Shown here: positions 1-64,000 of the stretch, in pieces
Position numbering within the stretch: position 1 is the first letter of the stretch
How the letters are laid out: every line of letters begins with the position of its first letter
NCBI GenBank assembly: GCA_947184155.2
Contig: CAMXCT020006578.1
Coordinates: 1,020,090-1,084,089 of the forward strand
DNA from: Cladocopium goreaui
Lineage: Eukaryota; Sar; Dinophyceae; Suessiales; Symbiodiniaceae
DNA: 64,000 nucleotides
Direction of reading: 5' to 3'
Notes under the pieces: model-generated
The model's database searches: none
What the model was told of the DNA's origin: nothing
The model's input: only the letters and a program-made list of their open reading frames with translations
Translations under genes and position numbers: made by a program

Positions 1-12
1 GAAAAGATTGAT

Positions 13-228
13 GTGTCCGTTGTGGATTTCATTCTTGAGTTGGGGAAGACTTACCAGGAGAACTGCACTGAGATGAAGAAACCATTCGAGGGTGACATGA
101 AGGGCGTCCTTGGCGCAGTCCCCACGGACTGCGACACCTGGTCGGACGGCTCCGATGACTCCAAGGCTGGCATCATGTTGGATGCTACCCCGAGAAATTT
201 CGTTCAGGTTGCCTGTTGGTGCCAGTAG
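13..228 (+). CDS. exon of unrecognised gene, cassette copy 1 (partial at window edge)
   Basis: The reading frame is open from the window edge. It encodes an acidic stretch containing FEGDMKGVLGAV followed by KAGIMLDA. The same pattern, EGDMKG then DDAKAGIVLDL, returns near 1266-1376, so this is one of several diverged copies of an exon cassette. The 5' part of the gene lies outside the window. A dispersed repeat starts just before the stop and continues to about 292. I do not recognise the protein and infer no function. That it is coding is supported by conserved reading frame between copies rather than by any domain. Confidence 0.4.
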   Translation: MSVVDFILELGKTYQENCTEMKKPFEGDMKGVLGAVPTDCDTWSDGSDDSKAGIMLDATPRNFVQVACWCQ

Positions 229-292
229 GCCTGTGAGCATAGAATTGGCCCACATTCTCCGTGTATTCCACAGCTAATGGCTAGAAGGTGAG
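212..292 (+). repeat. dispersed repeat, copy 1
   Basis: This ~80 bp segment contains TAGAATTGGCC, CATTCTCCGTG and GGCTAGAAGGTGAGA. It recurs in the same order and orientation at 8301-8371 with scattered substitutions. It lies at the 3' edge of cassette copy 1, so it may belong to a larger duplicated unit. Confidence 0.65.
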
Positions 293-489
293 AAAAACAT
301 CTGGGATTTACATCCAATTTACTAAAACTACTAGAGCATTTTGGGTACTCAATTTCCAGACACCCCCGGTGTGCTTGGCAAAACAAATTGAACCGAACCA
401 TATCCCATGGCCCACCCACCAGCGCCCCTGGAAACACCTCTTTCTGGACAAATTTTACATTGCCATGTTTCATTGCCAGAAAGTAGCCT

Positions 490-570
490 AGTCATCTAGT
501 CTAGTCTGTCTATCTGAATCTATCTGAGTCTATCTATCTGAATCTAATTGAATCTATCTATCCGAATCTG
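490..570 (+). repeat. short tandem repeat of CTATCTGAAT/CTATCTGAGT type
   Basis: Imperfect copies of a ~10 bp CTATCTGAAT-like word follow one another. No gene is visible between about 240 and 1140. Confidence 0.6.
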
Positions 571-699
571 TTTATGCGAACCTAGGGGACGGTCAGGCTT
601 TGTCTATCTTTCTCAATCATTGACCAGACCGCGCATAAGACATCTTCACCGCTGGACATTGACTAGTTGGTTCAGCATCCATTTCATAGTTATAGTTTC

Positions 700-1105
700 C
701 ATATGTATTATTATTGTTATTTATTATTATTACATATTATTATTATTAATAATAATAATTATTTTTTTTAATCATTATTATGATTATTATTATATGTATA
801 TATGTATATATGTATATATGTATATATGTATATATGTATATATGTATATATGTATATATGTATATATGTATATATGTATATATGTATATATGTATATATG
901 TATATATATATGTATATATATATATGTATGTATATATGTATATATACATGTATATATGTATATATGTATATATGTATATATGTATATATATATATGTATA
1001 TATGTATATATGTATATATGTATATATGTATATATGTATATATGTATATATATATATGTATATAAATACATGTATATATAGTATATATATATATTTGTGT
1101 ATCAT
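700..1105 (+). repeat. AT microsatellite: (ATT)n then (TATATGTA)n
   Basis: A short TTA/ATT tract leads into more than 300 bp of an 8 bp TATATGTA unit. All frames are open on both strands because of the repeat, so the long open frames here are not genes. The tract lies in the presumed intron before cassette copy 2. The matching place before copy 3 (about 6710-6735) has only a few such units, so expansion happened in this copy. Confidence 0.9.
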
Positions 1106-1146
1106 TATATATACACATGTAATTAAACATTTATGTTTTTGCCCCA

Positions 1147-1390
1147 GCTGTGCGTGTGCAACAGGAGAAGTCTGAGTTGGAGAAGGAGACCACCTACGAG
1201 GAGGTTTGCACTGAGGTGAAGAATCTTCATCTCAGTGCAAAACTCCTCGTAGGAAGCGATCTGAGGGTGACATGAAGGGCTTCCTTTACTCCCGTGAGAC
1301 ATCGGGGTCCACTGACTTCGAGCGCCTGATCTCCGGCAACGACGATGCCAAGGCCGGCATCGTGTTGGATCTTTCTTCCATGAAATCTTG
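1147..1390 (+). pseudogene. exon cassette copy 2, disrupted by an inverted duplication
   Basis: The preceding intron end, with CATGTAATTA then GCCCCAG, matches the sequence before copy 3 at 6730-6767. The first frame reads [20 protein letters not shown] and stops after a near-perfect palindrome at 1193-1253. A second frame resumes with EGDMKGFLYSRE and DDAKAGIVLDL, matching copy 1. The two halves are in different frames, so this copy looks broken. A short intron that restores the frame is possible but not obvious. The product is unrecognised. Confidence 0.45.
1193..1253. repeat. near-perfect palindrome inside exon cassette copy 2
   Basis: A 29 nt left arm (1193-1221) and a 29 nt right arm (1225-1253) are reverse complements with two mismatches, separated by a 3 nt loop. 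The arms carry the exon words CTACGAGGAG and TTTGCACTGAG. A related word (GAACTGCACTGAGATGAAG) occurs once at about 59-77 in copy 1. It therefore looks like a local inverted duplication of exon sequence. Confidence 0.8.
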
Positions 1391-1634
1391 AAAGGTAGCT
1401 TAGCACCAAGCTACGAGTTCTCTGCTTGCTCTGCAAACTACTTTTCTTTTGTCTGGGTGACCCCCTCTTTGATTCCTTCCTGGTCCACACCTGGGGTAGG
1501 GTCGTGCAATGGTGTTTCTTACGGCGCAACATCCGAACTATAGCGGTGCCTGCATTGTTTACGAGCTCTGTTTCTTGACATTTGTTGGCAAAGAAATGGC
1601 ACACAATGGCTTACAAAAAAAACATCGGGCTGGC

Positions 1635-1995
1635 GGCGCACTTCAAACAGCATAGCATCAAATCAGTGTGCAAACGCAGTGGGACGTTATTAGCACCACC
1701 CAACCGCACCCTACCCATCTCTAACATACCAGCAAGCACCTGTTCAAGATTAAATGAATTTCGCGTAGCCTAGCACTACGTAAGTGTGCGCAAGTGAAAA
1801 GGGACTTCAAGCAATATAGCGTCAAATAATTGTGGGCATGCAAGTGAACTTCAATTAGAGTAGCATCCAATGACTGTGCAAGGATGTTCAAGGGACCTGA
1901 ACTTGAAGTAGCATAGCATTATATAAGTACACGTGCACATGCAAGTGGACTTCAAGCAGGGTAAAATCAAATGAGTGTGCAAGTGCAAGTGTAAT
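1635..1995 (+). repeat. degenerate tandem repeat built on GACTTCAAGCA..TAGCATCAAAT..GTGTGCAAG
   Basis: About five diverged copies of a 45-60 bp motif follow each other near 1639, 1792, 1846, 1901 and 1948. Words such as ACTTCAAGCA, TAGCATCAAAT and TGTGCAAGTG recur in order. No coding frame is convincing. Confidence 0.55.
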
Positions 1996-1999
1996 CCAT

Positions 2000-4900
2000 A
2001 GTATATTTATCTTTTTATTGTGACATGCCAGGCCAGAATGACTGGTGCAAAAACACTACCAAAACTAACAGTGCTGTCTGCACAATTGTGATATGCAACA
2101 ACTCTGCACACCCAAAACTCAACAATTCCATCCATCAATGCAACACAATCCTTCTTTAAAACAGTCTTTTTTTTTCATCCATCAATTCAAGGCAAGCCTT
2201 TGTTTTTGGTGGGTCCACAAGGTCCAACATCCACTAGGACCTACTTTTCCTTATATGAGTTTCTCCATCCAAAAAGATGTGAAACAGGCAACGCACACCT
2301 TGTTTTGGACGGTTCATACGGTATCAATGCGCATTAGATTAGAAACTCAGATTTCTTGGGTCCAAGTGGGCAACGAATAGCTTTACACAAGAACACATTT
2401 CCATCCAGCAATGCAAGGCAAAACTAAGGTCGGAATATCCACTAGGACCTAACTTTCTGAGATGCTGGTGGAACACGAATATATAGTTTTTACACATAAA
2501 GAAGTGAAAAAATCCATCCAAAAGATGCGACACAGACAATTTTGGAGGGCCCAATGAGGCCCCGATATCCCATGTAATATGTTTTGGGCACCGGAAAACG
2601 AATGCCTTTATACGCCACAAGACATGCACTTTCGACCCAAGAATTGGTCGATCCAAAAAGATCAACTCAGAAAATCAAACACAACTGGCTTTTGCAACTT
2701 GTTGGATTTGTTCTCAGTTGTTTATGGACTTTTTGGTTCACTAGGTACGACCTGTATTTGTAATATTGCGTGCAAAATTGCAACGTGGAAGCCACTTTTC
2801 AGCAACAAAATGCCAGGATTAGCAAACAATTGCGACGCTTGACAAACATGAGAACACTTAGAATAGATAGGTCTTTTTTGAGAAAACATGAGAAGATGTG
2901 GGGCAAAATGAAAAACAAGGAGAACCAATGAGAAACAATCAGACATATGAAAAGTTTGGGGTTGGATCACATTGATATTTGCTTTAGCTTGCAAACGAGA
3001 AGACATCATATAGAAATGATTAGAAAAGACGAGACAGGTTTGGTCACTTCAAGGCAAAATGAGAAACAGTGAGAAACCTTGATAAAATGATAAGACATTA
3101 AACACAATGAGACAGAGTGAGAAAGCATCATAAAGATATCAACATGTACATGTGTCCTTTTTTGTTTGTTGTGTTTCCTTGAGGGTAGCAGCCCCTTGGA
3201 TCACACGACGCACAATGCAAAAATTGCTCTAAGACACGTGTTCGGGACAGTGCGCCAAACATCAAGGCTGAACACTTGCCTTCGGCTACATTTTGGACCT
3301 CTTCGCTGGTAATTGTCCTTTCATTTAAAGTCGATTTTCCTTGGGGAGGCTAGTATGGCCACCCGGCCACAATGGGAAACGTTGGGGAGGCTTGCCTTTT
3401 TCCAAAGAGAGTGGTTGGAAATGAGGGCACAGGTTTTCCACGTAATTTAACTGTTTTTTTTTAACATGGTTTATGTTGTTTACATGCATAGTAACTATAT
3501 ATGATTTTGTTTTTTGAAGTTCGTTTTTGTGTTTCTGCTACATTCCTATTGGATACATTATTTGATTCTTGTTTGGTCTAGTTCAGTAAAGTGTTTGTCA
3601 AATAGTACAGTAGGAGTGGAGATAGGGTCCAAATCCTTTATTGTCAATTGTTCTCCCAATGGTTTTTGCAAAGCCGCTTGGAAGTAGACCAATGGCAAGG
3701 AGCGAGCTCAATATCTGTACATATAGATGTCTGTGTCTATGTGTTCACAATACCTAATGCTTAGTATGATAGCAAAACTGAATCTCTTTGCTAAGGCAGA
3801 TCCCCTTGTGACATCAGAATAGATAATTGTAAATGCAGTTGTTTAGCTGTATTGATTAGATTGTTTTTTTTGCGCACCTGAAGTTTGGACTTTACAACAT
3901 CATGGGAAATGCAAGCAATTGCACTTGCAAAGGATGTATTAAGAGTTCAAAGTCAAAAGCACCTCACAAGACTGCTTGGGTCTCAACCTATCACTACCCA
4001 GTAGAAACCAACGTGATTTTTGAAAGAATGATCATTAAAAAGTTCGAATGAAAAGAACAAAATATGGGAGGGTAGATCTCAATGACTCTACCACGTTCTG
4101 TAATCAAGTGGTATGATATCACAAGTGAACAGTAGCCATAGAGGGGCATGCAACAAGTGACTCTTCTCACATATAAAGTGTTCCAGCCTATGTGATGCAC
4201 AGAGAATAACGCACATGAACTATGTAAGCTTATTTTTTTTACTCATCATAGAACAACAACAAGGTAAAGTCAATCCCACATGCACGTAGCAGAGATCAGC
4301 TCCAATCCAACATATAGCATGATCATTCCATAAACTTGGAGTTTACGATAGGAACCACTGGAAGAATTCCTTGTATGCGTGCTATTCTTATCAATAGGAG
4401 TCACCTTGGCAAATTGAAAGTGGTATTAACTTGTATATGTCTCTCCTCTCTCACAAACCAACATTGCAAGCAAACAGAGAGCTTGGAAATAGTGTCAAAT
4501 ACAAGCAATGCAGGCAAAGCTCATATATGGACATTACACGTCATCATACTGTTAGAATTGCATATAGCTATCATTAGGGAGTTACTCTGCAAAATGGTAA
4601 ATTATAGAATCTATATTGGCGGCTATCATGCTAGCAAAATTTGTGAATGAATGTTCTGATGAAACAATATGATTAGCCTAAATAGTCATAGCCTGCAGTT
4701 GCAATAGAGCGATCAGAAAATAAGATATATCCAAGGATATGCCGGTTTGGGAGCAAAAGCTTGTGCTAACATGCCTTTTTCCCAATAGGAAAATAGCTGA
4801 AAATTACGTGTTTTTTGAACGGTATTATCAGGTTAAAACTATTGTAAAAGGGGCTGTCCTGGCTTTCTCTGGCACTACCACTATCCAAATAACCACTGGA

Positions 4901-6670
4901 AGTAACCATTGGACCTTGTTAAACCAACTTAAGAAGAACACGGAGAAAGAAAAAGGAAATTACCTTTGCCATTACATATCTCGAAGAAGGAACAAGAAAG
5001 TCGTCATTCAAGTCTTCTGACATTAGTAGTTTGCAATGTGTGCAAGGTTTTACGTGTTAACGTTCCATGAGATGAAGGAACATGATGTACCGTCTATGAG
5101 TCTATGAGCACATTTGGTCAATTATGATGTAGAATAAACATGTATTTCCAGAAACGTGGTAAAACTATGTGTCATACAAACCCCAGACATTGAGAAGATA
5201 CAACAAATGGGAAACAACAAGAGGAACAGGTATAATGACATTGCAAGAATTTGACAGACATATGATGGACATGAACCGTATTTTTTCTTATAGACAGAGA
5301 TGGCAAGGACTATTATCAAGGACTATGCTATAACCCTGAAGAAGTCCAAGCACCAATGGAAAATTCTATTACTATAATTTTTGAGTAAATTTACCCTATA
5401 AACCTAATCACACCATTATTGGATTTATGTTTGAATACTGCAAATTGCCATTTATAACTATTTATAGGAACACCACTTAAACACATATTACATTATAATT
5501 GTATTAAGATGAATATTGACATTGTAGAAAAGTTGAACTCTCAAATGGCACCACCAAGATGGGAATGCATCGAACAACGCAATACTTGGTATTTGTTGCA
5601 ATTCAACAGGTTTCCGATGAACCAGGGTCTAACAGCGCAATTTCCAAACTATACTATACTGATAATGCGTACAACCGTAAATGCAGTGACTGCAGTCAAA
5701 CATACAGATTTATGAGTATAGTCTCATTGGAATGCCACACGAGTGCAAATTGATTTTATGTTCAGTTCCAACGGTTGGAATACCCAAATGTGTATCCAAT
5801 GAGCAATTTTTGAAGGAAATGAAAGGGTGGTTGGAACACAAGATTAGAAGCAGCCGCTAAACTTTAATACTAATATCTTGTTATAAAAGTTTGTGATTTG
5901 GCCTTAAAGACAAATTGCTTTTAGATAGTATGGAGGATAGACAATGCACTCAATGTAAAAAAGAAAACATACACAGAGTTAAATGAAAATAATAGGCCAT
6001 GCAACGAATGCTGTGAAAGACACCAAGTGTATCAAATAGTATATCGTCAAAAAGACGTTTCCTGTGATATTTTCTTTTGCAAAGTGAAACTCACTGTAGA
6101 GAGTGTCAAAACATTGAAAGACACCAACACATATCATCAATGAAACAAATGATGAAGAAAGAAAACAACCAGAGGTGAAAGGATATCTTAAGGATGATGA
6201 GGTTAGAATAGAAGCACTGCAAAAATCTGGAAAACCGTCAGACTTTATCATTTCAGAAGAAACTATCACTATTTTATTCACTAGATTTATGGTAGATTTA
6301 TGATGACAAATATGATTAATATGATGAACATATTATGATGAAAAAAATGATGAACATATTATGATGATGAATAGATATTGGGTGAAAAATCTATGGTCTT
6401 TTTATGTGACTATATGCTGTGATGACAATGTGTGATGGGTATAGGGGAGGGGATACTATGAACTGGGTTTTATCTTCTCTAGCTCATAATGGATCCCATC
6501 TCCGTGAAATATCGTGAAGGTTGTGTGCTGGTATGACTCTGAATGCGGCTGTCGGGCTCCCACGTGTTTCTTCAAGAGCAAACACATGCCATAATTATTG
6601 AAACGGACACCTCTCGAGTCCGATGTTTTTTCCCAACAGAACGTTGATAACACATTGAAACTATACTGAC
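2000..6670. other. AT-rich DNA without recognisable genes
   Basis: This stretch is visibly poorer in G+C than the gene regions. Its open frames are short, rich in Phe, Asn and Ile codons, and lack plausible splice borders or domains. Between about 2870 and 3130 the word AATGAGAAAC recurs loosely. Nothing else was seen. Confidence 0.6.
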
Positions 6671-6672
6671 AC

Positions 6673-6950
6673 AGTAGTGATACAGCATCCATTTCATAGT
6701 TTCTATATGTTTCTATATAATATATATACATGTAATTATCAAAACATATTTATAACTTGGCCCCAGTTGTGCCTGTGCTGCAGGAGAAGTGGAGCGTCAA
6801 GCATGATCTCATGGCCGCCTGCCATGCCATGACTGCATCTCAGCCCGAGGTTGTGGCCAAGGTGATCCCTCAAGTGGAGATGTGTACATTTCGATGGCCA
6901 ACAAAGGCCAGGGACCGGGTTAGGCCTTCAGTTGTAATAGTCACTATGTA
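6673..6950 (+). pseudogene. exon cassette copy 3 with its upstream intron end
   Basis: The words CAGCATCCATTTCATAGTT (6684 onward) and CATGTAATTA, then GCCCCAG followed by TGTGCCTGTGC and CAGGAGAAGT, match the order seen at 680-1180. The AT microsatellite between them is very short here. Downstream, the open frame contains EKWSVKHDLMAACHAM and stops near 6949. It does not reproduce the EGDMKG motif, so only the 5' half of the cassette is conserved. Function unknown. Confidence 0.4.
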
Positions 6951-7663
6951 ATATTCCAAGCTGACCTTGTTTTTCCAACTCTATGACGCCGTCGCCTGTT
7001 CGGATAGTGTGTCAAGAATCCCTACCTCGTTTTGGAATGCCCCCCTAGTCTTATTCATTTCTTGCATGTACCAAATAAATATTGTCGATCAAATAGGAGC
7101 ATGAATCAATGTTACGGGTGCAGGGATGTGCGCAAGTGATGAGGGGAAGTCGTGTCCGCAAGTGAGGGTTAGATTGGAGAACCAGTATGGCCAGTATTTT
7201 GTCTTGCCGCAGGCGCACCACAATCGGCGCGACCAAGCCGATTGGTATCACATGAACAGGATTGGGTGAGCGGTGCAACTCCCCAAACCTGCTCTAGTGA
7301 GCCTGTAGATATAGTGTACATAGTACCCATCGATTGATTTGCAGCGCCGCAGCAAAATACAATGAACATATTGTGAGCTGTTTGGACTGAATGCCAAAGA
7401 TCATGGAAGAGGTTGGCTGCTGTTTGAAGAAACAACTGTTGGAGAATCGCTTGACTTGGTGCTCCGGTGCTCCTTCTTTTTATCAGCGCTTTCATCCATG
7501 TGTCAGTGGCTGCACGATGCATGGAGGCCCAACCCAGCCAAAAGGCTTGAAACCAACAACCCGCAGCAACAAACACCGCCTTCTGTCTTCCGACATCATG
7601 TGTGGACAACAGACATGTTCATCACCTCTCAATTGTTTTTTCTCAGCCCTCCCGACTTGAGCT

Positions 7664-8586
7664 ATGGGACCCATGGACCTGGTCGACTCCGAGCCAGCAC
7701 CTGGCGTCCAAGAAGAATTGAGTCGCTTCGGGAGGCGAATTCTGCGTTGTTTCCAAGTGCTTTGTTGTTTTGACGCACAAGACCTAGGCAAGGCTTTTGC
7801 ATTTGGGCGTCAAGCCGCTAGTCAAGCTGCGGAATTCGACCACCACTTGCCCAGCTGCCAGGGTCCTCGACAGTTTTTCACGGCGCATCCAAGCGGTGGA
7901 AAGGCTGGCTCCTGTGACTCCTGTGATCTTGAATCCATTCCTTATTTGGGTGTGTCTGAAAATAGTGTACCCCTAAACCCAATGGTTAATGATCATTATC
8001 CCTATTAAATGGCTATAATTGGGAATATACCCTATTTTCAGACAAACCCATTTGTTTTGTGGAGTTGGTCTGAAGAGTCGAACTGCCAGACTGCGAGAAT
8101 TGGTTCAAAATTCTTACCAATCAGCACTGATGGAAATATATAAAAATTACTTGCGTTGCTGATATATATTTTTTAACCACCACTTATATAAAACACACTT
8201 TCCTGGTGTTTTGGTTTGATGAAATATATTCAGCCGTCAGTCAACTTCAGTGGTGATTGGATGTGGTCCTGTTTCACAGGCGTTTGATGCACACCGAAGG
8301 GTGCCAGCAGGCCTGCGAGCGTAGAATTGGCCGACATTCTCCGTGCAGTCACAGCTAGTGGCTAGAAGGTGAGAGGTGTGAGCCGAAAATTCACGCAAAT
8401 TCAGAATCTGATGTGGATTCCACATCAGCGAAGATGATTGAGGACTGCCAGTAGATCCATTGGCAGTGGCCAAATTCTACCACATTAGTTTGGCGGGCCA
8501 TGTGGGCTTCGGAAACCAATTTGTGAGGCTCAGGAGTTGGAAATCCACGAAATGCGGCATGTTGTGGACAAGGCCAAGCCGCCTCG
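7664..8586 (+). CDS. unrecognised gene, about three candidate exons
   Basis: The first frame starts at an ATG (7664) and runs as MDLVDSEPAPGVQEELSRFG and LGKAFAFGRQAASQAAEFD until it enters a small palindromic element at 7947, which supplies the last residues. Two further short frames are plausible exons: SESDVDSTSAKMIEDCQ (about 8404-8454) and ELEIHEMRHVVDKAKPPR (8528-8586, acceptor GTGAG, donor CG|GTGCAG). The joins are not proven and no domain is recognised. On the minus strand a 146-residue frame at 7169-7609 is open but has no supporting splice or domain evidence. The AcnX gene follows on the same strand. Confidence 0.35.
7947..8050. mobile_element. small palindromic element, family A (TIR TGGGTKTGTCTGAAAATAG)
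   Basis: The left end reads TGGGTGTGTCTGAAAATAG. The right end is CTATTTTCAGACAAACCCA, its near-exact reverse complement. The core contains AATGATCATT. Related ends recur at 16534-16651, 20303-20505, 20645-21009 and 43540-43662. It is 104 bp with no coding capacity, which fits a MITE. Confidence 0.8.
8301..8371 (+). repeat. dispersed repeat, copy 2
   Basis: This is the partner of the segment at 212-292, sharing TAGAATTGGCC, CATTCTCCGTG and GGCTAGAAGGTGAGA in the same order. Confidence 0.65.
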
Positions 8587-8960
8587 GTGCAGGATTTCTT
8601 GCGTGTGCTTCATGGTATTGCGAGCTTCGGTGATTCTTGGAAGAATCCTGAAGCCATTGTCCTTGTAAACCTGATGTGCTCATTTGTGCAGCAGATTCAT
8701 TCCACCTCCCTCAACTCACCAAAAGGAAGAGACACAAGTTCTTACGCAATAGTTGTTGATTGTTTGAGTTTTCTGGTTTAGTGACCAGCAAAAATATAAA
8801 CAATGCTGAAAAAACTGATGCGAAGAGGTTCAGATGCGACAGACATTTAATTTTTTGTATGGAATGGTCCGTGTTCTTCAGCGGAGTTGGTTTTGACGAG
8901 ATATGCAGGTTTGCAAGATCAATGCAGGACAATAATTTTGGTGCAATGACTTGTTGAGCC

Positions 8961-11900
8961 ATGGATTTGCTGCATGGTCGCGCTGTGGTAAGCGGCTGTG
9001 CCTCTGGGGAGGCTTACTGGACTTGTGGATTGGGGTCATGATTTGGGCACAAAGATCACTCTTGTGAGTCCATCGACATCCCATTTTGGAACCACACCCA
9101 CTGAATCCATGCATCCATGGACAGAACACCGTCCATTTCAACCGTCGCAGTGGAGGTGCTCTACTCCGAAACAGGGCTCAGCTTTTGGGGTGGAGTTTCG
9201 CCCAAGAGCGGCATCATTGTGGATAGGCATCACCCACTTTCTGGACTCAGCCTCCATGGAAAGATCCTAGCCATTCCAGCAGGACGAGGCCCGCTTGTTT
9301 CAACTCATGTGCAATTGGTCACCAGTGGTGTCAGATGTTGTCAGGGCTGTCATGATTGAACATCTCAGGAGCATGCTTGTAGGAGCGTGGAGAGCTTGAT
9401 TAGTTCGCAGAGTCCTTCAGCTTGCAGTAAGAGTCACCGTTTGGCCTACCTTTCAAAGTGCGGTCAATCTGAAACCAAGAGAGGCGCCAGATACATAATA
9501 TGCTTTTGCATGGCACATATCATACATAAGTAATGACAAGGATGATTTTGAACTGTTTATACGTTTCTCTTATGCAGTTCTCCTTGTCATTTCACTTTGC
9601 TTTCCCATGGTCTACGACTCAACTTTTTGCGTCGAGCAGGCTCATGCACTGGAAGTCAAGTGATCTTGGAACTCTTGCTGAACGGAAATGCGCCTGCTGC
9701 AATTGTCTTGTGCCACACCGATGAGATCATCGCACTGGGGGCAATTGTTGCAGAGGAACTCTTCAACAAGAAGTTGCCAGTGCTGTGTTTAGAGGCGCAT
9801 CTACAAAAAGTGCAATCATCGTATGTAGATATGCACATGCAATCGCAATCGATCACAGGCAATTATTTGTATGGTTATAGTATATTATAGTTATTGGTAT
9901 GATTATTCTTCTGCGTACAACCCATGCATTCCTTTGTTTGAATGGTCGTGGTGAATATGTCGACACATATCAATCCGGTGTTTTTGAGTGAGCAGAAAGA
10001 ATTCAATGTGCGTTCCACGATGAAAAGCTGTAGGGCCCTGTGATGCTTTCAACATCCACTCACCAGCTCTGTTGGTGTTCTTGTACCATGGTTTTGACTT
10101 GCCCATTTGATTCCGGCAGGAATCTGCTTTTAAAGCCATATCCACTTGGAGAACAGCAACCATCGAGGGCAGTGTTTTGTCTCGAGAAGGCCAAGGAGGA
10201 GCCTCCAGTGCTGCCAATGAAGAGGAGGTGCGGAAGCAGTGAAAAACCAGTGGGAAACAACTTTGTGCTTTGAAGTCTGAACATACATTTCAGATCATGT
10301 CAGCGGAATACCAGAAATATGTGTACTTGGTTTCATGCTGCTTGCAAACATATCACATTAACACGTTTTCCGACTCCATGTGATCCTACATCGTATGGCG
10401 TTAGAATCAAACATGCGCAATTCAAACGGCGCCCGTTCTCAGTATGATACCTTTATGTATAGGTGTATGTATTTATTAAATGATATTATAATATTATATA
10501 TATACGTTTTATTTATAGATCTAATTGTAAATAATACAATGCACATCAAGTATATGTATAGATGTATAAATACACATGCCGTGTATATAAGTATGAAGGT
10601 GTATAATTTACACGTATACAATGTGCACATGCAATGTATCCATCTCTTGCTCTATCTGTCTATCTATATAATCCCCTCCTATAAAAATCCAATCCAATCC
10701 TATCAATATATTCACACACACACACACACACACAGTACCTTTTCATTCCCAACCTCCCAGAATTGGTTCAAGTGAAAATTTACACAAAATCCCTAAAAAA
10801 GTAGGCATATAAAGTGAGTTTCCTGGTGTTTCCTCTACTGTAAATCCATCCATTGAAGACCTCGAAAACACGTTGCCTTCCTGGTCCTCCAGGAACTGCA
10901 GCTGAGTAGATCTGATCAGCAGATGCTCATCGGCTCCCAGGGCATCGCGCGCCAAAAGGCGCTGTCCATCGTGGCGCGCATGGCGCGGCTGCAGGGTGCA
11001 GCTGCTCTGATTGACGTGAAACAGGTGGGGATGGTCTGGCTTCACCCGGGATTTTGATAAACCAACAGATAGGGAGGTGGGCTCGGGTGCTGTAGCAATT
11101 TTGATGACCCCTCCGAATGTTCATTGTCAGGGTTTTGAGGGTTGACTATGGTTGGGATGTTGGATGAAAAGAGGCCAATACAGTCGTGGAAAGTTAAAGA
11201 GCAACAATACCCAGGAGGTTCTTGTGCTGGAAGCCGTTGGGGTATTGGTGAATAGCTGTGTGAACCAATCATCTTCCGTGTATGTTGGGTTGTGTTGGGT
11301 TGCAATTCTTGTTGGATGTGGGGGTTGCTTCGGCAATCGGCAGTTTCATTCTACGATGCTGTTTGAAGAAGTGGCTGGGTGCCGGATCTTGCACAGGCCC
11401 ACATTGACGGATGCACATACATCGGTCCTGCAAGTTTGAAGTTCGCTCAGAAACTGTTGGAGTGGGACGCCAAAGTCCAGGTGCCCACTACACTGAATGC
11501 CATATCGGTTGACTTGGCGCGTAAAAGCGAATTTCCTGAAGAGCTGGGTGGGCCTGCAGCATCATTGGCAGAGGCTGGGCTCAGATCTGCGCATCCTGTT
11601 TGCAAGTCTGTGGTGGATCAATCTGGAGGTATGACTCCAAAGACTAGTTACACTCATAGTTTCATTGTGATTCATGGAATGAATTGGAAGCATATACATA
11701 TTTGACCATAGTTTTATATTTGATGTTCGTATGTTCGACCCGTCTCAGGCCTATCTGGAAATTGGCGCCCGAGGAAGCTTCACTTGCGCTCCATATTTGC
11801 TGGACTCTGCGCCAAAAAAAGGGGACCACATCGGCTGGGGCGAGTCCAATGCAGTGGTCTTTGCCAACAGTGTGCTCGGAGCTCGTCTTTGGGCATGGAT

Positions 11901-13823
11901 TTTCCTGTGATGCTCGTGGTCATATGAAAGTAATCATCCATTTTCATAGGATTTTCCATTGTAAACCACCCATTTGGGGGTACCACCTTGTATGGAAACC
12001 TCCAATATTGTTTGGGCTGTTTGGGGTTTCCTGTTTGAAGATGTTTGAAGACTGAGAGCCATGAGCCATGATACCTATGGTATCATCAATCTCCAGGGAC
12101 GGGATTAGAAATTGGCAAGATCCAGGTCTTGGGTGACGAAAGTGTATGAAAGTATACATATCATATTATATATATATATATTTGTAATATAACATAGTAT
12201 AACATAGTATAACATAGTACAACTATATAATTATACTATATGTCATCTGAGGTACTCAGAAGTATGCCGACTTCCTCGATGCCTGTGTGGCTATCACCGG
12301 AAGAGCACCATTGGCAGGCTGTCACTTGGAACGAGCAGCGCAAGTCGTGCTGCAGGTGAAAATTGATGCCAGCAGCTCGGCAGCAGCCTGCAGTTTTCGC
12401 AGTGCTTCAAGGGGGTTTTGGATGGTTTTGGGTCATAAGTGTGCCATGATTCTTTAGGAATGTCAGAGTTGTTTTCCAAATTCACAGGAGGGTTTGATGG
12501 CGGCATCTTGGGCTTAGGCTTAGGTTGCGTGGATGATGCGTTCTACCCAACCCTTGGGTACTTGTGCGGTCTCAAAGCACCACGCTTAATCCCTGCGATT
12601 CTGGGGCTGGACAATCTCCATCCAACAAGAGACGATCTGAAGGCACCCATCTGCTGTTGCTCGCTTTTGGAAGAAGTGGAACCAATTTGTTTCCTGATGT
12701 CCTTGCGAATGGGCGAATTTGGTAGAGACCTTGCAGAATCCGTGGCATTATTTGTCGATGTTTCTTTCACTCTAGATGTCAACACTATTGATTCTATTTG
12801 CATTTGTTTGCAGGGTCTAGCTGAAGCAAAAGGAGGTTGATATACTACTTGTAGGCCAGCTTTTGAAGATGAAGTTTGCGAGGACGTTGACCAAGGAGGC
12901 AGCCTTCCAAACCATGTTGCCAATTGGTAAAATTTGGTAGAATCACATATTTTGTGAATTATAATTAGTTAATGTTAGTTATAGAATATTATTTGGAATT
13001 ATTTGGATGATCCCAATTTTTTCCAGGCAACTCACTGGGTCGGAACCAAGCAGGTTGGAATTCCCACTGCTTAGAGGCTTAGAGGCTTGGATTGAACATG
13101 CTTGAAGAAAACATAAGAAATCCTATGGGTCGCTGATTCAGAGCTGCAGGCATTCAGTGCAGCTTTTGGAACTAGCTCCTCTGCTCCCATGTTCCATATC
13201 GTGGGCCTCACACCCGAGGACCGATTGGATCTGGCTGGCATTGGGATTCCACGAGTTTTCCAAAGCTCCGACACTTCAGAACTTAAAAGTTGGCAAGACC
13301 GATTCAACCAGTCGAATGATAATCCTTCTGGCATTCTGTGCGGCTTTGGAATGTGATACGAAATATTGTTGGTTTGCGCAATAGGGGCAATAGGTTTCTA
13401 GCTTTTAGTGTCAACATGCCTCCATTAACATCCCGGTCGGCAATCATCCATATCATTGCCATTATGTTGACTATCATCAGCATCCTTATCTTCAGACTTG
13501 TCATTAGCTGGATCACCCCTTTCATCGCCATCATCATCCTGGCATCCAATCACCTGTGTTATCATCACCGTCTCCGTCTCCGTCTTGGTCTCTGTCTCGT
13601 ATTGTGTTCGTCATCGTCTTCGTCTTCATCTTCGTCTTTGCCGTCGTCGGCATCGTCATCGTCATCGTCATCGTTGTCATCGTCGCCGTCGTCCTCCTCT
13701 CCCTCTCCCTCTCCCTCTCCCTCTCCCTCTCTCTCCTCTCTCCCTCTTCCCCCTCCGCTCCCTCTCCACTCTCCCCTCTCCCTCTCCCTCTCTCCCTCTC
13801 CCTCCTCCTCCTCATCATCATCA

Positions 13824-13864
<41 letters not shown>

Positions 13865-15874
13865 ATTGTCATCATCGTCATCATCGCCATCATCGTCATC
13901 ATCGACATCATCATGATCGTACAGATTTTGCCATTGTGAGCCACAATACATGTCTTCTGCCAAATGTAGCATTTACATGCATTTACAGATATTTACAGTA
14001 CACAGAAGGAAAGAGGATGATAACGTGTCGATGGCAACAATCTAACCAACGAACCCGGTCACTGTCGGCCTAATTTCATCACCACCCAAGCTGAGCCAAC
14101 CACTGGCCATGGTTCCTGTGGGAGGCTCCAGATCTGCAAAGTGTTTTGCATGACAAAGACGCAGAGGCCAGCAGAAATCAGAGAGGGCTGTGCGGAACAA
14201 ACAACCCAACCATATTGGTACGGGGATAAAAACAAACAAACCCCTATAGACTATAGACTATATGGGTTGGTGAACACTTACTCAGGTAGACTCTTAGCTT
14301 TTCTCAGTGGTATTGAAGTTGGCCCACGCCCGCAGCTGTTGCTGATCAGGTGATTGATCTGACCCAGGAGGATTTGATGACGGTGTGGCAGGATTTGGTG
14401 TCTCACCTGCAGCCCATGGTGCCATGGTGACTGGCACTGCGATTTTATGGCGATTTATGGAACTTCGCAATTGTTTGATGGTCGTGTTTTCGGACAGTAT
14501 CTCTCGCAGCAACACCCAGTCGTTGACGACTGCGCGATTTTGCGCAATGAGGATGCCGATAGCTCCTGCGATGCTGTTGAGTCTTGCCTTGTTGGGTGTG
14601 TGGTTAAAGGACAGAGTCATGTTGAGGAATTTCAGATCACTCATGTACCAGTATCTTTTGAAGCAGAGATTCTCTGAGATGCACAGTTTTGTGTGTATGT
14701 GTCCTTGTTGCAACATGAACTTGCGATCGTGGAAATTGGCCAAGTTCTTCCATCCGCAAATTGAGTAGATGCCTCGCAACATGCAACACTCCTTGGACAG
14801 ACTTCTCAAGCTGCCATGAGCCTCCTTTGAAATCTTTGAACAGTGCCATGGGCGTCTGCTAAGGATCTGGTTGCCTTGGGAAATCCGCACTTTTCCGTGG
14901 AGGAGCATGGCCGAATGGCTGAACTTTGCCAGGGTCGTCTAAAACATCCAGACGTCACAGTGGTGGTCACTTCCGGACCCCAGGTGCTTGACCTAGCCGT
15001 GTTTGGAGCCAGGGTTCCTCATGGACCTTATGGGATGCTTCCAGCCCCAGGTGTTGGCAGAGAGCCGAAGTTTGGGCTTCGGGGAGCAGCTTGAAGCCTT
15101 CGGTGCACAGCTGGTGAGCGATACCTGCTGGTGCATGCTTGGAGAGGTGGGAAGTTCTGTCGTTTTCTTGGACATATAGAAATATTATATATGTATATCA
15201 ATTTATTATAATGTATATCTATGTACAATGACAATAACTATTCTAGATTATTATATAGAAGTTGTGGCAACAAAAGAAGAAGCTGCATTTCCCTGCGCTA
15301 AAAAGGAACCCCATACCTGGACCCACCAGCTGCAGGTGGTTCCAGCTCCCACCTCGGTGTTGCCACCGGAGAGCCGGACGCTGATGACGAATTCGGCCAA
15401 GTATGCGCACTATGCGCCAGGCCTGAGTCACGGCTAGGGACAGTCAGTATAAACAATGAATATGATATATGATATATGTAACTGTATATAATATCGTATA
15501 ATATACTAGTGTTGTTATTGTCATTATTATCATTATCAATATATATATATAATATTATCATTATCATTATCATTATTATTGCTATTCTTATAAATTAAAT
15601 GAGATATGATTAGAAAAAATATGTGCGGTATATATCTAATTGGCATCCGTTTCTATGTCTGCAGAACTTTTGCTGATTAGATAGGTAGGCAGGCTTTGCC
15701 AATCCAAAGTGTCTCGACCGGAAACGGATTCTGGGCGACAAAGGCTTGGTGAAGCGCCGCGTGCGCTTTGGTTCACTGGCCAGCTGCATCGAAGCAGCCT
15801 GCAATCGAGTGGTGCCAAAGACTCGCCCACCTTGGTTAGGCGACACCTGGGATAGCTGTCCGATGGGGCGATGA
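8961..15874 (+). CDS. aconitase X (AcnX) family hydro-lyase, single-chain, 15 exons
   Basis: The small (swivel) domain comes first: [17 protein letters not shown] (8961-~9011), [12 protein letters not shown] and DRHHPLSG (~9150-9288), [18 protein letters not shown] (9640-9824) and a tail exon (10120-10227). The large domain follows: [18 protein letters not shown] (10893-11024), [11 protein letters not shown] and [11 protein letters not shown] (11397-11573), [16 protein letters not shown] and [13 protein letters not shown] (11749-11884), [19 protein letters not shown] (12252-~12392), [13 protein letters not shown] (12488-12642), [10 protein letters not shown] (13150-~13218), VIDLTQEDL (14350-14397), [11 protein letters not shown] (14864-14983), QLVSDTCW (15051-15146), [13 protein letters not shown] (15336-15432) and [13 protein letters not shown] with a stop (15693-15874). 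Phases agree at most joins. The product is about 610 residues, as expected for a fused AcnX. Known AcnX enzymes dehydrate cis-3-hydroxy-L-proline or mevalonate 5-phosphate; I cannot tell which substrate applies. The first join and the end of exon 10 are uncertain. Confidence 0.85.
10711..10734 (+). repeat. (CA)n microsatellite in an AcnX intron
   Basis: About eleven CA dinucleotides lie in a row in the intron before the exon at 10893. Confidence 0.9.
13603..13918 (+). repeat. TCA/TCG and CTCTCC low-complexity satellite in an AcnX intron
   Basis: Runs of TCATCG and TCGTCT triplets alternate with CTCCCTCTCC tracts over about 315 bp. Five overlapping frames are open on both strands (poly-Ser, poly-Asp, Ile-Val), which is caused by the triplet repeat and not by selection for protein. 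The tract lies between AcnX exons ending near 13218 and starting at 14350. Confidence 0.9.
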
Positions 15875-15921
15875 TTGGGACAAGTCTTGCAGTTAGCTGC
15901 TTGGCATTTCTTTCTTTCCAG

Positions 15922-16415
15922 GCTTTGAAGCTGAAAGGATCGCTAATTCACTATTTTCATGATCCAGACTGCATACTGAATGTCATGTTTTTGGGTGGAA
16001 GAAGCCAGGTTTGCACCTAGATCATGGATGGATCATGGATGGTTTACTCATCTTTTTCAGCCCATTCATGTCTTGCTATGTTTTGCCGCATAATTCTTGT
16101 TTTGGGGGAGGCCTTCAAGCAAGACGATTATCTACTTTGACCTCCGGATACAAAGCTCTATCTGGAGTGGCCTTGAAATTTCTGCGAATGCGCGGGAGAT
16201 AGATCAAAAGCCTGCTGCACAATGCAAAGAATTCCTTCAGAGTGATGCTGAGATGATCGTATATAGACTTTCTCTGCCCAGATGTCTTTGAAGCATCGTT
16301 GTTGCCCATCATTTCACTTTGTTGCTCCGGGCAATGAAACAGAACCGCGTCCCGCTCAGGTGTCCAAGCAGGAGGCTGCTGTGTTGAGTGTTGTACCTCC
16401 AGTGCCAGTGCTTTG
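15922..16415 (+). CDS. candidate exons after AcnX, unrecognised
   Basis: 15922-16008 is an open 29-codon segment with a pyrimidine-rich acceptor (TTTCTTTCCAG) and an AG|GT donor; it includes LKGSLIHYFHDPDC. A later frame beginning near 16280 after CTCTGCCCAG reads SLKHRCCPSFHFVAPGNE and ends with a stop near 16413. The frame between 16097 and 16291 (NAREIDQKPAAQCKEF) is also possible. These may extend the AcnX transcript by alternative splicing or belong to the next gene. No domain is recognised. Confidence 0.35.
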
Positions 16416-16533
16416 AATCAGTTCAGCTTCCCTGGCGGCTCCTGCCAGGGGCTCGCCAAAGAAGCAGAGCTATCAGAGGGCCTTGTTCAGCTGAGGGAGC
16501 AGGCAGCAAAGTAGCTGGGTGGAAGGTCAATGA

Positions 16534-16651
16534 GATGTGACTGAAAATTGGATAATTACCCTAAAATATCATAAATTGACATAGAATGACAATTTAGTGG
16601 ACAATAAGAAAGTCTGGCAGATTTGGGGGTTCCAATTTTCAGTCAAACCCA
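16534..16651. mobile_element. small palindromic element, family A relative
   Basis: The left end TGTGACTGAAAATTGGA pairs with the right end TCCAATTTTCAGTCAAACCCA. The right end is close to that of the element at 7947-8050. The core is AT-rich and noncoding. Confidence 0.7.
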
Positions 16652-16664
16652 TGTATTGTGAATT

Positions 16665-19559
16665 GACGTAAGTTTGGAGTTTGAAGCAGCATCTCTGGTT
16701 GGCCATGTCCTGTCGGAACAGCATCAAAAAAGTGTGGACTTTGTTTGCAGTTCGGGGTTAGTTCCCCAATTGGCCAAAATCACCGTTTCTTGTCTGACAA
16801 GTCGCACCTTCGCTTGTCACAGGTGCGTGCCCTCATCGACTTCCTGGCTCAGGTGGACATGGATGAGACCGACAGATGCATGAAGCAAGGACAAGGAGAC
16901 CATAAGAACACCTACTAGTACATATAATCATAATGATAACACTAAGAAATAAAGATAGTGATAATGATAATAAACAAGACATAGTAATTAACAACAACAA
17001 CATACATAAGCACATGCATCGGTAATCACATAATATGACTTGAACAGGCTCAAGAAACATGATCATGGCAATCATGGCAAAAATGGCAATGATGATGATG
17101 ATGAGGATGATGATGAGGAGGATGATGATGATGATGACGATGACGATGACGATGACGATGAGGATGATTATGAGGATGATTATGAGGATGATGATGAGGA
17201 TGACGATGACGATGAGGATGATTATGAGGATGATTATGAGGATGATGATGAGGATGATGATGATGATGAAGATGAAGAAGAAGATGATGATGATGATGAT
17301 GACGATGACGATGACGATGATGATGATGATCATGATGATGATAATGATGATGATGATGATGACGATGATGACGATGACGATGACGATGAGGATGACGACG
17401 ATGATGATGATGATGACGATGATGATGATGATGAGGAGGAGGAGGATGACAATGACGATGGCGATGACGATGACGATGATGATGATGATGATGATGAAGA
17501 TGACGATGATGATGATGATGACGACGATGATGGTGATGGTGATGGTGATGGTGGTGGTGGTGGTGATCCATCGCAACCCACTCACCTCTACAGAAACATG
17601 AGCTGCCATGCCGCAACTTGGAGACTTCGCCAGGCACACGTTGGAGCGCGCGGCTTCACAGCTAGCGACGTGGAAGACAAGAAGGAACTGCATGAGCTGC
17701 ACGGGCTGCGTGGAACTGCTGTGAGTCGGTCCAGTTGTGCTGCCAGGAGGGCGTAGAGCCTCGCGCCCAGAGGTTGAGACTACTTGCGAACCATCAGCGT
17801 CCTTCCCCTTCTGTCCAATCATTTCAAGCCTCCGAAAATAGGACGTGTTTAAACTTGGACATGCCCTAGCCTATGACATGGTTCGTTGAACCGACAACGG
17901 CAGCATCATGGAAGAACCTTGAGACTGAATATGGCACTACGCAGTGCCCAGGAATTCTGCGGAGAGTCTGCCGCCTGATGGACCTCGGATTGCCTGGCAG
18001 AATGTCAGACTCTCAGCAATGAATACCTGTGCCCGCGTTGCCATCCTAACGATTTCATGGCTGATCTGTTGGACATCCGATTTGGACACATTTTGGTGCC
18101 AAGCATGCGCTAGTTTTCCTGAGAAGTAGTGTTTGGCTGCAGCATTTGCAATCTGGTTGGGAAACCTATCATAAAGGACCTCAAAGGGGCTGATGAAAGT
18201 GGTTGGAAGTAGCCATTTGAAGTGTAGTGGGTTGTCAATGCTTAGCCAGCTGCAGACAACCTTTTGACAGCACTGGTTTGCGTTCGAAGGCTCAGTCTGG
18301 TGCAAATCAACGCTTGCGACGGGTCTTCAGTTGCACCCTTAGCATGAGATTGCATAAGCCCTTTGGGATGCACTTCAACCATTTTTTCATTGATGAAACC
18401 AACGCAAATAGAAGCATTTGTTTGCACAGCTGTTGAGTGCTGAAGGCCCTCCTTCATTTATCCCCGAGCCTGAAAAACCAGAATCAAAGGAAGCTAAAGG
18501 ACAGGAGTCTTTTTTGAGTAGCTCCACACACAACCCAGCTGCGGTCACGGTTGATCCAGGAGCTGATGATCAAGGTCCAAAGAGCTCGAAGTCTGTGAGA
18601 GTCTACTGCTCAAAAAGGTAGCATGAGATTGTGCTTGCTGAGTTTCCTTATCGGTTCTATGGGTGTGGGTCAAAATGATCAACCGGACAAAATGGATGGT
18701 TTTTGATACCAGAAACGGCCCAAAATTGTACGCAAAGTTCGACCCATACCCATATTTGCCATTGTCAAAGTTGGATTATATACCCCATACTGTGGCATGC
18801 TCATCAATCCTTCAATATGGATTTATTTAATGACCCATTCAAGGATTTCACACGTGCAAGGTTTGTCCTCCAGCCCCAAGCGAGAGTGATGGGACGGAGA
18901 AAACAACTCCACAGGCGTGCTTGCAGCTCTTGCAAGTGACATTGAGTGTTTTTCAAATTACTTGTGCAGGTGACATCCTCAACAGAACATCGTTTTGACA
19001 TGCACATTGAGTGTTTCGCTAGCCATAGTTGAGTGCCATGATTTGTAGATCTTGAGGAATAGAATAACTTGTGGCTGTGAGGCTGCTGAAACGATGAGGG
19101 CTAGTGAAGCACTCAGTTTCAGACGACAGTAGATGACGAGATGACAGTCACCGTGACACATGATGATGATGATGATGAGGATGAGGATGAGGATGATGAC
19201 GATGACGATGACGATGATGACGACGACGACGATGATGGTGATGATGATGATGATGATGACGATGACGACGGCGATGGCGATGACGATGACGATGACGATG
19301 ATGACGACGACGACGATGATGGTGATGGTGATGATGATGATGATGACGATGACGATGATGATGATGATGGTGGTGATGATGACGATGACGATGACGATGG
19401 CGATGGCGATGACGATGACGATGACGATGATGACGACGACGACGATGATGGTGATGGTGATGATGATGATGATGATGATGATGATGACGATGACGACGGC
19501 GATGGCGATGACGATGACGATGACGATGATGATGACGACGACGACGATGATGGTGATGG

Positions 19560-19590
<31 letters not shown>

Positions 19591-19883
19591 GATGATGACG
19601 ATGACGATGACGATGGCGATGGCGATGACGATGACGATGACGATGATGACGACGACGATGATGGTGATGGTGATGATGATGATGACGATGATGATGATGA
19701 TGGTGATGATGACGATGACGATGACGATGGCGATGGCGATGACGATGACGATGACGATGATGACGACGACGGCGATGATGGTGATGGTGATGATGATGAT
19801 GATGATGACGATGACGATGACGATGGCGATGGCGATGACGATGACGATGACGATGATGACGACGACGATGATGGTGATGGTGA

Positions 19884-19914
<31 letters not shown>

Positions 19915-21937
19915 GATGATGACGATGACGATGACGATGACGATGGCGATGACGATGAAGATGACGATGATGACGACGACGACGATGATGGTGATGGTGA
20001 TGATGATGATGATGATGGTGATGATGGTGATGATGACGATGACGATGACGATGGCGATGGCGATGACGATGAAGATGACGATGATGACGACGACGATGAT
20101 GGTGATGGTGATGATGATGATGACGATGATGATGATGCAGATGCAGATGCCCCACGTCCGGGTCGAACGATCTTGGTGGTGACAAACTGAACGATCCACA
20201 GCACCCAGGCCGAGCTTCAGCACCTCCTGCGTCAGCGCAGAGGTCGGTGTCCTGTGGTGGAGGCGCAGATGCGTTCCAGTGGGTAGAGGGGTTGGCCTCT
20301 CATTTGAAGTCTGAAAATGCGGTGCAACACCCGTTTATCCTATCCCTTAAATAGATCAAACTAGGGATTTGGTAGGGAAAAAAAAATGAAACACACGATT
20401 TTCTATCCTTCAAAATAATTATATAGTTCAAAATAACATTTTAAGAAAAATCATTATGAACCTTTTGGGGGGTGCTTGATTTTTAGACAAACCCATTTTG
20501 ACATTTTGATGTGGTGTGGAAACATATTGAAATCATTGAACATCCATGAATTTGCATGAAAACACCTGATAAAATTCAGACATAGCTGCCAAAAGTATTG
20601 ATTTTCTATCCCAATGGTTGCACTACACTACATATATCTACATATGGGTTTGTCTGAAAATAGGATATACCCCGAATTATAGACATTTAATTCATTCAAT
20701 GGGGATAACGTGTGACACCTTCACTCAGTGTGAAACTTTTGCTCAGTGTGACACCTTCACTCAGTGTGAAATTTTTGCTCAATGTGAAGTGTTTGCTACA
20801 TGGAAAGATTTCATTTCAATAATACACCACCAAGCAGTGAGCGAGGCCCTAGGTTCTTGATAGTAGGTAGGAAGCGGGTTAGTGCCCACGACCTGTGGCA
20901 ATGTCCATGCTATAGGTTTTGGCAAAAAAAATGGGGATAACGGGATAATGATCATTCACCATTGGGTTTAGGGGTACACCAGTGGGTGTATTTTCAGAGA
21001 AACATCCCAGCCTGGTCCCAGGTGTACCAGGTGTGGGAACTGCCTACCAGTCTGCCTGCCTGTGATTCTACGGTCATGGGTGGATCATTGGTAAATGAAT
21101 GGATTCATGGGGATTCATGGGAATTGATGGTGCTATAAAGTGCTATAGCAACTCTAATTACTACATATTTCGACATATTACTACTATGAGTTACTATGAT
21201 ACTTAGAATTTGTTGTTACTCTTCAGATGATCGGTGGAGCAGTGCACTTTACGTCATCGGACTGGTCCAAATGGAGAGCTACTGGCGTATCATTTCAATC
21301 CAGGACATGCACAGGAATGGTCGTTGTTTTGGGAATAGGCAGATGGGCAGTCAAGATGAGTAATTATGAGATATTACAACGATCACAATGGTATTAATTT
21401 GAGCTGCTATTATTCACCATTAATAACATTTGATAACCACAATCTACCATCCAATGATCATTTTTGGCAAAACCCATTGTGGCATTTGGGTGTGGCCAGT
21501 TCCCTTGGTTCAAGACCGTGTGTCGCTTCCTCAGCCAAGTCTTGGGAACGCTCTGGCTCAGGTCTGAAGAGTCTGAACATTCAATTCAGTATCCAATGTC
21601 CAATGACCGTCCACAGTCCTTTAATGCTGGAGGTCCGTGTGTTAAGTGGCCAGATCTCTCCAGCACCACCGCACCTGAATGGTGCGAGTCTGGCCCTCAA
21701 AACCTGCAGACACAAATGAAGAGCAACTTGAATTGGCAGGAATTGACCTGGATATTCAATTATGATAACATCAATAGAATGATTATCCAGGTAACATCAA
21801 TTATCCAGGTCAATTCAATGCGCAAACTAACATCAATAGAATGATTCTGTCTATCTGCAATGCACGATTTTGGCTCCCTGAGTGCAGGTAGCCATTCTGT
21901 TCCACCGGTCCTTAGAGGACCCGGGTTTCGATGCAGC
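16665..21937 (+). CDS. unrecognised multi-exon gene(s), possibly helical-repeat protein
   Basis: Several short open segments with good splice borders lie on this strand. FEAASLVGHVLSEQHQKSVD is near 16674, in a helical, armadillo-like style. VRALIDFLAQ is at 16824-16853, between AG borders. A Pro/Glu/Ser-rich exon (SAEGPPSFIPEPEKPESKE) is near 18430-18618 with an AAAG|GTAG donor. PAPSESDGTEKTTPQACLQL is near 18863-18937, LRQRRGRCPVVEAQMRS near 20206-20277, and ILFHRSLEDPGFDAAM near 21891-21937. The two large triplet satellites and two family A elements sit between these exons and would be intronic if all belong to one gene. Whether they do is unproven, and no family is recognised with confidence. 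A possible extra frame at 17590-17750 is ambiguous. Confidence 0.35.
17086..17568 (+). repeat. GAT/GAC triplet satellite, about 480 bp
   Basis: ATGATG, GACGAT and GAGGAT triplets run without a break, with a repeated sub-motif GATTATGAGGAT. Open frames of poly-Asp, poly-His, poly-Met/Thr, poly-Ser and Ile/Val type occur in most frames. They reflect the repeat and are not separate genes. Confidence 0.92.
19156..20146 (+). repeat. GAT/GAC/GGT triplet satellite with higher-order units, about 990 bp
   Basis: The tract consists only of G-A-T, G-A-C, G-G-T and G-G-C triplets. A longer pattern returns about eight times: GATGACGATGACGATGGCGA, then GACGACGACGATGATGGTGA, then plain GATGATGAT. The period is roughly 80-130 bp. 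Five frames of 340-414 codons are open across it, none of them a credible protein. Confidence 0.92.
20303..20505. mobile_element. small inverted-repeat element, family A relative
   Basis: The left end AAGTCTGAAAATGCGGTGCA is answered by TGCTTGATTTTTAGACAAACC on the right (shown in part: GATTTTTAGACAAACCCA). The right terminus again ends in GACAAACCCA as in other family A copies. The interior is AT-rich. Confidence 0.55.
20645..21009. mobile_element. family A element split by a later insertion
   Basis: The left end TGGGTTTGTCTGAAAATAGG and the right part GTATTTTCAGAGAAACATCC frame the same core as the copy at 7947-8050, in opposite orientation: GGATAATGATCATT, ACCATTGGGTTTAGGGGTAC. Between 20711 and 20930 a foreign segment interrupts the core. 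Without it the element would be about 130 bp. Confidence 0.75.
20711..20942 (+). mobile_element. retroposed insertion with A-tail and 12 bp target duplication
   Basis: ATGGGGATAACG occurs at 20699-20710 and again at 20931-20942, directly flanking a 220 bp segment that ends in a short run of A. This is the signature of LINE-type retroposition. The segment starts with about five 18 bp units of TGTGAAACTTTTGCTCAG type (20711-20800). It may be a SINE or an RNA copy; its source is unknown. Confidence 0.75.
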
Positions 21938-21961
21938 AATGGCAGGGAGTAGTGGCCCGCC

Positions 21962-23671
21962 ATGGTGGGGCAGCCATCATGCCGGGCCATCAATCAGGCC
22001 AAAGATTTCTTGAAGTCTGGTCGGCAGTTGGATGTTGTAACAGCCACCAAGTTGGCGAAAGCCTGTGGAAAGGCACAAGACTGGGAAGTTGCCATTTGCA
22101 TCTTTGACTCTCTGCAGTCCTTTCGCCTTGCTGATGCCATTCTTCGGGGTGCTGTTGTCTCGGCCTGTGCCTCCAGTGCCGCGTGGGAAGCGACCTTGGA
22201 TTTGTTGAAAGGAGGACTGGATGTAGTTGCATGCAGTTCGGCCATTACAGCTTGTGAACGAGGACAGCAATGGGAAAAAGCCATTGGCCTCTTGAAGGAG
22301 ATGCGGGAACAGCGGGTCCAGCCGAATGTGATCACCTACAACGCTGCCATGAGTGCGTGTGAAAAAGGCGACAGCTGGCAAAGTGCTTTCAGCCTTTTTG
22401 CTGAGATGGTTAATTTGAACATTTCTCACAGTGTGGTTTCCTATGGTGCTGCGATTGCTGCATGCCGAAGAGCATCTGACTGGGAGAGAGCCTTGGATTT
22501 GGTGTGGAAGTTGGATGCTCCCAATCATATCATTTACAGCAGTGCCATGGAGGCACTACTGGAAGCTGAACGTTGGCAGTTGGCTCTGGTCCTTTGGAAA
22601 CACGCTCAAGCCACGGGAAGGAGACCAGATGCTGCTCTAATAAGTTCTGCAATGAGTGCTTGGGCTCAGGGAGGTTCGTGGTCAGCGGCTTTGATCCTGT
22701 TGCAGCAACTTCGAGGCTTATCCATGGCTGATGGGATGGCATATACCAATGCCATCAATTCCTGTGAAGCATCTGGACATTGGGAGCTGGCCTTGAGTTT
22801 CCTGCAGTCTGCTGGCCCCTCCTTGGTTTCCGGCAGCTGTGCCTTGGCTGTTTTTGCCACAGCAGCTGTATGGCAGATGGCACTGCAACTGTTGGAGGAC
22901 TCACCTGCACTGTGCGGAGACGCGGTGGCCTGTGGTACAGCTCTGCGGGCTTGTGGGCGGGTTGGGAGATGGCCAGAGGCCTTGCAACTGGTGAAGCAAG
23001 CTGAGAGGAATCGAATCACTGGCACTATTTTGTGCAATGCTGCCATCACAGCATGTGATGTTTGTGCCCAGTGGCAGCGGGCCATAGCATTGCTGGCACA
23101 CATGAGGGAGGGGCGGATACTAGAGGATAGCATCACCATCAGTGCAGCAATGAGTGCTTGTGAGAAGGGCAAGCAGTGGGTGAGGGCGCTCGCGTTGTTA
23201 GCTGAGATGAAAGTGATGTTGCATGAACAAGGTCTGCAAGGCAATGCTGTTGCCTTCACCTCCGCCCTCACGGCCCTTGGTGGCGAGTGGCAACGAGCCC
23301 TTCTACTGCTGGAGGAGATGCGGCATGACGAGATTTTTCCCAATGACGTGACTTACACAACAGTGATCTCGGCGTGTGGGCGGGCCGTTCGATGGGAAGT
23401 CAGCTTATGGTTGCTTCAAAAGGACATGCTGCAGAACGAGATTGAACCAGGTGTTTTGGCCTTAAGTTTGGCCGTGTCAGCTATCGAACAGGGAAGCATC
23501 TCGCTGGTGTCGCAGGCAGCTTTGGCGACATTGCTGCAAGATCTCTCCGAAAAGGGAATGGTAAGATCACAGGAACTTCGACTGGCTGCAGTGCAGAAGA
23601 AAGTGCCACAATCGTTTTCCACCTTTTCCAGAATGTCAAAGTTTACAATAACATACAATAACATACAATAA
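21962..23671 (+). CDS. pentatricopeptide repeat (PPR) protein, P-class-like, one long exon
   Basis: The frame opens just before the ATG at 21962 (stop at 21950-21952). It encodes about 13 consecutive ~35-residue helical repeats, such as NVITYNAAMSACEKG, SSAITACERGQQWEKAIGL, TISAAMSACEKGKQWVRAL and DVTYTTVISACGRA. PPR proteins bind RNA and usually act in organelle RNA processing; that role is inferred from family. No transit peptide is visible at this N-terminus, so an upstream exon may exist. The last genuine codon is probably near 23560, where GGAATG|GTAAGA forms a good donor. Beyond it the frame runs into a simple repeat. A frame of another exon (ILFHRSLEDPGFDAAM) ends just upstream. Confidence 0.85.
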   Translation: MVGQPSCRAINQAKDFLKSGRQLDVVTATKLAKACGKAQDWEVAICIFDSLQSFRLADAILRGAVVSACASSAAWEATLDLLKGGLDVVACSSAITACERGQQWEKAIGLLKEMREQRVQPNVITYNAAMSACEKGDSWQSAFSLFAEMVNLNISHSVVSYGAAIAACRRASDWERALDLVWKLDAPNHIIYSSAMEALLEAERWQLALVLWKHAQATGRRPDAALISSAMSAWAQGGSWSAALILLQQLRGLSMADGMAYTNAINSCEASGHWELALSFLQSAGPSLVSGSCALAVFATAAVWQMALQLLEDSPALCGDAVACGTALRACGRVGRWPEALQLVKQAERNRITGTILCNAAITACDVCAQWQRAIALLAHMREGRILEDSITISAAMSACEKGKQWVRALALLAEMKVMLHEQGLQGNAVAFTSALTALGGEWQRALLLLEEMRHDEIFPNDVTYTTVISACGRAVRWEVSLWLLQKDMLQNEIEPGVLALSLAVSAIEQGSISLVSQAALATLLQDLSEKGMVRSQELRLAAVQKKVPQSFSTFSRMSKFTITYNNIQ

Positions 23672-23713
23672 CATACAATAACATACAATAACATACAATA
23701 ACATACAATAACA
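23640..23713 (+). repeat. 10 bp tandem repeat ACATACAATA
   Basis: About seven copies follow the PPR frame. They encode the last residues of the extended frame, which supports ending the exon earlier. Confidence 0.9.
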
Positions 23714-23789
23714 AATAGTTATATTAATATTTTGTTTGCTCATTTATAATCTCTGGAGTGGGCTTCTCAGTGACCGTATTTAGATGCAG

Positions 23790-24668
23790 GGTTTCGACTC
23801 AGCGACACGGCTCAGGTACACCTGCACCTACGGGACCTACGCCGAAAGCTGTGGCCTTGAGCGGGTTCCAGCCTTGGAAGAGAAGTTTGGATCAATTTGT
23901 TTGATCGAACTTGTCAGGATGATCAGGATGTGCCAATCCAACGAAAATATCCAAAGACCATCCAAAGACCATCCAAAGACCATCCAAAACCATCCAAAAC
24001 CATCCAAAACCTTTCTAATCAATCCATGTCATGCAAAGAACCCATTTGGCACAGACCGAGGCCATACTTCAACGGTCTCGGGGTTCAGATCTCAAACACT
24101 TGGACCATCAGCAGGTGAGTCAAGTCGGCATATCGTGTGTTTATGGACCTTCATCACTGCAGGTCACAATCCTACCTAGGACCCGATCCCATCATTCCAT
24201 ATCATTCCTGGTATCATTCCTGGAATTTGGAAACTGTGATGCCAGATCCTGCTAGATCACCTAAAACCAGCTGGGATCCAGCAAGTTGACCCATGACCTG
24301 ACCCACATGCTAAGATGGCACCTTCCCCGTCACAAATGGTTCCCATGAGATGTCGGATGCTCAATGGCGGCGACGATTTTTTGTGTGTCCTGTCGGTTCC
24401 CAAAATCCTTGTTTCTGAATGCGGGGTGAAGCAGTTGCAAATCAGGATCTCTTTCTTCAATAGACAGCTACCCACATTTCAATTCATCCCAATCACTTGA
24501 AGACATGGTCGAAATTCACTTGCCAGCTGGTCATTTTCCACTTCCTTTCCGGTTTCAGGTCGGACACAGAGATTCCTGGTGTTTCAAGACCCCAAGCCCA
24601 GGTCAACGACGCTCGATGCCTGAGCAGCTCTGACCTGAGTGTATGGGAGGAGATTGTTGTTTCAGCAG
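23790..24668 (+). CDS. candidate exons downstream of the PPR gene
   Basis: Three segments have good splice borders. One starts after GATGCAG at 23790 and is open in two frames: phase 0 gives GFDSATRLRYTCTYGTYAES, another gives TPAPTGPTPKAVALSGF with a stop. A second is AILQRSRGSDLKHLDHQQ (24051-24114), with a CAGCAG|GTGAGT donor. A third is SRPQAQVNDARCLSSSDL (24558-24668), with an AGCAG|GTGAGC donor. They may be 3' exons of the PPR gene or a separate gene. A frame at 24315-24500 (MLNGGDDFLCVLSVPKI) is also open. No domain is recognised. Confidence 0.35.
23948..24012 (+). repeat. tandem repeat of CCATCCAAAGA / CCATCCAAAA
   Basis: About six units of 10-11 bp follow each other. Open frames across it (PSKDHPKTIQ-like) are due to the repeat. 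Confidence 0.85.
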
Positions 24669-24902
24669 GTGAGCTTGAGATGTGGCTAATCCCCTCTTTT
24701 CTGGTGGTTCCACTTACATCCATCTATGGATTTAGAGGCGTACTCGGCATACCCGAGTGTACATGGTCCCATTCCAAGGACAAGTTGGCACTTATTGGGC
24801 TGCTACTCGTACTGTATGTGCACCTAATTGATCAGCCGGGTTTCATAGTCCATGAGACTATAGTAATTAACATCATTTCGCTTAAAACCAATAAACAATT
24901 TT

Positions 24903-25912
24903 ATAGTGGGCTCCATCGTCTTGACTGCCCTCCTGGAGGGGGGCTGTGCATAGCTGTCAAGACAGTGCTGGGGTTGCCGTCATTTCTTAAGGCCAATAGG
25001 ATTCCTGGAAGCAAAACGGTGCCACAAAACCCACAAATCCCCAAATTCCATAAATGTCAAGACAATGGAACTTTGATGTTTTTCCAAACCATCCCAAATC
25101 CGAATGTTAATTTCGGATTTCGATCCCTCAGTATGAATTTGAGGTTTTCATAGGTTTTCCTTCAAAACAGTGAAAATTCTGTAGTACAAATTGACACCCA
25201 AAAAATTTGCATTTTTTTTTACGCGGCCTCCTGGGAGCGGTAGCCCAGACTGGGGTGTTCAGTGGGTTGCTGCAAGCGAATGGGTGCCCAACATGTCAAC
25301 AGGATGGAGATAAATGGGAAAACCATGGAAAACCGATGAAGTCCAATGACAAAATCACGAACTAGGTTTGGAAATTGATGAGGTGATGAGGTCCAATGAT
25401 AAAGGCAGGACGGGCCGCCAAAAACTTGCTTTCGCGGGGGCAAAACATTGAAAACCACAGGAAAAAACGAGAAAAACGATGGTTCTGCACATTTCTGCGC
25501 GAATAAATGGATCGAAATGACAGGCAAAAGAACATTTGCAATTTTGGGTGGGAGCTTTGGGGAGTGTTGGGCACAACTGGGGAAGCCAAGGTAAAATGGA
25601 AGGGGGGCCTGAATTTCTTTCGGGGTGGTCACGGGTGGTCGGGCTCTTGGAGGCAGGCGGCTCATTTTTGAACGCCCGTGCATGTCAAGACAGTAGGAGT
25701 GGGGTGTTGGTGGGCTGCTGCAAGCGAAATTTGCCTTGCCAAATTTTACAATCTCAAAAGCTGTCTTGGCGGCGAAATTATTTGCCATTTTGAGCCGGTT
25801 CCAACCACCCTGACGGAGGGGGAGGATTTTTTGGGCCCACTGTCGTAGCATTTGAGACAGTCGGCTGGATCCGGGGCGGTCCCACCGATGTCAAGACAAT
25901 GGAGCCCACTAA
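24903..25912. mobile_element. putative ~1 kb element with short terminal inverted repeats
   Basis: The left end AGTGGGCTCCATCGTCTTGA is the reverse complement, with one change, of TCAAGACAATGGAGCCCACT at 25892-25911. The word TGTCAAGACA recurs inside (near 24955, 25062 and 25682). The segment GGGTTGCTGCAAGCGAATGG (~25262) returns as GGGCTGCTGCAAGCGAAATT (~25712). A 210-codon minus-strand frame (25219-25851) is open but shows no domain and is probably incidental. No transposase is visible, so a nonautonomous element is the best guess. Confidence 0.5.
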
Positions 25913-26014
25913 TTTCACTAGATCAATGACAAGGAATATCAGAAATCATAGGAGGCTCCACTGCCAGTGCAATGGCTCAGGGATCTTTGCCTGGGGCATT
26001 TGTGTGTTCTGCAG

Positions 26015-26113
26015 CTGAGGACCGCGCATTTGGCCCCGTCCTCGCACTCCATGCAGGCAAAATCATTAGGACAGCAGGGACAAAAAAGGTCGACACGCTA
26101 GGCCTTTCTGTCA
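26015..26113 (+). CDS. single exon of an unrecognised gene
   Basis: The exon follows the acceptor TGTTCTGCAG and ends at TGTCAG|GTGAGA. Its frame reads AEDRAFGPVLALHAGKIIRT then TKKVDTLGLSV, a natural-looking globular segment. Another short segment after CCTTCAG at 26631 (VAFTLADFGRLANSAM, stop at 26689) may be the next exon, but its phase does not fit this donor. Between 26690 and 27550 I see only weak frames (for example KTFSSRGIPKTGMFLGDSW near 26900). Confidence 0.45.
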
Positions 26114-27571
26114 GGTGAGACCAACTCAAATGGCACGGCCTTTGCCTTCATTTGGTTTGAGCCCCAGTGGTGGCATGTGGTGACCACGTTCCTTGATTTG
26201 CGGTTGACATCAATTGACATCAGCTGACAGACACATCATGTGCTGGTGAAACGCTTAGGAGTTCGACCTCACTACCATGTGTAGAAGCGATAGAGGCGAG
26301 ATCCGTTGGAGCAGCAAAACCCAACACTTTTTTGGATGGTCAAAGGAACATAAACACGAACATTTGTTTGGTAAACGACAAGAGTCATGATATCACAAAT
26401 CTTTTGTGTTTGTACAATCCGTAGCAAACCATGATACGATGATACGGGGATATTGGCACAGATTTTTCAGCGACCAAATCAGTGCAGAAAAGGGACCATT
26501 CACAGCCTAAGGATTCACCTTTTCAAACTCAACTTCATATTCTAGCAAGTGCTTTCGGACACATGCTGATGTTGATGCAAAATGGCAGGGGATTATTTTG
26601 GCATCAAACAACATTTTTCTTGAACCTTCAGGTGGCCTTCACTTTGGCAGACTTTGGCAGGCTTGCAAACTCAGCAATGCTGACGCCATGAGTTCTTGCA
26701 TAGGCGATTCTACAGCCAGTGGTGACACCACAACATAGCGAAATAGGTTGAACAAATTTCAACACCTGCTGTTGCTTCCAGATGTAGCAACGTAGCCAAA
26801 GCAAAGAAGGGGTCATGTTATTTATGATTGCAGATGATCGTAGCCATTTCAAACCACAAACATAATCACACAATACCAATCAGTAAAAGATCGTATAAGA
26901 CTTTCTCAAGCCGAGGCATTCCCAAGACGGGGATGTTCCTCGGTGACTCTTGGAGTGGAGATCTGCCCCTGTCTTGGGATTTCTTGATCCTTCGTGAATC
27001 GTCAGTTGAGTCCCCAAAATCACAGAGGGCAGATCTGGAATCACGGTGATCGTCGGCTGCAGTCCACGCTCCAGCTGCTCATGCGTGGCTCATTTTTGGG
27101 CTGAAAAGAATGTGCAGTTGCGACCGATGTCGACGTCAGCTACTTTAGCTGACGAGTCAACTAGTTGGAAGAGAATGTCAACTGAAATCAAGTGAATGTA
27201 TGAGGGAGATCATGGAACATAGAAGTGGTAATGCTGAGTGTAAACGAGATGAGTTCACTTCAGTGAATATCTAGCACTTGTTGTGCATGTTCGTCCGCGG
27301 TTTTTCACTCTTTTTGCTTCCTTCTCAATCTTGAGATCCAGCAATGGCCGGTTCCAAGTTGATGATCCCAACACAATGAAATTGCGAGTAGCAGGGAGCC
27401 GACCCTGTTAGAAGAGTTTGCGCTTACGAAGTGATTAGTTTGTCACTTTGTTTGAGCCACTTGAGCCACCAGAATCATCCAGAATCTGTTTATTCTTGAG
27501 TCGAACCAGTCGAACCATCCTTTTGTGTGAAGCCACCGCATCGCTGCGATGCCATGGGGTTCTGCAGGGGT

Positions 27572-28192
<621 letters not shown>

Positions 28193-28683
28193 GATATATA
28201 CATGGATATATATATATAATATATTATATATACACACCATATATATAAAATATACACGTACACAAAATTGTATGCATCCATCATTCATGATCTAAAAGAA
28301 ACCTGGTTTCATGCTGCTTTTGTGTGAATGGTATTTTGCTCGAATGGGCGCAACATTGTATGAACGATCAGTTTGTATATCTACAAATGAAATGAAAACC
28401 CACCTTTCAATGAGTTGTTGCGCGCCTCATTACTAACTTTTTCCAATCTGGTTTTCTTCGTGAAAAGGGAAAAAGGGAGATAACAACATGTTGTTTTCGA
28501 TACACATGTGCAAAAAGTGTGGATTTCCATGCACATGTTGGCTTGCCAGAGGGTCGATGATAAATATAGATGTTACATATGTATGAGTCCCTATTTTATC
28601 CTCATCTATGGTTGTTTTTTTACCCATGAACCAACTATAATTGGTGACACATCCACTGTATATAAATGTTTTACCCCCATGAT

Positions 28684-28806
28684 TCAATGATGTCCCTACA
28701 AAACGCTTTGCGGGTGAGGTGATCTTAATCTTCGCGCTGCTTTTCCTACTCGTGTTCCTGCTGCCATCCTCTGAGAAGGCAGGCGGGCTTGATGTTGCGG
28801 GCTGAT
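28684..28806 (+). CDS. ambiguous exon: membrane helix on plus, basic segment on minus
   Basis: On the plus strand the frame gives GEVILIFALLFLLVFLLPSS, a strong transmembrane helix, and stops near 28804. On the minus strand the same bases give DGSRNTSRKSSAKIKITSP in a frame starting at 28816. Neither has a decisive splice border. I lean to the plus strand because neighbouring exons lie on it. Confidence 0.25.
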
Positions 28807-28861
28807 CCTGGAGCATGAAGGGCTATTGGCAGTGTTGAAGTTGATGATGTCAAAGATATCA

Positions 28862-29760
28862 TGTTATACTACATAATGTATGTATGTACATATACTATAT
28901 ATATATACGTAAAATAATGACAATGATGATGATAATAATGATATATAACAATGATATATATATATTATATTATATATATACATTATATCAAAAATTATAA
29001 TTTATAGATAATATATGATATAAATTATAAAATATATTATATACTATATATATTATATATTATATATAATATATTATATATTATATATTATTTACAATAT
29101 ACAATATATTATATATTATATATTATATATTATATATAATATATTATATTATATATATTATATATTATATATTTTATTTTTTTATATTATAGATTATATT
29201 ATATTATATATATATTATATATTATATATTATATATTTTATATTATATATTATATATTATATTATAATTTATTATATTATATTATATTATATTATATTAT
29301 ATTATATATATATACATTATATTATTATATATATATACATTATATTATATATTATATATTGTAGATTATAGATTATAGATTATAGATTATATATATCATA
29401 TATTATATATTATATATTATAGATTATAGATTATATGTTATAGACTATATATTATATAATATATATTATATAATATATAATATATAATATATCATATATC
29501 ATATTATATATATTATATATAATATATTATATATTATATATGATATATTATATATTATATAGTTTATATAATATATTATATATTATATACAATATATTAT
29601 ATATTATATAGTTTATATAATATATTATATATTATATACAATATATTATATATTATATTTTTATTTTGTTTGTATTGCATTATATTTTAATATACTATAC
29701 TATACTATACTATATTATATTATATTATATTATATTATATTGTGTTATATTATAGATATA
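28862..29760. repeat. 900 bp of nearly pure A/T, TATAATATATTA-type
   Basis: Overlapping ATATTATAT and TATATAAT words fill the segment, with occasional GATTATA. It is self-complementary throughout and noncoding. Confidence 0.95.
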
Positions 29761-29819
29761 CATTTATACTTACACCTGCTATGTTAGTATGTACATTATG
29801 TACAATGACACATGGTCAG

Positions 29820-29952
29820 GACCCTATAGAATGGGAGTGTATTGGCACTTTGCTCAAAATGTTTCTTGCAATGACCTCTGAGGCTCGGCGTCGGCAGGAG
29901 CGGAAGCTGGCTCAAGCACGGGGTCACACCGAGGTCGGGTCTTTCCCTACAG
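29820..29952 (+). CDS. exon of an unrecognised gene (Arg/Glu-rich helix)
   Basis: After CATGGTCAG the frame reads IEWECIGTLLKMFLAMTSEA then RRRQERKLAQARGHTEVG, and ends at CCCTACAG|GTATTC. The segment looks like a charged helix. A family C element starts about ten bases into the following intron. Between 30073 and 30757 and in 30906-31390 I see no confident gene. Weak plus-strand frames there include WSSLKKLETVQRAAETVLQK near 30190 and ARTLAPWNLAAFSSLRQTW near 30670. Confidence 0.45.
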
Positions 29953-29962
29953 GTATTCAATG

Positions 29963-30072
29963 GTATTACCCTCTAGTAAATTAACATAGACCCTGCCAGA
30001 TAGGGGTTGGAAGACTAGTTTCCACTATAAATGAGTCATTCTCAGGGTCTATGTTTATTTACCAGAGGGTAA
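29963..30072. mobile_element. small palindromic element, family C (TIR TTACCCTCTGGTAA)
   Basis: The left end TTACCCTCTAGTAAATTAAC plus ATAGACCCTG is answered on the right by CAGGGTCTAT and GTTTATTTACCAGAGGGTAA. The same family occurs complete at 44850-44953 and partly at 58333-58416. Confidence 0.8.
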
Positions 30073-30757
30073 CACATATCAAGTACAAGTTTCATGCTAG
30101 AAAAAAAACATGCAAAATTCCGCAACGCGCCACGGTGAGGCCAAGCGGGAGCCACTGGCTGGCCTAGGTCTTCCTGGCAAAACCAAATCTGGTCGTCGCT
30201 GAAGAAACTGGAAACGGTGCAACGTGCAGCTGAAACGGTGCTGCAAAAGACGATGCGTTGCACAGTGACTCCCTGGGTATCTGGCTGTGGATGATGTTGA
30301 ATGCCATCAAGATGCAAGCGTGACATAGCGTGACATTCTTGGATGCAATGGTGCCAAGCTGAGGCAGAGTCCATTGAATCGGATTTAAACTTGCGAAAAG
30401 CTTGCGGTAGGAAGGAAAATGGGTTCGTATGATGGAGGGCTTGGGATCTAGGAAGCATATGGAACCACTGTAGATTGCGTGGTGAATTAGACATTGGACT
30501 GGACTCCGTCCGACCATTCGGATTGTCAATTCAACTAGAACGGCGAACCATTCAAACTCATGATGAGTCATACGCAGTTGTACACATTTTTGGATTCCTT
30601 TAAATCCGCACATTGAACTATGTTACTGGCAGCATCTGTCAACAGAAACGCCTGGGGGTTATGTCTTGTGGCTCGAACTTTGGCTCCATGGAACCTGGCT
30701 GCTTTTAGCTCGCTGAGGCAGACATGGCTTGTTCTGTTCCTATTTGTACTATTTGAT

Positions 30758-30905
30758 CATATGGAGGTTTCATTTAATGTGGGTACCCCCAAATCATCCA
30801 AGTCATTAGACAATTTTATATAGTATATTTTAGTATAATTATGTATAATTTACGATTGAAACCCATGGTTTCGGGATACCCACATGTTAGGAAACCTCCA
30901 TATCC
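30758..30905. mobile_element. small palindromic element, family B (TIR ATATGGAGGTTT)
   Basis: The left end ATATGGAGGTTTCATTTAAT plus GTGGGTACCC is the inverse of GGGATACCCACATG followed by GGAAACCTCCATAT. The inner words GTGGGTACCC also resemble the inner words of the element at 43540, so families A and B may share a subterminal motif. Confidence 0.75.
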
Positions 30906-31798
30906 ATGTTTGTTGCAGATATTTGCAGATCTCTGCGATTGACACTGAGCCTTGGAGTCAAGCCCTGGAGCCATTCCGCTGAGTTTCTGGCAATGGAGTC
31001 ACACGAGTCACGTCATCAGGACGGAGAATTGCCATGGTAGAACAGCAGGGGTTCAAACTATTTCAAACTTCAACAATCCCAGTCTACTTCTGCATACTTT
31101 TGCAATGCATTCTGTATACATCTGTATACTTGCATCTATATCTTTCAAATATTTCAGAAAGTTCGAACGGACGACTTTGGACTATGACATGAAATCTGCA
31201 GTGGACATCCAGCAAGCTTGATCTTTGCCAAGTCAGAGATTTTTGACGCCTCCAAAGGGGAGCAGTTCTGGGTTTCTTCCGGTGGCATCTGATGGCTAGA
31301 TACGAACTGGCCTATCAATTCAAAAACGGAGTAATCATTCCAGGAGAGTTAATGCAGCCATAGAAACACACGAACATGTGCAGCAAAATCTGGGCATCCC
31401 TCAGCTTCAGTTTCCGATTTCGCAGGACAGAGGTTGCCGCTGTTTCGGGTCCTGCTGGCTTGGCTTTCCCGGGTCAGAACTGGTTTTCTGATCTATTCTG
31501 GGCCTAGCTGAGTCGTCCACTTGTACAGTATCATGGTCACCAAATCGATCAAACAGCCAAATGACCGGAAAATCATTGGGACATCCACATCACTAGCAAA
31601 GGCTATCTGAGTCTATCTCTTTGGAAAGCAAGGATATAGAAGCTGTAGCATTGACAGCACAATTTTGGGCCCATTACTTCTGGGCAAACCTAATGTCTGG
31701 CCGCAGCCTCTGATCGCCGAGCTCCGAGGTGTTTCTGTTCCATTTCGGTTCTGACCTGACAAGCACAGGCTTTGGAACCTGTGTAAATCCAAACTCAT

Positions 31799-31950
31799 CT
31801 ATAACCATTATATCATATTATATCATGATGCATCATAATATATCATAATACATCATAATATATCATAATCAAGATATCATAATATACCATACTGTAATAT
31901 TTCATAGTATATCATAATGTTTCATAATGTTTCAATATATTGTATTATCA
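31799..31950 (+). repeat. AT-rich tandem repeat around ATATCATAAT
   Basis: ATATCATAATACATCATAAT words recur over 150 bp. It is noncoding. Confidence 0.8.
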
Positions 31951-31977
31951 TCATGTATCAAAAACCCTGTTTTCACA

Positions 31978-32115
31978 GAGGCTGGAACCTGAACTTCCCT
32001 CTTCGGGTCGAGCTATGCCTGAATTCCGTTGGAAGCGGGCGAAGGTCGATCTTACCACTGATTCTGCTGTGTGTCCCATTCAAACCCTGTTGAAGCCGGG
32101 ATGTACCTTGGATGT
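31978..32115 (+). CDS. exon of an unrecognised gene
   Basis: A strong acceptor, CCTGTTTTCACAG, precedes a frame reading LEPELPSSGRAMPEFRWKRA then DSAVCPIQTLLKPGCTLD. The segment ends near GGAT|GTACTA. A weaker segment at about 31410-31510 (VAAVSGPAGLAFPGQNWF) could be the previous exon. No domain is recognised; the ARM gene follows 1.8 kb downstream. Confidence 0.45.
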
Positions 32116-32414
32116 ACTAATCTACAATTTTCATTTGGAGAGTCTACTAATGATTACTAATGTCTACTGGCAATAGAATTATTTTTGAGCTGACGCTCAT
32201 CGTCGGTTCCGCCGGATTACTCGACCCTCCATTTCATCGCAGTGTGGGCTTGAAAGCTATTGAATGAGGACCTGCTTCAGAAATATATTCCTTAGGTTTT
32301 TTGGAACATATTTGATCATATTTGTTGGAAATAGATGCTTTTTTTGGGAGCAAGTGAGTTCCCGAAAGCTCCTGCCAAGGGCTTTTCCTAAAGAACTGCT
32401 GCCAATTTCAACTT

Positions 32415-32728
32415 GTTACTTCGTGTAAAGGTGCCTCTGTGCAAAGACTTCTCTGTGTAAAAGCTTTTGCGTGTAAAAGTTTCTGTGTGTAAAATTTTCA
32501 CTGTGTAAAGACTTCTTTGTGTAAAAGCTTCCTTCTGTGTGTGTGAAAGCTTCTCTGTGTGAAAGTGCGTCTGTGTAAAGATTTCTCTGTGTAAAACCTT
32601 GTGCGTGTAAAAAACTCCTCTGTGTAAAGGCTTCTTCGTGTAAAAACTTCTGTGTGTAAAAAGCTCCTTCGTGTAAAGACTTCTCTGTGTGAAAGCCCCT
32701 GTGTGTGTAAAAGCTTCTGTGCGTCTCC
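32415..32728 (+). repeat. minisatellite of CTTCTCTGTGTAAAAG units
   Basis: About 18 units of 15-21 bp contain TCTGTGTAAA or TTCGTGTAAA. Read on the minus strand they give FTQRSLYTKE-type repeats in two frames (up to 155 codons). Those frames exist because most units are 18 bp. I do not call them a gene. Confidence 0.85.
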
Positions 32729-32857
32729 TCCCTCCAGCTTTCTTTCGGGTCACGCTGTGGTCCAGTTTCAATCTGCAACCTTGTTTGTTGTGGAAGAATT
32801 CAAAGAACATGTGAAAGCATCGTGCGTTCAAAAATTTAACATAAACAGCGCACAACG

Positions 32858-33215
32858 TGCAGTAATTTACAGCATTTTGCGCTGTCAGATGGCAAGAACC
32901 CGCGTAAATACCACAGTTTTAGTCCCCAAAAGTGATTAAAACACTGTTATTTACTCACGTCATGACCTTCGATTTTTTTAGAATCGGGTAAATACCAACT
33001 TTTTTTGCGTTCAGCAAGACAAAAAATTGGTTCAAAAAGTGCAAAAAATAATGCTATAATTTACAAGGGTTTGGCTCCGTCACGGGCAAAAAAACTGCGT
33101 AAATACTAGCGTTTCGACGTCCAAAAGTGGCCAAAACACTGCTATTTACAGTGTTTCGCGCCTTCCGAAATTGCAAAAACTTTGTAAAGACTAGCATTTT
33201 TTGCGATCACCCCGC
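32858..33215 (+). repeat. degenerate tandem repeat, unit about 95 bp
   Basis: The words GCGTAAATAC, CAAAAGTG and AAAACACTG then TATTTAC recur at 32901-32955 and 33092-33146, with half-matching units between and after (for example TAATTTACAAGG and TTTGTAAAGACTAGC). No coding frame is convincing. Confidence 0.55.
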
Positions 33216-33538
33216 CAAACAGCATTTTGTTAGTTTCGAAAAGCTAAAAATCGTCCGAAAATGTGTCAAAACCGCACTTTTTCCCGATTTTAGGTACCCT
33301 CAAAACGGCGGGGGACGGGGGAATGCTCTTGGAGACGCTTATGAGCGACCCTGATTCCGTCCCAAAAGCTCTCCCCCAGCAGAGTGAAGGATTTTCGGGG
33401 CCCGGGATCGGAGGGTTGGCGGCTTGCGCGTGCCTCACCATAGAGTTCTAGTCGCTCTGGGACGCTCGTAGCGCATTTGTCAGCGCACTCGTGGGGAGCC
33501 GGCGGAGCCGAATTTAAGGGCTGCCGCCCCTGCCCCGG

Positions 33539-33768
33539 CCGGCACAAGCTGCATGGCTTAGTGACGCATCCGCAACAGCAAACCACCACTTAGCAAAGGA
33601 GCCCCAAAAAACCGCCTAACGCCCCTTCTGAAACCCTACTAAAATTGAGACTGTTGAGACTTTTCAGCTTTTTACGCCTGTTTGCCACATCTTGCGGCCA
33701 GCGAGCCTGCCCAGCACAAGCTGCATGGCTTTGTGACGCATCCGCAGCGGCAAAACACCACCTAATTT
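33539..33768 (+). repeat. direct duplication, GCACAAGCTGCATGGCTT unit
   Basis: GCACAAGCTGCATGGCTTAG then GTGACGCATCCGCAACAGCA at 33540-33590 returns at 33714-33762 with few changes, about 172 bp later. The whole 33250-33760 stretch is unusually GC-rich and has no convincing exon. Confidence 0.6.
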
Positions 33769-33905
33769 CGTGCCGAAAACGTAGCAATAATGTCTACTGG
33801 CAACATAATTATATATAAATATATATACATGTCTGTGTTTTTTTTGCGACTGTCATCTTCGGCACAGCTAAGGTGCTCTAGCACCTTTAATTCAATGGCT
33901 CTCAG

Positions 33906-35605
33906 ATTTGCTGGAGAGTCCATATGATTGGCACTTTCTTCATGCCGCTTCCAGTTCATTGCACCATCTCAAATCTCAGATGCAGAAATGTGCCGCACGC
34001 TTCAAAGATGACATGAGGAAGTGGGATGTCACACGGCTGTCAGCAGAAGCAGCGAAAGATGCCCCTGACGGCGATCGTATTCTGTTTTTGGGATCCACTA
34101 TGGGACACTCTTTGCGCATGGCCCAAGAGCTCTTGACGACCTTGCAGCTCTGCATTGGGAAGGACCGTGTGGTTGGGTGGAGACAAAAAAAGGGCGGGAG
34201 TATTGGCTGGTCCCGGGTTGCGGAGAACCTCACAAATGTTCAGATATTTGGTGAAAATCGAGAAGACAAGTGGAGCCCAGAACTCATTGACCGTGGGGTT
34301 CTGGGGCAAGTGGTGACACTGATGGAGCGATATCCGGACAGTCCACAGGTGCAAAAATCCTGCTGTGCTCTGCTGTGGGCATTAGATCTTCCATTGAACC
34401 ATGCCCTGTTACAGAAATGTTGTTTCCTGTTGGTCGATGCCTTGCAGGCATGTCCTCAGGAGGATGTGCAAAAATATGCTATTCTGGCGATTCACCGACT
34501 GCAACGGCGCCATGACTTCTGGCTCTTCTCTGTTGAAACTGTTCATGCAGTCCTGCAGGCAATGCAGAACCCGTCCTCACGTCTTCAAGAAGTTGGGCTG
34601 AAAGCCTTGGGCTGCCTCATTCAACATGTGCCGTCTGAGGATGATGCAGATGGGATGCTTCTTGCCGCCCTCATGAAAGCAGCAAGCTGTCTGTCACAGT
34701 CAAAGCCCCAGCTATTGAACGTGGTTTGGCACGGCATTGTCAAGCGCTTGGAACGTGGAGATTGCGTGGACGAATTCCTGAAGCACAAAGGTCTCAAGAA
34801 AATCTGCAAGACGCTTCACCACTTCCAGGGACACGATCCACACAGCCGCGGTGGCTTGCTCAGAATCACCTTGTCAAAGGCTTGGAAGATTGTTTGCAAG
34901 GAGGCTGCTGAACAGGTGATGGAGCTGCATGTTGAGAACATTCTGGGAGCCTTGGAACGTGATCAAGTCAGATATTCTGTGATGAACAATTATTGTATCG
35001 CTTTCGGACATCTCGCACAGCAGTCGGATTCCTGGCAAGAATGGCTCTTCAGCAACGGAGTTGTTCGTGTCATTGTGAGATACATGGAAGCTTTGAAGGA
35101 TGAAGATGAAAATCTCGGATGTAACGAGTCAAAGCTTGACAAAGGGCTCTCCAGCTGCAGTTTTGCGCTCTCCAATTTGTACCCTTGTCAAAAGCATTCG
35201 CTCCGTGCCATTCGTCTAATTTTGTGGGCGATGAAGCGATCCAAAGAGGAAGCCATTGCACTGAATGGAGCCATGTTTTTGTCAAAGCTGAGTGCAACTG
35301 ATGTGGCCAAGGCCACCGCTCTTGATGCGTGCGAAACACTGGCAGCAGCAATGGCTGCTCGTGATACTGGTAAGATGCAGTTGGAAGGATGCCGGGCTTT
35401 GTTGAATCTTTTTCAGAGCCAACCAAACAAAGCAAGGCTCGCAGCGGTTAGCGGTGTCTCAATGATATTGAATGCCATTGAACAGTTTCCAGAAAGCATG
35501 CGTATCAAGACTGAAGGCCAGAAGCTACTGGCAAGCATGAGCGAAGATATCGCTGCAGTGGCTCTAGCGCCAGAGTTGCGTTTGGTGCAGCTGTTTCGAT
35601 TTTGA
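33906..35605 (+). CDS. armadillo/HEAT-type helical-repeat protein, one long exon
   Basis: The frame is open for about 565 codons and ends at 35605. It is built of amphipathic helix pairs typical of ARM repeats, such as VLGQVVTLMERYPDSPQVQK, VQKYAILAIHRL, LQEVGLKALGCLIQHVP, MQLEGCRALLNLFQSQ and LAAVSGVSMILNAIEQFP. Such proteins are scaffolds for protein binding; the partner here is unknown. There is no ATG at the 5' end of the frame. An acceptor TGGCTCTCAG at 33896-33905 fits an upstream exon, so the protein is longer than what is seen. The absence of introns over 1.7 kb contrasts with the micro-exon genes next to it. The CDC50 gene begins about 300 bp downstream on the same strand. Confidence 0.75.
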
Positions 35606-35901
35606 CATATTTTGACATATTTGACATTTCCTGACCAGTGGAGCACATGCGCCAAAGATGCGGTCAAAAAGAGTAGGGCGAAGGTGTCACCCCGAGTTTA
35701 CAAGCGATCCAGTGTGGAGAGGAGTTCCTGTGATGTGATCTGAGCCATGAAGTGCGAGTGCTGCCATGCTGTGCCAGGCCAAATAGCTCCCTCAGGCTAA
35801 AGCGGTGGATCCAAAGACGGTTGAGATCCACACAACCAATACCTTCGCCAGGAGACCAGTGCTTCAGCTTTCGGAGCTAGTGAATTTATGATGGAAACAT
35901 C

Positions 35902-38900
35902 TTGTCATATGTGGATTTATGTGGTCCCTTCATTGGGCGGTGGTGTTTCTGGGTCACAAAACAATCAAGTGATGCGTGGAAACCACATAAAGTCCTTGCA
36001 GGAGTCATCTTGACGATCTATGTAACTGTAGGCTGCGCGTTTTTGCTGTCGAAGGCTCAGACATTTTGGCCATTGCTGAAGCTGGTGATAGACTAACAAT
36101 ATCCCGTGGTAGTTGGCAACAGTATTCAGAACTTTCTGCTAAGGATAGGGGTAGTGCTACACTTCACCTATCAGGCTGGAGCTGCCTTATTTTCGCAGAA
36201 TTTGGGCTAGATTGTGAGATTCAGCAGATGATGTTTCAGACACAGATGTGCTTCAGCAGGGTTGCTTGAACATTCATGTGGTGATATTGTGAATTGTGCT
36301 TGAACATGCTTGAAAGGCGGTTGTGGAATTGCGCCACGACTACACCGATGAGATAGTTGATCAGAATGGTGTAGGTGTGCAGTGTGCAAGACAAACTTTG
36401 CTCACGCTCAACTCATTTCGCAGCTTCATGTTTTGCCATCCTAGCAATGCACATTGTCTCCCTCGTGTCTCTTCTCTTCATTTTTGGCTGTTGCCGTTGT
36501 GTGTTTGCCGGAGCTGCCAGATAGATTTGGAGACTAGAGCTATCTAGAGCTATTTCATGTTATTTAACTGTTATTTAACTGTTATTTCTACATTTTACCG
36601 GACCTGGCCCTGTCAGTTTCCTTCGAGATAACTGTGGACCGAGACATGGAGAAACCAATCTGGGCCTTTGTCTCAGCTGTGGTCAGTCCTCTTCCGATTC
36701 AAGTTCCGGGCGTTCCGAAGGAGTATCCCGAGTGATCAAATTATATACATTATATACCGATCATCCCCTTAATCTTAGCCATTTTTTTATCCGGTTGTAC
36801 AATACCTATAGCCTATATGTATCTATATGTATGTTCATATGGGTAAAGGCGTATCCCATTATTTATCCAGAGACCCGATTTTGACCCATATCCATGAATT
36901 TCAACATGTTGCAATTGGTCTTCCAAGACCTGTCTCAATGTGTCGCTGTCAGGTTTTCTACGAATTGTCTGGATTCCACCAAAATCACCGGTTGTACGTC
37001 GATAGTAGGGTGCTGACCTCAAGGGTTCATGCTTCAAGTCTGAGCTGGCTACTAGTAGAAATGAGGATTAGATTTAGATTTGCAAATGGTGATCCCATAG
37101 TGCTAGATTTTATATAGATATATTGCCAGGATATTGTGAGATTATTGATACTGATAAGACTGCTTGGCACCTTCCAATGAGCAGGAGGCCGTTGAGCTTT
37201 CACAGCAGTTGTCAACAAAAATGTTGCGCTGTGCAGTGTAGGGTAGCCACAAGAAAGTAGTCAAGACTGATTATTTTCACAGAACATGGCTGCTGTAGAA
37301 TTGCGTGCTATTGCATTCAATTACATAACATCAGGGCATCATCAGGGCCTACTATTTTGCGACGGGCAGCTGCCGGGGCTAACACCAAGGACGATTCTCA
37401 GCTCATGAGCCCTGACTACGCAAGAAGTCAAAAGCCACAGGTCCAGTCACATGTTTTCTTTTTGCCAGGACTCGTACGAGCTTTGCACGTCAAGCAGCTC
37501 ATTCTTTCAATTAGCAAGATATACGTTGGTAATCTTTTGCACTTTCTACAACAACAACAACAAGAACAACAACAACAACAACAAGAAGAACAAGAAGAGG
37601 ACTGTTCTTGTTTCATTCAAAATCGCTGACACGCAGGCCTGTCATCCAAAGATTGAAACCGCTGGCCGAGGTGCTGCGTGGACCGATCATGGGAACATGG
37701 ACAATTCAAAGGATCGAATTGAATTGATCTTGAAAGACCACAGGAACTTGTCAGTTTTCAAGAACTTGTCAAGTTAAGGTCATTGAAGTAGGTTTAGCTT
37801 GAGTTCGCACTGAGGTTTGCGTGTTGTATACTAGATGACCAGACTGCAGGCACTGACTACCCTTGCGGCTTAGTTGCATCCACGGTTCCTGCCTGAGTTT
37901 CCTCGGGCCGTCCATGCATGTCCATGCTGTGAGTCCTGCCATTTTTACTATCCTGTTGGTCCAACATACGTCTTAATACGTCACAGCCAAATTTGGTTGC
38001 CAGGTCGTTTTGAACATCGTACAACGTGGGAGATCTCTTTGCATGTTCTTTTCCAATCTTTTCTGAGGTATTCAACGATACCTTTCACGTAGCGCATGAA
38101 AGCCCTGATGGCAGTTTCAGTCGCTTGGAGGCCCCTGGGTCAGCTGGAATGGCAAACGGTATGCCATCATGGCATTTGGTGAAGACATGAAGACACGTAT
38201 AATATGTACTGTATGGTATGATACTGTATGTCTATATGATATGTATATATTTATGTATACATATATATATATATATATAATAGTGAATCGCTTCATTCAA
38301 ATCCATTATTCAGCATTTTTCTTGAGTCTCGGTTCTGTAAGAGAAGATCGTTCTTTCATAGTGTTTGATGTTTACCCGGCTACTCTAATCTTACGCAAAG
38401 GTGCCGCAACTCAGAACTTCTCCATGGAAGTCCATCACTTCGAATCCACAGATCCAGCTGTTGGCCCAGCTTTTTTTCGCAGGTGGATAGCAGAGCGCCA
38501 TCGATTGCCTGGACGGGCGATCTGAAGCGCTTTGTGAATTTGGATCCCGAGGACGCTTCGGAGGGATCTGATGAAGCGATGATAGAAAAAACGCCATCGG
38601 GTTATGGGTTGGGAATCTAACTTGGGATGTGGGATGTGGTTGGAGGAAATAGAAATGGACATGGATAGTTAAATAGATGGAAATTGATGGAAATGGATGG
38701 ACATGGATGGAAATGGACAGTGGTTTTCTTGTTTGTATGATTTTGAATGCGAATATTTCGCCATTAAAATGATGAAACATGTCCCATACGTTGTTTTCGG
38801 CACTTTATTTGTCGGGCCTATGGGCGTACCGCCACCAGGCACCAAGCTGGCAAAATCCAAGCCTGCAGAATCAGCTTGAAGCTCAAAGGGACGCCATGGA

Positions 38901-39860
38901 GGTGTAGTGAAAGTTGATCTGTTTCATGTTCAACTGGACTATGAAGGCCAAGGAATATGGCTTTGTTTGAAATAGGGTACCTCAGAATCCAGTTTCTCAT
39001 CATCAACTTTTCTGTATCTAAATGTCATTTTGGTGGTATACCTCCATTTTCAGAGATGCCGAGATACCCATTTAATGTTCATTTTGGACCTGAGGCACAC
39101 ATTGAATATGTGGCTGCTTAGTTATTTTCCGCCGGTGACGTGTCAGCAGGCCAGTTTCAAGGTTGCGGCAAATGATGGTGTGAAGATCAGTGGTAAGAGA
39201 TGTAAAGCATCAGGGAAGCGGATACTGGTATCATCCTCCACACCTCTCATACAAATAGTTGGGGGATGTTGCAGGATATCCCTAATCTGATGATCCCCCC
39301 TACGAGATGACCCACCATTCCAATCTGATTGTAATTTAACCATATCCGACCGCAAGAAAACAACAATGGCTGCTGGGTGTGGCCACCAAATCTGCCAGGT
39401 GATGCTTGGGCCAAGCAATCCTTTGGTGCCAGTAAAGGTGGCCACAAGGCACATTTTTTTCCATTGTTTGCTGCCTGTTGCCTCCAGATATCCCTGAAAG
39501 CTTCACAAGTTGTGCAAAATCATTTCCATTCCGTCGTTGCAGTCTTTGTGCCGTGTCACTTACACAGGATGGACAACACAGATGGGCCAGACCCCAAGCC
39601 TCAGCACAAGCGAAGCACAGCTGTGGGCCCCTGGGATGCAGCTTATCTGAGGCCCCCAAGGGAAGTCCCAGACTGTACTGGCTACACGGGAAGTCCGGGC
39701 TCCAGAGACCGAGCTCAGCTACTGCGAATCCAAGGGCAACAGCCAGACTCCCCAAGTTCTCCGCTTCTAGGATACTTTCATCCGCTTCTAGGAGATATTG
39801 ATTCCGATTTTCTGGGTGGTTTCAAATTTCAAACATATTCCTCATTTTCATTGTTTCCTG

Positions 39861-39940
<80 letters not shown>

Positions 39941-42900
39941 CCCACTTGACTTTCATACTTTAAGGGGAGTCGCTTTAAACCCAGCCACCAGCAATTCTTG
40001 AATATCCCTATTTTGCTTGGTGATACATCCCCGATGTTTGATGGCACTGCAGGTAGCCCAAGCTGCAACTTCACCATGGCCGGGCAGAGCGGGCAGAGCT
40101 TTGAATGCTCTGCGCCAAGCTACGAGAAGAAAATCGTGGAGGAGCCAAACAAAACGACCCAGAAAAACATGTGAAAAACATGGGGATTCTGAGGAGTAGG
40201 GGTGAAGGGTTCAGTAGTTAGGTTGTTACTATTTCTTGTCTAATGTTGCAAATGATTTGATGTTGGTGAGGGTCTTTGCCTTCTGGTGGTATTTTTATTT
40301 CTGGAAACCATCACCCTCTGCAGCGCGTTGGTGAAGGTGGAATTCGAGGCTGTGGGTAGAGTTTGCTACTGTATCAGATACAAGCTCCTTTACGGTTTAG
40401 AAACTGTCATTGCTCTCCGAAGCAATGCTATCCCAAATTGACGCATTCCAGTTATGCAGTCTGAAGAAAATCCTTCGAATAGCGCCCCAAGATGTAGACA
40501 GACGCAGCACTGTAATTGGCAGTGTTGCAGACATGTACAGATCCAGTTTTTCCAGATACGACCACGCGAAATTTAGCAACTTCTACCTGAGTCGTCAAGC
40601 TAAACAACGCCATGTGGTACCGCCCAATGCGTGTTTGAGTGCTTCCCATTGACCTCAACCATCAGTTTCCCCAACAACACTTAAGTGACCAGGAACAGGA
40701 ACATATGATATCCAAAAATAGGTCTGGCCTCTGGACATCGTATTTTCTATTATATATGAGTGTTTTTTCCAATGCCAGACAACAAAAACACTTAAAGAAA
40801 TGACACCTTATGCAATTTAGAACTGATATACACTGCTATACGGTAATTAATTCATGGAAAGGAACAATAAATGGATGAGGACATCTTTGACGAAATGGTT
40901 GAAACATTCCTTCAACCATCAGTCCAAGATGCCCCAATCCAGACCTCTACAAGATGGGACCTGGTAGAACCACTCCGATCGGCCTTAAAAGGACGACGGA
41001 TAGCTGACCTCACTGATCACAGCAAACTGTTAGACCCTGACGTTTTTTTCCAAAAATATCGCCAAAGAAACTCTCAAGGCTTTTCAAATGTCCCGACTGT
41101 GGACGCACCATTTCAGCCAAATCCAATTTATCTAATCACCGTCAAACCAACATTTGTATAAGGAAAAAATGCCAGTGTTGAAAAGGGCAACAGCAGCACG
41201 TCTTATGATGTTTTTTCAGTCCAAAGGTTTTCTTAATAGCGGCCATAGTAATCATTGCAAAGGTTTTTAATGTTGAAGACACCATTTCCAAACCAAAAAT
41301 ATTCAAAAAAAAATGCCACCTTATCGAGTAAGGTAGATGGCAGAGGGTACAGCATTGAAACATTCAAACGCACGGTTTAATGTCATGTTGAATGTCAATC
41401 CCACTCACAGTCACTTCAATCCCAACAACATCAGAAAAACTATTTGAAGAAACATCCAACTGCCCGAATTCTAACGTCACCCGACGTCACCTCAGAAATC
41501 GGCCTACGCCATTGAATTAAGGGTTTTGAATTGCGCTCAACATTGATTCCTCGCTGCTGTTGGACAGGACTGGCTGACGTGGTTTTTCCAAGCAACTCGA
41601 GAGGTAGAAGAGAAGTATGGTAAGCTAGCAGTAATAGACCCACAAAAAGAACGGCTCTACCACCAAGTCTGAACACTTCACCCTCTCATCAGTTTTTCAT
41701 TCTTGGGATAGTTTGGAAAGTGCAATATTTTAGCAATTCTACTTATATCTATCTATCTACCTGTCTATTCATCTATCTATCTATCTATCTATCTGTCTAT
41801 CTATCTGTCTATCTATCTACAGTATCGGTCTATCTATCTACAGTATCGGTCTATCTATCTATCTATCTGTCTATCTATCTATCTACCTATCTATCTATCT
41901 ATCCATCCATCTATCTATCTATCTAATCTAATCTAATCTAATCTAATCTGATCTGATCTGATCTGATCTAATCTAATCTAATCTAATCTATCTATCTATC
42001 TATCAAGTATCTATGTATCTACCTTGCACGACTTAGAACATAATTCAATATTTCTGGCGACGTGAACCTTGTTTCAATTTTGAAATTAAAAAAAACGACC
42101 CAACGATGTAGGAAATATTATAGGTCAGCCAGATCCAACTGCTGGTTGGCAGGACTGGGGTCTTACCAGTGGTCACTTCCTGGTGTCAGGAACTTTCAGA
42201 AAATGGCAGTACATTGATGCACATTGGATTTGCAACCTTCAAGAATTATGGACTGCCAGTTGACATGATTGTTTGAGTGTGATTCCGCACTTGATTTCAA
42301 ATCTGAATTGTATTTCTAGCACTGGGAGCACGAGGTGGATGCGCACCGCAGCTCTTCCAACTTTTCGGAAAGCATGGGGAAAAGTGCCAGGACTCAGTGA
42401 TAGAAGTAGACTAATGTCGGCGATGCGACAAGATCCAACGCAATCTGCCTTTGGTCGAGGTGGATGCGGACATCAAAGCTGGAACCAGGCGAACTTGCAA
42501 TGCTTCACACCCTTTCGACAGTCCCTTCATTGTGTGCTGCAAAACTTGCCCCAACCAGAGTGAGAGGCTTGTGGTCTACGTCGAACACAACTTCCCTGTG
42601 AAGGAGTTTTATGGCCGGAAGGCAAACACATCACAGCACGGGTCGACATGTATGAATTTGCGTGCGATATGCAATTCTTCTGTCCAGTCCAGGTCAAGGT
42701 TTGGGCAGAGTTTTGACGTTGACTGGTGTTGAGAACTTGGCAAATGGGATTGATGTATGTTGATGTGCCATGTGGGCATGGGTTCAAATTTGGTCCCAAA
42801 AAATTGGATGATTTCGTTCTCAACGCGGTCAAATGCTGTCCTTTGCTCACTTTGAATTTTGATCCATACAGTACCCATGTGATTTATAGTTTGAACATGC

Positions 42901-43518
42901 TTGAACTAATTTCACCTACCTGTTCTCAGCTGACTTTGTTTGTTTGAAGTTGGCATGTACTCCTGTTGATTTCGGTAGGCCTTCGTGATGAGCACAACGT
43001 CCGTGGTGGGTGGTAGGTGGGTTGCTCAGGGAGAAGTGCAGCCTTTCATAGCCTTGCCAAAACTTTGGCTTAGACTCCGTAGACGTGAACCGCTCAATGA
43101 GAATTGATGGATTTCCAAGCAAGATTCTTCCCATGTTGACGATTTTTGAAGTGTATTTGTGTGGAAGGGTCAGAACTTCACAACAAGGTCAAATTTGATT
43201 GTTTTCAAAGTCAGATTAAAACAGTTTGCGGATGTGGGACTTCTGTAATTTGGGCAGATCAAGCTAATGGATTGAAAAGCAGTGTGCGGCTACCCTTCCG
43301 TTCGTATTTCCAATTGCATAAAACTGTAGGAAGTGGTTTGCTTTGCTTATTTTTCAGAAATCAACTCCAGCATTCAATGAAACTATGTACATGTCAGATG
43401 CGCATTCACAATGCTCTGGTGTCCAAGGAATGCCTTTCTGGGCATAGCCTACGTAGTCGTTGGTGCTGCTTGTCTCATCTTCGCACCAGCCGAGCTTGCC
43501 AAGATTTGTGCTGTGTAA
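35902..43518 (+). CDS. CDC50/LEM3-family protein (P4-ATPase flippase subunit), many micro-exons
   Basis: Family landmarks appear in order. [11 protein letters not shown] plus the first membrane helix [15 protein letters not shown] end at 36054. [13 protein letters not shown] is at 36317-36368, [16 protein letters not shown] at 36617-36669 and [18 protein letters not shown] at 36953-37009. [10 protein letters not shown] is at 37390-37440, [11 protein letters not shown] at 37637-37670, [11 protein letters not shown] at 37850-37884, [15 protein letters not shown] at 38068-38178 and [13 protein letters not shown] from 38483. [16 protein letters not shown] is at 42320-42383, VDADIKAGT at 42460-42488, [14 protein letters not shown] at 42567-42621 and [18 protein letters not shown] at 43428-43518 (stop TAA). 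Phases agree across most joins, with GT, GC and GA donors. CDC50 proteins escort lipid flippases through the secretory pathway. Missing pieces are the first exon, the link across 38.6-42.3 kb, and the exon with the conserved Trp-Gly-Gly before NAFLGIAY. Confidence 0.85.
37549..37602 (+). repeat. (CAA)n/(GAA)n microsatellite in a CDC50 intron
   Basis: CAACAACAACAACAAGAACA and related triplets cover about 50 bp. Poly-Gln and poly-Asn frames across it are incidental. Confidence 0.85.
39560..40173 (+). CDS. candidate exons inside the large CDC50 gap, unrecognised
   Basis: After CTTACACAG (39560-39568) a frame reads [20 protein letters not shown] then [18 protein letters not shown] until about 39770. 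A second segment reads [19 protein letters not shown], then [18 protein letters not shown], and stops at about 40171. Both look like real but low-complexity coding sequence. A long minus-strand frame (39336-39755) overlaps the first. They may be an alternative end of the CDC50 gene, a nested gene, or decayed material. A small segment [11 protein letters not shown] (38871-38903), with an AG|GT donor, is also possible. Confidence 0.3.
39863..39948 (+). repeat. (ATG)n microsatellite, about 28 units
   Basis: GATGATGATG runs without interruption. The poly-Met and poly-Ile frames on either strand are due to the repeat. Confidence 0.97.
40345..40655 (+). pseudogene. LINE-type reverse transcriptase, C-terminal fragment, frameshifted
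   Basis: One frame reads [19 protein letters not shown] and stops at 40438-40440. The next frame continues with [18 protein letters not shown] then DVDRRSTV. The order KLLYGLET, then DAFQLxxLKKIL, then an Asp/Arg-rich box matches the end of the reverse transcriptase domain of non-LTR retrotransposons, from established knowledge of that family. The frameshift and stop mark it as dead, and nothing of the catalytic FADD region remains. It sits in the large CDC50 gap on the same strand as the host gene. Confidence 0.65.
40871..41161 (+). CDS. hypothetical protein, 96 codons
   Basis: The frame starts with ATG and reads [20 protein letters not shown] then [20 protein letters not shown]. Composition is natural, with an acidic start and a basic helix. 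It lies in AT-richer DNA shortly after the reverse-transcriptase fragment and could be a remnant of the same element or an independent small gene. No family is recognised. Confidence 0.35.
   Translation: MDEDIFDEMVETFLQPSVQDAPIQTSTRWDLVEPLRSALKGRRIADLTDHSKLLDPDVFFQKYRQRNSQGFSNVPTVDAPFQPNPIYLITVKPTFV
41509..41670 (-). CDS. candidate minus-strand exon with membrane helix
   Basis: Read on the minus strand after GTGTTCAG, the frame gives [18 protein letters not shown] then [18 protein letters not shown], and a donor TCTGAG|GTGACG follows. The hydrophobic helix near the start resembles a signal anchor. No ATG is in frame, so it would be an internal exon. It lies within the span of the plus-strand CDC50 gene. 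Confidence 0.35.
41738..42012 (+). repeat. (CTAT)n, then (CTAAT)n/(CTGAT)n microsatellite
   Basis: CTATCTATCTAT tracts with CTGTCTAT variants run for about 190 bp, followed by CTAATCTAATCTGATCTGAT and more CTAT. The Tyr/Leu/Ser frame across it is not a gene. Confidence 0.95.
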
Positions 43519-43539
43519 GTCTTGTTCGGAAATTGTTGA

Positions 43540-43662
43540 TATTGGTGTCTGAAAATGTGGGATACCCACGGATACCCCCAACATCCCCAAAATTAGATGC
43601 CTGATCATCATCCCTACGGTGACAATTTTTGGGTATCCCACATTTTTGGACTAACCCATATT
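43540..43662. mobile_element. small palindromic element, family A relative
   Basis: The left end GTGTCTGAAAATGTGGGATA plus CCC is answered by GGGTATCCCACATTTTTGGA plus CTAACCCA. It begins about 20 bp after the CDC50 stop codon, so it probably lies in the 3' untranslated region. Confidence 0.75.
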
Positions 43663-44385
43663 GCAATATGCGCAATCAGTGCCGCAACCACTCATGGTGA
43701 ACGATTGCACCTGTCGCTTCCTGCATGGCAGATATTTTTCATCAATAGCCTCAACAGTAGCAGCGTGCACGGCCGCCGCAACAGTAGCCTTGCTCTCAGA
43801 AGTCGAATCAGAAATTGTAATGAGATTTGCGCACTGGATAGAAATAGATCAACAAACCACAACGAACCCATTAATTGGATGTAATTGATCCACATAATAG
43901 AGTAAACCAAGTGGATTTGGGGCCCTTAGTCTGGGGATGTGTTGCACCAAGGAGCTGTGCAGCCGGAGTGAGTGGCATGGTAGGAGTAGGAAAAGGATGG
44001 AAAAGGCTGACAGGCTGATGCTGGTGATCCTATGACACCTCTTCGATTGGAGGAAGTTTATATTTTGGAGGTTTTTTAGAAAGTGGGCTGAAAATGATCA
44101 GCAGCCTGCCTTTGGCCTTTGTTCACCTTGATCCAATGAATCAGATCATGTTTTTATTTTGTTTCACCTCAGATCAGGTCGGAAGCTGTCGCTCTCAGTC
44201 TGCGCAGTTTCAACTGATCAGCGTCTAGGTGTCAAAGGCACATCGATACATTTAATGTCCAGTTTAATGTCTGCTGGTGACGTCGATGTGACACTCCCAC
44301 TTCGAGTTGTGTCACAGATTTGGGATGAGGCACGCTGAAATTTCAGAATTGATATGATAAAAAAACATATAAAAACGTACATGAT

Positions 44386-44628
44386 ATGCAGAATGAAACC
44401 ATGTCACATCAGCATCCACGCCAGCCGTTTCACCATCGGAAAAAGGCCTGCTGTATCTGCTGTAGCTCTCTCAGAGATTCTTTCAGGGAATTCAGAGGTG
44501 CCAAGCCTTGTCATGAAATGCATCACTCTGTGCAGCCACATCAGGGCAACCAATCAGCGCAGGAGTTCCCTTCCCATCCACACCCAGTGCAAGTTTTGTG
44601 TGAATGGTGTGAAGCTTCAAAACCTTGA
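44386..44628 (+). CDS. Cys/His-rich small protein or terminal exon
   Basis: The frame starts at an ATG that overlaps an acceptor (ATATGCAG) and reads HPRQPFHHRKKACCICCSSL, then GAKPCHEMHHSVQPHQGN, then VQVLCEWCEASKP and stop. The pattern CCxCC, then CHxMHH, then CxxC suggests a metal-binding or zinc-finger-like fold, but no named finger type fits. Between 43660 and 44380 only weak frames are visible (for example INSLNSSSVHGRRNSSLAL near 43740). Confidence 0.45.
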   Translation: MQNETMSHQHPRQPFHHRKKACCICCSSLRDSFREFRGAKPCHEMHHSVQPHQGNQSAQEFPSHPHPVQVLCEWCEASKP

Positions 44629-44849
44629 GTGATTTCCACTGTAGATGTAGATGCCGGGATATATTAATTGTACATGAAACATGGCGAAACACAGTCAAGA
44701 CAAGCAGTGCAATACACTGATTGTGGCTGCTGTTCTGTAACGATGGCCGACAACTGGGCCCGGAGCAAGGCAGCCTTTTGAGCAGCAAAGTTACGTACGT
44801 AGTATTGATTGATATGGATACCTTCTTGGGGGAATCAGTGCACAACTTT

Positions 44850-44953
44850 TACCCTCTGGTAATTTAACATAGCTATGGAAAATCACCATTCTTAATGGGA
44901 AAATCCACTATAAATGGTCATTTTCAATAGCTATGTTAAATTACCAGAGGGTA
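44850..44953. mobile_element. small palindromic element, family C
   Basis: TACCCTCTGGTAATTTAACA plus TAGCTATGGAAAATCACCAT is answered by AATGGTCATTTTCAATAGCT plus ATGTTAAATTACCAGAGGGTA (broken here for length). It is almost a perfect inverted repeat of 104 bp. The closest relative is at 58333-58416. Confidence 0.85.
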
Positions 44954-45217
44954 GATCTTTTAGACAGGTGGTGGACTCAGAGATTTATCTCTCGGGTCGT
45001 GAAAGGCGGGCTGATGGTCGTGGCCTCACGCTGCCGGTGCTGCATCGGTTGTTACATCACGGTTCTTAGTTGATGCTAGTTGTATGGCAAACATCTCACC
45101 AATTGTCGGAGAACATGAACTACTGTGAATATTCATGAATTATCAGTTTCTTAACGTTTTTTTCAACGGTCAGTCCAGAAATTTTGTCAGTACACTACGT
45201 CGCCTCGTTTTACGCAG

Positions 45218-45770
45218 TCTGAGGCGACATTTTCGGACGTCAGCATGGGGATGCACAAAAGTTGGGATCTTATTCAGCTTGATCACTACTACTTCCTCCA
45301 TCTTACATCGGCCAATTCAGAGTCTGATCTCGCTTTGAAATCTCGCTTGTTTGAGAGCAAGGACGTCCCCACGCACTGTCAGCTGACTGTCAGCTGTACC
45401 GGCCAGAATGCTTCCAAGGCTATTCCCAACCTACACCCACGCAGCTCCTGCCACGGTGGGTGAGGTCGCTGGACCTAGTGCCTGCAGGATATCAGATGAA
45501 ACCTTTCGGCCATCATTTTTGACCCGTTCAAATATGTTTTTCAAATGCGTTGTTGATTAAGGTGAATAATTTTAAAACACTGCTGTCAACAGATCTTTGT
45601 CTCGGAGCCTTTTTCAGGTCACTGTGAACGGCAAAGCCTGGAGCTCGAGTTTTTTCATGTTTGGATGCTGCAGTGTTTCCGCTGGATCTGCGGATCCCAC
45701 AAGCACTTGAGCGCTGCCAAACCCATGTTGATTGATAATTTTGTGGAGTTATACTATCCATTACTATCCA
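45218..45770 (+). CDS. two exons of an unrecognised gene
   Basis: The first exon follows CGTTTTACGCAG and reads ATFSDVSMGMHKSWDLIQLD then HYYFLHLTSANSESDLALKS, ending with TASK-like codons at a GC donor (CCAAG|GC) near 45418. The second follows CTTTTTCAG at 45618. In one frame it reads CERQSLELEFFHVWMLQCF then WICGSHKHLSAAKPMLIDN; another frame is shorter. A further open stretch after TGTCTTCAG at 45829 has two competing frames. No domain is recognised. Confidence 0.45.
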
Positions 45771-46116
45771 ATATAATCATTACATATTATTAGTATTTTC
45801 TGCTCAATTGCTATGAATTGTCTTCAGGTTCTGCAATTGTGGAATTTCTCCCAACTAGAGGCTCAGAGTACTCAGAGATCTGAGCACGGGATTTTCCAAT
45901 TGGTCGCTGCTAATGTAGAGCCACAGAGAGATGCTGCGACCTGCCAGACCTTGAACCAGTCTGCATTGCGCAAGCGCGCCTTGGTCGGATGCCCAGATCC
46001 GATTGGCAGTTGGCCAAAAAAAATCTGATAGAAAACCCATGAAAATCCTTTTTTTTGGTCAGATAGCCCTCCTCATCCGTAAGGTGCTAAAGAGCTAAAG
46101 AATATGACCAGCTCAG

Positions 46117-47255
46117 GCTATCCGCGATGTGGTTGGAGAGGCATCCTGACAGTTCTCCCACCCTGCTACTGTGTCGGTCCCAGTGGTCCCTGTGGTCTGC
46201 AGGCGAATTGTCCATCTCTGCCTTCTGGTCGGACGGATGACCTGACCCGCTGGATTTTGCGGATGCAGGCAGGATGCTGAAAACAGGATGCTTAAGGAGT
46301 CATCCAACCATCCAATCTGAATCTGAACAACTATACCTAACTATACCGTAAAGCTGCCAATGCTGCAGGAGTCCCTCACCAACCAAAAGGCGGAGAAGGG
46401 TCGCTCTGGAGGCCAGCCACCAGATATCAAGAGATCCGAAGAATTCCTAAGATATTCAATTGTTCAATGATAATTCAGCAGGTTATGGCACTGGACACTT
46501 TGTTCCCAAGACCTTCGCGCAAGAAACCCAGGACTGCCGGGTTGTGACTCACTCGTGTTGACTAAAGCGGTGATAGAAAGTCCGTCACAGGAGATGGAGA
46601 AGATGGAGTTGCAGCGACAGCAAAATGTGGCGACCGAAGAGCCATTGAGCCAGAAGTGCCTCGGATGATCAAAGATTGGAAATTTATGGAAATCGACTAA
46701 TTATGCATAATTATGCAGCTTCATTTTTCAGATGTGTTTGGGGTATGCTGTGTGATGTCTTGTGACGACTTTTGCGCGTATCTAAAGATTTGATGAGAGC
46801 TGGGCTGGTGGTTTGGGGTATTTCTGGTCCGAGAGTCCCCAACTTTGCTAACTCGACTGGTCAAAGACACTGAAGATATCCAGATGACTGTGCCATCTGT
46901 GCAGGTCTTCCCCCAGGAAGGACAACTACAAAGACCTCAAAATGCAACAGAACGAGTTCAAGGAGGACATGGTTTCTGTCAATGTACACTTTTCTGTACA
47001 AGATGACTATACAAGATGTATTAAAGAAAGGTATATGTTATAGTTTCATATAGGTTCTGAGTTCTGTGGCTTCTGCAGCGCGAAACAGTGACGGAGGATC
47101 CGAAGCTGGGCATCCAAACGGGTCGCCCAGGTGGTGAAGGGAAAAAGCCGAAGCCTCAGAACGTTTTTCTTTTGAGCCATATACAGACCAGACGCAGAAA
47201 TCCGCAGATTTCCACAGCGTCAACTTTGGGAACTCTAGAAGACTCTAGATTCTAG
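46117..47255 (+). CDS. series of short exons, unrecognised gene
   Basis: Six segments with consistent AG borders follow each other. A Cys-rich one (CGWRGILTVLPPCYCVGPSG) is at 46117-46268. ESLTNQKAEKGRSGGQPPD is at 46369-46455, MALDTLFPRPSRKKPRTAG at 46482-46547 and MEKMELQRQQNVATEEPLS at 46591-46668. PRKDNYKDLKMQQNEFKEDM is at 46905-46983. Last, VTEDPKLGIQTGRPGGEGKK then TRRRNPQISTASTLG is at 47079-47255. The middle exons end in stops if not spliced, so alternative ends are possible. Basic and acidic low-complexity composition suggests a regulatory or nuclear protein, but no family is recognised. Confidence 0.4.
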
Positions 47256-47449
47256 ATCATCTAGAAGAATGATGAATAATCATGATTAATGATGAATAAT
47301 GTAGATTACGTGTGCCGTGTTTTTCAGTCTTGAACAATCAATATCACTGGCTCCGACATCAGCTGACATGTTGGTGCTTTTAGGCATATATTTCCAAAAC
47401 AAAACATGGCCGTGATCTCAGACAGATTTATATAACATGATTTAACATG

Positions 47450-47980
47450 ATTTAACCCCTCAAACTTGCTGGACGAGCGGACAGGGACTGTTGAAGTGAC
47501 TATTGGGCAGCAGATGCAGGTTGACGGGATCTCCACAGCTGCCGACTACCGGGCAACAGAAGGCCGCAGGCAGATCGATCAAATCCTCAGGATCAAAATC
47601 TCCAGGATTGCAGAGCTCCGTGTTAGACCTCGAAGAAATACCGATTTGATTCAGTAAGACATGTGGGGATATGTGGGAAAGTGCTTTGTCGTGAAGGTAC
47701 ATCCCAACTGTTGATAGCTTGATGGAGCAGAAGAAGGAGAATGAGGTCAGAATCAGCCGGCTGATCATTTTGTTGATTCTGATATTTGCTGACAATCAGT
47801 TTTTTTTGCTGAAAATCTACCAGCCAGTTCACTTGGTGGTTTTTTAAATAACTCCGCAAGTGAACTTTTAGTAGAACATGGTCCCTTTGTGTCCGATGTT
47901 GCTACGACGTCAGAAAACGATGAAAGGAAAAAACCATCGACGATATCCCCAAACAGGCAAGAGGTGGTCGAACGATAAGA
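47450..47980 (+). CDS. unrecognised exons, including an acidic Ser/Glu-rich C-terminus
   Basis: One frame reads LLDERTGTVEVTIGQQMQVD then EGRRQIDQILRIKISRIAEL, with a possible CA|GTAAGA donor near 47654. A second segment near 47720 reads MEQKKENEVRISRLIILLIL. A third, about 47808-47977, reads AENLPASSLGGFLNNSASEL then DVATTSENDERKKPST and stops. The opposite strand is also open over the last part, with a competing frame. From 47980 to 48270 I see nothing. Confidence 0.4.
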
Positions 47981-48270
47981 GAACCAGAGCAAAAACGACA
48001 ATCAATTATGCTAAAATATGGCAACGTGGTGGGCTGCCCAGTCTACAATATTTTACTACATATATGTACGAATACACAGTCAATAAACATAATGAGTACT
48101 TAATGAATACATAGTGAATACAATGAGTACATGATGAGTACATGACGAGTATATCATGAATACATAATCAATACATTACATTGATCATCAACTTTGCCCC
48201 ACACCTGAAAAACGATGACAGTAATCAAACACGACAACATAATTTCTTTCCGTTTTTAGTTTTTTAGACA

Positions 48271-50853
48271 ATGGCTGATGTTGGTCGCTGCATAGTTGAG
48301 TCCAAGGCTCGCGAGCGAGCACTCATGGAGAAAGGATGTGATGGGCCAGCTCCTGTGAACAGGTACGTCACATGAGTCATGAATGCCTTGGATATCTATG
48401 AATCTTGGGCCTCATGGGCCCAGTGCAGAGTGGCACACGATGGCAAGTCCATTGACGTTCCAAGTGCTTGGCTGCACCAGGCCATCCAATCACATCAGCG
48501 AAGATCACATGGCATACTTTGGATGCCCGATGTCCCAGCGCGACGTGCCGCGTTGCGTGACGCCATGTGACGCCTTTAGGGTGACCTTTCCTCTGACCAA
48601 GGCCCCAATGCTGCAGGGAGCTCAGCAAGAATTCACCCCTGCTCCATGATGGTACTGTATCTTCAGCAATGTATAGCAATGTCTACCCCCAGGGATCCAC
48701 ATGATCTAGCAACATCTAGCAATGTTAAGTTCTACACGGTCTACACGCAGTATTTTGATTTATTTTGGAAAGGTGGCTGATCCATGTGCAGGACGAGCCA
48801 CCCGTTGGGGGTGACCGACGGCGACACGCCAACATTCCAAAGGAAAGGGACTGATTTGCTTTCGATGGAAACGTCAAGAGAGTCAAGAGCATTCTTCTGC
48901 AAGTATGTGCTTTTTGAACGCATTCGCCTTTCGCATGCTTTTTCAGCATTGAAAGATATTGAAAGAATGATGTAGCAACTGCTCTTCGTTATACGTATAT
49001 ATATATTATAATTATATAATTATATAATATAATATAATATATTATACTATATAATATTATATACTATAATATAATATCTATTAATATCTATTAGTCAATT
49101 TGGGGAAATGCCAAATGCGAGGGCATTCACCAAGACATGGAGACACATGGATGAAGTTTGTTGCGCAGGGCCATTTCGTCAACCTGGGGCACTGGGAATC
49201 GACAGAGGCCAACACGTGGTCAAACTGTGAAAGGGCTGTGAAAAAAGCGCTTTCCGGAGGCTGTTCACGGGAAGAAGCATTTGGACAACTTCCAGAACAA
49301 GACAAAGCTTCTTTGCAGACATTTGGAATTTAACAATGTTAACATTACTCGTTGATTTTTGGAAACTTGACTCCTATGATATTTCCTGTATGATGACAAT
49401 GAGCCACAGAATCAAACAATCAAGATCGAGCACAAGAAGACTTGGACAGGTGTGAGAGAAAAACAGACGCCTGCAACAGGTGTCCAGCTGTGTAAGCTGT
49501 GGCAGCAACTAGCAACTCGCAACAGAACTGCCTTACCATGCCAATCTCATCTATTGTCTTCTAGGCTGAGAATTGAGTTGACTTCCCTCGCGAAATATGT
49601 GGTGCACTGTGAAACTGGTGCAACTGCAATGCATGACGCTGTCGACACTGAGGCTGGAGAACAATACTGGTCGACATGACAAGTATGAGTCCTCCTGGCG
49701 GAAGGTGGGGATTGCTTGGCGATGTTTTCCCTGCTAAGAACACATTGACATTTGGAGAGATTATCAGATTTATCAGCTGACATCGTTCCGAAGTTCTGTT
49801 TTTGAGATCGGGCCACGCTTGTAAGATCGTGTAAGTGTTATTTGAGTTTCAGCAAATCCTTGGCTCCGCAGAATCCGCACAAGCTGTTGGGCAGCAGCAT
49901 GTTGGTCTGAAACGCTTCGCGGGCCCAAGACAGAGGTCTCGTCCAAGGTGAACATTCACCAGTGCTGTGTTTGTTTCACAAAATTGTTTTTTTTTCTGGT
50001 TGTGCGATGTTTGTCTTGGCTGGACTTCATGGTTTCCATTGGTTTCCCAAAAAACGGTGTGCTTTGGAAAAAAGATGAAAAAAGCATGCCCGGTGAGGCA
50101 CAAGGCCTCAATATATTTAGCAAATCCCCAAGCAACCCCCCTTGGGATGATGGATGATGGGTTGCTCGATGTTGCTCGGGGGTTGAACGAACGATCAACG
50201 CCTTACAAAAGAGAGCCTGAGCATGTCTACGCACGCCGTGTCCCAGGCCAATCCAGTAGACTTGGTGCCAGGCAAATGACACTTGCGCGACGAATCGGTC
50301 GAGAAAAGGCATACTCTTTACAAGGTGGTGCCCCCAAGATAGCTAAGTTGGTTTATAACTCCAATAACTATGGTTTATGGTACTTATAACTATAGTTAAT
50401 GGGGTTTATAAACCAACTTATAACTGGGGGGTCCCACCTTGTAGCTTCATGTTCATTCAATTTCCATGCTTACTTTGAAGATGATCCTCAATTGGTTGAT
50501 ATTTTTTAAGGGCTTATATCAACCAGCGGGCTCTCCAGCACTCCTTGGATCTCTTTAGCACCTTGGTAGCTCTGTGCCCCGAGCTGTTTGGCCTCAGTCA
50601 TTGGTTGAATCGCTGGCATCCTGTAGAGGTGCCTCAAACTTTCCTCCAAGATCAACTAACTTTCAGACTCTCAGATATATTTCGGATATGTTCATATATG
50701 TATATATATATTGTATTATATTGGACTTGGACATCCGAAACCGCCATGTGAGGTTCCCTGCTTCCATGGGAGCAACTGCGAGTCTGGAGATCTTTGAGCC
50801 TCCCAAGGAGCGGAGAAACAACGTCCCACATTGTCGGAGTAGTGACTTTCAAT
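48271..50853 (+). CDS. unrecognised multi-exon gene with a clear first exon
   Basis: The first exon starts at ATG 48271 (MADVGRCIVESKARERALME) and ends at AACAG|GTACGT near 48361. Plausible later exons include TRPSNHISEDHMAYFGCP (about 48434-48650), TDGDTPTFQRKGTDLLSMET (about 48794-48902) and TWMKFVAQGHFVNLGHWEST (about 49100-49333). Others are ELTSLAKYVVHCETGATAM (about 49563-49680), LGSAESAQAVGQQHVGLKRF (49853-49947, good borders) and TPYKREPEHVYARRVPGQSS (50121-50308, GC donor). HSLDLFSTLVALCPELFGLS (from 50527) and SMGATASLEIFEPPKERRNN with a stop at 50853 follow. Whether all belong to one transcript is unknown. No domain is recognised. Confidence 0.4.
48990..49090. repeat. AT-rich TATAATATA tract
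   Basis: About 100 bp of near-pure A/T lies between two candidate exons. Confidence 0.9.
50319..50443. mobile_element. small palindromic element, family D (TIR TACAAGGTGG)
   Basis: The left end TACAAGGTGGTGCCCCCAAG then TTGGTTTATAACTCC is answered by GGGTTTATAAACCAACTTAT then GGGGGGTCCCACCTTGTA. It starts about ten bases after a GC splice donor. A single family D-like end (GGGGGTACCACCTTGTA) occurs in an AcnX intron near 11975. Confidence 0.8.
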
Positions 50854-51337
50854 AATTCCTAAAAGATTCAGAATGTTGATTTCTATGGAGGTCTAACAAT
50901 TTGTATAGATCACATCTATTTGCATTTGCTATAGTTGAGGATGTGTTGGAGTTTATAGACTAGGAGTTGTGAATGTGTTGACCAATATGCCAGCTAGCGC
51001 ACATTCTTAGTTTATTTGATGTTTTGTGTTGTCGGAGCTGTTCGATCAGGTACATCAAAGGTTGTGGTTTTTGCAGGTCCGATGCTGTCCAGGGGAGACC
51101 TTGAAGACTGCAACTTGGAACCATGGCAGCAGTAGACAGTGCCCAGCATTTGCAGTTGATAACTTAAAACGTTGACAACCTTCATGTAGATGATTGTAGA
51201 TGCACATTGGCCATGCACTACAGACAGCACTTGGATTTTTGATGATTTTTGCGTAATCTCATGTGATCCCCAACTTTGTTATGCCTCCGAGACGGCTCCA
51301 TTTAACAGATCCCGGCGCGGCACGGCGCGTGAGAAGC

Positions 51338-52509
51338 ATGGAAGTTGCAGCCATGGATGCTGGGGACCCACTCCAGATTCGGTACAACATGCAGTTCTCA
51401 GAGCTGGTACAGTTGACCCTGATTTACATCGGGATCACTGCCATCGGGCAGATCGTGGCCATCCCGGTGTCGTGGCTTATGTTCCCGCGTTCTCGAAATA
51501 TGAAACAACGTGGTGAACCAGGAGGTGATTTATGGGCAGCTGATGCAATTTGCTTGCTCCTCTTCAGTTTCTCTTTGTAACTGGGACCTTTATGAAGTCA
51601 TTGTGGCCAGATGGGGTCCGGGTTGTCTTGTGTTTTCCGTGTCTGTGTTGCGCGCTTTTAGTAGCATAGTAGCGTTTGGTGCACCGCAATTCCACTACAG
51701 GTAGCAATGCAAAGCAGGGATTGAAGCTGTTTGAGGCTTTCAGAGAAGATGTATACTAGTAGTATATCATAATATAGATACACCTTAGGCACCAACATGT
51801 CAGACCTCGGACGATTTTACAATTTTCATCGCTTTTCCAGTGGAGTAGTCAGATGTAGTCAGTGATGTAGTTTTCGGGGCGGCACCTCCGGAGCACCATG
51901 CTGAGGCTTCCCAGTGCCTTCGGTTCCATTGCCATCTTATCTACGAGTGTTGATGCACGTTGGAATGGTACCTGTTGGTCGTCAATCCACGGATGCCTTC
52001 TTTTATGCACCCGACTGTTTGTCCACATTCCCTTCCTCTTCTGGAAGGGTTTGAATGCATCCCGGAAGAGGATCCTTGTGCACCACGTTATGGTGATCCT
52101 CGTCTATGGTACGGGTTTGCTCAAGGGCAGCATGCACTTTTGGGGTGCCGCAGCAGGTCTCTGTGAGTTTTCCAACATGTTCCTTGCCAACATTGAGCTT
52201 GTGAAGTGTTGCTCGACAGTGCATCAGAATCAGATCAAACAAAGTGTCCTGTACAAGTTGAACTCGGCACTCTTGAGTCTTGCATACATTTGCTGCCGCT
52301 TAGTGCTCTTCCCAGCAGTGCTAGCAGCACTTCTCACAGATGCATACACACATCCCGAGCTCACAGTTCGAAGCAGCATGGTTGAGTGGGTCATGATGCC
52401 CATGTCAATCTGCTGTGTGTGGGCAATGTCGGCCTTTGAGTTCCGCAATATCTTTGAGGGCACTTTCAAGGTGGGGGCCACTAGCGGGCATCGGTCGTTG
52501 GAGAACTAG
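51338..52509 (+). CDS. TLC-domain (TRAM/LAG1/CLN8) multi-pass membrane protein
   Basis: Exon 1 (51338-51512) starts at ATG and carries the first membrane helix (LTLIYIGITAIGQIVAIPV). Exon 2 (51568-51700) joins in phase and reads WDLYEVIVARWGPGCLVF. The last exon, to the stop at 52509, carries the family core: RWNGTCWSSIHGCLL, the His pair in ILVHHVMVILVYGTG, then CEFSNMFLANIELVK and further helices. TLC proteins handle membrane lipids such as ceramide or membrane composition; the specific role is unknown. The join into the last exon is unclear. A segment SDVVFGAAPPEHHAEAS (51863-51913) has the expected DVVFG motif but runs into a different frame from the core, so an exon border is misread or the gene is frameshifted. 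Confidence 0.7.
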
Positions 52510-52630
52510 CCACCGTGTCTTCCCCGCTCCCTGAACGATCTATTCCACTGTGATGTTTTTTTTTTACAGTATGGCCAGTCAATGCCAGTCATATCAAATT
52601 GTCATTTGTTTTGTCAAATCCAGCAGAGAT

Positions 52631-53292
52631 TCAACAGAGATTCAGCTTTAATTTTGTCAGTGTTCCATTCAACAGCATTTTTATCCGGTTTTCACTTGTT
52701 TTGGCAGGCCCTGGACTTGGATGTGAAGAATGCCTCAAGCTGCTTGCAGCTGGAGATTTGGTTGGCCATTTTGGGCCTCCTTGTAGGGCATTGCCTTTTT
52801 TGAAGCAAGTGCCTAGGGGAGCAAAGCGAGAGCGCCTTGGATGAACAGCGAGCTGACATGAGCTGACTAGCCAGCAAAGGGGTGTAGCCGATTGTAGCCA
52901 GGCCAGGCTGGCATGATGAAACATGTTATGAAACATGCCGACTCCTGAATATTCCTCTGGAAATCTTGGACAAAGTACATCAAAGTACCATGGTAGTCCT
53001 GGTAGTCGGCTTGTTTCTCCAGAACACAGTATGCTATGGCTGCTATGGCACTGTCTTGATGCGCTGTTGATGTCATGACATGCTGCGACTGCCCTGGCTG
53101 AGGCAAATTCATGGAGTTGAGGAGTGGGGAGACGTGGAGGAAACTGTTTGCTCAATCCACCGAGAATCTAATCCTGTTCATCCTGCGACTGAGTGCAGTG
53201 TGACTGCTGTCGCGTTGTACATGTGGGTGGGAGACCTTTTGGGATATGCCACTTTCGTTGAGGAGGCTGTCCGACATTTAACATACTTTTAG
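52631..53292 (+). CDS. ambiguous coding region after the TLC gene
   Basis: On the plus strand GLGCEECLKLLAAGDLVGHF (52709-52844, stop) and FMELRSGETWRKLFAQSTEN (about 53101-53195) look like exons. A 174-codon minus-strand frame (52631-53155) covers the same DNA. Composition does not settle it. I prefer the plus strand because of neighbours and splice borders. From 53300 to 53600 nothing convincing is seen. Confidence 0.25.
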
Positions 53293-53618
53293 CAGTTCAC
53301 ATGATTTCGGCAGTGGGCCTTTTTGTAATGATTCTATTTTGGACCTCCCATCCCACGATTTTTCTCACGCCAACTTGCTGGATTGAGAACACGGGTATTT
53401 TCCATGTCAATTCAGTTTCACTGCTGCTTGGAGGGCAGATCAAAGTTTTGTACAATCTTCAGATCAACATGTAGACATTTGGAGAAACACACGCTATTAC
53501 AACTAGCAGCAGTTGTAACTATGATATGTCGATATGATATGACTCTGCATCTTTATAATCTTTAGCTTGGTGTGCTCTAGGTGTCTGCGCCGAGTGCAGA
53601 CGCGTAGCTTATGAGTTG

Positions 53619-55118
53619 CTACCTCCAGGCTTCCGCACTTTCGAAATGCGACTGACAGTGCCGATGTGCAAAGGAGGAATGGGAAAAAATGCACGACCTG
53701 TCCAGATTTGACTTGACCTGCTGCTGAGCTGCTGATGGGTGATGTCCATTGCCGAACTTCTTGGTTGTAAGAAATTGGAATACCGGTGCTGCCTTTTTTC
53801 CTCGCCCACTAATGGAATACAGCAGACGTCCCAAAGTCCCTTGACAGCTAGAGCAGATTGCCTTTGTATTGCCGCCAGCCAGCTGAGGAGCAGCTTTGGA
53901 CAGATGTCCTCCAAATATTGTTGTGAGGGCCTTTGATTTCCGTTGACAAAGGATTTGCTTTGCTGTCAGGCTTTCAATGTCTTCAATCGGCTTCGAGTGG
54001 TGCATGTCATGTTCTTTGTAGCAATCTAAACACGTCCTTGAAGCCGTGCCATAGCTGGGGGCCAAAGAACACAAATGCGTTATAAGCTCCAGCATCATAC
54101 TTCATATTTTTTATGTTTTGTTTTCAATCGACAGGGGGCTCAACCCTCCTCAATCACACCATCTTTGCTCAGTGGTTGGCAAGCAAAGTCAATGATCATA
54201 TTCAGATATAATATTCAAATACATTGCAAATTGCAGATGTGTTTGGGATCCATTGGAGAGCGGATAGATCCGTTAATAGTGCGTTAGATACAGATGCCAA
54301 CTGAATAATCTCCAGCCATGCAGCATAAAAGCATGGTGTCCCGTGGCATGGCTGTGCTGGGCGCTGGCGGCCAATGCACTCGAGAGGCTCATTTGCGAGT
54401 CCCTTGGCAGCGCAGCCTGTCCCAGGTCAGTGGATGGCACTGCATGAATTGGATGATGGAAAACATTTCAGGTGTGATTTGTAGCCTTTCGGGCGGCCTA
54501 AGTTTCAAAATTCATCAAGGTTCCCGTGCGTTTGCATTTTGTTAAGGGGCTTACTTGCAGATCCACTGAAGTTTTGAAGCCAACTCCGAATCTTTGAGGG
54601 ATGGATTTTGTTGAGAGCAGAACAGAACAGCCGCATGTCCTTCAAAGAAGTATGTCCTAGGAGCCATAAGTGTATCAGGCCTGCACGGCATTAAGTTCCC
54701 GTGTGCAGCAGAGGAGCTGTGTGCACCCCCAAATTCACTCTGGACTTGAGATACTTCCAGCGAAGCTCCTTTGCAAATGATTCTTGCAAGGAGCTTCATA
54801 AATTGTCCTGAAAAATGTTCCAGAGGGACAAAGACACAAGTTATTTTTTGTTCGTACTGCTAGTACAATGAGCAGCAACAGCAGTCATGCACCAAATACA
54901 AAGTTGGGAACGAGGTTTATATAATTGTAATGCAATGTTTTTTTTGCTGTGAACCAGTATGCATTGTGCGGTCTGCCCAGGACAACACGATGATCAACGA
55001 AGGCAGGTGTCTTGGACGCTATCTTGCGGACAGCTTCTGAAAGTATTTTAAAGTCCAAATTGTCGTGACTGCACAACTGATCCTGAAGCGGGTTTTCTAT
55101 GGTTTTCTGAGCTGACAA
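53619..55118 (-). CDS. minus-strand multi-exon gene, unrecognised
   Basis: Reading from right to left, one segment (55118 to about 54905) gives CSHDNLDFKILSEAVRKIAS then FVDHRVVLGRPHNAYWFTA. A second (54799-54554) starts with ATG and gives MKLLARIICKGASLEVSQVQ then APRTYFFEGHAAVLFCSQQ. A third (about 54412-54310) gives DSQMSLSSALAASAQHSHA. A fourth (54098-53619) gives SLTAKQILCQRKSKALTTIF then AGGNTKAICSSCQGTLGRL. The first two look convincingly coding; the third and fourth have competing plus-strand frames. No family is recognised. It would be the only full gene on this strand in the window. Confidence 0.4.
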
Positions 55119-55126
55119 TCTCCTCA

Positions 55127-55748
55127 GCTAGTGCCTACGACCTGCCTGCATCTGACAGCACACGTGACTGGAAAAGCAAGCGCAAGTCTCGGCAGGAGCA
55201 AAGAAGAGTGATCGGAGCAGCCAGTATAGATATCATGTGGAGACTTGACTTGAATTATCATGAATGATCCGGACATCGCCGGACATCTGCGGACCATCCG
55301 AGTCTGATCCAGCGATTCATTTCCGATGGTCTCACGAAGTGCTGGATTTCACCTCAAGATCTGCCACTCTCGAGGACTTCAACTCAGATGTGCCAGCAGA
55401 AACTGCTGAGCTGTGGGTCGGTACTCCCTACGCGGCCTGGATCGAATCTCGCAACGATTAGAATTGCAGGAGTTGCCAAGGAAGAATGGGATGACAAGAT
55501 ATCCAACACATTCCAAAGTCATTCATGTTATCTTCTGTTTCATACTAAGTTATTTAAGTTCATATTATTTCCAGCATTTTCAATTTGTTTTTTGCAGCCA
55601 ATCGGTGCAAGTAATCTTTCAAACCAGGGAATTCCACTGTGATCCACTCGCCCCAGCTATTCAGTTTCAAGATGTTTCAAGGAGAAAGATGTACAGAGAA
55701 GGTACGCCAAGGACTTCTGCAAAGCGCCTAACGATGTCTAACGTGTAA
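55127..55748 (+). CDS. unrecognised gene, about four exons, stop at 55748
   Basis: After CAATCTCCTCAG a frame reads YDLPASDSTRDWKSKRKSRQ. A second segment (55264-55461) reads HFRWSHEVLDFTSRSATLED then AELWVGTPYAAWIESRND. A third near 55468 reads GVAKEEWDDKISNTFQ. A fourth after TTTTTTGCAG (55599) reads VIFQTREFHCDPLAPAIQFQ then RRKMYREGTPRTSAKRL and stops at TAA. The first exon lies within ten bases of the opposite-strand exon, so one of the two must be wrong or the genes overlap antisense. No family is recognised. Confidence 0.4.
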
Positions 55749-56110
55749 TTGGTGGAATGGTCATGAAGGGTCGATGGACATTGATGGCTTCTGATATTCC
55801 TATGTGATTTGCTTGATTTGTTTCTAACATGAAATGGCTCAAGATGATTTGGGACAACTTCGTCAACCAGGCATATAAAAAATGAACATGCTTCGTTTCT
55901 ATACAGTGGAACGGCCCTGCTAAGAGGTGTCAGTCGCAGTTGAGGATGTTCGCATACCACATCTTACGCATACCCGCATACCCATCGGAGACTTTCAAGA
56001 TTGACATCCTTCCCATATCTTTCCATTAATAATCTGACATAACCTGACCCAAATTCTGGAAGATGGTGATTTCCATTTGAACACTCATGTTGAAGACCTT
56101 TGACTTCCAG

Positions 56111-58590
56111 CACTTCCAGCTGTATCAGCTGTGGTCTGGACAGGAGTACACAAAGAAGGTCCAAGACTTGGAACAAAAACTGGACAATGAGGTGAGGAGC
56201 AAAATTGCTTGAGACGGAGGGTTTCAAAGCACCAGAGCAACGCTTTGAGAAAGGAAATGAATGGATGATGATACATGACATGGTACATGATGGTATATAT
56301 AATTATATGAATAAACAAATACATAAATCAATATTTAAATAAATTAATCAATATGTATATATATATATATATACATGTACATACATACACATACTACTAA
56401 TACTACATGTTAGTAATATAACATTGGGACATCGCAGGTTCGTCTTGTACACTGCACATCGTTTCTTGGGCTTTGGTCTCATGGACCCAGCCGCGAGGTG
56501 AGGCGGAGAAGAGTGCTTGAAGCACAGCTGGAGGACTGCCTATATCCCAAGAATGGGAAGGAGCAGGTTTCCAATGTTTTTTTTGTTCTACTGTTGTTGC
56601 CTCATGTTGTCTGAATACTTGTTTTCATGAGACCATTCATATATTCTATGATTCTATGAATCATTCATTATCATATATTGTGGCACCTTTTTCCTAGAAA
56701 CCAACGCTTGAAATGTCGAAACTGCACCTGCCTGTTGCCCCTCCGTTTCGACCCTTTTTTGGCCTGTGCGGTGCGGCAGGAAGCGAATGAACAGTTGAAG
56801 CAGATCCCAGAGCTACAGGATGGGCCACTGGCGATGGGACCCTGATGGGTTTGGGGCAATTTGGAGTTCTACTAATCCATACTAATCCATACTAATCCAT
56901 ACTAATCCATACTAATCCCTTCCCCATTAAAACAAAACAAAACAACCCCCAAATGTTGAGAATTTTGGATCTATTTGGATCTATTGATTTTGGCCCAAAA
57001 AAAAGATCCATCAAGATGGGATTGTCCACCAGGAGCAGTTGCTGCAGTCCAAGTTGCTAATGCTGAAGTGCCTTGGTGCAGAATTTGGACCTCGAGATGT
57101 GCAGAATTTTGTTGGGCTTTCTGTTTGGACCATTTTAGACCTACAAAAAAGTAAAAAAAGGTCATGATTTGGTGGATCAGACGCTATCCATTTTGGGATT
57201 CAAGAATACTAATCCATACCCTGATGAAACAAAATGATTAGTAGTTTGATGTTTGATGTATTGTTTTCATGATTGTGAAGTAGCAGCCCACACAAGCCGG
57301 CTGTTGCTCCTGTCTCACTTTGATGGGCGAAGAATGTCCGAGTGCGCGTATGTGTTTTTGATATTCTGGAAGTGTTCGTAGAGCAATATGATTTGATATT
57401 GTGTCATGATCTGTCCGTATGACATCGTATGACCACAAACATGTAGGACCCAAATAATTGTTCGTGTCCTTGCCCTCCAAAGAGAGAGTCAACCGTAGAT
57501 TTTGGATGATTTTGGTGGGTTACCCGCTTTTTTACATGTACTTGAATATTAGATAATATTAGCTATTATTGGCTTGAGAATTGTATCACATCATATCTCA
57601 GTTTGTCATTGTTTTCTTCCTGAAGATCCCCATTTGGTCAATATGGGTGCTGGCAAAGCAAGGCAAGTCGAGAAAGGAGTGGCTGCAGTGGGACTGGGAA
57701 ATCTTCATGCTGTGTGCCGTGTCGTTTTGTCGGAATGGCGGAGATGCATGGCGAACATTCGGTTCAGGAAGGGCTTGGGTTTGGGGAAAAAACTCTATCG
57801 ATCTGCATTTCTGATGATTTCCCTTTGCTTCACTGAGCTCTTATGATTGAGATAGGTGTGAGCCGAATCCAAATAAACATGTTCCGTCTCCAATGCCATC
57901 ACTAGACACCATTTCAGCTGCCACTACCTCTGAGGCTAATTTTTGTTGCTAAGCTTGTCCTGGCCTGTGGGTGAGAGATGTGAGAGTTGTTGTGCTAAGG
58001 ACTGGCAACGGTCACTTGCCTTGAACATGTGAACCGCAACCACTTTTAGGGACTCTTGAGTTGGCTGATGCGGCGTTCTATTTTAAGAACAGATCAACTG
58101 GGATGACATGAGTAAGTCTTTAAAGATTCATTTGGAGTCCTGCATTTTCTCTGAAGAGAGCGCCCGGATATTTTATGATATTTTCCATACAGTTTCATCA
58201 ATCTGATCTAGGATCACGCTGCCAAAGAACTCGTTCTTTTCCAGTCCATGCACTGACGTCACATTTTGTCACGTTTAGGAATGGATGAACATGATGCATC
58301 ATCCCATAGTCCCATACCATCCTATAGTCCCATAGGAATGGAAAATCACCATTTTTTATGGGAAAACTCACTATAAATGGCCATTTTCAATAGCTATGTT
58401 AGTTTACCAGAGGGTACCATCCTATTGTTATCCCATAGCATCCATAGCATCCACATCCGCCGCGAGGGCAAGATCGTGGACCGGCTGCGTCGCCGAGCGC
58501 CAGATGCTGGTCGCTGCCACTTCGAGATGGTGCAGTTGCATGAGGAAGGCATGGAACACCTCAAGGCAGCGGATAGCTGGGGAAGATGAA
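56111..58590 (+). CDS. coiled-coil-rich protein, short exons, unrecognised
   Basis: Phase-0 exons chain well. QLYQLWSGQEYTKKVQDLEQ is at 56111-56191 (donor GAG|GTGAGG). GLWSHGPSREVRRRRVLEAQ is at 56438-56566 and EANEQLKQIPELQ at 56780-56818. QEQLLQSKLLMLKCLGAEFG is at about 57017-57111, then VNMGAGKARQVEKGVAAVGL with VLSEWRRCMANIRFRKGLG at about 57626-57846. A last candidate, REGKIVDRLRRRAPDAGRCH, is near 58450-58590. The heptad-like Leu/Gln/Glu/Lys pattern indicates coiled coil, perhaps a cytoskeletal or motor-associated protein; that is inference. The join after ELQ falls inside a shared GATGGG word and does not give a standard intron. Confidence 0.45.
56868..56920 (+). repeat. 10 bp tandem repeat ACTAATCCAT
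   Basis: Five near-perfect copies lie in a row in an intron. A single further ACTAATCCAT lies near 57208. Confidence 0.9.
58333..58416. mobile_element. family C element, left end missing
   Basis: ATGGAAAATCACCATT then AATAGCTATGTTAGTTTACC and AGAGGGTA match the complete copy at 44850-44953. The left terminus is replaced by CCCATACCATCCTATAGT-type repeats. A more decayed relative (ATGGGAAAATCAACTATCAA then GGATTTTCCATTGCCATG) lies at 58610-58665. Confidence 0.65.
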
Positions 58591-58727
58591 AGATGATGGA
58601 CAATCCCCGAACTTGAGATTTTCATGGGAAAATCAACTATCAATGGGGGATTTTCCATTGCCATGTTTGAGCCTACGGGTTGAAAACCGTCCAAGCGTTT
58701 TAGGCAATTTTTTAATTGTTCCTTGGG

Positions 58728-58880
58728 GTGGGGTGGGGTGGGGTGGGGCAATAACGTCACGTACTTGCGCGCTCCCATGATGTTACGCCACGGCACGTTC
58801 ACTTGCACGTGCGCACATACGTCATGCTACGTTGAAAGATGTGTCACGTCACGCAGGGGTGGGGTGGGGTGGGGTGGGTG
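58728..58880 (+). repeat. ACGT-rich unit with GGGGT borders, left copy
   Basis: GGGGTGGGGTGGGG leads into CAATAACGTCACGTACTTGC, then GGCACGTTCACTTGCACGTG, CATACGTCATGCTACGTTG and GTCACGCAGG, then GGGGTGGGGTGGGGTGGGTG. The unit recurs at 63782-63905 in the same orientation with few changes. It directly abuts the left end of the 4.9 kb element. Confidence 0.85.
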
Positions 58881-59105
58881 CCCTATAGACCAGTTTAGAC
58901 AATTTGGTAGGAAATAGTTAATTCCAAAAAAAGTTAACTAATTAGTTAACTTTTTTTTAAGTTAAAAAAAATAGTTAGTAAATAGTTAAAAATAAGTTAA
59001 CTAAATAGTTAATAAAATAGTTAAAAATAGTTAAAAATAGTTAAAAATAGTTAAAAATAGTTAAACATATAATTAACTTTTTAACTTTTTTAAAACTATG
59101 TTTCA
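58881..59105 (+). repeat. left terminal inverted repeat, AT-rich
   Basis: After the conserved outer 45 bp it consists of GTTAAAAATAGTTAAAAATA words and a 20 bp palindrome AGTTAACTAATTAGTTAACT. Confidence 0.8.
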
Positions 59106-59159
59106 ACTATTTTTCTTCGGTTTCTTCATTGATTTTCATCATATTTGGGAAATGGAATG

Positions 59160-59480
59160 TTGCAAACTCTGTGAGATTGAGAGCCATTTTGAGAGGGGGA
59201 AGGGGAATGGGAGAGTCACTGTGAGGGTGAGAGTCACTGTGAAAGAGGGATGGTGAAAGTCATTTTGAGGGTCGGTGAGGGTCACTTTTTTAGAGGGAGG
59301 GTGATGAGAGTCACTTTGAAGGTGGGAATCACTCTGAGAGAGGGAGGGTGAGAGTCACTTTGAGAGAGGGAGGGTGAGAGTCACTCTGAGAGAGGGAGAG
59401 CCACTTTGAGAGGAAGAGAGTGAGAGAGAGAGGGAGAGAGAGAGTGAGAGCCACTTTGAGGGGGGGAGAGTGAGAGTGAG
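59160..59480 (+). repeat. degenerate GAGAGTCACTTTGAGAGAGG repeat
   Basis: GAGTCACTNTGAGRG words recur about twelve times. The words CACTTTGAGAG and ACATGTTGAGAG also occur near 60002, 60262 and 63150-63260, so this motif is spread through the element. Confidence 0.75.
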
Positions 59481-59717
59481 AGACATGACATGTTGGAAAA
59501 TCAGCAATGGCTTCTTTTTTGGCACAAATACATGTTTCAGGAGAGATCTCACACTTTGACATCTCACAGACACCAACACATCTTTAGATCATACACATAT
59601 CATGGCAAAAAAATGTAATACCTAAATCACATGTGTGGCAATCACACAATTCACACCACCACATTTCACATTATATCACATTTCACAACACATCTGACAG
59701 CTTTGGTAGAAGTAGCA

Positions 59718-59984
59718 ATGGAGGATCCGACCAAGCTGTACCTCAGGGGGCTGCCATATGCCATCCCTCAAAGGGATTTGAGGCAATGGCTTTGGTCATG
59801 GGGGATTGAGGTACAATCCCCGGTGCTCCACTACAACGATCCACAAACGCTTCGGTGCAATGCCTTCCTTCACTTTAGTGAAGATGCTAGGCATCATGTG
59901 CCAGCCTTGAATGGATCGTGGTTTGGGCAGCACCAGCTGGAATGCAGTGTGGCAAAGCCAAAAGTTGCAAGGTTTCTTGGCTAA
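59718..59984 (+). CDS. small RNA-recognition-motif (RRM) protein, 88 residues
   Basis: The frame runs from ATG 59718 to TAA 59984 and is almost entirely one RRM domain. KLYLRGLPY is the RNP2 strand, then IPQRDLRQWLWSWG is helix 1. A strand ending SPVLHYND follows. CNAFLHFSE is the RNP1-like strand, ARHHVPALNGSWFG is helix 2 and LECSVAKP is the last strand. RRM proteins bind single-stranded RNA or DNA. The RNP1 box is atypical, keeping the Phe positions but lacking the usual Gly. The frame is also open upstream to 59631, so a longer start or an exon acceptor (TTGGTAG) is possible. It sits inside the 4.9 kb inverted-repeat element. Whether it is a captured host gene or part of the element's own machinery is unknown. 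Confidence 0.7.
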   Translation: MEDPTKLYLRGLPYAIPQRDLRQWLWSWGIEVQSPVLHYNDPQTLRCNAFLHFSEDARHHVPALNGSWFGQHQLECSVAKPKVARFLG

Positions 59985-60029
59985 AATTGTTGAGTTTGTG
60001 CACTTTGAGAGACAACATGTTGAGAGCAG

Positions 60030-60345
60030 TTAGAGGAGAGAGAGAGAGAGAGAGAGTCAGAGAGAGAGAGTCAGAGAGAGAGAGTCAGAGAGAGAGAGTC
60101 AGAGAGAGAGAGAGTCAGAGAGAGAGAGTCAGAGAGAGAGAGAGTCAGAGAGAGAGAGAGAGTCAGAGAGAGAGAGAGAGAGAGAGTCAGAGAGAGAGAG
60201 TCAGAGAGAGAGAGTCAGAGAGAGAGAGAGTCAGAGAGAGAGAGAGAGGCAGCACACCTGGAGAGCACTTTGAGGGATAACATGCTGAGAGGATGGCACT
60301 TGGAGAGAGAGAGAGAGAGCGAGAGAGAGGGAACACATTCCTATG
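60030..60345 (+). repeat. (GA)n with spaced GTCAGAGAGAGA units
   Basis: GAGAGAGAGTCAGAGAGAGA repeats about fifteen times with slight length changes. A unit GCACTTGGAGAGAGAGAG follows near 60297. Charged Arg/Glu/Ser frames across it are not a gene. Confidence 0.93.
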
Positions 60346-60429
60346 TAAGGACTGATGGTCCTCATGGCTTACAGTCTCTTTGGCTGAGATTGGAAAAATT
60401 GTTGCTGTGGCACCACCCAAGAACTGGGA

Positions 60430-61455
60430 TTGTTTTCTTTAAAGAGTGCGCTCAAGAATTGGGACTCCTGGTTTAAAAGAAATTTAACCTACATGGATCA
60501 AAATTCTCACAGCCCAGGAATGCTCCAAAGGCAAGTAGCTTTCGATGCAGACCATCCATCTTCAAGACTTGGATCTATGTTTCTTGGCCAAAAGTATAGA
60601 TTGGTGGGGTTTGGTTTCACCAAGTGTGGTGCAAATAGTAGCATGCATCATGGATTTGAACATGCACTTTGGGATGTTAGGCAACCAGCAGAACCAGATG
60701 GACCTCCACCTTGGGGAAGATCGACACTTGGACGAGCCTGAGCCAGTGCAATTTTGTTCGAATTCATAATTCAGTGCAATTTTGTTCGCAATGGACGAGC
60801 CTGAGCCAGAATCAGAGCCGGATGTGCGGCTGTCTGAAGTGTGGGGCACACGTGGTGAAATTAGTGACCCTACTTGGATCTCGTGGACACCTTGGAATAA
60901 CCTCATCTGGATCAAGCACATGGGGTACTGGCACCTTGTCCAACGTGCACATTTGTCAACAATTTACAGTACTTTCACCTCTGAAAACTGGGCCGATTAT
61001 GGGGAACTTGCTTTGGACCTTGAAGTCGAGGAAGTCTAAGTTTGATTTTCTCGGTCCAAGTGTGGTGTTCGAGTTTATATACCAGAATTTTGTCGAACCA
61101 GTCGATCGACTTTGGAATTTTACGGACGCTGCTCGAAGCTGGAATTGTCGAAAATCGACTTTGGAATTGTCTTGTGGAAACAATCGATCGACTTTGGAAT
61201 TTTATGGACGCTGCTCGACGCTGGAATTGTCGAAAATCGACTTTGGAATTGTCGAGTATGCCAATGGCCAAGACTGCCAAGAGAAAAGTCAATAGGATGA
61301 TCTTGGAGTCTTCTGACGGCTGTGTGCTGGTTGTCAAAAAGTGCACATGTCACTGCATTTGTGCAAACTCAAATGGTGCACATTTCAAGATTGACGGGGA
61401 TATTGAACACATCATCAGCATCATCACAAGTTTGCAGGTCACATCGAAGGGCTAA
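60430..61455 (+). CDS. candidate exons inside the 4.9 kb element, unrecognised
   Basis: One frame gives VAFDADHPSSRLGSMFLGQK then YRLVGFGFTKCGANSSMHHG (stop near 60741). Another, from ATG 60791, gives MDEPEPESEPDVRLSEVWGT then WTPWNNLIWIKHMGYWHLVQ and stops at 61039. A third, after the tandem repeat, gives MILESSDGCVLVVKKCTCHC and stops at 61455. The segment GACGAGCCTGAGCCAG with TGCAATTTTGTTCG is locally duplicated near 60733-60800. The second frame looks most like real protein. No domain is recognised. Confidence 0.3.
61100..61262 (+). repeat. 82 bp tandem duplication with nested ATCGACTTTGGAATT
   Basis: GATCGACTTTGGAATTTTAC then GGACGCTGCTCGAAGCTGGA returns about 82 bp later. The word ATCGACTTTGGAATTGTC occurs within each copy, so the short word appears four times. 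Confidence 0.85.
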
Positions 61456-61866
61456 TTGCCAGTCTTGATCTCAGCAGAATCATCAAAAACTTGGCTTGAC
61501 CTGACCATCCTTGCATTTTATTCATGTTATCTGTTATCTAGAGAGTCAGAAAGAATTTGCTGGTTTCAGAATCCGAGTCCAAAGCATGAATCACAATCAC
61601 ATCAAACTTGCAACTTGGAACTTGATCCAAAGCACGAATCTCACATGATTCATATTCACAATTCAAATTCACACATGTGATGGAAATTTGAAATTGATCA
61701 TGATCATGATCATGGATATTGAACGCGTCATGGCGTCATCACAGAGCTCGGCTCAGGCTGGGTCAATCGTGATGCCCGGGACATGCCATGCCAGTCAGTC
61801 TTGGTCTCAGCAGAAGCTTCCATTCATCCTGACTCAGACCGTCCTGATGTCCAGTGTCACAGCTGC

Positions 61867-62057
61867 TGTTAAAATCACCAACATTGTAATTGCTGGACTG
61901 TACTGTACTGAACAATGTACAATGAAGAAATCAATGCTCATGTCTCAGACCGTCCTGTCTCAGACCATCCTGACGTCTTGGTAAAATCACCAACATTGTA
62001 ATTGCTGGACTGTACTGTACTGTACAATGTACAATGAAGAAATCAATGCTCATGTTA
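61867..62057 (+). repeat. 113 bp tandem duplication
   Basis: GTAAAATCACCAACATTGTA then ATTGCTGGACTGTACTGTAC and AATGAAGAAATCAATGCTCA occur at about 61869-61945 and again from 61981. From 62060 to 63070 I see no gene. Confidence 0.8.
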
Positions 62058-63539
62058 CACATGCTGTTCTCTCTCGACTCTCTTGTTGACATGTTTCAAG
62101 GTGCAAAAGGTACATCATCAGGTAAAAGACCAACGTTTCACCTTCGTCGTTTTTGACAAAATAGCACAGGTCAAAGGTCCGGAGTTCATAGATGTCCTTT
62201 TCCCATTGGTTGGTTGGAAGTTGATTAATAGATTACCTCTTTAACTTTAACAATGCAGGTATCTCAAGTAACTCAGCTAAATGATGATAGATGCCAAACC
62301 GGCAATAAAACATTGCTGCAAGAATCTGAGGTGTACACTCCAGCTTTTGGAAAGGCTGTGGTCCGAATATTCCAAAGTGTTTGGAATTCATAATTCAATC
62401 ACAATGCGAAACCTAATCACATTTTAGCTCCAGTCTCATGCTGAAAGCGGATGGAAAAAATCAAAGCTCATTTGTTCAGACTTCAGTTGGACAAGTGATC
62501 GAAACATTTGATTGATAAGTGATGGTGGACAAGCTGATTGACAAGTGATCGAAACATTTGACTGACAAGTGAACGAAAGATTGACACTGCAATCGTTGAT
62601 TGGCTAGCTAATTAATTACTAGTGGATTACGCATTTTAAAGGAAAAATTCGACCAGATGTGCCATCGGACTCTCTTTTGACTTTCTGCCATTGGCATCCT
62701 TGCCGACTAAGGTCTGGAGTACTGGGCCTGCTACCCCACTTGCTTGGTGAACCTGGTTCATTCACCATTGGACTCATCGTCCATGATATTATATTATGAA
62801 TCATATGTCACTCACATGTCCCTCAGATAATTTATATAATCCACCAATTTTTATGCGTATCCATTTGTACCCCAACCAAATAAAAAATGAGATAAAATGA
62901 AAAAATGTTAAAAACATGCGTTTTAATGGGATAAAATGCTTAAATATGTGAAAAAAATTAATGCGTTTTTAAGTTATTTTGAGTTTATTTATGCGCATGG
63001 GGGTTCACAAAGTCTTCTGATCTAAACCCGGCTGATCTAGGGTACTTATTATTTTTGGTGACTGAAGTTTAAGTTTGGCACGAACAAGAACTGGCATTGT
63101 GGCAAAGGTTCATGTGGTCAAGGTCTTAAAAAACCTGCAGGTGCACCACTTTGAGAGCCACATGTTGAGAGACCCAAGCACTTTGAGGGATTCATGTTTC
63201 TGGCAGCAGCCATGGTTGAAAGCCACACATTGTGAGAGGTTTTCTTTTTTGAGAGACCAAACACTTTGAGAGGCCCAGATTCTTATCTTGAGGGAACCCA
63301 CACATGTTTGAGATGCTTTCACAGTGAAAGAAAAAGAAACAATCACTTTTCATATTGTTTTTCAAAGCCACTGGAAACTCAGGTGTTCAAAATTAGGTAG
63401 AATAGGAAAAGATATTTGCACAGAATCATGAAACTATTGCTCACAATATGGTACAAAATGAACAAAATAGCATTAAATAACATAGAGACATCACATATTA
63501 ATCTTCAAAAATGATGTCAAACATCCTTCATTTTTTTAA

Positions 63540-63781
63540 AGATAGTTAAACATAGTTCAAAAAATCGTTCAAAAATAGTTAAAAATAGCAAAAAAAACTA
63601 TTTTTTACTAAATACTATTTTTAACTATGTTTAAACTATTTTTTAAAGCTATTTTTAACTATTTTTTAACTAAGGTAAAAAAAAGTTAACTAATTAGTTA
63701 ACTTTTTTTCTAAAAACATCGAATTAACTATTTTTCAAAATTAACTATTTCCTTCCAAATTGTCTAAACTGTTTTATAGGG
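63540..63781 (-). repeat. right terminal inverted repeat of the 4.9 kb element
   Basis: It matches the left terminal repeat in reverse complement: outer 45 bp nearly identical, then the AGTTAACTAATTAGTTAACT palindrome and ATTTTTAACTATTTTTTAAC words. Confidence 0.8.
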
Positions 63782-63905
63782 TGGGGCAATAACGTTCACG
63801 TACTTGCGCACTCCCATGATGTTACGCCACGGCACGTTCACTTGCACGTGCGCACATACGTCATGCTACGTTGAAGATGTGTCTCGTCACGCAGGGGTGG
63901 GGTAT
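63782..63905 (+). repeat. ACGT-rich unit with GGGGT borders, right copy
   Basis: The unit starts with TGGGGCAATAACGTTCACGT immediately after the right end of the element and ends in CACGCAGGGGTGGGGT. It matches the copy at 58728-58880 over about 115 bp with only a few changes. Confidence 0.85.
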
Positions 63906-64000
63906 GATCAAAGCCCGATCAGTTGACATCTTGCCCAGAAAGCGAACAAAAATTGAATGACCTCATTTGGACGTACGTTCGCACATGGCAGTGGCGATGG
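63906..64000. other. window end, no feature seen
   Basis: The last ~95 bases show no convincing coding frame or repeat. Confidence 0.5.

Follow-up and report, generated by a model that had tools for sequence, protein, structure and literature searches.

Architecture of the element in the window

The window, a 64,000-nucleotide stretch of Cladocopium goreaui DNA, contains an element of 4901 bp that is bounded by terminal inverted repeats (TIRs), flanked by a 2-bp target duplication and occupied on its left side by a single-exon gene for an RNA-recognition motif (RRM) protein (Table 1). The outermost 51 nt of the two ends (58881–58931 versus 63731–63781) are 88% complementary, and a longer alignment (58881–59114 versus 63781–63560) retains 73% identity (E = 8.7e-27), in agreement with the inverted ends described in the initial annotation. 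Outside both ends lie 122-bp direct repeats that are 97% identical to each other and were absent from that annotation. These repeats were considered as a long target duplication and rejected, since their unit is a widespread tandem repeat, a common satellite. The empty site, reconstructed from the flanks without the element and one TG, yields a GGGGT-type spacer between two satellite units, in which one repeat is short by a G; the arrangement matches two other arrays.

Table 1. Features of the element and its flanks (positions are those of the window)
Feature	Position	Strand	Remarks
Left flank, unit of genome-wide tandem repeat with GGGGT spacers	58744..58865	+	outside the element
Left target site duplication copy, TG	58879..58880	.	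2 bp, same as right copy
Left terminal inverted repeat	58881..59114	+	starts CCCTATAGACCAGTTTAGACAATTTGG; 10-bp AAAAATAGTT repeats inside
Left segment collinear with relative C4300	58881..60730	+	main blocks 88% and 95.5% identity
Purine-rich repeats with CACTTTGA motifs	59160..59490	+	motifs at 59312, 59356, 59402, 59452
Single-exon RRM gene, 88 aa + stop	59718..59984	+	ORF 59718–59981, stop 59982–59984; conserved in full-length copies
GAGA/GTCA purine-rich array with CACTTTGA motifs	60001..60330	+	motifs at 60001, 60266
Inserted DNA replacing accessory and transposase genes	60731..62811	.	from comparison with C4300 and genome searches
82-aa open frame within inserted DNA	60791..61039	+	no Pfam match; candidate frame
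High-copy MITE-like repeat	62812..63061	.	TTTTTGGTGA end present, TCACCAGAAATAA end missing
Right segment	63062..63399	+	97% identical to C4300 stretch downstream of transposase-like gene; CACTTTGA at 63147, 63179, 63262
Right terminal inverted repeat	63560..63781	-	reverse complement starts CCCTATAAAACAGTTTAGACAATTTGG
Right target site duplication copy, TG	63782..63783	.
Right flank, second unit of left-flank tandem repeat	63782..63903	+	97% identical to left unit; outside the element

The interior of the window copy was compared with that of its relative C4300, an element of 13.75 kb whose middle, containing the accessory genes and a transposase-like gene, is swapped in the window copy for 2.1 kb of other DNA and a truncated MITE. 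Within the replacement, positions 60730–62160 are single-copy in the assembly save for one 41-bp match, and positions 62165–62304 show an 84% match to two other loci. The end that the MITE-like repeat lacks here precedes it in most other copies fetched. The window copy is a non-autonomous derivative of a TIR DNA transposon family. Its middle may have been lost through break repair with filler DNA, and a transposase supplied in trans by other copies would move it by cut-and-paste via its CCCTATAG ends. At 4901 bp and with an RRM gene, the window copy itself is distinct from a MITE, which is noncoding and shorter than about 800 bp.

A family of paired ends across the genome

The exact 24-mer end occurs 32 times genome-wide, versus 0 with a reversed-pattern control. 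These ends delimit 14 paired elements spanning 4.9–17.2 kb, comprising 12 exact inverted pairs and two elements (C361a and C2402) with one variant end, and the specific inverted ends pair around differing cargo, as in TIR cut-and-paste DNA transposons. Identical 2-bp flanks were found in all 13 kb-scale elements checked (TG in five, TA in five, AA in two and TT in one), and the 479-bp C80, which together with short copies at C3846 and C227 is MITE-sized, has the non-matching flanks TG/TT. At other loci, paired ends enclose different cargo and are flanked by a target duplication, the pattern that the initial annotation had proposed to search for, and this supports its reading of the locus as a non-autonomous DNA element. 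Neither ends that are only unpaired nor an interior that is always one single-copy host locus, the two outcomes that it had named as counting against this reading, was observed, though no partner was seen for six of the 32 exact ends. The inner ends consist of AAAAATAGTT repeats and the flanks of a tandem satellite, as might be expected if AT-rich low-complexity ends had come to face each other by chance and host DNA had been duplicated with the 122-bp flank repeat; however, the outer 24 bp are specific, given the 32 matches versus 0 in the control, and the same ends enclose other loci with 2-bp duplications, so that such a chance or satellite-driven origin is extremely improbable.

The full-length members, of about 14–17 kb, carry on one strand the RRM gene, the accessory coding stretches A5–A1 and then the exons T3–T2–T1 of the transposase-like gene T. 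The three 15–17-kb copies are 99.5% identical and the nine 7.2–7.4-kb copies 99.6–99.9% identical (ungapped columns in both cases). The near-identity of the latter indicates that the family moved recently, and it may still move. We conclude, with a probability of about 0.85, that the element in the window is a non-autonomous copy of a TIR DNA transposon family whose full members carry the RRM gene, accessory stretches and a putative DDE-type transposase. In their size and inverted ends, the large copies also recall a large-virus-like or Polinton-like insertion, of which the window copy would be a remnant. Polintons, however, produce 6-bp duplications, whereas the target duplication here is 2 bp, and a Pfam scan of nine proteins of one full 17-kb copy returned nothing relevant, with no match to a polymerase, capsid, packaging or integrase protein, which makes such an origin very improbable. 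The exact end had 0 matches in viral_contigs, and no T3 or T1 relatives were confirmed there.

The transposase-like gene

In full copies, T is a multi-exon gene encoding about 600 aa, and its exons align consecutively to L049, an intronless frame of 621 aa. The motifs HGDG, GD, CxxC, HxxxH and WCFxxED follow one another in this order, with putative catalytic acidic residues among them; the GD motif reads QGD in T and IGD in three relatives. T2 has CxxC and T1 has HxxxH followed by GED, which places both motifs between the putative second D and the last E, as in the CMCT clade. Among the three distant relatives, CxxC is found in all three and HxxxH in two; at the distant locus C424, a TIR search gave one weak 30-bp candidate. 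One T exon has at least 145 matches in the genome (144 of 422 candidates scored), and indels disrupt the gene in the copies C1746 and C4300. From the motif order and its context, we infer that T encodes a DDE-type transposase. No Pfam transposase model matched three pieces of T or three distant relatives at E ≤ 5, and a PDB profile search with the distant transposase-like frames gave no sequence match. The family also points to a lineage of transposase-like proteins that, in the six scanned, has no Pfam match. The initial annotation had noted no recognisable transposase, which is correct for the window copy, but other copies of the family carry this gene; its suggestion of an undescribed class, taken as transposase-free, is not supported, given the transposase-like gene of the full copies.

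The CMCT clade comprises EnSpm/CACTA, Mirage, Chapaev, Transib, Plavaka, ESTA and Lanisha, and the available part of its description lists C(2)C and H(3-4)H motifs between the second D and the last E, a target duplication of 2–5 bp and mostly 5'-CA..TG-3' termini (PMC12730594). As far as that part goes, the acidic/CxxC/HxxxH/ED layout of T resembles that of CACTA–Transib-clade transposases, the 2-bp duplication falls within the 2–5 bp range, and in both cases cargo genes lie beside the transposase or transposase-like gene. By comparison with the same features, our element differs in its termini, which are CCCTATAG..CTATAGGG, of the CCC..GGG type and not CA..TG, in its RRM cargo, in lacking a Pfam transposase match and in that HxxxH is not present in every relative. 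Because T is without profile similarity to a known clade member, we do not assign the element to the CMCT clade.

An RRM gene restricted to the family

The 88-aa ORF scores against PF00076 with E = 0.0011 and 19.2 bits, just under the gathering cut-off of 20.7. At E ≤ 1 it has 18 sequence matches in the PDB, 14 of them to RRM proteins and four to others (one cytochrome oxidase subunit and three terpene synthases). AlphaFold2, run on the single sequence, predicts the beta-alpha-beta-beta-alpha-beta fold of an RRM with a mean pLDDT of 63.6. Among the best 50 of the 56 PDB fold matches with E ≤ 0.001, the majority are titled RRM or RNA-binding domains, and most of the remainder are chains from splicing, snRNP or ribosomal complexes. 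Together, the sub-threshold PF00076 score, the PDB matches and the predicted fold confirm the compact RRM gene of the initial annotation.

All six full-length RRM matches in the genome lie inside the element family, and all are open without a stop (13 of 13 candidates scored). Since every full-length match falls within the family, this RNA-binding protein seems to be the transposon's own. The six copies fall into two subfamilies, between which dN/dS is 0.22–0.25 at a dS of about 1.24, with no indels (Fisher p = 1.7e-6 on rounded counts). These codon comparisons show purifying selection on the RRM between subfamilies, tested on essentially one deep split because four of the six copies are near-identical. 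The ratio is comparable to those of the other element genes (T3, 0.29; T1, 0.12; A5, 0.24; A2, 0.10–0.12), a comparison from which the A1 values, computed in a wrong frame, are left out. Between the window copy and C4300 there are three synonymous and six nonsynonymous changes, a ratio of 0.55 that is uninformative on the window copy itself. The family restriction and the selection between subfamilies agree with the suggestion of the initial annotation that the element encodes its own small RNA-binding protein.

The annotation had also proposed gene capture, in which a bare TIR element, similar to Pack-TYPE transposons, took up the RRM and the 2.1-kb interior as host fragments. The interior at 60731–62811 has no match in the relatives compared, and there is a precedent in Turmoil-1, a Harbinger element of C. 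elegans that carries inside its ITRs an RRM fragment captured from rsp-2, described in the accessible portion of the report as not under purifying selection (PMC2572040). Both are DNA transposons carrying RRM sequence; set against what that portion describes, however, the present RRM is a complete gene, occurs only in the element, lies outside the TIR and is under purifying selection between subfamilies. Furthermore, no host parent gene for the RRM was found in the genome at E ≤ 0.001, the gene is common to subfamilies at the dS given above with dN/dS of 0.25, most of the 2.1-kb insert is single-copy, and no donor locus for 60730–62160 was seen in the assembly. Neither the RRM nor the interior thus derives from an identifiable host gene, as Pack-TYPE cargo does, and we judge capture improbable. 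A retained passenger gene other than the transposase is also seen in fungal DNA transposons that carry TET/JBP, according to the part of that study at hand a dioxygenase acting on DNA methylation (PMC12730594); the cargo here is RNA-binding, not a dioxygenase.

A sense-strand motif and a possible role of the RRM

The CACTTTGA motif is strongly strand-biased, with 358 sense versus 9 antisense occurrences in 14 copies and 125 versus 1 in four distinct element types. In C428, none of the 46 occurrences of CTTTGAG falls within the listed coding stretches, which make up 32% of the element. The recurrence on the sense strand suggests that the motif could be an address which the RRM protein would read at the RNA level. 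The most likely role of the RRM, though rather doubtful in this specific form, would be to bind element transcripts through the CACUUUGA/GAGAG repeats that introns and UTR-like spacers carry on the sense strand and, as part of the same proposal, to help their splicing, export or stability. It is possible, if rather doubtful, that the family as a whole is a DNA transposon with a dedicated RRM recognising its own transcripts by a CACUUUGA/GAGAG address, through which the multi-intron transposase RNA would be spliced, exported or protected, and that deletion derivatives like the window copy, which keep the ends, the RRM and some motifs, would act as both trans-regulators and passengers. The accessory proteins that DNA transposons encode are commonly regarded as DNA-binding; if the proposal is true, the conserved, element-specific RRM and the strand-biased motif would mark a cut-and-paste element that controls its own RNA.

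RRMs are also able to bind single-stranded DNA or protein. The RRM could therefore be an element gene that does not act on element RNA and binds instead single-stranded transposon ends or a protein partner, as a transpososome helper. In the copies that have the gene, it lies no more than about 1.1 kb from one end, in line with such a role, while the strand asymmetry of the motif is explained more easily on RNA; we hold this alternative possible but unlikely.

The family can also be compared with maize En/Spm, in which an autonomous form encodes an accessory protein and a transposase, and the defective dSpm elements are internally deleted with intact ends, with repeated motifs near the ends. 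Our family likewise combines autonomous-type copies, an internally deleted derivative with intact ends and repeated motifs. Unlike in dSpm, the derivative in the window keeps the RRM gene, and the dispersed motif is strand-asymmetric and located in introns and spacers. One form of the sense motif, 15 bases long, is rare genome-wide and without enrichment (6 versus 5 in the reversed control), and the sense-strand motif is present too in the 7.4-kb elements without the RRM.

Inverted ends and transposition of the family

The search covered the whole assembly (1.17 Gb in 6202 contigs, with the window in contig C5937). The ends of the window element match in inverted orientation at 88% over 51 nt, within a longer alignment of ~230 bp at 73% overall (E=8.7e-27), which bears out the inverted ends of the initial annotation, and the left end has numerous relatives in the genome. 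For an exact 24-base pattern of the end, the genome has 32 occurrences, as compared with 0 for the reversed control. Exact inverted pairs were found at 12 places, and in two further elements (C361a and C2402) one end of the pair is a variant, giving 14 kb-scale elements in total. No partner was seen for six exact ends (in C423, C1688, C2619, C3345 and C4300, and one in C5447), of which that in C3345 lies near the contig end.

Identical dinucleotides flank both sides of all 13 elements checked (C361b was left out), namely TG in five, TA in five, AA in two and TT in one. The initial annotation had asked for other inverted pairs with a target duplication, and these 2-bp duplications supply them. 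Nine 7.2–7.4-kb copies at different sites share 99.6–99.9% identity and the three large copies 99.5%, indicating that the family spread recently. The window element is thus a mobile element. Short copies also exist: a 479-bp MITE in C80 is flanked by TG and TT, with no identical pair, and two more, in C3846 and C227, have aligned lengths of roughly 460 and 520 bp. In contig C361 (161700–170600), two element starts 8.07 kb apart share an identical 40-bp left flank, which probably reflects tandem duplication of a segment with an element in it.

Gene content and the transposase-like gene

The three large copies carry, on one strand from the RRM end, RRM, five accessory coding stretches (A5, A4, A3, A2, A1) and the exons T3, T2 and T1 of a transposase-like gene, T, whereas the nine 7.2–7.4-kb copies read contain A5–A1 only. 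The copy in C4300, which is closest to the window copy, has matches to RRM, A5–A1 and T3–T1 over 13.75 kb; its right end was not found, and other DNA follows. T3, T2 and T1 are assigned to one protein because they align consecutively (36%, 43% and 36% identity) to a 621-aa frame without introns at another genomic locus (L049). T is broken by indels in C1746 and C4300.

T3 has at least 145 genome matches, mostly distant (144 of 422 candidates scored). The conserved motifs are HGDG, GD (which reads QGD in T and IGD in three relatives), CxxC, another D..H, HxxxH (kept in T and two of the three relatives) and WCFxxED. As described in PMC12730594, members of the CACTA-Mirage-Chapaev-Transib group share a C(2)C and an H(3-4)H that lie between the second D and the last E, and mostly have CA..TG ends and 2–5-bp duplications. 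The motif order and the 2-bp duplication of our family agree with this description, whereas its ends are CCC..GGG. Given these ends, and since the scanned T pieces and relatives had no Pfam or PDB match, we call T similar to this group without assigning it there.

The distant relatives are long open frames (L049, 621 aa; L050, 592 aa and open at the stretch end; L051, 685 aa), these three having no relevant Pfam match, and many other frames among the T3 matches listed exceed 600 aa. They point to an unnamed transposase-like lineage. Upstream of L049 on the same strand (C424:119000–133800) lies a stretch resembling A2 (32% over 96 aa), and this region has no RRM match; the accessory-plus-T layout may be old.

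An RRM gene found only in the family

The compact RRM gene of the initial annotation also held up. Its 88-aa frame matches PF00076 at E=0.0011, slightly below the gathering score, and 14 of its 18 PDB sequence matches at E≤1 are RRM proteins, the other four being unrelated. A single-sequence AlphaFold model (pLDDT 63.6) has the strand and helix order of an RRM, and the majority of its 50 listed fold matches are titled RRM or RNA-binding domains. A six-frame search of the genome gave 13 candidates, all scored, with six full-length matches and one 28-aa fragment. All matches lie within the family (the window, C4300, C428, C1746, C30 and C3345, the last a partial copy adjoining a contig end), and no full-length match contains a stop.

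The RRM proteins of the window/C4300 and 15-kb types are 65–69% identical without indels, with dS of ~1.24 and dN/dS of 0.22–0.25; the excess of synonymous change (p=1.7e-6 on rounded counts) comes from six copies of which four are nearly identical. This ratio lies within the spread seen for the other genes of the element (T3, 0.29; T1, 0.12; A5, 0.24; A4, 0.35–0.42; A3, 0.41–0.45; A2, 0.10–0.12), A1 being excluded owing to a wrong reading frame. The window and C4300 copies differ by three synonymous and six nonsynonymous changes, too few for any inference. We consider the RRM gene to belong to the element. An inverted partial RRM copy lies just downstream of the intact gene in C4300 (29195–29278; L024:7697–7772).

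The window element is best described as a non-autonomous member of a transposon family that has both a transposase-like gene and a predicted RNA-binding protein of its own. Of the two interpretations first offered, an element encoding its own RNA-binding protein is retained, and a gene-capturing class is not supported, as the RRM was found only in the family and no donor of the interior was found in the assembly. The RRM of Turmoil-1, as described in PMC2572040, is the opposite case, a host fragment that was captured and is not subject to purifying selection. Fungal transposons carrying TET/JBP genes (PMC12730594, in part) are precedents for passenger genes. Among the papers listed in the literature searches, and in the text consulted on introners (PMC7789003), there was no DNA transposon with its own conserved RRM gene, although this does not prove that none exists.

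A strand-biased motif

In 14 copies (13 paired elements and C4300), CACTTTGA is present 358 times in sense and 9 times in antisense orientation. Because nine of these copies are almost the same and another three resemble one another, counting one copy per type is fairer: window 10/0, C428 37/0, C4300 57/0 and C6092 21/1, in sum 125/1, against 2/1 in the rest of the window and 1/0 in 42 kb of other loci. In C428, none of the listed coding stretches contains CTTTGAG; all 46 occurrences lie in the remainder, for which a first-order model predicts ~2. Such a one-stranded motif, placed in introns and spacers, points to a possible function at the RNA level; its natural candidate reader would be the RRM specific to the element. 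However, copies without RRM contain the motif too, and no genome-wide enrichment was seen for one 15-base form; the motif may be a dispersed minisatellite.

Insertion site and origin of the window copy

The 122-bp direct repeats outside the window copy (Table) were ruled out as a huge target duplication, as the unit is a genome-wide tandem repeat with at least 90 matches (40 of the 136 candidates scored; the two in the window are counted), spaced around 121–137 bp with GGGGT spacers. Once the element and one TG are removed, two satellite units remain with a GGGGT-type spacer between them, one repeat short by a G; the GGGGT spacers of two other arrays read vary in length.

Between the segments matching C4300 (main blocks 88%, 95.5% and 97%), ~11.7 kb of C4300 is absent from the window copy, where the replacement DNA and the MITE-like repeat of the Table stand instead; the middle was apparently lost and filler DNA put in. 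No donor for the replacement DNA was found in the genome, and host-gene capture is thus not supported for this interior.

Table. Features of the element family and the window
Feature	Position (window)	Remark
Large elements		15.2–17.2 kb; n=3 (C30, C1746, C428)
Mid-size elements		7.2–7.4 kb; n=10
Window copy	58881–63781	4901 bp; one of 14 kb-scale elements
RRM frame	59718–59981	88 aa
Direct repeats	58744–58865; 63782–63903	122 bp; just outside the window copy
Segments matching C4300	58881–60730; 63062–63399	
Replacement DNA	60731–62811	
Single-copy stretch	60730–62160	apart from one 41-bp match
Open frame in replacement DNA	60791–61039	82 aa; open frame only
Stretch with two genomic relatives	62165–62304	84%
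High-copy MITE-like repeat	62812–63061	TCACCA..TGGTGA ends; one end missing here
Second inverted-repeat pair	7965–8055; 20640–20979	
Dispersed repeat	44868–44953; 58331–58416; 30021–30074	three copies

Elsewhere in the window, the members of a second inverted-repeat pair are separated by ~13 kb (97% over 38 bp and 88% over 52 bp), and the copies of a dispersed repeat share 81–90% identity.
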